Source of the DNA: Gammaproteobacteria bacterium
GTDB taxonomy: Bacteria; Pseudomonadota; Gammaproteobacteria; Eutrophobiales; Eutrophobiaceae
DNA length: 41,372 nucleotides
Assembly (NCBI GenBank): GCA_016193395.1
Contig: JACPSH010000039.1
Coordinates: 1 to 41,372, forward strand
Direction: 5' to 3'
Position 1 is the first letter of the stretch; each line of letters opens with the position of its first letter. Shown one piece after another: positions 1 through 41,372 of this stretch. Below the pieces are notes generated by a model. That model was not told the origin of the DNA and made no database searches. It saw only the letters and a program-made list of their open reading frames with translations. The translations under genes were made by a program, and so were the position numbers.

Positions 1-1
1 C

Positions 2-537
2 CGCTGTTACGATCACGCCATCAGCGAGGAATCGTGCGCGAAAATGGTGGAGACCTTCGAGCGCTGCCGCGAGCACCAAAACGAGAACGGCGCCAATGCC
101 CGTCCTGGGCTGGAACTCAGCCGCTGGACGGAGATGGACTTAACGAAGCTCAGCGACCCGACCTTCCAGCAATTCTTCGTCGACAACGTCCGGCACTACA
201 AAGAGCGCTATGAGGTGGATTGCGGGCTGCCACGGCCACTGCCCGAACCGTCCAGGCTCGCGCCACTCAGGATGAAGCGGTATCGACCGGGGGGGACGAA
301 ACTTTCCAGCCGCATTTCGACTCGGTGCGTGAAGTCTGCAACCGCTACCTGGTTTTTCTATGGTATCTCAACGACGTCGCCGTTGGTGGTGAGACGCGAT
401 TCGTGGATCTGGGTCACGATGTTGCGCCGGTTTGCGGGCGCTTGTTGATGTTTCCGCCCTACTGGATGTACACGCATGCCGGCCTGCCGCCGGTGTCCGG
501 TCCGAAGTACATTCTTGGCACCTACCTGCTTTGGTGA
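2..537 (+). pseudogene. Prolyl-4-hydroxylase-like 2OG-Fe(II) oxygenase, 5'-truncated by the window edge and frameshifted
   Basis: The reading frame is open from the left edge, so the N-terminus lies outside the window. It runs to about residue 97 (ending RYRPGG), then continues one frame over as DETFQPHFDS and on to TYLLW at 537. The shift falls in a run of seven G (289–295); eight G would restore one frame. Across both parts the 2-oxoglutarate/iron dioxygenase core is present: HFD (iron ligands His and Asp), GGETRF, the distal His in the segment THAGLPP, and the Lys of GPKYILGTY that would hold 2-oxoglutarate. The family hydroxylates prolyl or similar residues in proteins. Followed 40 bp later by a second, unrelated 2OG oxygenase on the same strand. 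The lesion could be a real frameshift or a homopolymer sequencing error; the intact motifs on both sides favour a recent event or an error. Confidence 0.72.
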
Positions 538-577
538 GGAGTGTCAGCCCGGCCTTTCGAAAACAGAGCAGCATTAG

Positions 578-1762
578 TTGTGCTCCAGGAGAACCGGCAT
601 CGCCGCAAGCGAAACTGAAGCCGAGACGTTGATGACGGCTGCCAAAGGCAAGCTGGACTCTCGCGATCCGGCATCCGCCCGGGCCCTGCTCGCACGCGCG
701 TCCGAAATCAAGCCGGGGGACTTCAACATATTCATGTTTCTCACGCTTGCCTGCCGGATGCAGGGTGACCATCGTGCGGCATTGAATGCCGTCAATTCCG
801 CGCTGGCAATCGATCCGTACTCCTATGTCGCCCTGCTATCCAAAGGCGCGATCCTGGAAGACCTGGGAGAAGCGCATGCGGCGGCAGAAGCGTATAAGGG
901 CGCTTTGTGCTTGGCGCCAGCCAGGTCCAATATTCCGCCGCCCCTGCACGTATCGATGAAACATGCGCAAAGCGCAGTAGAGCGGGATTCGATACGGCTC
1001 CATGACTTTCTCCGGAAGGCGGTTGCCGGGGAACGTTCGCGCTGCCCGCAAGAATCGCTCAAACGCTTTGACGAGTGCCTGGCTATCTTCGCCGGCCGCG
1101 CAAAACGCTACGTCCACGAAGCCTCGATGCTGAATTTTCCGCAGCTGCCCGCGATTCCCTTCTACGATGATTCGCTGTTTCCATGGTTGCCGCGCCTGGA
1201 ACAGGCGACCGACGCGATCCGTGAAGAGCTGATTGTCGTCATGAAGGAAGACTGGGAGGCTTTCCATCCGTACATCCAGTATCCCAAGGGGGCCCCATTG
1301 AATCAGTGGGCGGAACTCAATCGTTCACCGGCCTGGAGTACATTTCATCTTTGGAGGGACGGGAAAAAGATCGAGGCCAATTGTGCCCGATGCCCTGGGA
1401 CCACGGAACTCCTGGCGGGCATGCCCATGGCGGAGCAGGAGGGTTACGGGCCCAGTGCGATGTTTTCAGTGCTTGCGCCCCATACGCACATTCCGGCGCA
1501 TACCGGATCAACCAACATTCGCGTGATCGTCCACCTGCCGCTCATCCTGCCCCCCGGATGTCGTTACCGCGTCGGAAACGATTATCGTGAATGGAAAATG
1601 GGCAAGGCTTGGGTCTTTGACGACACGATCGAACACGAGGCGTGGAATGACAGCGATGAAACACGCGTTCTCCTGATTTTCGATGTTTGGAATCCGCTGA
1701 TCACCGAAGCGGAACGCGCGCTGGTAGGGGCAATGATGCTGGCGAAGCGGGACTTCAAATAA
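578..1762 (+). CDS. TPR-containing aspartyl/asparaginyl beta-hydroxylase family protein
   Basis: 394 aa. Residues about 13–115 form helical TPR-like repeats (ALLARASEIKPGDFN, AVNSALAIDP). Residues about 190–380 match the AspH double-stranded beta-helix: HTHIPAHTGSTN with iron ligand His308, FDDTIEHEAWND with the second ligand His353, and Arg363 in TRVLLIFDVWNP for 2-oxoglutarate. Members hydroxylate Asp/Asn of proteins or small substrates; the substrate here is unknown. TPR plus AspH architecture is common in bacterial gene sets for modified peptides or lipids. The start given is TTG; the first ATG (632) would cut into the first helix, so an upstream start is preferred, though no clear ribosome site marks it. 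It follows the frameshifted prolyl-hydroxylase-like gene and may share its operon; a palindrome array follows the stop. Confidence 0.82.
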   Translation: MCSRRTGIAASETEAETLMTAAKGKLDSRDPASARALLARASEIKPGDFNIFMFLTLACRMQGDHRAALNAVNSALAIDPYSYVALLSKGAILEDLGEAHAAAEAYKGALCLAPARSNIPPPLHVSMKHAQSAVERDSIRLHDFLRKAVAGERSRCPQESLKRFDECLAIFAGRAKRYVHEASMLNFPQLPAIPFYDDSLFPWLPRLEQATDAIREELIVVMKEDWEAFHPYIQYPKGAPLNQWAELNRSPAWSTFHLWRDGKKIEANCARCPGTTELLAGMPMAEQEGYGPSAMFSVLAPHTHIPAHTGSTNIRVIVHLPLILPPGCRYRVGNDYREWKMGKAWVFDDTIEHEAWNDSDETRVLLIFDVWNPLITEAERALVGAMMLAKRDFK

Positions 1763-1800
1763 CCCGCGGGCCACCGCCGCGGCCTCGTGCTTCCGCTTAA

Positions 1801-1957
1801 CAGGCTGTCGAAAAACGGAGTTTTTCGACAGCCTATGTCCGGTACAGGGACGCACCGGCATTTTTCAATCGCGGCAAGCGATTGAAAAATGGAGCAAAGC
1901 GGAAATCGCATTTTCGCTTCGCGAGTTGAAAAACGATAGGGAAATCGTTTTTCAGCA
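1801..1957. repeat. Palindrome array, copy 1
   Basis: A chain of hairpins fills the gap between convergent genes. The first has 14-bp arms AGGCTGTCGAAAAA / TTTTTCGACAGCCT (1802–1834) around a 5-nt loop. Next is a short CCGG…CCGG stem, then CATTTTTCAATCGC / GCGATTGAAAAATG, then a less perfect AGCAAAGCG…CGCTTCGCG stem, then GAAAAACGAT / ATCGTTTTTC. The same modules in the same order occur at 36191–36457. It lies downstream of the hydroxylase (+) and the kinase (–), and the T-rich arms could end transcription from both sides. The family is not one I can name. Confidence 0.8.
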
Positions 1958-1962
1958 TTCCG

Positions 1963-3315
1963 TTAAATTTGTCTGAGTTGCGTCAGGATAGCCGTAGTCT
2001 GCTTGAGCCGTTCCACCACGGTGTTGACAAATACCTTGAGGAATCGAAGTTGAGTCCCTTCCTCGGCGCGGTCCAGGGTTGAGGCATTCACGCGGATGAG
2101 TGACACGTCGGTCTTGGCGGTGACGGTCGCCGTGCGCTCGGTGCGCGACAGAAAACCCATTTCGCCGAAACAGTCTCCCTCTTGCAGCGTATCGATATGC
2201 TGGCCATGCTTGTTGATATCGACGATGCCGGCGAGCAGGATGTAGAAGGAGTCATCCATTTCCCCTTCCTTGATGATGACTTTCCCGGGCGGGTAGGAAT
2301 TCCAGTTGCTGGCGCGCACCAGTTCCCAGATTTCGCCATCGGTAAAGCCGCGGAAAAATCCAAGTTCCTTCAAGGTATTGAATTTCTTGCGAAGTGCATC
2401 CTCGGTATCGATCTTTTCCAGATCGTCGAAAATCAGCGCCAGATCGGCAGCAAGGTCCAGACCGGTGGCATAGCGTTTTGAGTTCTTTCTTTTCATCATG
2501 CGGTTCAGGACGTATTCCAGTCCGTCGGGGACATCCGTACGCCAGGTATTGATGGGTTCGGGTTGCTCGTGCGTAATTTTCTGGGCGATGGCCGTGAGCG
2601 ATTCGGCCTTGAACGGGTTGTGCCCGGTCAACAGCTCGTACATGACTGTTCCCAGCGAAAAAAGATCCGTATTGCTGTTGATGTCCCATTCGTTGATCTG
2701 CTCGGGGGACATGTACAGCGGGGAGCCAAGGAAGCCGTCAAATTGCGTGGAGGTTTGATCCGCGCGGTTGATGCGCGCGATGCTGAAGTCGGAGACGCGG
2801 ATATCCCGATCCTGGGTGAACAGGATATTGCTGGGCTTGATATCGCGGTGGATGATGCCTTGGCGGTGCGCGTAATCGAGCGCCTTGGCGCATTTGTAGA
2901 CGATTCCGACGACCTCGCGCACGCCCAGGAGAGCCGCCGGTTCGCAGAACGCCGAGAGGGTCTTGGCGCCGGGAACGAATTCCATGACCAGGTAGCACAG
3001 ATCGCCGTCCACGCCTGCGTCATAAAGGGTCAGGATGCTCGGATGACTGAGCACGCCCGCGGCGTGCGCCTCGTTGAAGAACAGCTTGCGGAAGCGGGCG
3101 CCTTCCTGTCCCTTTCCTACGAACTGGGGATGCGCGACCTTGACGGCGACAGTGCGTTCCGAGAAGGGGTCGTGCGCGGCGTAGACCGTGCCCATGCTGC
3201 CGCGGCCGACTTCGTCCTCAATTTCGTACTTTCCAATGATCTCCGGACGGCCGGATACAGTGTGAAAGGTGCTGGCGTAGCGAGTAGTCGGCTCAGGATT
3301 CGCCATAATCGTCAT
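1963..3315 (-). CDS. Serine/threonine protein kinase with C-terminal cyclic-nucleotide-binding domain
   Basis: 450 aa, no membrane segment seen. Kinase domain about 28–300: glycine loop GRGSMG (37–42), VAVK with Lys59, HRDIKPSN with catalytic Asp158, SDFS with Mg-binding Asp176, and SPLYMSPEQ. The usual DFG is DFS. Residues about 318–435 form a cNMP-binding fold whose phosphate cassette FGEMGFLSRTERTATV keeps Glu385 and Arg394, so cyclic nucleotide binding is plausible. The order kinase then sensor resembles a Hanks-type kinase regulated in cis, parallel to eukaryotic PKG but with the domains reversed. Start ATG at 3315 or the second ATG nine bases inside. Transcribed divergently from uvrC with 95 bp between; ends against the palindrome array. 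Target proteins cannot be inferred from the context. Confidence 0.88.
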   Translation of the reverse strand: MTIMANPEPTTRYASTFHTVSGRPEIIGKYEIEDEVGRGSMGTVYAAHDPFSERTVAVKVAHPQFVGKGQEGARFRKLFFNEAHAAGVLSHPSILTLYDAGVDGDLCYLVMEFVPGAKTLSAFCEPAALLGVREVVGIVYKCAKALDYAHRQGIIHRDIKPSNILFTQDRDIRVSDFSIARINRADQTSTQFDGFLGSPLYMSPEQINEWDINSNTDLFSLGTVMYELLTGHNPFKAESLTAIAQKITHEQPEPINTWRTDVPDGLEYVLNRMMKRKNSKRYATGLDLAADLALIFDDLEKIDTEDALRKKFNTLKELGFFRGFTDGEIWELVRASNWNSYPPGKVIIKEGEMDDSFYILLAGIVDINKHGQHIDTLQEGDCFGEMGFLSRTERTATVTAKTDVSLIRVNASTLDRAEEGTQLRFLKVFVNTVVERLKQTTAILTQLRQI

Positions 3316-3410
3316 TCTTTGCCCGGATCCGCCGGGCGAATGCGCCCCGCGATTCCATCTGGACGCTGCTTCATAATGCAGTAAATTGCGGCGGGCGGAA
3401 ACTCCGGTGA

Positions 3411-5246
3411 GTGTTGAACCTTCGCTCGAACAGTGACCAGGGTTTTCGCAAGACCGTGACGTCCAGGCCGGGTGTCTACCGGATGCTGAACGCCGACCAG
3501 GAAGTGATCTACGTCGGCAAGGCGGCGAACCTGAAAAAGCGCATCACCAGTTATTTTACCGGTCGCGAGCCCTCGCCTAAAACCCGGTCCATGGTCGCGC
3601 AAATCAGGGACATCCTCGTGACCGTGACGCGCACGGAAGGCGAGGCGTTGCTCCTCGAGAGCGACCTGATCAAGGAACTTAAGCCCCGGTACAACATCGT
3701 CTTCCGCGACGACAAGAGCTATCCGTTTTTGCACCTGTCATCGGTTCAGGACGTCCCGCGGCTGAGCTTCCACCGGGGCAGTCGACGCGGGAGCGGGCGG
3801 TACTTCGGCCCGTTTCCCGGGGCCGGGGCGGCGCGGCGCACGCTCAACCTGGTGCAGAAGCTGTTCCGGCTCCGCCAGTGCGACGATTCGTATTTCCGGA
3901 ACCGCACTCGTCCCTGCCTCCAGCACCAGATCCAGCGGTGCAGCGCCCCTTGCGTCGGATTCATTGAGCCGGAGGAATACCGGCGGGATGTCGAGCATGC
4001 AGTGATGTTTCTGGAAGGGCGCAACGAGGAAATCATCGAGGCGCTGAATGGTCCAATGCGCCGCGCGGCCGAGACTCTGGAATTCGAGCGCGCGGCGCAT
4101 TACCGCGATCAGATCGCCAGCCTGCGCCGTATCCAGGAAGAACGGCACGTCGCGGCGCCGGAAAATGAATGCGATGTGATCGCGTGCGTGGTTCGCGATG
4201 GCCAGGCCTGCATCCAGGCATTCTATTTCCGTGGCGGCAGGAATCTTGGCAACAGGGCATCGTTCCCCCGTCATGAAGCCGCCGAGTCGGACGATCGGAT
4301 TCTCGCGGCCTTTCTCACTCAACATTACCTGACGGGCAGGGGGCGCAATCAGGTGCCTGCACGCATTTACGTGAGTCACCTGCCGCCCGGCCGGGCGTTG
4401 CTTGAAAAGGTCCTTTCCGGGGATCGCCGCGCCAGGGTCCGCATCGTCCGGCCGATTCGGGGCAAGGCCGCGGCCTGGGTGCGTTTGGCGCGGGAAAACG
4501 CGGCGCTGGCGCTGGCGCAACATCTCTCGATCGGGCAAAGGAGTGCCTTCCGGCTTGCCGCGCTGGGTAATGCCCTGGGTGGCGGAAACGCACTGGAGCG
4601 GATTGAATGTTTCGACGTGAGCCACACGTCGGGAGAGGCCACCGTTGCCTCGTGCGTGGTGTTCGGTCCCGGCGGCGCGCTCAAGGGAGAGTACCGGCGA
4701 TTCAACATCGAGGGCATCGCCCCGGGAGATGACTACGCGGCGATGCGTCAGGCGATCGAGCGGCGTTACGCGCGGACCGCGTCCGAACAGGGGAAGTGGC
4801 CGGATTTGATCCTGATCGATGGCGGCAAAGGGCAGGTTTCCGCGGCCGAAGCGGCTCTGCGCGGGTTGAAAGTGGACGACCTGAAACTCATAGGCGTGGC
4901 AAAGGGACCCGCGCGCCGGCCAGGCCAGGAAAGGCTGGTCCTGACCGGGAGCGGGCAGCCGTTGCGGCTGGATCCCGATAATCCGGCGCTGCACCTGATC
5001 CAGGAAATCCGCGACGAAGCGCATCGCTTCGCGATCACCGGGCATCGGAGCCGTCGATCGCGGCGCCGGCGCGAGTCTCCATTGCAGCAGATCGACGGGA
5101 TCGGCAGCCGGCGGCGGCAGTCGCTATTGCGCCATTTCGGCGGCCTCCAGGGCGTCGAACGCGCAGGGGTAGAGGAGCTTGCCAAGGTTCCGGGGATCAA
5201 CAAGAATCTCGCACAGAGAATCTACAGCGCGCTACACGGCGGATGA
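3411..5246 (+). CDS. uvrC: Excinuclease ABC subunit C
   Basis: 611 aa, full length for UvrC, the nuclease that makes both incisions in nucleotide excision repair. GIY-YIG nuclease domain about 18–95 (GVYRMLNADQEVIYVGKA), the cysteine-bearing segment near 169–181 (CLQHQIQRCSAPC), the UVR helix for UvrB contact near 222–240 (LEFERAAHYRDQIASL), the RNase H-like endonuclease domain with Asp402 in FDVSHTSGE and Asp470 in LILIDGGKGQ, and a C-terminal helix-hairpin-helix pair (IDGIGSRRRQSLLRHF; VPGINKNLAQRI). Starts at GTG. Its stop overlaps the pgsA start by four bases (ATGA), the arrangement known from E. coli, so the two are surely co-transcribed. Confidence 0.98.
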   Translation: MLNLRSNSDQGFRKTVTSRPGVYRMLNADQEVIYVGKAANLKKRITSYFTGREPSPKTRSMVAQIRDILVTVTRTEGEALLLESDLIKELKPRYNIVFRDDKSYPFLHLSSVQDVPRLSFHRGSRRGSGRYFGPFPGAGAARRTLNLVQKLFRLRQCDDSYFRNRTRPCLQHQIQRCSAPCVGFIEPEEYRRDVEHAVMFLEGRNEEIIEALNGPMRRAAETLEFERAAHYRDQIASLRRIQEERHVAAPENECDVIACVVRDGQACIQAFYFRGGRNLGNRASFPRHEAAESDDRILAAFLTQHYLTGRGRNQVPARIYVSHLPPGRALLEKVLSGDRRARVRIVRPIRGKAAAWVRLARENAALALAQHLSIGQRSAFRLAALGNALGGGNALERIECFDVSHTSGEATVASCVVFGPGGALKGEYRRFNIEGIAPGDDYAAMRQAIERRYARTASEQGKWPDLILIDGGKGQVSAAEAALRGLKVDDLKLIGVAKGPARRPGQERLVLTGSGQPLRLDPDNPALHLIQEIRDEAHRFAITGHRSRRSRRRRESPLQQIDGIGSRRRQSLLRHFGGLQGVERAGVEELAKVPGINKNLAQRIYSALHGG

Positions 5247-5809
5247 TGAATATTCCCAATACGCTCACGCTGCTGCGCATCGTGCTGATCCCGGTTTTCG
5301 TACTCTTTTACTGTCTGCCCGTTGCGTGGAATTACCTTGCTGCCTGCTTCATCTTCACATTCGCGGCATTCACGGACCTTCTCGACGGCTACCTGGCGCG
5401 GAAATTGAACCAGACTTCCCGGCTCGGCGCGTTCCTTGACCCGGTTGCGGACAAACTCATGGTTGCAGTCGTGCTGGTCCTGCTGGTGCACAAGGACCCC
5501 AGGCTCCTGCTGGCCCTGCCTGCCGCGGTGATCATTGGCCGGGAGATCACTGTGTCTGCGCTGCGTGAGTGGATGGCCGAGCTCGGGGCCAGCAGCCGAG
5601 TGGCGGTCTCGATGTACGGGAAGATCAAGACCATCGCGCAGATGGTCGCATTGATATTGCTGTTGTTCCGCGATTCGCTTTGGGGTTTGCCGGTTTACGA
5701 AATCGGACTGGTGCTGCTGTATGTCGCGGCGCTGCTCACGCTCTGGTCCCTGTTCCAGTATGTCGCGAGCGCCTGGCCCAAGCTTCGGGAAACCCAGAAT
5801 AAACAATAG
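5243..5809 (+). CDS. pgsA: CDP-diacylglycerol–glycerol-3-phosphate 3-phosphatidyltransferase
   Basis: 188 aa integral membrane enzyme that makes phosphatidylglycerophosphate, the committed step to phosphatidylglycerol and cardiolipin. It carries the complete CDP-alcohol phosphotransferase signature: DLLDGYLARK followed by GAFLDPVADK, i.e. D-x2-D-G-x2-A-R-x8-G-x3-D-x3-D. N-terminus MNIPNTLTLLRI is typical of PgsA. Several hydrophobic segments span most of the length. Translationally coupled to uvrC through ATGA and followed by the tRNA genes, as in E. coli. It is distinct from the second CDP-alcohol phosphotransferase at 19731–20912, which sits with the ceramide genes. Confidence 0.97.
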   Translation: MMNIPNTLTLLRIVLIPVFVLFYCLPVAWNYLAACFIFTFAAFTDLLDGYLARKLNQTSRLGAFLDPVADKLMVAVVLVLLVHKDPRLLLALPAAVIIGREITVSALREWMAELGASSRVAVSMYGKIKTIAQMVALILLLFRDSLWGLPVYEIGLVLLYVAALLTLWSLFQYVASAWPKLRETQNKQ

Positions 5810-5839
5810 ATTGCAGGGTATTCACGGCAGGCCGGATCA

Positions 5840-5867
5840 TTGACAGTCTGCGCTACGCCATTACAAT
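5840..5867 (+). promoter_or_regulatory. Sigma-70-type promoter of the tRNA-Gly gene
   Basis: TTGACA (5840–5845) is a perfect -35 hexamer; TACAAT (5862–5867) is a five-of-six -10 hexamer; the spacer is 16 bp. Transcription would start near 5874, about 40 bases before the tRNA. The site lies just after pgsA, so the tRNA does not depend on read-through. Confidence 0.75.
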
Positions 5868-5913
5868 GCGGATGCTGCCTCGGCCGTGATCCGGACGCAG
5901 GCAGCGACGTTCC

Positions 5914-5989
5914 GCGGGAATAGCTCAGTTGGTAGAGCGCAACCTTGCCAAGGTTGAGGTCGCGAGTTCGAGACTCGTTTCCCGCTCCA
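5914..5989 (+). tRNA. glyW: tRNA-Gly(GCC)
   Basis: 76 nt with encoded CCA. Acceptor arms GCGGGAA / TTCCCGC pair fully; the D-loop has GTTGGTA; the anticodon stem ACCTT / AAGGT holds anticodon GCC at 5947–5949; the T-arm contains GTTCGAGAC. Its own promoter lies upstream and a rho-independent terminator begins 18 bases after the CCA, so it can be a separate transcript from the next two tRNAs. Symbol taken from the E. coli gene in the same position after pgsA. Confidence 0.97.
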
Positions 5990-6007
5990 AATTTCAAGCC
6001 CCAGTAA

Positions 6008-6033
6008 GGCCACTCCGCGAGTGGCCTTTTTGT
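6008..6033 (+). terminator. Rho-independent terminator after tRNA-Gly
   Basis: Perfect stem GGCCACTC / GAGTGGCC with a 3-nt loop, followed by TTTTTGTTT. It separates tRNA-Gly from tRNA-Cys/tRNA-Leu, which in E. coli form one transcript, so the downstream pair likely has its own promoter. Confidence 0.85.
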
Positions 6034-6063
6034 TTGGCCGAAGTTCTGCTTTGGCCGAAGGGG

Positions 6064-6095
6064 GATGCAAAAGTCCGCGGACGGACTTTTGCATC
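6064..6095. repeat. Palindrome with 13-bp arms between tRNA genes
   Basis: Arms GATGCAAAAGTCC / GGACTTTTGCATC around a 6-nt loop (gcggac). The identical arms, with a different loop (atggat), recur at 36416–36447 at the end of the second palindrome array. Identical arms with exchanged loops suggest selection on, or copying of, the palindrome. Confidence 0.85.
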
Positions 6096-6118
6096 AACCT
6101 GTTAGAATTATGCGCCGG

Positions 6119-6192
6119 GGCTGGGTGGCAGAGTGGCCATGCAGCGGCCTGCAAAGCCGTGTACGCCGGTTCAATTCCGACCCCAGCCTCCA
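6119..6192 (+). tRNA. cysT: tRNA-Cys(GCA)
   Basis: 74 nt with encoded CCA. Acceptor arms GGCTGGG / CCCAGCC, anticodon GCA at 6151–6153 in the stem CGGCC…GGCCG-like arm (CGGCCTGCAAAGCCG), T-arm CGGTTCAATTCCG. Seven bases separate it from tRNA-Leu, so the two are co-transcribed. A possible -10 (TAGAAT, 6103–6108) lies 10 bases upstream, but I see no good -35 and the palindrome at 6064–6095 occupies that region. Confidence 0.96.
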
Positions 6193-6199
6193 TTCACCT

Positions 6200-6538
6200 G
6201 CCCGGGTGGTGGAATTGGTAGACACAAGGGACTTTGACGTAATTGAGCGCCCAGTTCGGAAACGACTGGTGCGGATGGGGTCAAATTCGGGGAAACCTCA
6301 GCACCACGAGGTGGTGGCAATCCCGAGCTAAGCCCTGGAATGCCGAAAGGTCCATCGTCCAGGGAAAGTGTAGAGACTTGACGGCCCCTGCCTACGTCCC
6401 GGATTGAAGCTGGGATAGGGTAAAGGGAAAGTCCAGACCACAAATGCGTCTTAAGTGACGCAGCGGCGAAAGCCGTAGTGGGTACGAAAATCCCTCGGTG
6501 GAAACGCCGTGCCGGTTCGATTCCGGCCCCGGGCACCA
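6200..6538 (+). tRNA. leuZ: tRNA-Leu(UAA), gene split by a group I intron
   Basis: Exons are 6200–6234 and 6487–6538, giving an 87-nt tRNA with encoded CCA. Acceptor arms GCCCGGG / CCCGGGC; D-arm with AATTGGTAGAC; anticodon stem AGGGA / TCCCT; long variable arm CGGTGGAAACGCCG; T-arm GCCGGTTCGATTCCGGC. Joining the exons gives a seven-base anticodon loop CUUAAAA, anticodon UAA. Without removal of the insert, no tRNA fold is possible. The mature sequence closely follows E. coli leuZ, and the gene is in the leuZ position after cysT. This would be a main reader of UUA codons, rare in so GC-rich a genome. Confidence 0.95.
6235..6486 (+). ncRNA. Self-splicing group I intron (IC3-like) in tRNA-Leu(UAA)
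   Basis: 252 nt, inserted after U34 of the anticodon and ending in G (6486) just before AAAA of the 3' exon. The 5' exon CUU can pair with GAG at 6245–6247, giving the U·G pair that marks group I 5' splice sites. Core segments follow the cyanobacterial tRNA-Leu intron as I know it: GGGGAAACCT near 6289, GGCAATCCCGAGCTAAGCC near 6316, GTAGAGACTTGACGG near 6370, and AAGGGAAAGTCCAGACCACA near 6423. Further hairpins include P2 (CCAGT…ACTGG), CACCAC/GTGGTG, a P8-like stem CCTA…TAGG, TGCGTC/GACGCA, and a GAAA-capped stem near the end. No open reading frame for a homing endonuclease is inside. It should splice using a guanosine cofactor and RNA folding alone. Confidence 0.93.
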
Positions 6539-6583
6539 GATAAGGCAGCAACAAGCTACAAGTTATAAGTGACAAGTTAAAGG

Positions 6584-6770
6584 AACCTCTGAACTACTTC
6601 AGAGGTTTCCGCCATACAGGGATGTATGGCCATGACCGCCATGGATGGCGGGAATGCAGAAAGCGCAGGAGCGGCTTTCTGCGTTCCGATCGCGTAAGCG
6701 ATTGGAAGCGGTAAAAGAGCCGGTTCCTTGTACAGGCAGCCGCGGAAAATGCGGCGGTGACCGCAACGCA
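6584..6770. repeat. Hairpin array after tRNA-Leu; the first hairpin may be a terminator
   Basis: Six stems in a row: AACCTCTGAA/TTCAGAGGTT (6584–6607, 4-nt loop, followed by TTT, a possible terminator for the tRNAs and for the opposite gene); CCATAC/GTATGG (6612–6629); CCGCC/GGCGG (6636–6651, loop atggat); GAATGCAGAAAGC/GCTTTCTGCGTTC (6652–6686, one mismatch); CGATCGC/GCGATTG; and GCCGC/GCGGC near 6740. The CCGCC-type stem also occurs inside the array at 36.27 kb. No coding sequence is visible here. Confidence 0.7.
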
Positions 6771-6777
6771 TCACCGA

Positions 6778-8523
6778 TCAAGTTGAAGAAACGACGTTGC
6801 GCCCAGGCAATACCGCGGCTGTTTCCTTGACCCATTCCTTGTCTTTCATGGCCACTGCATTGCCGTCCACAAGCCGGAAAACCCGATCCGCGGCCGCGCT
6901 GACCGCGGCGCGGTGCGATACGGCAATGATGGTCAGTTGACCCGCCAGGCCCTGCAGGCTCTCGCAAATCAACCTTTCGCTGTCCGGATCCAGCGCGCTG
7001 GTCGGTTCATCCAGAATCAAGAGTCGGGGCCGGTGCGCCAGCGCGCGGGCAATGGCGATACGCTGCCGCTGTCCACCGGACAGAAGACCGCCTCGCTCGC
7101 CGATCACCGTGTGAATGCCCTGGGGCAGGGTCGCGACGAAATCCCACCCCCCGGCATCCTTCAGCGCGCGTTCCGCGTCCGCAACCCCAAGGCCTGTCTC
7201 GCCCACGAGCACGTTGGCGAGGATGGTGTCGTGCAGGAGGATGGTTTCCTGGGATACATAACCGATCATCCGCCGCCACTGACGCAGGTTGATGTCATGC
7301 AGCGATACGCCGTCCACCAGGACCTGCCCGGACACGGGCTCGACGAGACCGCAAAGCAGATCGAGGAGCGTGCTTTTGCCGATCCCCGATGGACCGAAGA
7401 TCGCCGTAAAGGAGCCGGCCGGGAAGCGGAGCTGGAGGCCCTGGAACAATTCCTGGTTTCCGTACTGGAAAAACAGGTCGCGCAATTCTATTTCGCGGTG
7501 GAGATGCGGTTCGATCGAACCGGCGGCGCGTTCGGAGGCCGCGCGCGCCGCGCTGGCGGCATTGCGCAAGGCCCAGTAGGCGCTTTCCTGCGCGATCAGG
7601 TGCTGAAACTGCCGCTGCACTTTGTTGACGAGGCCGAGCACCCGGACCAGCAGGAACACGAGAATCATGACCTGCGGCAGCGACATCTGCCAGCGCACCA
7701 GCGCGATATACAGGCCGGTTGCCGCCAGCGCGGCGAGCATAGGTTCCTGGAGGGCGCGCAGGGCCTCCTTGCTCCACACCTCCTGTCTCATGGCCGTTTC
7801 AAGCTGCGAGTTTTGATCCCGAAGGATGGCGTCGGCGACGTTGTCGCGCGCCATGGCCTTGAGTGGCTTCACCGAACCGAGCACGTCGGTCAGATAGGCG
7901 AGGAGTGAGCGAAGCAGTCGCGTCTGGCCCGCTCCCGCGCGACGTGAAGCGCGCACGAGGCGGTGCAGCATCAGTGAAAAAATGGAGCCCACAATCAACG
8001 CCACGACGGTCGCCTGCCATGAGACGAGGAGTGCCACCACCGCGTAAATGACAACCTGGACGGCGAAGGCCAGGACGGATGCGCCGTATTGGAAGCCGGT
8101 GGCGGCCCGATAGGCTTCCGTGGCCACGGAATTCGCAAGCGAGCCGGCGGGCTGACGCAGGTAATATTCCCAGCGGCTGGCCAGCAGGGCGTCGATGAGT
8201 TCCAGTCGCAACGCCGTGGCGACGTGCGCGACGGTGTATCCGACCTGCCGGTTCGCCAGCAGCAGCAACAGGCTCTTCAGCGTCATTCCCGCGACAATGA
8301 TCAGCAGCATGACAGCGATAGTAGGTTCTATGCCGGCCGTGAGCAGGGCGTCGGTGATGAATTTTCCCGCGCCGGAACGAGTATCGCCGCCCACGGCGGT
8401 CGCGAGCAGGGGCAACAGCGTTGTCAGGCTGAGGCCCTCGGCCAGCCCGGCGACCAGCAGCGCCAGCAGCATGATGATGCTGCGGCGCGGGTAGGTCAGG
8501 ATGAACGCAAGGAGGGTGCGCAT
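6778..8523 (-). CDS. MsbA-like ABC exporter (fused membrane and ATPase domains)
   Basis: 581 aa half-transporter. Residues 1–310 hold about six membrane helices; the ATPase follows with Walker A GPSGIGKST (377–385), a glutamine-loop segment GYVSQETILL, signature LSGGQRQRIAIARAL, Walker B LLILDEPTSALD and a switch His in VSHRAAV. Exporters of this build flip lipids or drugs across the inner membrane. It overlaps the serine palmitoyltransferase gene by 28 bases and is the last gene of that operon, so a product of the ceramide pathway is the natural cargo. This is inferred from context; the sequence alone does not give the substrate. Ordinary msbA is usually next to lpxK, which is absent here. 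Confidence 0.85.
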   Translation of the reverse strand: MRTLLAFILTYPRRSIIMLLALLVAGLAEGLSLTTLLPLLATAVGGDTRSGAGKFITDALLTAGIEPTIAVMLLIIVAGMTLKSLLLLLANRQVGYTVAHVATALRLELIDALLASRWEYYLRQPAGSLANSVATEAYRAATGFQYGASVLAFAVQVVIYAVVALLVSWQATVVALIVGSIFSLMLHRLVRASRRAGAGQTRLLRSLLAYLTDVLGSVKPLKAMARDNVADAILRDQNSQLETAMRQEVWSKEALRALQEPMLAALAATGLYIALVRWQMSLPQVMILVFLLVRVLGLVNKVQRQFQHLIAQESAYWALRNAASAARAASERAAGSIEPHLHREIELRDLFFQYGNQELFQGLQLRFPAGSFTAIFGPSGIGKSTLLDLLCGLVEPVSGQVLVDGVSLHDINLRQWRRMIGYVSQETILLHDTILANVLVGETGLGVADAERALKDAGGWDFVATLPQGIHTVIGERGGLLSGGQRQRIAIARALAHRPRLLILDEPTSALDPDSERLICESLQGLAGQLTIIAVSHRAAVSAAADRVFRLVDGNAVAMKDKEWVKETAAVLPGRNVVSST

Positions 8524-9731
8524 GCGGAGTTGACGTCCCGGCCGGCTGCCAACACCGGGTCGCGCAGTTCAGCGAAGGCGCCGATCAGCGTTTCGATCTG
8601 CGCGGCCGAATGCGCGGCGCTGACGCTGCAGCGCACGAGCGACTTGTCCCCCGGCGCCGCCGGAGGGAAAACGAGATTGACGTATACGCCACGTTCGAAC
8701 AGGCCGCGCCAGAGCGTCAGGGCCTGTTCGCGGCTGTCCAGGATGGCGGCGACTACCGGGCTCGGCTCGGGGCCCAGCCTATAGCCGAGCCGTTTCAATC
8801 CACCATACATTTTGCGTGCGTGTTCCCAGAGGCGGACGCGCAGATCCTTCCCATTTCGCAGCAGCCTGAGCGCGGCGCGCGTCGAGGCGATCACGGACGG
8901 CGAGGGCGACGCCGTGAACACATAAGGGCGGCTGGCATAGCGGATCAGGTCCAGCTCGGGGCGATTGCTTGCGCAATATCCGCCGACACTGCCCAGGCTC
9001 TTGCTGAAGGTGCCCAGGATGAAGTCGACCTGCGAAAGCACGTCGGCTTCTTCAACCAGGCCACGCCCGTATTCCCCAAGCACGCCAAGCGAATGCGCTT
9101 CATCCACCAGGAGGCAACTGCCGCATTCGCGCGTCGCGGCGACGATTTCGGCGAGCGGCGCCCGGTCACCGAGCATGCTGTAGATACCCTCGACGATGAC
9201 CAGTGTCGACGCGGCCCGTTCGCCGAGGCGGGTCAGTCTCTTCCTGAGATCCGCGGCGTCATTGTGGCGGAAGCGCAGCACCTCCGCTCCACTGAGCTTG
9301 CAGCCGTCATAGATGCTGGCGTGGCTGTCCGCGTCGATCATCAGCACATCCCCGGGACGCGTCAGGCCGGAAATCATCCCGAGGTTTGCCTGATAGCCGG
9401 TCGTGAAGACGATGGCCGACCGGCATTCGTAGAATTCGGCGATCTCGCGTTCCAGCGCCCGATGGCCGGCAAAGCTGCCGTTGGCCATGCGCGAGCCGGT
9501 GGTTCCGGTGCCATCATGGTCAATCGCGGCATGCGCAGCTTCCAGGCATTCCGGCGCGAAAGTCAGTCCCAGGTAGTTATTGGTGCCCGCGAGCAGAACG
9601 CGACGTCCGGCGATCCGTGCCTCGGTCGGCGAATACAACTCGTCGATCGGCATGCCGAAGGGATCGGCGCCGGTCGCCAGCAGTGCGGTGCGATCCTCGC
9701 GCAGTTTCTCGAACTTGCCGAGCAGGGTCAT
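8496..9731 (-). CDS. spt: Alpha-oxoamine synthase, probable serine palmitoyltransferase
   Basis: 411 aa PLP enzyme. Recognisable marks: NNYLGLT, GTGTTGSR, DADSHASIYDG with the His that stacks on PLP (His137), VDEAHSLGVLGEYGRG with Asp210, and GTFSKSLGSVGGY with the PLP lysine Lys244. The family includes KBL, BioF, HemA and serine palmitoyltransferase. The choice of serine palmitoyltransferase rests on the neighbours: a free-standing ACP overlapping its start by four bases, a ketone reductase and an acyl-ACP synthetase, the same order as in the Caulobacter ceramide locus. It would condense serine with an acyl-ACP to 3-ketosphinganine. BioF is the main alternative, but no other biotin gene is nearby. 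Confidence 0.88.
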   Translation of the reverse strand: MTLLGKFEKLREDRTALLATGADPFGMPIDELYSPTEARIAGRRVLLAGTNNYLGLTFAPECLEAAHAAIDHDGTGTTGSRMANGSFAGHRALEREIAEFYECRSAIVFTTGYQANLGMISGLTRPGDVLMIDADSHASIYDGCKLSGAEVLRFRHNDAADLRKRLTRLGERAASTLVIVEGIYSMLGDRAPLAEIVAATRECGSCLLVDEAHSLGVLGEYGRGLVEEADVLSQVDFILGTFSKSLGSVGGYCASNRPELDLIRYASRPYVFTASPSPSVIASTRAALRLLRNGKDLRVRLWEHARKMYGGLKRLGYRLGPEPSPVVAAILDSREQALTLWRGLFERGVYVNLVFPPAAPGDKSLVRCSVSAAHSAAQIETLIGAFAELRDPVLAAGRDVNSACAPSLRSS

Positions 9732-10012
9732 GGCCGGCTTTCGGCGGGGGAAGTCAGGATCTGGTGGATCACCGTCGCCAGGTCGCGCACCGTGCGTACG
9801 TCCGCGAGCAGGTTCATCGGCACCGACACGTCGAACTCGTCTTCAATCTCCAGGATCACATCCAGGACCTTGACGGAATCCAGGCCAAGCTCGGTCACGA
9901 GTTCTACGTCTTCATCGATTGCCACGTCCGGGCCCGCGAACCGTTCAAGATGCCTGATCAGGCGGGTCAGGATATCGTCATAGGATCGGGCCACCTTCTT
10001 GCCTCGTGTCAT
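9728..10012 (-). CDS. Acyl carrier protein, dedicated to the ceramide pathway
   Basis: 94 aa, acidic, four-helix carrier. The phosphopantetheine site is Ser46 in ELGLDSVKVLDV; helix II/III region VILEIEDEFDVSVP is typical. About fifteen residues longer at the N-terminus than house-keeping AcpP. It overlaps the serine palmitoyltransferase start and the reductase stop by four bases each (ATGA), so all three are translationally coupled. It would carry the fatty acid loaded by the synthetase at 10927–12678 and hand it to the palmitoyltransferase. Confidence 0.9.
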   Translation of the reverse strand: MTRGKKVARSYDDILTRLIRHLERFAGPDVAIDEDVELVTELGLDSVKVLDVILEIEDEFDVSVPMNLLADVRTVRDLATVIHQILTSPAESRP

Positions 10013-10917
10013 CCGTCAAGCAGTTGTGCACTGTCGCGCAGGGCGTCGGCGAGCCGGATCCGTGGCGACCAGTCCAACGCCGTGCGGACGGGGCCATTGT
10101 CGCAGACCCAGTTCGCATGCGTAAGCTCACGTACTTTCCCCGGTGTCAACATGGGCAGGCGTCCCGTGACCCTGCCGTAAAGGAGATTGAGTCCCGCGGC
10201 ACAATATAACAGCGGGATCGGCAATGAAATGACGCGCATGCGGCGCCCCAGGCTGGCCTGTGCCACAGCCGTGATGGTTTTTCCGTCGTAGCCTCCAGGC
10301 ATGCCGTCGTCCAGTTCATAGGGGCCGGGACCGGGTCGGGACGCGGCAAGCCAGCAAAGCACGGCTGCGGCGAGATCATGGACGTGAAGGAGGCTGAAGC
10401 GCTGATGAGGGCGTCTGGGGAGCGGGAGAAATCCACGCCGCATGCAGTCGAGGAGCGGACGGATCTCGCGATCCCCCGGGCCGTAGACTGCCGTCGGACG
10501 GAAAACGGTCGCTTGAATGGCGCCGGCATGAGCGGACAACAGTTGTTCGGCCCGGTATTTGCTGTCCGCATACCAGGACAAGTGGGGCTCGCGCGCCACC
10601 AGGAGCCGCACCGGTGTCCGGCGGCGGCGGATCGCCGCGAGCAGATTTGCGGTCCCCCCGAGGTTGGTCGCGTTGAATTGGGCGGCACTCGCCCCACGCA
10701 CGAGACCGGCGCAGTGAATGATGGTGTCGCAATCGCCCGTCAGCTCGCTCAATGAACCGGAATCGGCGAGATGGCCGTGGATCCAGCGGATCCCGGGGTT
10801 TGGGTGACGAGGCACGCGGGTCAGTGCATTGACCGACCAACCGCGCCCCAAGAGGGCGGAGAGAATTACGCTACCGATGAAACCCGTGCCGCCGGTAACC
10901 GCCACCGGTGCGGGCAT
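10009..10917 (-). CDS. NAD(P)-dependent epimerase/dehydratase, probable ceramide-pathway ketone reductase
   Basis: 302 aa extended short-chain dehydrogenase. The Rossmann motif is GGTGFIG (9–15); DTIIHCAGLVRG matches the second strand; the catalytic pair is Tyr116 and Lys120 (WYADSKYRAEQL), then RPTAVYGPGDREI. The usual catalytic Ser/Thr segment reads LLVAREPHLSW, less typical. In Caulobacter an enzyme of this kind at the same place reduces the 3-keto group during ceramide synthesis; that role is inferred here from gene order (synthetase–reductase–ACP–palmitoyltransferase). Four-base overlap with the ACP gene; nine bases from the synthetase gene upstream. Confidence 0.85.
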   Translation of the reverse strand: MPAPVAVTGGTGFIGSVILSALLGRGWSVNALTRVPRHPNPGIRWIHGHLADSGSLSELTGDCDTIIHCAGLVRGASAAQFNATNLGGTANLLAAIRRRRTPVRLLVAREPHLSWYADSKYRAEQLLSAHAGAIQATVFRPTAVYGPGDREIRPLLDCMRRGFLPLPRRPHQRFSLLHVHDLAAAVLCWLAASRPGPGPYELDDGMPGGYDGKTITAVAQASLGRRMRVISLPIPLLYCAAGLNLLYGRVTGRLPMLTPGKVRELTHANWVCDNGPVRTALDWSPRIRLADALRDSAQLLDG

Positions 10918-10926
10918 TGGGAGAGT

Positions 10927-12678
10927 TCAGGCTTGCTCGGCGTCGGCGGCTTGCTGCTGATCCCAGCCGGATCGTTCCACGAACCCCTGGCGCGCGGCCG
11001 TGCGCGACAATTTTCCGGACGAAGTGCGCGGGAGCGTATGGGACGCCACGAGTTCCACCAGGCAGTGGATGCCGAAACCCTCGTAAATCAGGCGCTGCAG
11101 CCGCAGCACGAGCGACTGCCGCATGCCGGGTTCCGACAGGCGGCACTCCACGACCAGAACTACGCTCGGGTTGCCGTTGCCGTCGCGGACGGCAAAGGCC
11201 GAGGAGTCGCCCATGCGTACTTCCGGTTGCATTTCAGCAAGTTCCTCCAGGTCCTGAGCGCGGATATTGCGGCCGTTGACGATGATGACGTCCTGCCCAC
11301 GGCCGGTCAGATAAAGATCGCCTTCCATCATATAACCCAGATCGCCCGTATCGAGCCAGCCATCGTGTCCCAGCGCGCGACACGTGGCTTCCGGGTCATC
11401 GAGATATCCGTCCATCAGGCTGGGTCCACGCACCAGTACGCGCCCGAGCTTCAGATCCGGCAACGGTCGGCCTTCATCGTCGACAATGCGAACGGCATGA
11501 TGGGGCAGGGGCTGACCGCAGTTGACGAAGGCGTTGGCCTTTCTGCTGTGCGCCGGGATGGGCACCACCGCGCTGCGTTCTGAAAACGCGCGTAAATTGA
11601 CATGCATTACGTCAAGCCCGCGGCCGAGAGGCGGGAAGCTGACGGCGAGGGAAGCTTCCGCCAGGCCATAGCACGGCAGAAACGCTTTCGGGTCAAAACC
11701 GGTGCACGCGAGTTTCTCCGCAAAATTTTCCAGGATATCCGCGCGAATCATTTCCGCTCCGACGCCCGCCGCGCGCCAGCTCTGAAGATCCAGTTCGGCA
11801 AGGTCCGCGCCACGCACGCGGCGCGCGCACAACTCAAAACCGAATGGCGGGCTGAATGCAATCGAGCAGCGGTTCCTGCTGATGAGGCGGAGCCATTGCA
11901 CCGGGCGGATCGCGAAATCGCGCGTGCGCAGATAGTCGACCGAGAGCTGGGAAACAATCGGGCCGAGCACGAAGCCGACCAGGCCCATGTCGTGGTAGAA
12001 GGGCAGCCAGGACGCGCACCGATCGCCCGGGCGCACGCACAACCCGCTGCGGACGATACCCTGCAGGTTGCTCATCACAGCGCGCTCGGATATGACAACC
12101 CCGCGTGGCGACCGCGTGCTGCCCGAGGTGAATTGCAAGTAGGCGGGTTCGTCCGGGCCGGCGGTCGGCAGAACCCGGTCTGAAGCCGGCAGGGCTTCCA
12201 GTTCCACGGGGGTTCCCACCCAGATCAGCCTCTCCAGATCCCTGGCAGCCTCGGCCAGGAAGGTGTGGAATTCAGGCGGGGCGATTGCGACCCTCGCGTG
12301 GCCACTCTCGAGCAGTCCGTGCAGCTGCTGAACGTAGATGTCGTGGCTGCCCAGATTGACCGGAACCGGCATTGCGAATGGAATCAATCCGGCGTAGCGG
12401 CAAGCGAAGAACAGGATGATAAACTCGGGATCCGTTCCCGCGACGAGCGCGACGCAATCGCCGCGCTTCACTCCAAGCTGCAGCAACTGCTGCGCCATCG
12501 AACGCGCGCGTCTCCGAAGTTCGCTGTAGGGCAGTGCAGTCCGCAGCTGTCCCCTGGCGTCGTAGAAGTTACAACCGGTTACGCCCTGCGCGGCATATTC
12601 CAGTGCCTCGGTGAGCGTTTGAAAATCCGCGAGTCTTTGTGGCTGGCTGTTGTCGGTCCGAGTTGTTTGCTGATCCAC
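10927..12678 (-). CDS. Fatty acyl-AMP ligase / acyl-ACP synthetase
   Basis: 583 aa adenylate-forming enzyme. AMP-binding P-loop LQFTSGSTRSPRGVV (181–195), CYGLAEASLAVSFPP, then DGWLDTGDLGYM and GRGQDVIIVNGRNI, the hinge to the C-terminal lid. The NGRNI ending and the insertion style fit fatty acyl-AMP ligases, which pass acyl-AMP to a carrier protein instead of CoA. It is the first gene of a four-gene overlapping run with the reductase, ACP and palmitoyltransferase, plus the ABC exporter, and would charge that ACP. The promoter should lie in 12679–12747; I see no convincing hexamers. A terminator-like hairpin for the upstream gene lies at 12748. Confidence 0.9.
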   Translation of the reverse strand: MDQQTTRTDNSQPQRLADFQTLTEALEYAAQGVTGCNFYDARGQLRTALPYSELRRRARSMAQQLLQLGVKRGDCVALVAGTDPEFIILFFACRYAGLIPFAMPVPVNLGSHDIYVQQLHGLLESGHARVAIAPPEFHTFLAEAARDLERLIWVGTPVELEALPASDRVLPTAGPDEPAYLQFTSGSTRSPRGVVISERAVMSNLQGIVRSGLCVRPGDRCASWLPFYHDMGLVGFVLGPIVSQLSVDYLRTRDFAIRPVQWLRLISRNRCSIAFSPPFGFELCARRVRGADLAELDLQSWRAAGVGAEMIRADILENFAEKLACTGFDPKAFLPCYGLAEASLAVSFPPLGRGLDVMHVNLRAFSERSAVVPIPAHSRKANAFVNCGQPLPHHAVRIVDDEGRPLPDLKLGRVLVRGPSLMDGYLDDPEATCRALGHDGWLDTGDLGYMMEGDLYLTGRGQDVIIVNGRNIRAQDLEELAEMQPEVRMGDSSAFAVRDGNGNPSVVLVVECRLSEPGMRQSLVLRLQRLIYEGFGIHCLVELVASHTLPRTSSGKLSRTAARQGFVERSGWDQQQAADAEQA

Positions 12679-12747
12679 CGGTCATTCTCTCCAGGCTGTT
12701 TCCCCAAAGTCCCGCACATGATTCGGGACCCCGATTGGCGGCAATTC

Positions 12748-12777
12748 AAAAAAGCGCCCGGTCCGGGCACGGGCTTT
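12748..12777 (-). terminator. Probable rho-independent terminator (minus strand)
   Basis: Read on the minus strand the sequence is AAAGCCCG…CGGGCGCTTTTTTG, a GC-rich hairpin followed by six T. It would end the transcript of the HIT gene just before the acyl-ACP synthetase operon begins. Confidence 0.6.
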
Positions 12778-12952
12778 CTTTAAAAACCCATGCGGCACGG
12801 CCGGAACCGAAGCCGGGCTGCCATACGGAAGAGTCCCCGTTTTGCGAGGCCCCCTGATACTCCCCCATGTGCCCGGTCTTGAAACCGCGATAAATGCTAC
12901 ACGAGGCGAGGCGCGCATGCATCTAATTCCTATGCATTTCTGCCCTGTTGAG

Positions 12953-13414
12953 TCATGGCCAGGAAGAGCGGATCCGGCCCAGAATTCCCCCGAATATCGG
13001 ATCATCCGATTCATTGTGACTCTTCAGGTCCGGCGGCCCGGGCCAGCCTGCGTCCACAAATTCGCGGCCACCAAAGGTTCTTGTTCCACTGTAGCGCGGC
13101 ACGACGTGGAAGTGGACATCCGGGTCGACCATCATCAACATCAGATAATTGATTTTGTCATAGCCGAATGCCCGTGACAGCGCGGTTTCCACGTCCAGGA
13201 TGACCTGGCGCAACTCGGTAAAACTGGCGCCGCTGAGTTGCGAAAATGCCGTTGCCCGATCATGAGCCGCGAGGACCAGTGAGCCCAGGGTCACTTGGGG
13301 CCTGCGGAGCAACACGCTCCAGCGAGGGTACTCCCGGATACACGTCTCCGGAGCCCCGAATTTACGCATGGTTGCATTGATCGTTTGCCCTTCTGGGCGA
13401 GGATTCGATGGCAT
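12953..13414 (-). CDS. HIT-family nucleotide hydrolase/transferase
   Basis: 153 aa from the ATG at 13414 (a GTG 12 codons earlier is possible but AT-rich and unlike protein sequence). The histidine-triad strand is MMVDPDVHFHVVPRYSGTR, with the H-x-H-x-x motif (HFHVVP), and LGSLVLAAHDRATAFSQLSG fits the preceding part of the fold. HIT proteins cleave or transfer nucleoside phosphates. It sits between the ceramide synthetase operon and the GNAT gene; a tie to CDP- or AMP-linked intermediates is possible but only guessed. Transcribed leftward, ending before the terminator at 12748. Confidence 0.8.
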   Translation of the reverse strand: MPSNPRPEGQTINATMRKFGAPETCIREYPRWSVLLRRPQVTLGSLVLAAHDRATAFSQLSGASFTELRQVILDVETALSRAFGYDKINYLMLMMVDPDVHFHVVPRYSGTRTFGGREFVDAGWPGPPDLKSHNESDDPIFGGILGRIRSSWP

Positions 13415-13551
13415 CTTCCTGATAATATAACAAAAATTTATGTCTTTCACACCCCTGTTACAGACTGTTTTTGACCTGGTTTATGACTTCATCCCCAGCC
13501 ACGTGCGGGTTCGCGGAATCGCTCGCCTGTCTATCCGCAGAAAATTAGAGC

Positions 13552-14745
13552 GTGCAAGCTGAAAATGGTTTGACATCCACCAGCGTCATGCCGAGTGGCC
13601 AGGGGCCGGGTTCAGTCCGTGTTCAACCCGTGTCCAGCCGGGCGGATTTGCGCCGATTCATCGATGTGCCCTGGCAGGTCTATGCCGGCGATCCTGCGTG
13701 GGTCCCTCCGTTGCGTCTGGAGCGGAGACTGCACCTTTCTGCCTTGAACCCGTTTCTCGCCCATGGCGCCTGGCAGGGGTGGGTGGCGACGCGCGACCAC
13801 CGTCCCGTGGGCCGCATCAGCGCCCAGATCGATGAACTTCACCGGCAGCGATACAGCGCCAATACGGGCCACTTTGGCATGCTGGAGGCCGGAGATGACC
13901 GTGACGTTTTCACTGTTTTGTTTGCGGCCGCAGAAGGCTGGTTGCGCGAGCGTGGAACCCGCCATGTAACGGGTCCATTCAATTTTTCCATCAATCAGGA
14001 GTGCGGGCTCCTCATCGGAGGTTTCGATACCCCGCCGTCGCTCCTCATGCCCCACGGTCGGCCCTGGTATGCCGCGCGTGTTGAAGAACAGGGATATGTC
14101 CCCGTGAAGGATCTCCTGGCGTACTGGGTACGCGTGGATTTCGAAGCACCGCGTGTCATGTCGGCCCTGCTGAAACGCTTTGCGCCGAGGTTACGGGTGC
14201 GGACGCTCTGCCGCCCGCATTTGCGCGACGAACTCCGGCTCCTGCGCGACATCTTCAATGATGCCTGGTCGGAGAACTGGGGATTTGTGCCTTTCACGGA
14301 AGCGGAGTTCGCGGAACTGGGGCAAAGCCTGCGTCTCTTTGTCGATGACCGACTGGTGCAGATTGCCGAGCTCGACGGCGTACCTGCGGCCTTTATCGTT
14401 GCGTTGCCCAATTTGAACGAGGTGCTGGCGGGGCTCGACGGCTCCCTGTTCCCCCTGGGATGGGCAAGGCTGTTGTGGCGGTTGAAGCGGCGTGAGATCC
14501 GTACCGGCCGGGTGGCCCTGATGGGCGTGCGGCGCTCTTTCCAGAACCGGCCGCTGGGCATGGCGCTGGCATTTCAGGTCATCGATGCCGTGCGCTGGGC
14601 ACTGCGCGAACTGGGCATCGGGGAGGTAGAAATGTCCTGGATCCTGGAAGAGAACAAAGGCATGCGCAATATCCTCGACTGCATCGGCAGCAAGCCTTAC
14701 AAGCGTTACAGGATTTATGAAAAGCAACTTCGCGATGGGGCATGA
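13552..14745 (+). CDS. GNAT-like acyltransferase, candidate bacterial ceramide synthase
   Basis: 397 aa. The N-terminal part (RRFIDVPWQVYAGDPAWVPPLRLE, NPFLAHGAWQGWVATRDHRPVGRISAQID) is the hallmark of a family often labelled uncharacterised N-acetyltransferase; the second half (NDAWSENWGFVPFTEAEF, ALMGVRRSF, EMSWILEENKGMRNI) shows the acyl-CoA-binding GNAT pattern. In Caulobacter a member of this family attaches the second fatty acid to the sphingoid base. The location among palmitoyltransferase, ACP, reductase and lipid kinase genes supports the same role here. Starts at GTG; an internal ATG at 13588 also fits. Overlaps the next gene by 29 bases. Confidence 0.78.
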   Translation: MQAENGLTSTSVMPSGQGPGSVRVQPVSSRADLRRFIDVPWQVYAGDPAWVPPLRLERRLHLSALNPFLAHGAWQGWVATRDHRPVGRISAQIDELHRQRYSANTGHFGMLEAGDDRDVFTVLFAAAEGWLRERGTRHVTGPFNFSINQECGLLIGGFDTPPSLLMPHGRPWYAARVEEQGYVPVKDLLAYWVRVDFEAPRVMSALLKRFAPRLRVRTLCRPHLRDELRLLRDIFNDAWSENWGFVPFTEAEFAELGQSLRLFVDDRLVQIAELDGVPAAFIVALPNLNEVLAGLDGSLFPLGWARLLWRLKRREIRTGRVALMGVRRSFQNRPLGMALAFQVIDAVRWALRELGIGEVEMSWILEENKGMRNILDCIGSKPYKRYRIYEKQLRDGA

Positions 14746-15589
14746 AATCGCGGAACGGCGTCTACGCTCCGCGCCCGAGGGTGCCGATCGCGCGTTCACC
14801 GCCGTCGTGCTGGCGGCGGATCGCACCGGCGCCGATCAAGTGGCTGCGAAGGCGGGCGTCCCCTGCAAGGCCTTCGCGCCGGTCGGCGGGGTCCCGATGG
14901 TCCTGCGCGTATTGGGCGCGCTGAGATCCGCCGGCACGGTTGGCCGGATCGTCCTTTGCGGGCCGCCCGCCCCGATTCTGGAGAAGCTGCCGGAACTTAA
15001 ACGCTCGATCGACGCGGGGGAGCTGACATGGTGTCCGAGTCTGGGATCTCCGAGCCAGAGCGCAGTTGCCGCGCTGGCGCAGCTCGGGCCGGACGAACCG
15101 GTCCTGCTTACCACCGCCGACCACGCGCTGTTGCGTCCCGACATCGTCGATTACTTCATCTCGCAGTCCCGGCTCCAGGCGGCCGATGCTACGGTCGCGC
15201 TCGTGAAACACTCAACCGTGGTGGAAAGATTCCCCGGCACGAGACGCACGGTCCTGCGGATGCAAGATGGACATTTCTGCACGTGCAACCTGTTTGCCTT
15301 GATGTCGCCGCGCGCCAGAATCGTCGTCGACCTGTGGCGGAGCGTGGAACAGAGGCGCAAGGTTCCCCGGCGCCTGATCGCGGGCCTGCTCGGGATCCCG
15401 GGCGTGGCCGCCTATCTGTTTGGGCGGCTCAGCCTGGATGGCGCGCTGAAACGGGTTTCCAGACGGATGGGTGCCCGACTGGCCGCCGTGCTGCTGCCGT
15501 TCGCGGAAGCGGGCGTGGACGTCGACACGCCTGCGGATCTGGAACTTGTGGAATCACTGTTCAGCGCGACGGGGCGTCAGGGTTCCTGA
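14717..15589 (+). CDS. MobA-like nucleotidyltransferase of the ceramide locus
   Basis: 290 aa. Nucleotidyltransferase fold: AVVLAADRTGADQVAAKAG near residue 29, a diverged form of the usual LAAGxGTRM loop; GGVPMVLRVLGALRSAG; LLTTADHALLRP with the metal-binding Asp; and VDVDTPADLELVE at the C-terminus. Such enzymes transfer a nucleoside monophosphate to phosphorylated sugars or alcohols. The loop divergence leaves its activity open. The start lies within the end of the GNAT gene (ATG 14717, or ATG 14735), so the two are co-translated. It converges on and overlaps by 13 bases a second nucleotidyltransferase on the other strand. Confidence 0.78.
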   Translation: MKSNFAMGHEIAERRLRSAPEGADRAFTAVVLAADRTGADQVAAKAGVPCKAFAPVGGVPMVLRVLGALRSAGTVGRIVLCGPPAPILEKLPELKRSIDAGELTWCPSLGSPSQSAVAALAQLGPDEPVLLTTADHALLRPDIVDYFISQSRLQAADATVALVKHSTVVERFPGTRRTVLRMQDGHFCTCNLFALMSPRARIVVDLWRSVEQRRKVPRRLIAGLLGIPGVAAYLFGRLSLDGALKRVSRRMGARLAAVLLPFAEAGVDVDTPADLELVESLFSATGRQGS

Positions 15590-16425
15590 AGCGGAGAGGG
15601 ATTCTGGACGGATTGGCCTGGGCGGGAAGCCGCGGCCGCGTGTTCGCCGAACCGGGCTTCGGCGGCGGCGATGTCCGCCGGAAAATCGAGTTCCATCCAC
15701 CGCAATCCATCGACTGGGCAGGCACTGACCAGACTTTGACTCGCAAGATGATCGACGACAGAGAGATACCACTGTCGCAGTCCCTGCGGATGTCGTAGCG
15801 CATGCTCTACGGCGGAACGGAACAGCGCCGGTCCCTGGTCGCGGAAATAGAGCAGCCCGATGGATTCGGCGTCGACCCGTTCCGGGGCCAGTTTCTTGCT
15901 GACGTGCCTGACCAGGGAATCCTCCAGTTGAACCTTCATATCGTCATCGTCGTAGGACCGCTTGTAGTCGACGGTCAGAACAATGGGTGCGCGGGGCGAG
16001 GACAACACACGGTTCACCACGTCGTGATTGAGGATGACATCGCCGTTCATCAACAGGAAATCTCCGGACATGAATTCGCGGGCCATCCAGCAGCTGGCGA
16101 GATTGTCCGAGACGTCGAAAAAGGGGTTGAAGACGGGCGTGATCCGCTGACCGGCATAACGTTCGCGAATCAATCCTTCGACCTTGTCGGGACGGTATCC
16201 GGTCACGATGGCGATCTCGCCAATCCCCGCCGCGAGCAGCGCGTCCACTTGCCACTGGATGATCGGTTTGCCGGCCACGGGCAGCAGGCATTTTGGAGTC
16301 TCCGCGGTCAGCGGCAGCAGGCGCCGACCCTGCCCGGCGCTGAGCAGAATCGCCCGGGTCGAAGCTCTATACTGGGAATGGGTCATGCTCGAAGATGCAT
16401 CAATGGTCGAATGTGCGGACGTCAT
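15577..16425 (-). CDS. Phosphocholine/inositol-phosphate cytidylyltransferase-like nucleotidyltransferase
   Basis: 282 aa (or 269 from ATG 16386). The NTP-binding loop LSAGQGRRLLPLTAETPKCL is intact, followed by GKPIIQWQVDALLAAG, then NPFFDVSDNLASCWMAREF, DFLLMNGDVIL and EDSLVRHVSKKL…DAESIGLLYF. The last three blocks match LicC-type phosphocholine cytidylyltransferases and the related inositol-1-phosphate cytidylyltransferase domain. It would make a CDP-activated alcohol or sugar. With a CDP-alcohol phosphotransferase and a lipid kinase at 19.7–21.9 kb, a head-group donor for ceramide is a natural reading; which alcohol is used cannot be told from sequence. Divergent from the LptF-like gene with about 20 bases between. 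Confidence 0.82.
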   Translation of the reverse strand: MTSAHSTIDASSSMTHSQYRASTRAILLSAGQGRRLLPLTAETPKCLLPVAGKPIIQWQVDALLAAGIGEIAIVTGYRPDKVEGLIRERYAGQRITPVFNPFFDVSDNLASCWMAREFMSGDFLLMNGDVILNHDVVNRVLSSPRAPIVLTVDYKRSYDDDDMKVQLEDSLVRHVSKKLAPERVDAESIGLLYFRDQGPALFRSAVEHALRHPQGLRQWYLSVVDHLASQSLVSACPVDGLRWMELDFPADIAAAEARFGEHAAAASRPGQSVQNPSPLQEP

Positions 16426-16445
16426 TTTAGCATTTGAAATTTCAG

Positions 16446-17522
16446 ATGGCCCGAATTGAACGCTACATCGTTGTCGAGATCCTGAAACCCCTGGCGGCCG
16501 TCGGCGGCATTCTGGTCGGACTTTTCGCGAGCTTCAGTGCCGCGCGTTATCTCGCCGAGGCCGTGAGTGAAACGATAGGCGCCGACGTGATGGTGCAACT
16601 CGTTTTGCTGAAGACGGTCATTGCGCTCGAAGTCCTGGTCCCGCTGGCGCTGTACGTCGCGATTGTACTCGGCTTGGGCCGCCTCCACCGCGATCAGGAG
16701 ATCACGGCCCTGCTCGCCGCGGGCGTGGGCAGCCGGCGGATAATTCATGCCGTGCTGTGGCTCGCGATCCCGGTCGGTCTGCTGGTCGGAAGCCTTTCGA
16801 TTGCATGTCGCCCCTGGGCCTATCACCTGAGCTACGTACTGGACGCGGAAGCACACGCGGAGTTCAACACTGATCGCCTGCAGGCTGGAAAATTCTACGG
16901 GAATGAAGAGAGTGGAAGGGTAATGTATGTCGAACGCAAGGACGATCGCGAAGGGCTGCTGCGACACGTGTTCCTGTATCGGCGTCTGGAGAGAAACAGC
17001 GAAGTCATCCTGGCCCGGGATGCGGAACGCCACCACTCCGATCCCGATCGACGCGCGGAACTGCACCTTCGCGATGGCATATGGTACCGGCTGGTGCGGG
17101 TCGGCGTGGGCGATACGACGGTGCGGTTCGCGAGACTGGTCATCTTCCTGAAGGACTCGGCGGAGTCGATTGGCTACAAGCGCAAGGCCGCGTCCACGCT
17201 TTCCCTGGCCGGCTCGGTGTTGCCCGGGGAGATTGCCGAGTTCCAGTGGCGTCTCTCCCGACCCGTCGCCACGATCCTGCTTGCCCTTGTCGCCATCCCG
17301 CTGAGCCGATCGTCGCCCCGCCAAGGAAAGCACGAACGCACCGTGGTCGCCATGCTCGTATTTGCGGTTTATTACAACCTGAGCGGCCTGGCCCAGACCT
17401 GGGTCGAGCAGGGAATGCTCGGGGCGGTGCCCGGCGTATGGTGGCTGCACGCGTTGATGTTGTGCGTCGTGGGGGCGATCCTGCTGCCGGAGTACCGCCA
17501 GACTGTGGCGCGGCGCCGATGA
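16446..17522 (+). CDS. lptF: LptF-like permease (YjgP/YjgQ family)
   Basis: 358 aa from the ATG at 16446, which gives the usual LptF N-terminus (MARIERYIVVEILKPL); a TTG four codons earlier is possible. Two N-terminal membrane helices with a third near 95, a periplasmic beta-jellyroll region about 120–255, and three C-terminal helices (PVATILLALVAIPLS, LVFAVYYNLSGLAQTW, WLHALMLCVVGAILL). LptF and LptG form the inner-membrane channel that extracts lipopolysaccharide for the LptB2 ATPase. They usually sit beside pepA; here they lie inside the ceramide locus. They could be the LPS pair or a dedicated pair for the sphingolipid. Confidence 0.88.
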   Translation: MARIERYIVVEILKPLAAVGGILVGLFASFSAARYLAEAVSETIGADVMVQLVLLKTVIALEVLVPLALYVAIVLGLGRLHRDQEITALLAAGVGSRRIIHAVLWLAIPVGLLVGSLSIACRPWAYHLSYVLDAEAHAEFNTDRLQAGKFYGNEESGRVMYVERKDDREGLLRHVFLYRRLERNSEVILARDAERHHSDPDRRAELHLRDGIWYRLVRVGVGDTTVRFARLVIFLKDSAESIGYKRKAASTLSLAGSVLPGEIAEFQWRLSRPVATILLALVAIPLSRSSPRQGKHERTVVAMLVFAVYYNLSGLAQTWVEQGMLGAVPGVWWLHALMLCVVGAILLPEYRQTVARRR

Positions 17523-18583
17523 CCACCATTGACCGTTACCTGCTCCGGCGGATTGCCGGCGGTCTGGCCGTCGCCGCGTTTGTCCTGTTGCCGCTGTTCA
17601 GTTTTCTCGATCTGCTCGAGCAGCTCGAGGATGTCGGCGAGGGTTTCTACCGGGCGCGCGATGCTTTCCTATGCACCGCCTTGCTGGTCCCCCGGCGATT
17701 CGTGCAGCTGTCTCCGTTCATCGCGCTCCTGGGCAACGTGATCGGTCTCGGCCGGCTCGCGGTCAATCGAGAGATCACGGCGATGCGCGCCGCGGGACTG
17801 TCGTCGGCGCGCATCAGCGCGGCTTCCCTGCGGGCGGGGCTGCTGTTGCTGTTGTTCGTGTTCGTCCTGGACTCGACCGTGGCGCCGGATCTTCAGCAGA
17901 AGTCGCTCGCGCATCGATCGGCGGCGCTTGCCCAAAGCACGGAACTCGGCGAGGCGCTTGGCATCTGGACCCGCGATGCCACCCGGATTCTGCGGCTTGG
18001 CGCGACACCGCATGCGCGCCGGGCGGAGCAGGTGGAGATCCTCCGTCTCGGCGCGGATGGCATGCTCGCGGAGTACATCCACGCGGAAAGCGCCGCAATC
18101 GGAACCCATGACCGCTGGACGCTGCACGACGTGACACGCAAGTCCCTGGAAGCCGATCAGGTGGTGTCGCTGCACGCGGAATCCATGCCGTGGCAGCCAT
18201 TCGTGCGACCGGACCAGATCTCGGCCCTCAACCTGCCGGCGGAATCCCTGTCGCCGCCGGCACTTTACCGTTACGTGAAATACTTGCGCGCGACCGGCCA
18301 GAGCGCGGAAACCTATGCGCTGGCGTTCTGGCGCAGGCCTGGCCTGGCGCTGATCACGATCGCCATGCTGCTCCTGTCCGTGCCGTTCGCGCTGGGTTCA
18401 GTACGCGGCGGCATCGGAGGGCGCCTGATCCTTGCGGCCGTGACCGGAATCGGCGTCTATCTGTTCGACCAAATCACCGCGAATACCGGACTGCTCCTGC
18501 ATCTCGATCCGGCGCTTGTCGCCCTGGTCCCCGGTTTGCTGTTGGTATGGGCAGCGGCGTGGCTGGTGCGACGCGCCGCCTGA
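17519..18583 (+). CDS. lptG: LptG-like permease (YjgP/YjgQ family)
   Basis: 354 aa, starting in the ATGA that overlaps the lptF stop. N-terminus MTTIDRYLLRRIAGGLAVAAF and the helix LFSFLDLLEQLEDVGEG match LptG, as do MRAAGLSSARIS (the coupling helix that meets LptB), the periplasmic domain about 115–260, and C-terminal helices (LALITIAMLLLSVPFALGS; LVALVPGLLLVWAAAWL). Partner of the preceding gene. No gene for LptB, LptC or LptA is in the window, so the pair must use components encoded elsewhere. Followed by a 35-bp gap to the convergent metallophosphoesterase with no clear terminator. Confidence 0.88.
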   Translation: MTTIDRYLLRRIAGGLAVAAFVLLPLFSFLDLLEQLEDVGEGFYRARDAFLCTALLVPRRFVQLSPFIALLGNVIGLGRLAVNREITAMRAAGLSSARISAASLRAGLLLLLFVFVLDSTVAPDLQQKSLAHRSAALAQSTELGEALGIWTRDATRILRLGATPHARRAEQVEILRLGADGMLAEYIHAESAAIGTHDRWTLHDVTRKSLEADQVVSLHAESMPWQPFVRPDQISALNLPAESLSPPALYRYVKYLRATGQSAETYALAFWRRPGLALITIAMLLLSVPFALGSVRGGIGGRLILAAVTGIGVYLFDQITANTGLLLHLDPALVALVPGLLLVWAAAWLVRRAA

Positions 18584-18618
18584 TCCTTCAGCGACGCGTG
18601 ACCCTTCGCATTAAATGA

Positions 18619-19620
18619 CTATCCGGCGCCGGCGGCGGCGTGCCTTTCGTTGTGCGGGGACGCCCGAGGGGCCGGGATGAGCAGGCTGTGTTGTGCATGC
18701 GGCACGAAGCATGCCCGTGCGGGATCCCAGCGCTGTTCCAGCACGCGCAGTGTCCAGCCCATATTGCTGGCGGCGATCTCGTAGATATTGTAGCCTGCGC
18801 GCTTTTCCGGCGACGGGTCGGATGATGAGGCGGAAGGAACACCGAAGACCGGGATGACCGAGGTATCCGTTTGCAGCGCGCCGGTGACCGGACGATGTCC
18901 GTGACCGTGCAGGACCAGTTCGGTGCCATGCTGTTTGAGCACCGACACCAGGCGGGCGGTGTCGTCGAGGCGCCGCCGGCGGCTGACGCCCGCTGCGAGA
19001 GGGGAATGGTGCATCAGTACAATTCGAAACAGATCTTCAGCCGCGGTGCTATCGAGCAGCCGTTCGAGCTGTTCCAGTTGCGCGTATCCCACCTTCCCCG
19101 TGGCGAGAAACGGCGCGGTGGGCCTGGCCGTTGACAGTCCAACCAGCGCGACCGGACCACGCTTCCTCAATGTTGGAAACGGAAACCGACCGTATTCCGG
19201 GCCCGGCGGATCGTCGCCCTGCATGTACGGGAGCCAGAGCGCAAGGGTTTCAGACCATTCCGAGGGTGCGTAACGGTCGTGATTGCCCGGAATGACCGTT
19301 ATGTATGCCGGCGGTCCGAGCTGCTCCAGCCACTGCCGCGCCTCGAGGCATTCTGCGGGCGTGCCCAGGTGCGTCAGGTCGCCCGTGACGGCAATGTGGT
19401 CAGGCCGGCATTCGACCAGGGCCCGTTGCAGTGCATTCAATATCTCCGGCCGGTGGACGGCGCGCCGGCGCAGGCGCCACGAGGCGTAACCGAGTAGGCG
19501 TTTGTTGAGCAATTCACGCCAGTGAACGCGGTGCAGCGAAGTCAGATGGGGATCGGAAATATGCGCGAGCCGGAAAGGTGTCGGGCCGGGATCTCCGGCC
19601 GTGGGCTGGACACTGGACAT
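18619..19620 (-). CDS. Calcineurin-like metallophosphoesterase
   Basis: 333 aa from the ATG at 19620. The frame stays open 37 codons further upstream but that part overlaps the control region of the divergent gene. The five metal-binding blocks are all present: HISDPHL, TGDLTHLG, PGNHDR, VLMHHSPLAAG and LHGHGHRP. No signal peptide or membrane helix, so cytoplasmic. The family ranges from cyclic-nucleotide phosphodiesterases to UDP-diacylglucosamine or phospholipid phosphatases. Divergent from the CDP-alcohol phosphotransferase gene, so it may remove a phosphate from a head-group intermediate; that is inference only. Confidence 0.85.
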   Translation of the reverse strand: MSSVQPTAGDPGPTPFRLAHISDPHLTSLHRVHWRELLNKRLLGYASWRLRRRAVHRPEILNALQRALVECRPDHIAVTGDLTHLGTPAECLEARQWLEQLGPPAYITVIPGNHDRYAPSEWSETLALWLPYMQGDDPPGPEYGRFPFPTLRKRGPVALVGLSTARPTAPFLATGKVGYAQLEQLERLLDSTAAEDLFRIVLMHHSPLAAGVSRRRRLDDTARLVSVLKQHGTELVLHGHGHRPVTGALQTDTSVIPVFGVPSASSSDPSPEKRAGYNIYEIAASNMGWTLRVLEQRWDPARACFVPHAQHSLLIPAPRASPHNERHAAAGAG

Positions 19621-19730
19621 GGTTGAAGCATACTCCGGGTTTTCCACCAGCGTCAGCCCGTTGACTCCAATCACTGAACCCAGAGTCGGTTGTCCGCTTG
19701 GTACATACATATATAGAAGGTGACACTCCA

Positions 19731-20912
19731 TTGTCGGTCTGGGGTCTGAGCGGGCCGGAGCGGCTTCGGCGGCAACTGTCCAGGATCTTCGGAACGAGCG
19801 TGGTCGCCGGGCTGGATGCCGTGCCGCCCGGTTCGGCCTTGCTCCTGCTCCGCGGCGACTTTCTATACGACATGCGGGTCCTCAGGGCCCTTATCGAGTC
19901 GAAGCGTGACGTAATCCTGGTGACGGGGCCGGCCCGCACTCCGGTCGCCGTTCTTGGTCGCGATGGCGCCGGGGGTCCGCCGCTTCACCTGCTGCGGGGC
20001 GGCGCTCCGTCGGCGGCGGACTCAAAATCGATGTTAACGCCACAAGAACTTGCCGCCGGATTCGACAAGAGCCTGCGCAAGAACGAAGCCCCGTGGGTTT
20101 ATCCGATCCGGACCGATAACCAGCCGTCGCTGGAACAGGAGCTCTTTGACGGCGCATACAAGGGTGTCACCGACCTGGTAACGCGCTGGCTCTGGCCGCG
20201 GCCCGCCTTCCTTGCGACGAAACTCTGCGTCAGACTCGGGCTTTCCCCGAACCAGGTGACGCTGTGCGGGCTGGCGCTCGCGGTCCTGGCCGGGGTGGCC
20301 TTCTGGCGCGCGCATTTCGGGCTGGGACTGTTACTGGGCTGGTGCATGACGTTTCTGGACACGGTTGACGGGAAACTAGCCCGGGTGACCGTGAGCTACA
20401 GCCGTTTTGGCGATGTGCTCGATCACGGCCTGGATCTCATCCATCCGCCGTTGTGGTACCTGGCGTGGGGAATGGGGCTGGACGCGACGTGGACCGGCCC
20501 CTGGCCGGTGTCGGTTCCTCTCTGGCTGATGTTCGCGGGCTACCTCGGTGGCCGCCTGTGCGAGGGTTCATTTCAACTCCTGGTCGCGCCGTTTTCCATG
20601 TTCCTGTGGCGCCCGCTGGATTCGTTCAACCGGCTGATCACCGCGCGGCGCAATCCGAACCTGCTGTTGCTGACGGGCACCTGGTACGCCGGACGGCCCG
20701 ACCTGGGCTTATGGCTGGTCGCGATCTGGCATGGCCTTTCCGCGCTATTTCTGGCCATTCGATGGGCTCAGGCCCGGTCGACGCGCAGGCGCAACGGACC
20801 GTTGAAGTCATGGCTGGAGACGATCGACCCGATCCGCGATCGGGATTCAGTGGCGGTGCGAATGTTCACGCGCAGGCCGGCGGAAATTTCGGAACGCATC
20901 GACGCCGGATGA
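19731..20912 (+). CDS. CDP-alcohol phosphotransferase with N-terminal extension, ceramide locus
   Basis: 393 aa from TTG at 19731, chosen because GAAGGTGA (19716–19723) lies seven bases before it; an in-frame TTG at 19698 has none. Residues about 210–235 carry DTVDGKLAR…GDVLDHGLD, the full D-x2-D-G-x2-A-R-x8-G-x3-D-x3-D catalytic signature, with membrane helices around it. The first 130 residues (LLLLRGDFLYDMRVLRALIE) look like a worn nucleotidyltransferase domain, and the linker ELFDGAYKGVTDLVTRWLWPRPAFLAT resembles di-myo-inositol-phosphate synthase types. It joins a CDP-activated lipid or alcohol to a partner alcohol. Five bases before the lipid kinase gene, so one operon. Confidence 0.88.
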   Translation: MSVWGLSGPERLRRQLSRIFGTSVVAGLDAVPPGSALLLLRGDFLYDMRVLRALIESKRDVILVTGPARTPVAVLGRDGAGGPPLHLLRGGAPSAADSKSMLTPQELAAGFDKSLRKNEAPWVYPIRTDNQPSLEQELFDGAYKGVTDLVTRWLWPRPAFLATKLCVRLGLSPNQVTLCGLALAVLAGVAFWRAHFGLGLLLGWCMTFLDTVDGKLARVTVSYSRFGDVLDHGLDLIHPPLWYLAWGMGLDATWTGPWPVSVPLWLMFAGYLGGRLCEGSFQLLVAPFSMFLWRPLDSFNRLITARRNPNLLLLTGTWYAGRPDLGLWLVAIWHGLSALFLAIRWAQARSTRRRNGPLKSWLETIDPIRDRDSVAVRMFTRRPAEISERIDAG

Positions 20913-20916
20913 ACCT

Positions 20917-21876
20917 GTGGCGCCGCCGCTGAAAGCAGGCGTGTTGTGCAATCCGCTGAGCGGCAGGGCGCGGCGTAGCCTGGGACCGTTACGGCGGGCA
21001 GCCGCGGCGTTGCCGGATGCCCGTTACCGCGAGGCGGCGTCCCGGCTGGAAATGGTGGCGGCCCTGGATGAATTCTTGGAACAGAGCGTCGACGTGCTTG
21101 CGGTCATCGGCGGCGATGGAACCGTGCACGCGGCGCTCAGCCATTTGTTCGGGTCCGGGACACCTGGGATCCTGCCGATGCTGACTGTAATCCCGGCCGG
21201 CACCACCAACATGACCGCCTCCGATCTCGGCATCGGCGGCAATCCTGCGGCGCTGCTCCGGCGCCTGCGTGATCGACTCGAACATCCCGAGCAGGCCCGT
21301 ATCGAGACACGGTCGGTGCTGCGTGTGGAGCACGGAGAAATGCTGTTGCATGGCATGTTTTTCGGGACCGGCATCATTGCCGAGGGCGTGCGTTTCTTTC
21401 TCGAACACGTACGCAAAACCGGCATCACGGGCGAGCGGGGATCCGCCCTGGTCATGGCGCGCTCCCTCGCGAAAGTGTTCTGGTCGGGGACGCAAGCAAA
21501 CCGCATGCTGTTGAATGCCGCCCTGTCCCTCGAAAGCGAAATGTGCAGGGAGCAGAACTACCTTCTGGTTTTCGCCACTACGCTGCAGCGCCTGCTGCTC
21601 GGCATGCGTCCCTACTGGGGGCGGGAACCAGCGCCCATTCATGCGACGGCGCTCGCCGCGGCGCCGTTGCGATTGTGGCGTAGTGTGCCATGTCTGATCT
21701 CCGGTCGCGGCTCAGGGCTGCGAGTGGAGGATGGCTACCTGAGCCGAAACGTGAGCAGAATGGCACTGCAGATGGGCGGGGAATTCGCATTGGACGGGCA
21801 GTTGTACGGCGCCGATCCCGGGCAGGGTCCGGTGCGGGTGTGTGCCGCCGGACCCATACGCGTGATGCAGATTTGA
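20917..21876 (+). CDS. Diacylglycerol/ceramide kinase-like lipid kinase
   Basis: 319 aa, starting at GTG. The kinase fold shows VLCNPLSGRARR at the N-terminus, the nucleotide loop VIGGDGTVHAALSH (63–77), and IPAGTTNMTASDLG (92–105), the equivalents of GGDGT and PxGTxND; the Asp after Asn is replaced by Met-Thr. A C-terminal beta-sandwich includes FALDGQLYGAD, close to the usual DGE. In Caulobacter a kinase of this class beside the ceramide genes phosphorylates ceramide. Together with the CTP transferase that follows, a ceramide-1-phosphate to CDP-ceramide route is suggested. The diacylglycerol kinase alternative cannot be excluded. Confidence 0.85.
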   Translation: MAPPLKAGVLCNPLSGRARRSLGPLRRAAAALPDARYREAASRLEMVAALDEFLEQSVDVLAVIGGDGTVHAALSHLFGSGTPGILPMLTVIPAGTTNMTASDLGIGGNPAALLRRLRDRLEHPEQARIETRSVLRVEHGEMLLHGMFFGTGIIAEGVRFFLEHVRKTGITGERGSALVMARSLAKVFWSGTQANRMLLNAALSLESEMCREQNYLLVFATTLQRLLLGMRPYWGREPAPIHATALAAAPLRLWRSVPCLISGRGSGLRVEDGYLSRNVSRMALQMGGEFALDGQLYGADPGQGPVRVCAAGPIRVMQI

Positions 21877-21899
21877 CAGGCTGCGCGGGGAGAGACCGC

Positions 21900-22859
21900 G
21901 TGATTCGCGAAACGACCGAGATCCCGGCGCCGTTGCTGGCGCAGATCGCCGCGCAATGTGCACGGCCTTTTCCTCCCTTATTCGCCCCGCTGGGCGCAGT
22001 CATGCAAAAGCGTTTCGGCATGGCGCTGGAGGCGATCATACTTTACGGCTCGTGCCTGCGCGGCGTAACGGCAGAGGACGGCGTGGTGGACCTCTACGTA
22101 CTGGTGTCGGACTACCGCGCCGCCTATGCGGAATACCCATTGCGCTTCCTGAACCGGCTGCTTCCACCGAATGTCTACTATGCGGAAGTGGAGGGGAAAA
22201 GCGGGCCCATCCGCGTCAAGTACGCGGTGATTTCGATGGATGACTTCGCGGCCGGCACATCCCGTTGGTTCCATCCGTACCTGTGGGCCCGCTTCGCGCA
22301 GCCGGTGCGGCTCATGTACACCGCGGGGGAGACGGCACGCGCCACCGTTCACGAAGCGCTGGCGCGAGCGGTGCTGACGTTCCTGAAGAATGTCCTGCCC
22401 GTGATGGAATCCGCCGAATTCTCCATTGAGTCCGTCTGGACTACCGGCCTGACCCGAACCTATCAGGCCGAACTTCGCCCCGAGCGCGATGCGCAGGCCG
22501 GCACGCTGGTGCAACGTGATCGTGACGACTATTCGCGCCTCACGCAGGGGGCGTTACCCGCGCTGAGTCATCTTGTCGAGCCGCTGGCGGATGGCAGGCT
22601 GCGATGCACGGCCGGCGTCGCATGGTCCCGGCGTCTCCGGCGTTTCTGGGCGGTGCGCCGGTTGCAGGGCCGGGTTCTTTCGGTTCTGCGATTCATCAAG
22701 GCCGCGTTCACGTTCAGCGGCGGAATCGATTACGCCGCATGGAAGATCGAGCGGCATTCCGGCCTCCACATCGACATCACCCCGGAACTGCGGCGCCGGC
22801 CGATACTGGGCGGGTGCCGGATCCTGTGGAAACTGCTGAAGACGGGCGCATTGCATTGA
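21900..22859 (+). CDS. Tam41/Mmp37-like phosphatidate (or ceramide-phosphate) cytidylyltransferase
   Basis: 319 aa from GTG at 21900, which has GGGGAGAGA just upstream; the open frame begins inside the kinase gene but that part is a shadow. ILYGSCLRG (47–55) and VVDLYVLVSDY (62–72) form the nucleotidyltransferase GS…D pattern. NRLLPPNVYY, then IRVKYAVISMDDF, and WFHPYLWARFAQPVRLMY follow the mitochondrial Tam41 family, which makes CDP-diacylglycerol from phosphatidate and CTP. Because a house-keeping CdsA is expected elsewhere, a specialised substrate such as ceramide-1-phosphate from the adjacent kinase is proposed. The family assignment is from remembered motif order, not a search. Confidence 0.68.
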   Translation: MIRETTEIPAPLLAQIAAQCARPFPPLFAPLGAVMQKRFGMALEAIILYGSCLRGVTAEDGVVDLYVLVSDYRAAYAEYPLRFLNRLLPPNVYYAEVEGKSGPIRVKYAVISMDDFAAGTSRWFHPYLWARFAQPVRLMYTAGETARATVHEALARAVLTFLKNVLPVMESAEFSIESVWTTGLTRTYQAELRPERDAQAGTLVQRDRDDYSRLTQGALPALSHLVEPLADGRLRCTAGVAWSRRLRRFWAVRRLQGRVLSVLRFIKAAFTFSGGIDYAAWKIERHSGLHIDITPELRRRPILGGCRILWKLLKTGALH

Positions 22860-23089
22860 CAGGCAGCCGCAGGGGATCCGCCAGGCTGCACCGGCGCATT
22901 CGTCCCGCTGTCAGGCGCGCGCTGTTCCTGGCGGCATCGGCGGCGGGTCGTCCCCGCGCCTCGCCATTCTGCAGCAACGGCATGTCAGGACTTCCTGGTC
23001 TTCCAGCGCGTTGTACAGGCCCCGGATACAGTCGCGGGTGGACAATGTGAAGCAGGGCCGCACGAAAGGCGGGGCAGGTCTCGATACTA
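22860..23089. other. Intergenic stretch before nrdJ
   Basis: The 321-base gap between the Tam41-like gene and nrdJ shows no credible gene; open frames here are shadows rich in Arg and Pro. I looked for a cobalamin riboswitch, which would suit a B12-dependent enzyme, and did not recognise a B12 box. The right part holds the FNR box described next. Confidence 0.5.
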
Positions 23090-23103
23090 TTGACCTGCAT
23101 CAA
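23090..23103 (+). promoter_or_regulatory. FNR/ANR-type box of nrdJ
   Basis: TTGACCTGCATCAA fits TTGAY-N4-RTCAA. Its centre (23096.5) lies about 41.5 bases before an expected start near 23138, and TACAAG at 23127–23132 is placed as a -10, the layout of class II FNR activation. Class II reductase genes of Pseudomonas are known to be induced at low oxygen by ANR/DNR. Confidence 0.7.
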
Positions 23104-23180
23104 GGAACACGTGCAACTGGCTGGTGTACAAGGAAACCTTCATGCCAGCGGAGTAAGCTTGAAACGGAGGCTAAGGTCAA

Positions 23181-25334
23181 ATGAAGGGACAACATGCAGG
23201 AAGCACCCGTCGCGGCAGTCTGTCCGTGCCGGTGCAGTCAGCGTCCCTGGACATCTGGGATCGCAAGTACCGGCTGAAGAGGCCGGACGGTTCGCCGGTC
23301 GACCAGTCGGTCGCGGACACATTCGCCCGCGTGGCGCGCACGGTTGCGGATGTGGAGGAAACGGAAGACAAGCGCGCACACTGGTACGAGGAGTTTCTGT
23401 GGGCGCTCAATAACGGCGCGATCCCTGCCGGCCGCATCCTGTCGAATGCCGGTGCCGAAGCATTCAAGCCGCAGACGTCCACGATCAACTGCACCGTGTC
23501 GGGCGCGATCCGCGATTCCATGGATGACATCCTGCAGAAGCTGCATGAAGCCGGGCTTACGTTGAAGACGGGCAGTGGCATTGGCTACGAATTCTCGACG
23601 CTGCGGCCGGGCGGTGCCTGGGTGGCCGGCGCCGGCGCACGTACCTCCGGACCGCTGTCCTTCATGGACATCTACGACAGGATGTGTCTCACGCTATCGT
23701 CCGCCGGCGGCCGCCGCGGCGCGCAGATGGCAACCTTCGACGTCGGGCATCCTGATGTGCTGCAGTTCGTCGGCGCCAAGCGCGACGCCGGGCGGCTGCG
23801 CCATTTCAACCTGTCCCTGCTCATCACCGACGAATTCATCCAGGCCGTGAGGCGCGACGAACCGTGGAACCTCGTGTTCCCGGTCACAACCCGCGAAATC
23901 CAGGAGGCCGGGCTGAACCTCGACGACGCGGAGGCCATCCGTTGGCGCGAATGGCCGATCACGGAAGGCTACCCCCAGAACAGCCGGGGACAGGTGGCAT
24001 GCCGCATTTACCGGACCGTTCCCGCGCGCCAACTGTGGGACCTGGTCATGGCGGCTACCTACGAGTTCGCCGAGCCGGGGTTCGTGCTCATCGACCGCGT
24101 CAACGAAATGAACAACAACTGGTTCTGTGAAATCATTCGCGCGACGAACCCGTGCGGCGAGCAACCCCTGCCGCCCTACGGCGCCTGCCTGCTGGGCTCG
24201 GTGAACCTGATCGAATTCGTCCTGGATCCTTTTTCAGACGAGGCGCGGTTCGACTGGGACCGGTTCCGCAAGGTTGTCCGGGTGTTCACGCGCATGCTGG
24301 ACAACGTCGTGGAAATCAGCGGGCTGGCCCTTCCTGAACAGCGCAGGGAAATCCTCCGTAAGCGCCGGCACGGCATGGGCTTCCTGGGGCTGGGATCGGC
24401 GCTGGCGATGCTCCGCATGCGTTATGGCGCGGCACCCTCGCTCGAATTCACCGAACGCGTGACGCGTGAACTGGCCATCACGGGTTGGCGTGAAGCCCTG
24501 GCGCTGGCCAGGGAGAAAGGGCCGGCGCCGATCATGGATGAGGAATTTACGGTGACAGCGCGCATGTTGAGCGATCGTCCTGAGATGGCGAAGGACGGCT
24601 TAGGGGAAGGCCAGCGTGTGAGAGGCAGGGTTCTGCATGCGCGCTACAGCCGCTATATGCAGAAATGGAACAGCCTGGCGCCGGATCTGATCAGCGAGCT
24701 GGCCGAAACCGGGGGACGCTTCACCCACCACACCTCGATCGCGCCCACGGGCACGATTTCGCTGTCCATGGCCAACAACGCCAGCAACGGCATCGAACCC
24801 AGCTTTGCCCACCAGTATGTCCGAAACATCATCCGCGAGGGAAAGAAGTCCAAGGAAAGCGTGGAAGTCTGTTCGTACGAGTTACTCGCATACCGTGAAC
24901 TGGTCAACCCGCGGGCCGCGCCCGGATCCGCCGACCAGGCGGAGCGGTTGCCGGACTATTTCGTCACCGCCGCGGACGTCGACCCCAGACAGCATGTTGA
25001 CATACAGGCCGCCGCCCAGAAGTGGGTCGATTCCTCCATTTCCAAGACGATCAACGTGCCGGCGGAATTCCCGTTCGCGGAATTCAAGGACATCTACCTG
25101 TATGCCTGTGAAAAAGGACTGAAGGGGTGCGCGACCTTCCGCTTCAACCCTGTGGCATTCCAGGGTGTGCTGGTGCAACAGGGTGATCTTGCGCGGACCC
25201 GGTATCGCTTCACGCTCGACGACGGGGAGATCGTGGAATTACGCGGCGATGAACTGGTCGAGTATGAAGGCGAAATCCACAGCGCCGCCAACCTGCATGA
25301 TGCCCTCAGGGACGGGTATTATGGGAGGTATTGA
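23181..25334 (+). CDS. nrdJ: Adenosylcobalamin-dependent ribonucleotide reductase, catalytic subunit (class II, NrdJa)
   Basis: 717 aa. It reduces ribonucleotides with a B12-derived thiyl radical and needs no oxygen. Catalytic residues are in place: Cys104 (STINCTVSG), Asn323/Cys325/Glu327 (NPCGEQPLPPYG) and Cys336, the radical cysteine, with the spacing of the Thermotoga enzyme. GSGIGYEFSTLRP and PTGTISLSMANNASNGIEP bind substrate phosphate. It lacks the C-terminal cysteine pair usual in one-piece enzymes; the next gene supplies cysteines. AAGGT stands a few bases before the ATG. Preceded by an FNR box, which fits use when oxygen is low. Confidence 0.96.
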   Translation: MKGQHAGSTRRGSLSVPVQSASLDIWDRKYRLKRPDGSPVDQSVADTFARVARTVADVEETEDKRAHWYEEFLWALNNGAIPAGRILSNAGAEAFKPQTSTINCTVSGAIRDSMDDILQKLHEAGLTLKTGSGIGYEFSTLRPGGAWVAGAGARTSGPLSFMDIYDRMCLTLSSAGGRRGAQMATFDVGHPDVLQFVGAKRDAGRLRHFNLSLLITDEFIQAVRRDEPWNLVFPVTTREIQEAGLNLDDAEAIRWREWPITEGYPQNSRGQVACRIYRTVPARQLWDLVMAATYEFAEPGFVLIDRVNEMNNNWFCEIIRATNPCGEQPLPPYGACLLGSVNLIEFVLDPFSDEARFDWDRFRKVVRVFTRMLDNVVEISGLALPEQRREILRKRRHGMGFLGLGSALAMLRMRYGAAPSLEFTERVTRELAITGWREALALAREKGPAPIMDEEFTVTARMLSDRPEMAKDGLGEGQRVRGRVLHARYSRYMQKWNSLAPDLISELAETGGRFTHHTSIAPTGTISLSMANNASNGIEPSFAHQYVRNIIREGKKSKESVEVCSYELLAYRELVNPRAAPGSADQAERLPDYFVTAADVDPRQHVDIQAAAQKWVDSSISKTINVPAEFPFAEFKDIYLYACEKGLKGCATFRFNPVAFQGVLVQQGDLARTRYRFTLDDGEIVELRGDELVEYEGEIHSAANLHDALRDGYYGRY

Positions 25335-25379
25335 GATACGGCCGGGGGAAATGGGTCATCCCGGCCTGGAGCGAAGTGC

Positions 25380-26060
25380 ATGACGAAGAAGATCGACAAG
25401 AAGATTGTCAAGACCGAAGTGGTGAACAAGCCCGAGGCCGAGCCGCCCGCGCCGGCTCTGGCCACGACCGGCAATGTCGTGCAGATGCACGAAAAGCTGG
25501 AGCGTCCGGCGATGCTCGCGGGCGAGACGTACAAGATCAAGACGCCACAGTCCGAGCACGCGCTTTACGTCACGATCAATGACATCGTCCTGAACCCCGG
25601 CACCGAGCATGAATTGCGCAGGCCATTCGAGATCTTCATCAACTCGAAGAACATGGATCACTTCCAGTGGATTGTGGCGCTGACGCGCATCATGTCCGCC
25701 GTTTTCCGCAAGGGCGGCGATGTGACCTTTCTGGTCGAGGAGATGCGCAGCGTGTTCGATCCACGGGGCGGTTACTTCAAAGGGGGCGGGAGGTTCATGC
25801 CATCGCTCGTCGCAGAAATCGGCGATGCGCTGGAGGAACACCTGCGTCGCATCGGCATCCTCAAGGGCGATGGATTGGATGAAGGGCGCCGGAAGTATAT
25901 CGACGAGAAGCGCCGGGCATACCAGAGCCTGGCCGGCGCTGACGCGGTGGACGGATTCCCCGATGGCGCCGGTCTGTGCGGCAAATGCTATGTCAAGGCC
26001 GTCGTGCCGATCGACAACTGCCTGACCTGTCTCAATTGCGGCGAATCCAAGTGCGGCTAG
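25380..26060 (+). CDS. Class II ribonucleotide reductase second subunit (NrdJb, TSCPD-type)
   Basis: 226 aa. The first 45 residues are charged and Pro/Ala-rich; the core (YKIKTPQSEHALYVTINDIV…FEIFINSKNMDHFQWIVALTRIMS, FLVEEMRSVFDPRGGYF) is the C-terminal domain that one-piece NrdJ enzymes carry after the barrel. The tail has three cysteine pairs (LCGKCY, CLTCLNC, ESKC), which can re-reduce the active-site disulfide. The split into NrdJa and NrdJb is known from Pseudomonas aeruginosa. It lies 45 bases after nrdJ on the same strand and is convergent with fixH, leaving only three bases between them. Confidence 0.92.
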   Translation: MTKKIDKKIVKTEVVNKPEAEPPAPALATTGNVVQMHEKLERPAMLAGETYKIKTPQSEHALYVTINDIVLNPGTEHELRRPFEIFINSKNMDHFQWIVALTRIMSAVFRKGGDVTFLVEEMRSVFDPRGGYFKGGGRFMPSLVAEIGDALEEHLRRIGILKGDGLDEGRRKYIDEKRRAYQSLAGADAVDGFPDGAGLCGKCYVKAVVPIDNCLTCLNCGESKCG

Positions 26061-26063
26061 CGG

Positions 26064-26546
26064 TCAGCGGCGCACGCTGAGCGATTCGACCAGCCGCCAG
26101 TCCCCGGCTTCCAGCAGAACATCCCAGTGGCCGGGCGCCAGATCCGGCGTTTCCGCCTCATAAACCATCGCTGCGGACGGCTCGATGTAAAGGCTCCGGT
26201 CCAGGCCGCTCCGCGTCCGGTGGAGGAAACGGACGGAAAGCCGGTCGGGGGCTTCAAAGTTCCGGGCGGCCCGCAGTTGGATCCGCAGCCGCCCGGTTTT
26301 CTCCAGGATCCGCACTTCGGCGGAGAGGGCATGCGCCGCCGCCGCCCGATCGCGCTCCAGGACCTGGTTGATCTTCAGGCCCTCCCGGTAATAGTCGTCC
26401 ACGACCAGACCATCGTCCGAGGAGACGGCAATCCAGACCGTTGCCAGCCCGCCGGCCACGGACAATGCAGGGAAAAATATCAGCAGCCAGACGTGAAACT
26501 GGCGATACCACGGCCGGACGGCGCGGGACTCCGGAGACGAACGCAT
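26064..26546 (-). CDS. fixH: FixH-family cbb3 oxidase assembly protein
   Basis: 160 aa. One N-terminal membrane helix (VWLLIFFPALSVAGGLATVWIA), followed by DDGLVVDDYYREGLKINQVLERD, the family's most conserved stretch, and a periplasmic beta-domain. FixH (CcoH) helps assemble cbb3 cytochrome oxidase, probably by stabilising subunits or helping CcoI/CcoG deliver copper. Last gene of the leftward cco block, three bases after ccoG, as in many proteobacteria. Confidence 0.9.
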   Translation of the reverse strand: MRSSPESRAVRPWYRQFHVWLLIFFPALSVAGGLATVWIAVSSDDGLVVDDYYREGLKINQVLERDRAAAAHALSAEVRILEKTGRLRIQLRAARNFEAPDRLSVRFLHRTRSGLDRSLYIEPSAAMVYEAETPDLAPGHWDVLLEAGDWRLVESLSVRR

Positions 26547-26549
26547 GAC

Positions 26550-28028
26550 TCAGGGCGCCGGTCCCAGGAACCGCGATTCTTCCCCGATGGCGAGGGCAGG
26601 ATTGTCGATCGCATTCAGCGTGAAGGTGACGGGCATGCTGCGCGCGCGCAGGCTGGCCTTGTCGGCGCGCAGGCGCACTGGAACGTTTTCAATCTGACCC
26701 GCGTCCACCGCGATCCGGGGTGTGTCCAGGATCAGTGCCAGCCCCTCAATGCCATCTGCGGCGACGCCGTATTCGTGCGTCACCTTGTCCATATTGATGA
26801 CCCTCAATGTGTAGACATTCTCGATCAACCCTTCGTCGGTTTCACGGAACAACTGCTTGCGATCGCGAATGACGTCCAATGCGATCGGCAATCGCGTCGC
26901 AATGCTCAAGGCAATGATCGCTGCGACGGCGAGAAGCAGCCCGCTGTAGATGAATATGCGCGGCCGCAATACGCGCGTCTTCCGGCCTTCGAGCGAATGC
27001 TGTGTCGTGTAGCGGATGAGTCCAGGCTCGTAACCCATCCTCTCCATCACGGAATTGCACCCATCGATGCAGGCGGAGCAGGAAATACACTCGTACTGCA
27101 GACCCTTGCGGATGTCGATCCCGGTCGGGCATACCTGGACGCAGATACCGCAATCGATGCAGTCGCCGAGTCCGGCGCCGCGGGGATCGACGCCGCGCCT
27201 CCGACCTCCGCGCGGCTCGCCGCGCCGCTCGTCGTAGGACACGATCAACGTGTCCTCGTCGAACATCGCGCTCTGGAAACGCGCGTATGGACACATGTAC
27301 TTGCACACCTGCTCGCGCAGCCATCCTGCGTTGCCGTACGTCGCGAAGCCGTAGAACAGGACCCAGAACGTTTCCCATGGTCCCATCGAGAGCGCCATGA
27401 TTGCGCTGCCGAGCTCGCGGATGGGCGTGAAATAGCCAACGAAGGTGAAGCCGGTGAACAGGGCGAAGGCGATCCAGAGCACATGCTTGGCGGCTTTGAT
27501 GCGAAGCTTGTGCAGCGACCAGGGCTGCTTGTCCAGCCTGATCTGCCGTTGGCGATCGCCTTCAATCATGCGTTCGATCCACAGAAAGGTCTCGGTCCAG
27601 ACCGTCTGCGGGCAGGCGTAACCGCACCACAGCCGCCCGGCCAGAGCGGTGAAGAGGAACAGGGACAGACTGGCCATGACCAGCATGCCCGTGAGATACA
27701 CGAAGTCCTGCGGCCAGAGCACCAGTCCGAAAACATAGAACTTGCGCGCCGGGAGATCCCAGAGCAGCGCCTGACGGCCGTCCCATTGGAGCCAGACTAC
27801 GGCATAGTACAGGCCGAGGAGGGTGAGGACGCTGGCAACGCGCAGCCTCGCGAACAGGCCATGCACTTCGCGCGGATAAATCTTCTGGCGTTTCTCGTAA
27901 AGAAACTCCTCGATGTCCTGCGCGTCGGGTTGTCTGGTTGCGGCTCTCGTGAAATTCATCTTCTGGCTCGGCAGCCGGGATACCGCCCGCGGCGGCGCGA
28001 CGGGAGCAATCCGGCGGCGGGCACTCAA
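26550..28028 (-). CDS. ccoG: Cytochrome c oxidase accessory protein CcoG (RdxA/FixG)
   Basis: 492 aa membrane ferredoxin-like protein. Membrane helices flank LWCGYACPQTVWTE and VCKYMCPYARFQSAMFD; two [4Fe-4S] motifs follow (CIDCGICVQVCP and CISCSACIDGC); the last 120 residues form an Ig-like periplasmic domain. CcoG reduces Cu(II) to Cu(I) for loading into the cbb3 oxidase. The insert RRGEPRGGRRRGVDPRG before the cluster region is arginine-rich. Overlaps the ccoP stop by four bases. The start could be the M at residue 24 (MNFTRAATRQ), which is nearer the family N-terminus. Confidence 0.95.
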   Translation of the reverse strand: MSARRRIAPVAPPRAVSRLPSQKMNFTRAATRQPDAQDIEEFLYEKRQKIYPREVHGLFARLRVASVLTLLGLYYAVVWLQWDGRQALLWDLPARKFYVFGLVLWPQDFVYLTGMLVMASLSLFLFTALAGRLWCGYACPQTVWTETFLWIERMIEGDRQRQIRLDKQPWSLHKLRIKAAKHVLWIAFALFTGFTFVGYFTPIRELGSAIMALSMGPWETFWVLFYGFATYGNAGWLREQVCKYMCPYARFQSAMFDEDTLIVSYDERRGEPRGGRRRGVDPRGAGLGDCIDCGICVQVCPTGIDIRKGLQYECISCSACIDGCNSVMERMGYEPGLIRYTTQHSLEGRKTRVLRPRIFIYSGLLLAVAAIIALSIATRLPIALDVIRDRKQLFRETDEGLIENVYTLRVINMDKVTHEYGVAADGIEGLALILDTPRIAVDAGQIENVPVRLRADKASLRARSMPVTFTLNAIDNPALAIGEESRFLGPAP

Positions 28029-28945
28029 TAATCGATGTCTTTATCGACGCGCAGGCCGAACACGTAGGCGGCCAGCAGGTGCACTCTGGCTTCGCCCAGG
28101 AACTCACCGTGGGGCGGCATGCGGCTGTTGCGGCCGCCGGCGATGGTTTCCTGGATGCGTTTCTGCGATCCGCCATGCAGCCAGATGTTGTCGGCCAGAT
28201 TCGGGGCGCCGACCTGCTGGTTCCCCTGGCCTTCATCCCCGTGGCAGACGGCGCAGTTCTGACGGTAGATGTCCCGGCCCTTTGCCGCGACCCGGGAATC
28301 GACCGCGCGTCCGCTGAGTCCCTGGACGTACTCCGAAACCTGGAACAGGCCTTCATAGCCGAGGATCGGCTCCCAGCCCGGCATGGCGCCCTGACGGCCG
28401 TTCAGGATGGTGTGCTCGATATCTTCCGCCGTGCCGCCATAGAGCCAGTCGTTGTCGCGCAGGTTGGGGAAACCGCGCACGCCGCGCGCGTCCGACCCGT
28501 GACAGGTCGTGCAGTACGTCGAGAACAGGCGTTCGCCGATCTTCACGGCCTCGGGATCGTTGACGAGTTCCGCGAGTGGAACCTGGCGGAAGCGGTCATA
28601 GATCGGACGGTATCGGTCATTTGCCGCCTGGACTTCCGCATCGTATTGGCTGTGCTCGGTCCAGCCCAGCACGCCGCCGAACATTGCGAGCCCGGGATAA
28701 AGGACCAGATACACGGCTCCGTACGCCACGGTGATGTAGAACATGTAAAGCCACCATCGCGGCAGGGGATTGTTGTATTCCTGCAGGTCCCCATCCCAGA
28801 CGTGGCCCATCGTCTGGACCTGTTCGGCCGGCGGAGGAGGCTTGCCACGGGACATCCAGATCAGCAACCACAAGATCGCGATGAAGGAAAGCAGCGTCGC
28901 GATGCCGATGAACCAGGCCCATAAGCCGCTGGTGAAATCACTCAT
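28025..28945 (-). CDS. ccoP: cbb3-type cytochrome c oxidase subunit III, diheme
   Basis: 306 aa. Two N-terminal helices (LWAWFIGIATLLSFIAILWLLIW; YMFYITVAYGAVYLVLYPGLA), joined by PPPPAEQVQTMGHVWDGDLQEYNNPLPRWW, the conserved linker. Two cytochrome c domains carry CTTCH and CAVCH with axial methionines in GAMPGWEPIL and SRMPPHG. It passes electrons to the CcoO heme and CcoN. Starts within the end of ccoQ (eight-base overlap). Confidence 0.97.
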   Translation of the reverse strand: MSDFTSGLWAWFIGIATLLSFIAILWLLIWMSRGKPPPPAEQVQTMGHVWDGDLQEYNNPLPRWWLYMFYITVAYGAVYLVLYPGLAMFGGVLGWTEHSQYDAEVQAANDRYRPIYDRFRQVPLAELVNDPEAVKIGERLFSTYCTTCHGSDARGVRGFPNLRDNDWLYGGTAEDIEHTILNGRQGAMPGWEPILGYEGLFQVSEYVQGLSGRAVDSRVAAKGRDIYRQNCAVCHGDEGQGNQQVGAPNLADNIWLHGGSQKRIQETIAGGRNSRMPPHGEFLGEARVHLLAAYVFGLRVDKDIDY

Positions 28946-29114
28946 GGTCGTGGTCCGCCCGGTTCACGCGATCCTCATCCTCGGCAAGAAATGGGATGCG
29001 TCCCGCCTCTTCGAAAAAATGCCTGCGCTTGCCGCTCCACGCCCAGGCCACGATCCCGGCAAATGCCAGCAGGATGAACAGACTCCAGACGCCGTGGACG
29101 ATGCCGATGCCCAT
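28938..29114 (-). CDS. ccoQ: cbb3-type cytochrome oxidase small subunit CcoQ
   Basis: 58 aa. Translation of the minus strand from ATG 29114 begins MGIGIVHGVWSLFILLAFAG, a single membrane helix, then WAWSGKRRHFFEEAGRIPF and an acidic tail ending DHDHE. This is the typical CcoQ/FixQ form. Located between ccoO (6-base gap) and ccoP (overlap of eight bases). It stabilises the assembled oxidase. Confidence 0.9.
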   Translation of the reverse strand: MGIGIVHGVWSLFILLAFAGIVAWAWSGKRRHFFEEAGRIPFLAEDEDRVNRADHDHE

Positions 29115-29120
29115 GCGGTC

Positions 29121-29735
29121 CTATCTCCGGGTCTTCACGGCCGTTCCCAGGCCTTGAAGGTATACAACCAGGGCGTCCAATTCCTTCCTGCCCGCGAGCA
29201 TTCCCGGGGCTGCCTCGATCTCCTCATCCGTGTACGGGGCGCCGAGCCGCCGCAATACCTGCATGCGGTAGCGGATGTCGGAAACGTCGACCGGCGTCTG
29301 CGCCAGCCAGGGATACGCGGGCATGATGGATTCGGGCACGACGTCGCGCGGATTCATCAGATGCACCACGTGCCACTCGTCCCCGTACCGGCCGCCGACA
29401 CGCGCCAGGTCCGGGCCGGTGCGCTTCGATCCCCACTGGAACGGCCGGTCATAAACGAATTCTCCAGCGACGGAATAATGGCCGTAGCGTTCGGTTTCCG
29501 TGCGGAACGGCCGGATCATCTGCGAATGGCACACGTAGCAGCCTTCGCGGACGTAGATGTCGCGCCCGGCCAGCTGCAGGGCGTTGTAGGGTTTAAGCCC
29601 CTCCACCGCCTGCGTCGTGGAATACTGGAAGAAGAGGGGCGCGATCTGCACGAGTCCGCCGATGCTGACCACCACCAGAATGAGCACGATCAGCAGGCCC
29701 AGGTTGACTTCCACCTTTTCGTGGCCGCCGGCCAT
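29121..29735 (-). CDS. ccoO: cbb3-type cytochrome c oxidase subunit II, monoheme
   Basis: 204 aa. An N-terminal helix ([19 protein letters not shown]) anchors a periplasmic cytochrome c domain with heme motif CYVCH, followed by [18 protein letters not shown] and the axial Met region [17 protein letters not shown]-type segment reads [15 protein letters not shown] partner of CcoN, 10 bases downstream of ccoN in one operon. Confidence 0.97.
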
Positions 29736-29745
29736 GACCGTCTCC

Positions 29746-31170
29746 TTAGAGCGCCCCGGCCGGGGCGGGGATCGGTCCGGCGGCCGGCTGCGCGCCCACG
29801 CACGTCTTCCACAGGTTGTAAGCCATGATCAGCATTCCCGTGAAGAACAGGACGCCACCGGCGAGGCGGATGACGTAGAAGGGGTGCATGGCCTGCACCG
29901 ACTCCACGAAACTGTAAATCAGCGTGCCGTCCGGATTGACCGCGCGCCACATGAGGCCCTGCATGATCCCGGCAACCCACATGGACGTGATGTAGAGGAC
30001 GATGCCGAGCGTCGCGATCCAGAAGTGTGCCTCGATGAGCGGTTTGCTGTGAATCTCCCGGCCGTACAGGCGCGGCAGCAGGTAATACATGGTGCCGATC
30101 GATACCAGTGCCACCCATCCCAGCGCGCCGGAATGCACGTGGCCGATCGTCCAGTCCGTGTAATGCGACAGGGCATTCACGGTCTTGATGGACATCATCG
30201 GGCCTTCAAATGTGGACATGCCGTAGAACGAAAGCGAAACGATGAGGAAGCGGAGAACGGGATCCGTCCGCAGCTTCTCCCACGCGCCCGACAGCGTCAT
30301 GATGCCGTTGATCATTCCACCCCAGGACGGCGCGAGCAGGATCAGCGACATCACCATTCCGAGCGATTGCGCCCAGTCGGGAAGGGCGGTGTAGTGGAGG
30401 TGGTGGGGGCCGGCCCAGATGTAGACAAAAATCAGCGCCCAGAAATGCACGACCGAGAGTCGGTATGAATAGATCGGTCGTTCGGCCTGCTTGGGCACGA
30501 AGTAGTACATCATGCCGAGGAAACCGGCCGTGAGGAAAAACCCGACCGCGTTGTGGCCATACCACCACTGCACCATGGCATCCTGCACGCCGGCATACAG
30601 AGAATACGACTTGAACATGCCCACCGGCACGGCGGCGCTGTTCACGACGTGCAGCAACGCGACGGTGATGATGAACGCCCCGTAGAACCAGTTGGCGACG
30701 TAGATGTGCCGGATGCGGCGCTGCGCAATGGTGCCGAAGAAGACGTACGTGTAGGCCAGCCACACCGCCGTGATCAGCAGGTCAATCGGCCATTCCAGCT
30801 CGGCGTATTCCTTGCCCTGGGTGAGACCGAGCGGCAGCGTGATGGCCGCCGCGAGGATGACAAGCTGCCAGCCCCAGAACGTGAATGCCGCGACCGCATC
30901 GTTGCACAAGCGGGCGTGGCAGGTCCGCTGCACGACGAAATAGGAGGTGGCGAACAACGCCGATCCGCCGAATGCGAAGATCACTGCGTTGGTGTGCAGC
31001 GGCCGCAACCGTCCGTACGTCAGCCAGGGAACGTCGAAATTCAGCGCCGGCCAGGCCAGCTGCGCCGCGATGAGCACGCCGACGGCCATGCCGACGATGC
31101 CCCAGACGATGGTCATGACCGCGAACTGGCGGACGACCTTATGGTTATAGTGACCGAGATTCTCTGCCAT
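29746..31170 (-). CDS. ccoN: cbb3-type cytochrome c oxidase subunit I
   Basis: 474 aa with about twelve membrane helices; holds the low-spin heme b and the heme b3–CuB centre where oxygen is reduced and protons are pumped. [11 protein letters not shown] supplies a low-spin ligand, [21 protein letters not shown] a CuB His and the crosslinked Tyr region, [13 protein letters not shown] the CuB His pair, and [10 protein letters not shown] the distal ligands. High oxygen affinity enzyme for microaerobic life. It is preceded 42 bp upstream by the Yip1-family gene and its operon continues to fixH. Confidence 0.97.
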
Positions 31171-31212
31171 TCATCCGCTACCGAACGGGTGTTGGGAATT
31201 CCTGCCGTAGGG

Positions 31213-31812
31213 TCAGGAGGTGAACACGGGGCCGGCGCCCAGGCTCCACAGGATTACCGTCGCGGCCAGCACCCCGACCAGCCCGACCAGCCCGAAGGCC
31301 AGCACCGCGCTGGCAAACAGGAAGCCGCGTTCCGCCGGGATGTCCATCATGATCGGGATACCGACGTAGAGCAGGAATACCGTGTAGGTCGTCGCCGGAA
31401 TGCCGATCAGCAGATTGAACCAGAGAGCGGGGTAGAGCTGTGCCACGCCTACCAGAAAAAGGGGCACCGGGATATAAGCTGCAAGCACGATACAGCGCGT
31501 CAGTGTCTGCGTCGCGCCATAGGTCCGGCCCATCCAGTGGATCATCCAGCCGACTGAAAATACGGCGCAGAAGATCACCGCGTAATAAAGCAGCGAGATG
31601 ATGCCGGCGCTGAAGTGCGTCAGCCTGACCGTTTCCGCGGTTCCGATCTGCCAGCCGAATTCGGTCGTGCCGAGGTAGCCGCTGACAACGGGGATGGCGC
31701 CGAGGATGGAGATGTGGCGCACGATCCTGCCGGTCGAAACGTTTTCCGCGCGCACCGCTTCCCATTCGCGCAGCGGATGGATGAAAAAGCCGAGTACGTG
31801 CCGCCAGAGCAC
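31213..31812 (-). CDS. Yip1-family membrane protein
   Basis: 199 aa with five hydrophobic segments (YYAVIFCAVFSVGWMIHWMG, IVLAAYIPVPLFLVGVAQL, LIGIPATTYTVFLLYVGIPI, and others). The N-terminus MLWRHVLGFFIHPLREWEAVR is typical of bacterial Yip1/DUF1282 proteins. No function is known for these. Same strand as ccoN, 42 bases upstream, and could be the first gene of the cco transcript, though it is not a known oxidase assembly factor. Confidence 0.8.
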   Translation of the reverse strand: MLWRHVLGFFIHPLREWEAVRAENVSTGRIVRHISILGAIPVVSGYLGTTEFGWQIGTAETVRLTHFSAGIISLLYYAVIFCAVFSVGWMIHWMGRTYGATQTLTRCIVLAAYIPVPLFLVGVAQLYPALWFNLLIGIPATTYTVFLLYVGIPIMMDIPAERGFLFASAVLAFGLVGLVGVLAATVILWSLGAGPVFTS

Positions 31813-32041
31813 TGATCGTTACTCCCCTGCCAACGATCCTGGATTCATCTTAGCAGAGAGAAGGTCGATCCACGACGCGGGTGTCGCGAGCAGCGGCCGG
31901 CCGGATCAGCACTGATGCTGGGCAAATCCGCATTTTCCCCTCTGTGTGGTTACGGGCGCATAATCGTCTGCGCCGTGGATGAAGTGGCCGTCAGCTCTGC
32001 GAAGGCGCGGCGGAGTCTGGCACACCGTTCATGCCGGGCAA

Positions 32042-32055
32042 TTGATGCAGATCAA
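32042..32055 (+). promoter_or_regulatory. FNR/ANR-type box between the cco operons
   Basis: TTGATGCAGATCAA is a perfect TTGAT-N4-ATCAA. It lies 42 bases before the ccoI ATG and about 230 bases before the divergent Yip1/ccoN start. cbb3 genes are standard FNR/ANR targets. The short distance to ccoI does not fit a -41.5 activator for the annotated start, so which gene it serves is not settled. Confidence 0.75.
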
Positions 32056-32096
32056 CCGCCGGTTGCTCCGCGGAAAACCTGAGGTGAGCAGCGAAG

Positions 32097-34592
32097 ATGC
32101 ATGTGGATGTGGACGAACTGAGAGTGAGCACGGCCGGTCCGGAATCGACCGCGGCTCCGACCTGCTTCCACTGTGGCGAGCGGATCGCCGCCGGCGTCAT
32201 GTTCACGGTCCGCATCGATGGCGCGGACCGGATGATGTGCTGCCTTGGATGCCGGGCGGTGGCGCAAAGCATCACCGACTCCGGGCTTGAGCGTTATTAC
32301 CGGCTTCGGGAATCCAAAGCGGCGAAGCCGGCCGAGCCGATCGAACAAGCGGCGGGGCAACTGGAGGTATTCGATGATCTGCTGCTGCAAAGCCAATTTG
32401 TCGAGGGCACAGCGGGAACGGCGCGCACGGCCTCACTGATCCTGGACGGGATCCACTGTCCGGCCTGCTGCTGGCTGATCGAGAAACGCCTTTCCGCAAT
32501 GCCGGGAATGAGGCAGGCGATTGTGAATTTTGCCAGTCAGCGGGCGACCGTGTCCTGGGATGCCGCGCAATTGCGTCTGAGCGCCATTCTCAAGGCCGTT
32601 GCCAGGCTCGGATACCGTGCGCATCCCTATGACCCGCGCATCCGCAGCGCATGGCTGGAGGCCGAACGTAAACGCCAGCAGCGCCGGCTGGGCCTCGCCG
32701 GGCTGCTCGGCATGCAGGTCATGATGCTGTCGCTGGCCTTTTACTTCACCGATTGGCCCGACGCCGAGCAGGTGTACCGAGAATTTTTCCGCTGGACCGC
32801 GCTGCTGCTGACCGTTCCGGTCGTGTTCTATTCGGCCGATGCATTTTTCAGGAACGCATGGCGTGACCTGCGATCACGGCGCGCCGGCATGGACATTCCA
32901 GTGTCGCTCGGGATCCTGCTGGCGTTCCTCGGCAGCGTGGAAGCTACTGTGACCGGGCGCGGTCCCGTGTATTTCGATTCGGTGGTCATGTTTGTTTTCA
33001 TCCTGTTGCTTGGCCGTTACGTGGAATTCCGCGCGCGCGGCCGCGCGTTGTCGCAACTGGATCACCTTGCGCGGGTCCTGCCGGCCATGGCGACGCGCCT
33101 CGAACGCGCGGAAACCGGATTGCGCGAACGGGCAGTACCGGTCGTCGCGCTCTGCTTGGGGGATACCGTGCTGGTGCGGCCGGGAGAGACCATTCCTGCC
33201 GATGGCACGATCGTGGAAGGACAGTCGAGCGTGGAGGAGGCGCTGCTCACGGGCGAAGGGCTGCCTCGGCGGCGCGGGCCGGGCGACCCGGTCATCGGTG
33301 GCAGCACGAATTGCGAGTCCCCGATCCACGTCCGCGTGGATCGGGTGGGGGCCGAGACGGTTCTGTCGCGCATCGCCCGGCTGGTCGATCAGAGTCAGTC
33401 GCAGAAGCCCGCGCTGACCCTGTTGGCTGACGGCGTTGCGACCTGGTTCGTGTACGCGGTTCTGATTCTGGCGGCGGGCGTCGGCGGGTACTGGTCGCAA
33501 ATGCAGCCTTCCCAATGGCTGCCGATCACCGTTTCGGTGCTGGTCGTGTCCTGTCCCTGCGCGCTCGCGCTCGCCGTCCCATCAGCCCTGGCAGGCGCGA
33601 TCGCCCGGTGCATGCGGGGCGGCATCGTCGTCGCGAAGGCGAACGCCATCGAGACGCTGCATCGCGTCTCCACGTTCGTTTTTGACAAGACAGGCACGCT
33701 GACGCTCGGCCGGCTTGTGCACCTGGATACCTGCGCCCTCGCGGAGCGCAGCGAAGAGGAATGTCTTGCCATCGCTGGCGCGCTCGAGCACGGTTCAGAA
33801 CATCCTATCGCCCGCGCACTGCGCGCGGTGACACCGGACGGGGCCGATGCAGGTAGTGAACGGCGCAATTATCCGGGGGAAGGCATGGCGGGAATGATCG
33901 ATGACACACCCTACTTCCTGGGAAGCGCTGCCTTTATCCGCCGCATGACCGGACTCGATCCACTGAAATTGCGCAGGCCAGCCGCAGAGGAGGGGATCGG
34001 CGTGACATTTTGGCTCGCGAACCCCACGCGCGTGCTGGCCGCTTTCAGCCTGGGCGATGAGCTGCGGGCTGATGCAAATGCGCTGGTGGCCTGGATAGTG
34101 GCTCGGGGATGCAAGATCGTCATTCTGAGCGGCGACACGCAAACGGCGGTCGATGCTCTGGGCGCGCTCGTCGGGGTCCAGCATGCCCTGGGCGGCTGCC
34201 TCCCGGAACACAAAGTCGAGTGGCTGCGCCGGATCGAAGAGCAGGGCGAAGTGGTGTGTGTGATTGGCGACGGCATCAACGATGCCCCGGTGCTCGCTCA
34301 GGCCCATGTTTCGGTCGCCATGGCGGACGCCACGGACATGGCGCAGGCCAGCGCCGACCTGATTCTCCCGGAAGGAAAGCTCGCATCGCTGCGGATCGCC
34401 GTCGAAACCGCGGCGCGGGCAATCCGCATCATCCGCCAGAACGTCGCGTGGGCGATCGGCTACAACCTGCTCGCCCTGCCACTGGCGGCGGCCGGCGCGA
34501 TCACGCCGTGGATGGCGGCGCTCGGGATGTCGCTGAGTTCGTTGATTGTCATCATCAATTCCACGCGCCTTGGCATGGGCCGCACGGGTTGA
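32097..34592 (+). CDS. ccoI: Copper-translocating P-type ATPase CcoI (FixI)
   Basis: 831 aa. N-terminal metal sites CFHCGERIAAG and MCCLGCRAV, then a heavy-metal domain with GIHCPACCWLIEK, eight membrane helices, the translocation motif SCPCALALAVP, phosphorylation site DKTGTLT, and GDGINDAPVLAQA. TGEG replaces the usual TGES of the actuator loop (LLTGEGLPRRR). The extra cysteine-rich start is the mark of CcoI/FixI, which exports Cu(I) for the cbb3 active site. GAGGTGAG stands eight bases before the ATG. Followed by ccoS. Confidence 0.95.
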   Translation: MHVDVDELRVSTAGPESTAAPTCFHCGERIAAGVMFTVRIDGADRMMCCLGCRAVAQSITDSGLERYYRLRESKAAKPAEPIEQAAGQLEVFDDLLLQSQFVEGTAGTARTASLILDGIHCPACCWLIEKRLSAMPGMRQAIVNFASQRATVSWDAAQLRLSAILKAVARLGYRAHPYDPRIRSAWLEAERKRQQRRLGLAGLLGMQVMMLSLAFYFTDWPDAEQVYREFFRWTALLLTVPVVFYSADAFFRNAWRDLRSRRAGMDIPVSLGILLAFLGSVEATVTGRGPVYFDSVVMFVFILLLGRYVEFRARGRALSQLDHLARVLPAMATRLERAETGLRERAVPVVALCLGDTVLVRPGETIPADGTIVEGQSSVEEALLTGEGLPRRRGPGDPVIGGSTNCESPIHVRVDRVGAETVLSRIARLVDQSQSQKPALTLLADGVATWFVYAVLILAAGVGGYWSQMQPSQWLPITVSVLVVSCPCALALAVPSALAGAIARCMRGGIVVAKANAIETLHRVSTFVFDKTGTLTLGRLVHLDTCALAERSEEECLAIAGALEHGSEHPIARALRAVTPDGADAGSERRNYPGEGMAGMIDDTPYFLGSAAFIRRMTGLDPLKLRRPAAEEGIGVTFWLANPTRVLAAFSLGDELRADANALVAWIVARGCKIVILSGDTQTAVDALGALVGVQHALGGCLPEHKVEWLRRIEEQGEVVCVIGDGINDAPVLAQAHVSVAMADATDMAQASADLILPEGKLASLRIAVETAARAIRIIRQNVAWAIGYNLLALPLAAAGAITPWMAALGMSLSSLIVIINSTRLGMGRTG

Positions 34593-34601
34593 GACGGCGC
34601 G

Positions 34602-34790
34602 ATGGAAACGCTCTTCATCCTGATCCCGCTTTCGATCCTGTTCGTGGGCGGCATCGCCGCCCTGCTGCTGTGGGCGATCAGATCCGGCCAGTACGATGAC
34701 ATGGAGCGGCCGCGGCACGAGATCTTCCTCGACGACGATGATCGCGCCGCCCCAGGACAGGGGCAGGATCGCGGCGACGGCGAAGCCTGA
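34602..34790 (+). CDS. ccoS: cbb3 oxidase maturation protein CcoS
   Basis: 62 aa. One membrane helix (FILIPLSILFVGGIAALLLW), then AIRSGQYDDMERPRHEIFLDDDD, the signature of CcoS/FixS. It is needed to insert heme and copper in the oxidase. Nine bases after ccoI, so the two share a transcript. Convergent with the following TauE/SafE-like gene with 7 bases between. Confidence 0.93.
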   Translation: METLFILIPLSILFVGGIAALLLWAIRSGQYDDMERPRHEIFLDDDDRAAPGQGQDRGDGEA

Positions 34791-34797
34791 GCCAATC

Positions 34798-35529
34798 TCA
34801 GTGCGGGTACACGCCATGCGTGTCGTGCGCGGCAGGCCCCGCGCCGCGAGCCACCATGTTCGTGGCGATGTAGGCGAGTCCCAGCAGGATGATCAGGACC
34901 CCAATGGGCCGCCGCCACCCACCGCCAGCCGAAGCGAGGCGCAAACCGCTGCCGGCCAGGCTGGCCCCCATCATGCCGGGCAGCGTGCCCAGGCCGAAAG
35001 CGAACATCGAAATGCCGCCTCGAACGGGATCGGCTTCGGCCGCGGCCCAGAGCAGCATCGAGTAAACAAGCCCGCACGGCAGCCAGCCCCAAATGGCGCC
35101 GGCGATCAGGGCGCGGGGCAGGGACGACACGGGCAGGAACCGTCGCGCCACCGGCTGCAGCCATTGCCACAGGCGCCAGCCGGCGCCCTCGATCAGGTCG
35201 AGCCGGGGCAGCCAGCCGCAGAGGTGCAGGCCGATCGCGATGATCACGCAGCCCCCGAGGATCTGCAGCACGAGATAGGCCTGGCCGGAATGCGCGAGCG
35301 CGATAAGGGTTCCCCCGGTCGCGCCGAACAGAACCCCGGCCAGCGTGTAGCTCGCGATGCGTCCCAGGTTATAGCCAGCCGCCAACAGGGCATGGCGCCC
35401 TGGCGAACCGAGCAGCCTCTGCGGCAGGCCCATGCTCAGCGCGCCGACGATACCGCCGCACATCGCCCAGCAGTGCAGTGTGCTGGTAAGTCCCAGGACA
35501 AACGCGATCGCCGGGGAGATCGCGCTCAT
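34798..35529 (-). CDS. Sulfite-exporter TauE/SafE-like membrane protein
   Basis: 243 aa from the ATG at 35529 (the frame extends five codons further to a TTG). Six or so membrane helices; N-terminal STLHCWAMCGGIVGAL has the His-Cys…Met-Cys-Gly pattern and GWLPCGLVYSMLLWAA the second Pro-Cys-Gly motif, both typical of the family found beside cbb3 assembly genes (COG2836) and proposed to handle copper or reducing equivalents. A C-terminal histidine-rich tail (AAHDTHGVYPH) fits metal contact. Tail-to-tail with ccoS. Confidence 0.85.
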   Translation of the reverse strand: MSAISPAIAFVLGLTSTLHCWAMCGGIVGALSMGLPQRLLGSPGRHALLAAGYNLGRIASYTLAGVLFGATGGTLIALAHSGQAYLVLQILGGCVIIAIGLHLCGWLPRLDLIEGAGWRLWQWLQPVARRFLPVSSLPRALIAGAIWGWLPCGLVYSMLLWAAAEADPVRGGISMFAFGLGTLPGMMGASLAGSGLRLASAGGGWRRPIGVLIILLGLAYIATNMVARGAGPAAHDTHGVYPH

Positions 35530-35718
35530 ATCAAGAGCCCGCAACCTGCATGCGGAGTTGCTCGCCCGAACCGGTATGCATCGCGTTGCCTGCCAGGCAA
35601 GGCGCGGACCGGCGATTCAACCGTGTAATATAGACGGACGCACAGAGTGCGGCGGAACCGCTCATGCCTGGGTCCCGAGGTGACCTTCGGGGCCACGCCC
35701 GGCGGGTTGGAGGAGAGT

Positions 35719-36192
35719 ATGCCAGACAGCATTGCCCACAAACCGGTGGCGGACGTGATGACGCCGAATTTCATCGCCTGCTCGCCCTACACCTCGCTCG
35801 CCGAGGCCGATGAACTGCTGAAGAAGAACCGCATCCGCAGGTTGCCCGTGGTGGACAGGGAAAATCAGCTGCTCGGGATCATCACCGTGCGCGATTTGCT
35901 GGCCGCGAGGCCTCCCGAAGCCATCTATCCCAGAAGCCAGGAAGAGATGGTGCGTATCCTGTCGTCCATTACCGTAGGGGCCGTGATGAAAAAGCACCCG
36001 GTCGGCGCCTATCAGACGGATACCATAGGACGCGCGGCGGAGCTCATGCTCGATCACAAGATTGGCGGATTGCCGGTCATCGATGTCAATAACCAGGTCG
36101 TGGGCATCATCACGGAGTCGGATGTCTTTCGCGCCATCGTGCGCCAGTGGCGCGAGGACAACCTCATTCTTTCGGGAGCGCATCGCACCTAA
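35719..36192 (+). CDS. CBS-domain protein
   Basis: 157 aa from the ATG at 35719, chosen because GGAGGAGAG lies just before it (the frame opens 24 codons earlier). Two CBS modules: VADVMTPNFIACSPYTSLAEADELL…LPVVDRENQLLGIITVRDLL and VGAVMKKHPVGAYQTDTIGRAAELM…LPVIDVNNQVVGIITESDVF. Such paired modules bind adenine nucleotides and sense energy state. No partner domain is fused. The last bases run into the second palindrome array; between it and the TauE-like gene there are about 190 bases without a clear promoter. Confidence 0.9.
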   Translation: MPDSIAHKPVADVMTPNFIACSPYTSLAEADELLKKNRIRRLPVVDRENQLLGIITVRDLLAARPPEAIYPRSQEEMVRILSSITVGAVMKKHPVGAYQTDTIGRAAELMLDHKIGGLPVIDVNNQVVGIITESDVFRAIVRQWREDNLILSGAHRT

Positions 36193-36457
36193 CAGGCTGT
36201 TGAAAAACGGAGTTTTTCGACAGCCTGTGCCCGGTACAGGGCAGATTTCCCGCTCCTGCGAAATCTGCATTGCCGCCATCCCTGGCGGTCAGAGCCACCG
36301 GCATTTTTCAATCGCGGCAAGCGATTGAAAAATGGCGCAAAGCGGAAATCGCATTTTCGCTTTGCGAGTTGAAAAACGATAGGGAAATCGTTTTTCAGCA
36401 TCCTGCTAACACGCCGATGCAAAAGTCCATGGATGGACTTTTGCATCAAGCTGCTAA
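36191..36457. repeat. Palindrome array, copy 2
   Basis: Same module order as at 1801–1957, with insertions. First stem AGGCTGTTGAAAAA / TTTTTCGACAGCCT (36194–36226); then CCGG…CCGG, now split by two extra hairpins (GCAGATTT…AAATCTGC and CCGCC…GGCGG); then CATTTTTCAATCGC / GCGATTGAAAAATG; a perfect CGCAAAGCG…CGCTTTGCG; GAAAAACGAT / ATCGTTTTTC; and the 13-bp-arm palindrome at 36416–36447 shared with 6064. Fills the gap between a rightward CBS gene and leftward glcF. Confidence 0.85.
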
Positions 36458-36481
36458 CCGGGCTCGATGAGGGACTTCGCG

Positions 36482-37804
36482 TCAATGCCGGAGTGAACTG
36501 CTTTCCGGCATGAGGCCGCTCAGCTGGGAGGGCAGCGGCCCGCCGCTCGCCCAGTCCAGCAGTTGCACGGTATGCACGACCGGGATGTCCACGTACCGCC
36601 TGATCTGAAGCATGCAGCCGAGGTTTCCGCTGGCAATCACCTGCGCACCCGTGGCGCGGAGCGCCGCGCCCTTCTGCCGGCCCAGCTTTGAGGCGAACGC
36701 GCCTTGCAACAAATTATAGGTCCCGGCCGAACCGCAGCAAGCGTGGTCGTCGGCCGACTCGCGCACGCTAAATCCGCAATGGCGCAACAGGTCGGCCGGC
36801 TGCCTGCGGATATTCTGTCCGTGTTGCATGGAGCATGGGTTCTGGCAGGCCACGACTACGTATCGCGGAATCACAGGCGGGGCATGCGGGAACCCGGCGT
36901 CGCAGAGAAACTCGCTGATGTCTGCGGCCGCGCCGCTGACGCGCGCCGCGTCCGCGGCGAGTTTGGGTTCGCCGCTCAGCAAGTGGGCATAGTCCTTGAC
37001 CATCGTGCCGCAGCCTGACGCGTTGATCACAATCGTGCTGAACTGGCCTTCCTTGAGACGGCGGTCCCAGCCCCGCACGTTGTCGCGAATGCGGCCGAGT
37101 ACGGAGGTTCGGCCCAAATGGTGCTCGATGGCCCCGCAGCAGGCGACTTCGGGCAGGAGGTGCACGTCGAAGCCTGCGCCATTCAACAGCCGCACGCTGG
37201 CCGCGTTGATTTCCCTGCCGAAGACCTGCTGGACGCACCCAGCCAGCAGGGCGACGCTCCCGCGGCGCTTCGAGGTTGCGGGGCTGAAGTCATCGGCGGG
37301 CGAGGCTGACGCGCAATCCTCCGGGGCCGGGAGAAATTCCAGCCATTCGCGCGCGGGAGCGGGGAACCACGTTGACATGAATTTCGCGGCGTGCCCGAGG
37401 ACCACTAAAGTCCTCAGTCTTCTCGGATGGGGGAGAACCGCGGCAAGCAGAGAGCGCAGCAGGACGGCGCCGGGATTCCGCGGCGCGGATTCATGGATGA
37501 CGGCGCGCGCGTGGTCGACCAGGTGCATGTAATCGACGCCGGACGGGCAAGCGCTCGTGCACGCCAGGCATGAGAGACAGCGATCGATATGCGTGACGGC
37601 GCTCGCCGCCGGCATCGTCCCGCCTTCGAGCATGTCCTTGATGAGGTAGATGCGCCCGCGCGGACTGTCCAGTTCGTCGCCGGTGAGTCTGAAGGTGGGG
37701 CAGGCCGCATTACAGAAGCCGCAATGGACGCACTTGCGCAATATGGCGTCCATGGCGCGGGTCGCGGGATCGGAGAGCTGCGCGGCTGAAAAACGGGTCT
37801 GCAT
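36482..37804 (-). CDS. glcF: Glycolate oxidase iron–sulfur subunit
   Basis: 440 aa from ATG 37804, the start coupled to the glcE stop (TGATG, one base shared); the open frame upstream is a shadow of glcE. Two [4Fe-4S] motifs CVHCGFCNAACP and CLSCLACTSACP, and two CCG domains (LLAGCVQQVFG…VACCGAIEHHLG; VVACQNPCSMQHG…HACCGSAGTYN). Passes electrons from glycolate to the quinone pool with GlcD and GlcE. Confidence 0.95.
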   Translation of the reverse strand: MQTRFSAAQLSDPATRAMDAILRKCVHCGFCNAACPTFRLTGDELDSPRGRIYLIKDMLEGGTMPAASAVTHIDRCLSCLACTSACPSGVDYMHLVDHARAVIHESAPRNPGAVLLRSLLAAVLPHPRRLRTLVVLGHAAKFMSTWFPAPAREWLEFLPAPEDCASASPADDFSPATSKRRGSVALLAGCVQQVFGREINAASVRLLNGAGFDVHLLPEVACCGAIEHHLGRTSVLGRIRDNVRGWDRRLKEGQFSTIVINASGCGTMVKDYAHLLSGEPKLAADAARVSGAAADISEFLCDAGFPHAPPVIPRYVVVACQNPCSMQHGQNIRRQPADLLRHCGFSVRESADDHACCGSAGTYNLLQGAFASKLGRQKGAALRATGAQVIASGNLGCMLQIRRYVDIPVVHTVQLLDWASGGPLPSQLSGLMPESSSLRH

Positions 37805-39021
37805 CAGAGCGGGGCCAGCCTTCCCGCGTTGAGGATGTGTTCCGGATCGAAGCTTTGTTTGATGCGGCGGGTCAGGCTGGCCAGCGGCGCGGGTTGGACG
37901 GGAAAGACGCCGATGGCGCGCTTGACGCGGTCCGGCGCGCGGAATACGACGACGTTCGCGGTGCCGGCCAGTTGCCGGCGAAGCCGGCCGACGACCGCCA
38001 CGGCCGCGCTGTCCTCCACGCCCATCCAGAGGCAGCCGCCGGCAGCATCTGCAAACCAGGGATTGGAGGATCCCGGTCCAAGCCATTCCGCGACGAGTTC
38101 GCGGGCCCGGAACGGCGGCAGGGTAATCCTGATGATGACCGGACAGGCACCCAGTCCCCGTATATCGCGGATCCCGGACCACAGTTGCCGCGACTCGTCG
38201 TCATCGAGGATTTTCAACAATTGACTGGCCCGCAGAACCCTGCGCAGATCCGCAACCCGTTCGCGCACCGCGGTGGCCGTGCCTTCGACGCGCGCTACGC
38301 ACACGTTTTCGCCGCGCGAAGCAACAACGGGCGCTTCCAGTTTCGCCGCGACCGGCGCACTCAGAAAAGCGAGGCCCGAAGGCTGCGAAGCGTTGCGGGC
38401 CAGTCTCGACATCAGCGCGAAGGCGGATCGCGGTTTGGCCACGGGCAGGAGCAGGCTCGCCGACAACGGGGGCGCCGGCAACACCTTGAAGGTAAGCTCC
38501 GTCAGTGCGGACAGCGTACCCCACGATCCGGCCATCAGCTTGCTCAAGTCATAGCCGGTGACGTTCTTGATGACGCGGCCGCCGGACTTCCATGCCTCGC
38601 CGCGCCCGCTCACGCCGCGGACTCCGAGAAGATGATCGCGCGCCGCGCCGGCCGTAAAGCGTCGCGGCCCCGACAGGTTGGCCATGAACACGCCGCCGAT
38701 CGATCCGGATCGCGCATCGCGGCCATCGAGCGGGCCGAACGCCGGCGGCTCGAAAGCGAGGTGCTGCCGGTGTTCCGCCAGCGCCGCGTCGATGACCGCG
38801 CGCGAAGTTCCGGCCCTTGCCGTCATGACCAGTTCCTCCGGCTGATAATCGATGATGCCGTGCAGGCCCAGCATCGACACCGTGACTTCGGCGGAAGATT
38901 CGTAGGCGAAGCCACGATTCGATGCCTGGCCCTCGATCGCGAGCCGCTTCTTTTCCGCGAGGGCCCAATGGACCAGGTCCACCAGTTGTTCCTCGGAATC
39001 CGGTTTGACAATTTCAGTCAT
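37804..39021 (-). CDS. glcE: Glycolate oxidase FAD-binding subunit
   Basis: 405 aa from ATG 39021 (TGATG coupling with glcD stop); the open frame extends into glcD. N-terminal FAD-binding 4 domain (EEQLVDLVHWALAEKKRLAIEG), ARSGSIGGVFMANLSGPRR, and GGRVIKNVTGYDLSKLMAGS, typical of GlcE. C-terminal KQSFDPEHILNAGRL. One of three subunits of the membrane-associated glycolate dehydrogenase. Confidence 0.94.
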   Translation of the reverse strand: MTEIVKPDSEEQLVDLVHWALAEKKRLAIEGQASNRGFAYESSAEVTVSMLGLHGIIDYQPEELVMTARAGTSRAVIDAALAEHRQHLAFEPPAFGPLDGRDARSGSIGGVFMANLSGPRRFTAGAARDHLLGVRGVSGRGEAWKSGGRVIKNVTGYDLSKLMAGSWGTLSALTELTFKVLPAPPLSASLLLPVAKPRSAFALMSRLARNASQPSGLAFLSAPVAAKLEAPVVASRGENVCVARVEGTATAVRERVADLRRVLRASQLLKILDDDESRQLWSGIRDIRGLGACPVIIRITLPPFRARELVAEWLGPGSSNPWFADAAGGCLWMGVEDSAAVAVVGRLRRQLAGTANVVVFRAPDRVKRAIGVFPVQPAPLASLTRRIKQSFDPEHILNAGRLAPL

Positions 39022-40508
39022 CAGAAGCGGGGCAGGTGAGGGAACGGCAGTTGCCCATGGTGCACATGCAGGCGCCCCAGTTCGGCGCATCGGTGCAGGG
39101 TAGGGAAGACCTTGCCCGGATTGAGCAGGCCGCCGGGATCGAAGGCGCACTTGACGCGCTGCTGCTGCTCCAGATCGGTGGAACTGAAGAACTCGGGCAT
39201 CAAGTCCCGCTTCTCGACGCCGATCCCATGCTCGCCGGAAAGGACACCGCCCACCTGGACGCAGAGCCGCAGGATGTCGGCGCCGAAAGCCTCCGCTTTC
39301 TCCAGGTCGCCGGGGCGATTGCTGTCGAACAGGATCAACGGATGCAGATTGCCGTCGCCCGCGTGAAAGACATTGGCCACGCGCAGGCCGTATTGGCGCG
39401 ACAGCTCGGACATGCGCGTGAAGACTTCGGCCAGCTTGCCGCGCGGGATCGTGCCATCCATGCAGTAATAGTCCGGCGATAGGGCGCCCATCGCCGGGAA
39501 CGCAGCTTTGCGGCCGGCCCAGATTCGCAGACGTTCTTCATCCGTGGCACTCACGCGGATGCTGGTTGCGTTGCAGCGCATTCCCAGTTCGCGCACCGAT
39601 TCCGAGAGTTCATCGACTTCGGCACGCGGCCCGTCCAGTTCCACGATGAGCAGTGCGTGACAATCGGCGGGGTAGCCGGCGCGGCAATAGGCTTCCGCCG
39701 CCTGGATCGCTAGCTGGTCCATCATCTCGATCCCGGCCGGAATGATCCCCGCGCCGATGATCTGCGCTACGCAGTTGCCGGCGTCTTCATTGCTGCTAAA
39801 ACCCATGAGCAGCGCCCGCGCGGACTGCGGTTGCGGGAGGATGCGCACTGTCACTTCCGTGACCACGCCGAGCAATCCTTCCGACCCGGCCAGTACACCC
39901 AGCAGGTCATAGCCCTCCGGGTCCATGTACTTCCCCCCCACGCGCAGGACGCTGCCATCCATGAGCACCACTTCGAGGCCGAGCAGGTTGTTGGACGTCA
40001 TGCCGTATTTCAGGCAATGCACGCCGCCGGCGTTCTCCGCCACGTTGCCGCCGATGGTGCAGGCGATTTGGCTCGAGGGGTCCGGGGCATAGTAGAAACC
40101 CCGCTCGCGCACGGCCTCCGTAATTGCCAGGTTGGTGACACCGGACTGGACGGTGACGCAGTGATTATCGAAATCGACGTCGAGGATGCGGTTGAACTTA
40201 CCGAGACCGAGCACGATGCCGTCCGCGAGGGGCAGGGCGCCGCCGGAAAGGGAGGTGCCCGCGCCGCGGGGAACGACCTTGACTCCCAGTTCCGTGCACA
40301 GTGCCAGGATGGACGACACCTGTGCGGTCGTTTCCGGCAGCACGACCAGCAGGGGCCGCTGGCGGTACGCGGTCAGCCCGTCCGTTTCATAGGCGCGCAG
40401 TGCGGTTTGGTCTTCGACGACCTGTTCCGGGGCAAGAAACGCGCGCAGCCGGCGCGTCAGTTCCCCACGACGCGCCAGCACGCGAGGATCCGGCGCCGGC
40501 ATCAACAT
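39021..40508 (-). CDS. glcD: Glycolate oxidase catalytic subunit, FAD-linked
   Basis: 495 aa. FAD-binding 4: VVPRGAGTSLSGGALPLADG and CTIGGNVAENAGGVHCLKYG; C-terminal catalytic domain with NVFHAGDGNLHPLILFD and GEHGIGVEKRDLM. Oxidises glycolate (or D-lactate) to glyoxylate. First of the glc genes but coupled to the upstream pterin dehydratase-like gene through TGATG. No glcC regulator or malate synthase gene is nearby. Confidence 0.96.
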   Translation of the reverse strand: MLMPAPDPRVLARRGELTRRLRAFLAPEQVVEDQTALRAYETDGLTAYRQRPLLVVLPETTAQVSSILALCTELGVKVVPRGAGTSLSGGALPLADGIVLGLGKFNRILDVDFDNHCVTVQSGVTNLAITEAVRERGFYYAPDPSSQIACTIGGNVAENAGGVHCLKYGMTSNNLLGLEVVLMDGSVLRVGGKYMDPEGYDLLGVLAGSEGLLGVVTEVTVRILPQPQSARALLMGFSSNEDAGNCVAQIIGAGIIPAGIEMMDQLAIQAAEAYCRAGYPADCHALLIVELDGPRAEVDELSESVRELGMRCNATSIRVSATDEERLRIWAGRKAAFPAMGALSPDYYCMDGTIPRGKLAEVFTRMSELSRQYGLRVANVFHAGDGNLHPLILFDSNRPGDLEKAEAFGADILRLCVQVGGVLSGEHGIGVEKRDLMPEFFSSTDLEQQQRVKCAFDPGGLLNPGKVFPTLHRCAELGRLHVHHGQLPFPHLPRF

Positions 40509-40894
40509 CAGGGGGCACCTGCACGCATCAGGTCATCCACCCTGGCTGCAAGAACGAAATCATTGAGGTGCAGTCCCCGGATCTTCATGGTCTGCAGAGC
40601 AACGGTGCAAAAGCCCCAGCCGAAGGTGATCTGGGGATGATGGCCCTCCGCCTCGGCCAACTCGGCCACGCGCCGGACAAACGCGAAGGATGCGCCGAAG
40701 TCCTGGAAGCGGAACATGCGACGGATCCAGGTGGCGTGGTCGGTCAGTTCCCATTCCGGCAACTGTTCTAGATAGACGGAGGCTTCCTGTGGGCTGAGCG
40801 GCGGAATGTCGCCCCGGCACGGCGTGCAATGACTTCCCGAGAGCGGCGCGCTAGATGATGTCCGCGCCTCGGACAGGTCGCCTGGATCGGGCAT
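40508..40894 (-). CDS. Pterin-4a-carbinolamine dehydratase-like protein, one active-site His replaced
   Basis: 128 aa. EAEGHHPQITFGWGFCTVAL and IRGLHLNDFVLAARVD are the dehydratase/DCoH core; the N-terminal part has CTPCRGDIPPLSP as in Pseudomonas PhhB. The family recycles pterin cofactor for phenylalanine hydroxylase. The third catalytic His (the H of SHSIKGL or TH in relatives) is Met in LQTMKIRGL; the first two His are kept. The stop overlaps the glcD start by one base (TGATG), so it heads that operon. No phenylalanine hydroxylase gene is in the window. Confidence 0.85.
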   Translation of the reverse strand: MPDPGDLSEARTSSSAPLSGSHCTPCRGDIPPLSPQEASVYLEQLPEWELTDHATWIRRMFRFQDFGASFAFVRRVAELAEAEGHHPQITFGWGFCTVALQTMKIRGLHLNDFVLAARVDDLMRAGAP

Positions 40895-41162
40895 TGCTAC
40901 ATATTACCCGATGGAGATTCGGGGTCGCGGCGCACCGCGTCGGAGCGTCGGTCATTCAGTGTGGTTGGAAGCCGCTCCCTGAGCTCGATGTGCCCCATTG
41001 GACCCGGCACAGGTTTCCAACGCCCATCACGTTTCCCATGCATCTTACTGTGCGGTCTCGACTTTATGGGCTGGAGTTCATGATGGCAATTAACCACGAA
41101 TAAAGGGTAGAGGAGTTGGGGATTGAGGGTTCCCGGCACAGGGCGGGTCTTGCCGAATGGCT
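40895..41162. other. Gene-free stretch left of the dif-like site
   Basis: Short open frames on both strands (up to 82 codons) lack ribosome sites, family signs or steady composition, and I see no RNA gene. Local AT content rises near 41090–41185. Confidence 0.5.
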
Positions 41163-41190
41163 ATTTAACATAATATACATTATGCGCATA
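41163..41190 (-). other. dif: Chromosome dimer resolution site dif
   Basis: Read on the minus strand: XerC arm TATGCGCATAA, central TGTATA, XerD arm TTATGTTAAAT. Against the E. coli dif site as I remember it, the central hexamer and XerD arm are identical and the XerC arm differs only at its two outer bases: 26 of 28. XerC/XerD recombine here to resolve chromosome dimers. No gene overlaps it. A dif-like site carried by an integrated element is an alternative, but no such element is visible in the window. Confidence 0.88.
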
Positions 41191-41340
41191 ACTGGCGAAA
41201 GGCGCGCAGGAAAACAGTTGCATACCCGGGCTTCCCAGCCTGCACGGAGATCGACGGGAGCTCGGCATCCGACTGTAACTGCTTCATCAGGGGCGGGATT
41301 TAGCGCAGCCCGGAACCAAGCGGTCGGCGCAAGCTCCTAG
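41191..41340. other. Gene-free stretch right of the dif-like site
   Basis: No credible gene; the 74-codon frame spanning dif is a shadow. Nothing else recognised before the palindrome that ends the window. Confidence 0.5.
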
Positions 41341-41372
41341 CAGGCTGTTGAAAAAGCCTTTTCAACAGCCTG
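41341..41372. repeat. Palindrome with 14-bp arms at the window end
   Basis: CAGGCTGTTGAAAA / TTTTCAACAGCCTG around agcc. It matches the first module of both arrays, here with TTG/CAA where copy 1 has TCG/CGA. The window stops at its last base, so a further array may follow. Confidence 0.85.

Follow-up and report, generated by a model that had tools for sequence, protein, structure and literature searches.

The intron in the tRNA-Leu(UAA) gene (trnL) of cyanobacteria and plastids is the textbook ‘ancient immobile’ group I intron and the basis of plant barcoding. A tRNA-Leu(UAA) intron has reportedly also been found in a deep-subsurface gammaproteobacterium, by Vepritskiy and colleagues in 2002. 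Group I introns of bacterial tRNA genes have been reviewed as mostly cyanobacterial, with a few alpha- and betaproteobacterial cases in addition (PMC4033280), and a 2014 review places all phage introns in protein genes (PMC3984707). Small HNH proteins may be encoded inside group I introns, as for I-PfoP3I of cyanophage Pf-WMP3 (PMC3428280).

The locus described here lies in a 41,372 nt stretch of DNA (contig JACPSH010000039.1, assembly GCA_016193395.1; hereafter the window) from a gammaproteobacterium of the family Eutrophobiaceae. Judged from sequence, it most likely holds an allele of a once mobile, IC3-like group I intron family that lacks a homing endonuclease gene (HEG), located between U34 and A35 of tRNA-Leu(UAA).

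Genomic context and detection

The gene order at the locus is uvrC-pgsA-tRNAGly-tRNACys-tRNALeu (Table 1), which is the E. coli order uvrC-pgsA-glyW-cysT-leuZ. Adjoining uvrC is a gene for a Ser/Thr protein kinase with a C-terminal cyclic-nucleotide-binding-like domain (1963–3315). Downstream, on the minus strand at 8496–12678, a serine palmitoyltransferase gene (NF047599, 615.8 bits) is followed by three genes whose products resemble, by eye, an acyl carrier protein, an NAD-dependent epimerase-like protein and an acyl-AMP ligase; this looks like a sphingolipid-type gene cluster, here in a gammaproteobacterium.

Table 1. Features of the tRNA-Leu(UAA) locus and elements of its intron (window coordinates)
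Feature	Position	Strand	Description	Evidence
uvrC	3411–5246	+		TIGR00194, 581 bits
pgsA	5243–5809	+		TIGR00560, 183.5 bits (cut-off 109)
tRNA-Gly(GCC)	5914–5989	+	Upstream neighbour	Default ARAGORN and default Rfam scan
tRNA-Cys(GCA)	6119–6192	+	Upstream neighbour	Default ARAGORN and default Rfam scan
5′ exon of tRNA-Leu(UAA)	6200–6234	+	Acceptor, D arm, 5′ half of anticodon arm; final bases C32 U33 U34	ARAGORN on spliced exons, tRNA-Leu(taa)
Group I intron	6235–6486	+	252 nt; last base is omega-G	RF00028, 42.9 bits, E 7.4e-10; covariation, 35 homologues
UU for P10	6243–6244	+	Can pair with A35 A36	P10 98.6 % paired
Internal guide GAG	6245–6247	+	Pairs with C32 U33 U34 (P1); U.G at splice site	P1 invariant in 35 sequences
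P3, 5′ strand	6277–6282	+	3′ strand 6383–6388; crosses P7	100 % paired; compensatory A-U/G-C/C-G
P4, 5′ strand	6287–6291	+	3′ strand 6322–6326	99.4 % paired
P6 and loop	6333–6364	+	32 nt; no HNH gene here; HEG loop of relatives	All P6 pairs covary
P7, 5′ strand	6373–6378	+	Guanosine-binding helix; 3′ strand 6430–6434	100 % paired; U-A to C-G in two sequences
P8	6391–6420	+		Inner pairs covary
P9 and P9.1 hairpins	6445–6476	+	GAAA caps P9.1	Pairing check and covariation
3′ exon of tRNA-Leu(UAA)	6487–6538	+	Begins at A35; CCA encoded	ARAGORN on spliced exons

When the exons are joined, ARAGORN reads an 87 nt tRNA-Leu with anticodon UAA. The initial annotation had placed in the leuZ position a 252 nt, ORF-free insert with group I core segments, ending in G and sitting between U34 and A35, the site of the cyanobacterial/plastid intron. 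Its coordinates (6235–6486) prove exact, the insertion site is confirmed on the spliced exons, and no endonuclease-type ORF is found within the intron. The core segments are upheld by the RF00028 match and by covariation over 35 homologues.

The covariance-model search that had been proposed as a check gives a match, though one below the curated cut-off. RF00028, the Rfam group I intron model, matches 6225–6448 in a search of a 351 nt stretch under an E-value threshold; the match spans model positions 1–253, i.e. the full model. A search of the whole genome returns a single match, the window intron (E 1.4e-9). The curated cut-off of RF00028 is 50 bits, and the intron, scoring lower (Table 1), is for this reason missed by a default Rfam scan. 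Default ARAGORN and the default Rfam scan together report only tRNA-Gly and tRNA-Cys at the locus, with both the intron and tRNA-Leu missed; with introns allowed, ARAGORN finds a 252 nt intron, misplaced by 1 nt, and assigns the gene to tRNA-Phe(GAA). A sole and essential tRNA-Leu(UAA) gene is invisible to default annotation tools, and such genomes therefore appear to be without tRNA-Leu(UAA).

Intron fold, covariation and predicted splicing

Under the canonical group I pairing, P1, P2, P3, P4, P5, P6, P7, P8, P9, P9.0, P9.1 and P10 all form in the window with 0 mismatches. The core from P3 to P8 is present with its P3/P7 pseudoknot, P3, P4, P6, P7 and P8 being mismatch-free, and the splice sites carry the group I hallmarks, with U34 opposite the G of GAG and omega-G at 6486. 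The general helix architecture is compatible with subgroup IC3. Thermodynamic folding recovers most canonical helices and is 4 SD better than that of dinucleotide shuffles.

Covariation was assessed in an alignment of 35 gammaproteobacterial tRNA-Leu introns. In this alignment 93.5 % of cells pair, a figure somewhat favoured by the pairing scheme, which was taken from the window and from known core rules. Compensatory changes in P2, P3, P5, P6, P8, P9 and P9.1 are independent of how the pairing was derived. Both-sided changes occur in 36 pairs and 288 cells, more than in any of 500 shuffles. The covariation score of 0.304 likewise exceeds every one of the 500, for which it is 0.120, and slid partners reach 0.089 at most.

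In the precursor tRNA the intron core would fold and exogenous GTP bound in P7 would attack after U34, which P1 holds in place through pairing of C-U-U with GAG; U34 would then attack after omega-G, and the product would be a mature tRNA-Leu(UAA) for reading UUA. The host genome (2.71 Mb in 60 contigs, 96.65 % complete) has 37 Rfam tRNA matches, with UAG, CAA, CAG and GAG among the leucine anticodons. No second UAA leucine tRNA, which the initial annotation had named as counting against its reading, was found in this 96.65 %-complete genome; the anticodon occurs at the window locus only, and the single copy is the intron-bearing one. UUA accounts for 2 of 402 leucine codons in eight window genes. 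Being rare but used, with one tRNA to read it, UUA should require a functional UAA tRNA in small amount, and its rarity might allow a poorly spliced tRNA to be tolerated.

The same rarity, along with the Rfam score under the cut-off, would accord with a loss of splicing, the gene being silent and UUA read by another route. Every canonical pair is intact, however, P3, P4 and P7 hardly vary or vary with compensation, the exons are intact, and UUA still occurs in a genome in which no other UAA leucine tRNA was found; loss of splicing is thus very improbable. A self-splicing group I intron in the only tRNA-Leu(UAA) gene of the cell is, by contrast, very probably what the sequence encodes.

Distribution of the intron

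Within the host family, introns in tRNA-Leu(UAA) were found in six genomes (G003, G004, G007, G011, G019 and G023) in addition to the window. Most family members examined have an uninterrupted gene, and in many of them, congeners of G007 and G023 included, the intronless gene adjoins the same tRNA-Cys, usually with tRNA-Gly. The intron is patchy even inside genera g8 and g11. Since the genome is a draft of 60 contigs and such introns occur in phages too, the contig might in principle belong to another organism, e.g. a phage or a cyanobacterium, through faulty assembly or binning. Against this, the tRNA order of the uvrC-pgsA-tRNA locus that holds the intron is a conserved one in the family, and in G003 and G019 the corresponding position is taken by an intron-tRNA 80–81 % identical to that of the window; an artefact of this kind is hardly credible.

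In an even sample of 369 gammaproteobacterial genomes the exact core pattern was present in 12, a frequency of roughly 3 % for this exact core, with none for the reversed pattern used as a control. Some RF00028 match was present in 56 of the 369, many in tRNA-Gln and others in tRNA-His, tRNA-Asp, tRNA-Lys and CAU-type genes. Loci L082–L107, from gammaproteobacterial genomes, carry group I introns in the anticodon loops of tRNA-Gln(CUG) and likewise of His, Asp, Lys and CAU-type tRNAs. At L079:550–868 a 234 nt intron is located between C34 and A35 of tRNA-Leu(CAA), a different isoacceptor interrupted at the same site.

A core scan of named genomes gave at least 119 loci, of which at least 78 have the body and anticodon arm of tRNA-Leu(UAA). 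The latter are mostly gammaproteobacterial, with others in Alphaproteobacteria, Bacteroidota, Acidobacteria and one member of the Phycisphaerae. Single MAGs labelled Chloroflexi and Tenericutes are also among the tRNA-Leu(UAA) matches listed; for single contigs, a MAG label can be wrong. The intron is also present in a cultivable relative, Thiohalophilus thiocyanatoxydans DSM 16326 (L151). The remaining loci among the at least 119 listed are mainly in tRNA-Arg, tRNA-Thr and CAU-anticodon genes. Six introns, mostly from CPR genomes, are left out of the Leu count: ARAGORN assigns them to Leu(taa), but the tRNA body is that of a CAU-anticodon tRNA. No cyanobacterium appears in the record titles of the at least 119 loci listed, the pattern being the G-C variant of P4. 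The initial statement that places known tRNA introns of proteobacteria in Ile or Arg genes is far too narrow, given occurrences in Leu, Gln, His, Asp, Lys, Arg, Thr and CAU-anticodon genes. Likewise, the picture of bacterial tRNA introns drawn in the earlier review (PMC4033280) looks outdated.

Homing endonuclease genes in related introns

Sister introns at the same site carry HEGs. In G023 and G007 the introns, of 702 and 697 nt respectively, contain an intact 154 aa HNH ORF, antisense, inside the P6 loop; in HEG-bearing relatives this gene is about 460 bp. The intron of G004 retains a decayed piece with two stops. An intact or nearly intact antisense ORF is also present in introns of gammaproteobacterial type at L141, L142, L146, L156, L160, L190, L206, L207, L230, L244, L252 and L253 (those of L141 and L252 start later and are 134 aa long), and that of viral contig L120 is an intact HNH ORF; at L193 and L224 the ORF is shortened or fragmentary. 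Eleven HEG members give a gap-free core alignment in which the CxxC, ELxH and CPNCH motifs are invariant; overall the protein is conserved as CxxC...ELDH...CPNCH. Pfam HNH_3 matches 11 of the 11 scanned, the first weakly and under the cut-off. A search of solved structures with the HEG family profile returned no match. Non-synonymous differences (pN about 0.2) compared with synonymous ones (pS about 0.8, saturated) indicate that the protein is under purifying selection. In Bacteroidota, the tRNA-Leu(UAA) introns L165, L167, L208 and L211 have a different HNH ORF, on the sense strand and upstream of the core; its unlikeness to the antisense P6 ORF implies that HEGs invaded more than once.

The window intron lacks both a HEG and any recognisable remnant of one, and a search of the rest of its genome found no HEG homologue, so that loss in its own line is inferred from its relatives. 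The 21 nt anticodon-arm sequence CAAGGGACTTAAAATCCCTCG does not vary among the 18 intronless genes examined, and most intron-bearing genes have it too. A homing target should be conserved in this way; leucine tRNA function alone could also keep the sequence. Arrival of the intron by homing would involve cleavage of uninterrupted CAAGGGACTTAAAATCCCTCG by the HNH endonuclease encoded antisense in P6 of relatives, repair of the cut site copying the intron in, and later loss of the endonuclease gene from the window lineage. A homing history of this sort is a likely one for the window intron.

Relationships among the introns

A broad intron tree had one Anabaena sequence as outgroup, the single cyanobacterial sequence compared. 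The gammaproteobacterial Leu introns group together (support around 90), with HEG-bearing and HEG-less members intermixed; gammaproteobacterial introns in tRNA-Gln, tRNA-His and tRNA-Asp make up a clade of their own. Deeper branching is poorly separated because the introns are short. A focused tree places the window intron in a set of five rows (99/94), namely three family introns (window, G003 and G019) and two others. The rows nearest to it are Thiohalomonas denitrificans, G019, Thiohalophilus, G003 and an HEG-bearing Pseudomonadales MAG. The seven family introns require 6 label changes on the intron tree and come together in 0 of 200 bootstrap trees; their union in one clade gives p 0.094 in the AU test, i.e. 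no formal rejection.

These relationships bear on the supposition of the initial annotation that a short, ORF-free intron, GC-rich like its host, implied long residence or a very old transfer. The GC comparison holds only roughly, the intron being not far off at 56.7 % but below the 62.9 % of the window. An old, vertically inherited guest or an ancient cyanobacterial transfer, with no homing at this locus and HEGs entering the other family introns separately, would accord with that proximity in GC, with the absence of an ORF and with the inclusion of same-family G003 and G019 in the smallest well-supported clade around the window. It accords poorly with the patchy presence within g8 and g11, with the scatter of the seven family introns just described, and with the placing of Thiohalomonas denitrificans and the HEG-bearing Pseudomonadales MAG among the nearest introns, and is on balance unlikely. 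Long residence or very old transfer is thus not supported: the intron is patchy in the family and its genera, HEGs are intact in two members and decayed in one, and intron relationships depart from those of the family, albeit with the AU result given above.

Phages and plasmids

The core is carried by 27 IMG/VR contigs, many of them with the intron in tRNA-Leu(UAA) and others in tRNA-Arg, tRNA-Thr or protein genes; a cyanobacterial intron pattern had no match in viral contigs. Four contigs with tRNA-Leu(UAA) introns (L119, L125, L132 and L133), and likewise L127 with an intron in tRNA-Arg, each have a terminase gene and a T4-type portal gene, and are therefore very probably phage genomes. Some of the phage contigs also have introns in tRNA-Arg(UCU) and in another tRNA. 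For nine proteins encoded close to the tRNA introns of the phages, a PHROG scan yielded little. The claim that phage introns occur in protein genes only (PMC3984707) looks outdated against these data. Direct phage-to-host transfer of the window intron was considered and set aside, being without support in the tree, where phage and gammaproteobacterial Leu introns group weakly (64).

The conjugative plasmid pCTX-M3 (NC_004464.2, L139:1362–1660) carries an unannotated tRNA-Leu(UAA) gene with a 221 nt group I intron. On plasmids such as this one the gene adjoins aac(3)-IId and an AAA ATPase gene, presumably tmrB or tmrB-like. Among 5426 complete E. coli genomes, 635 contain a match to the 299 bp plasmid tRNA-Leu gene, and in 624 of these the match extends over 80 % or more. 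The plasmid intron groups with tRNA-Leu introns of Paracoccus, Rhodobaculum and Amaricoccus (support 80), which hints at the source of the resistance segment. Phages and plasmids are thus existing vehicles; delivery of the window intron by them does not follow.

Comparison with described introns and endonucleases

The family to which the window intron belongs is wider and more mobile than first assumed. In bacteria, tRNA-Leu(UAA) may be a homing site of a widespread mobile group I family with HNH endonucleases, moved between phyla by phages and plasmids that have intron-bearing tRNA-Leu genes of their own; the cyanobacterial/plastid trnL intron would then be one immobile descendant and no fixed ancient relic. 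This wider proposal is tentative, and we consider it somewhat likelier to be wrong than right. With intact and decaying HEGs in sister introns at the same site, the origin and mobility of the trnL intron become testable.

The cyanobacterial/plastid tRNA-Leu(UAA) intron (IC3) shares gene, U34/A35 site and core motifs with the window intron, and its trnL barcoding primer motif GGCAATCCTGAGCCAA reads GGCAATCCCGAGCTAA in the window. The window intron differs by the G-C variant of P4, by its gammaproteobacterial host and by its sister introns with HNH HEGs; the sequence comparison covered one Anabaena intron. The intron attributed to Vepritskiy and colleagues agrees in gene, site and host class, a likeness by description and not by sequence. 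The Azoarcus tRNA-Ile and alphaproteobacterial tRNA-Arg introns are of the same general type, small, ORF-free and located in the anticodon loop, but interrupt other genes. I-PfoP3I resembles the HEG product of the relatives in being a small HNH protein encoded within a group I intron, whereas the HEG considered here is antisense, lies in P6 of a tRNA intron, and is present in the relatives of the window intron only.
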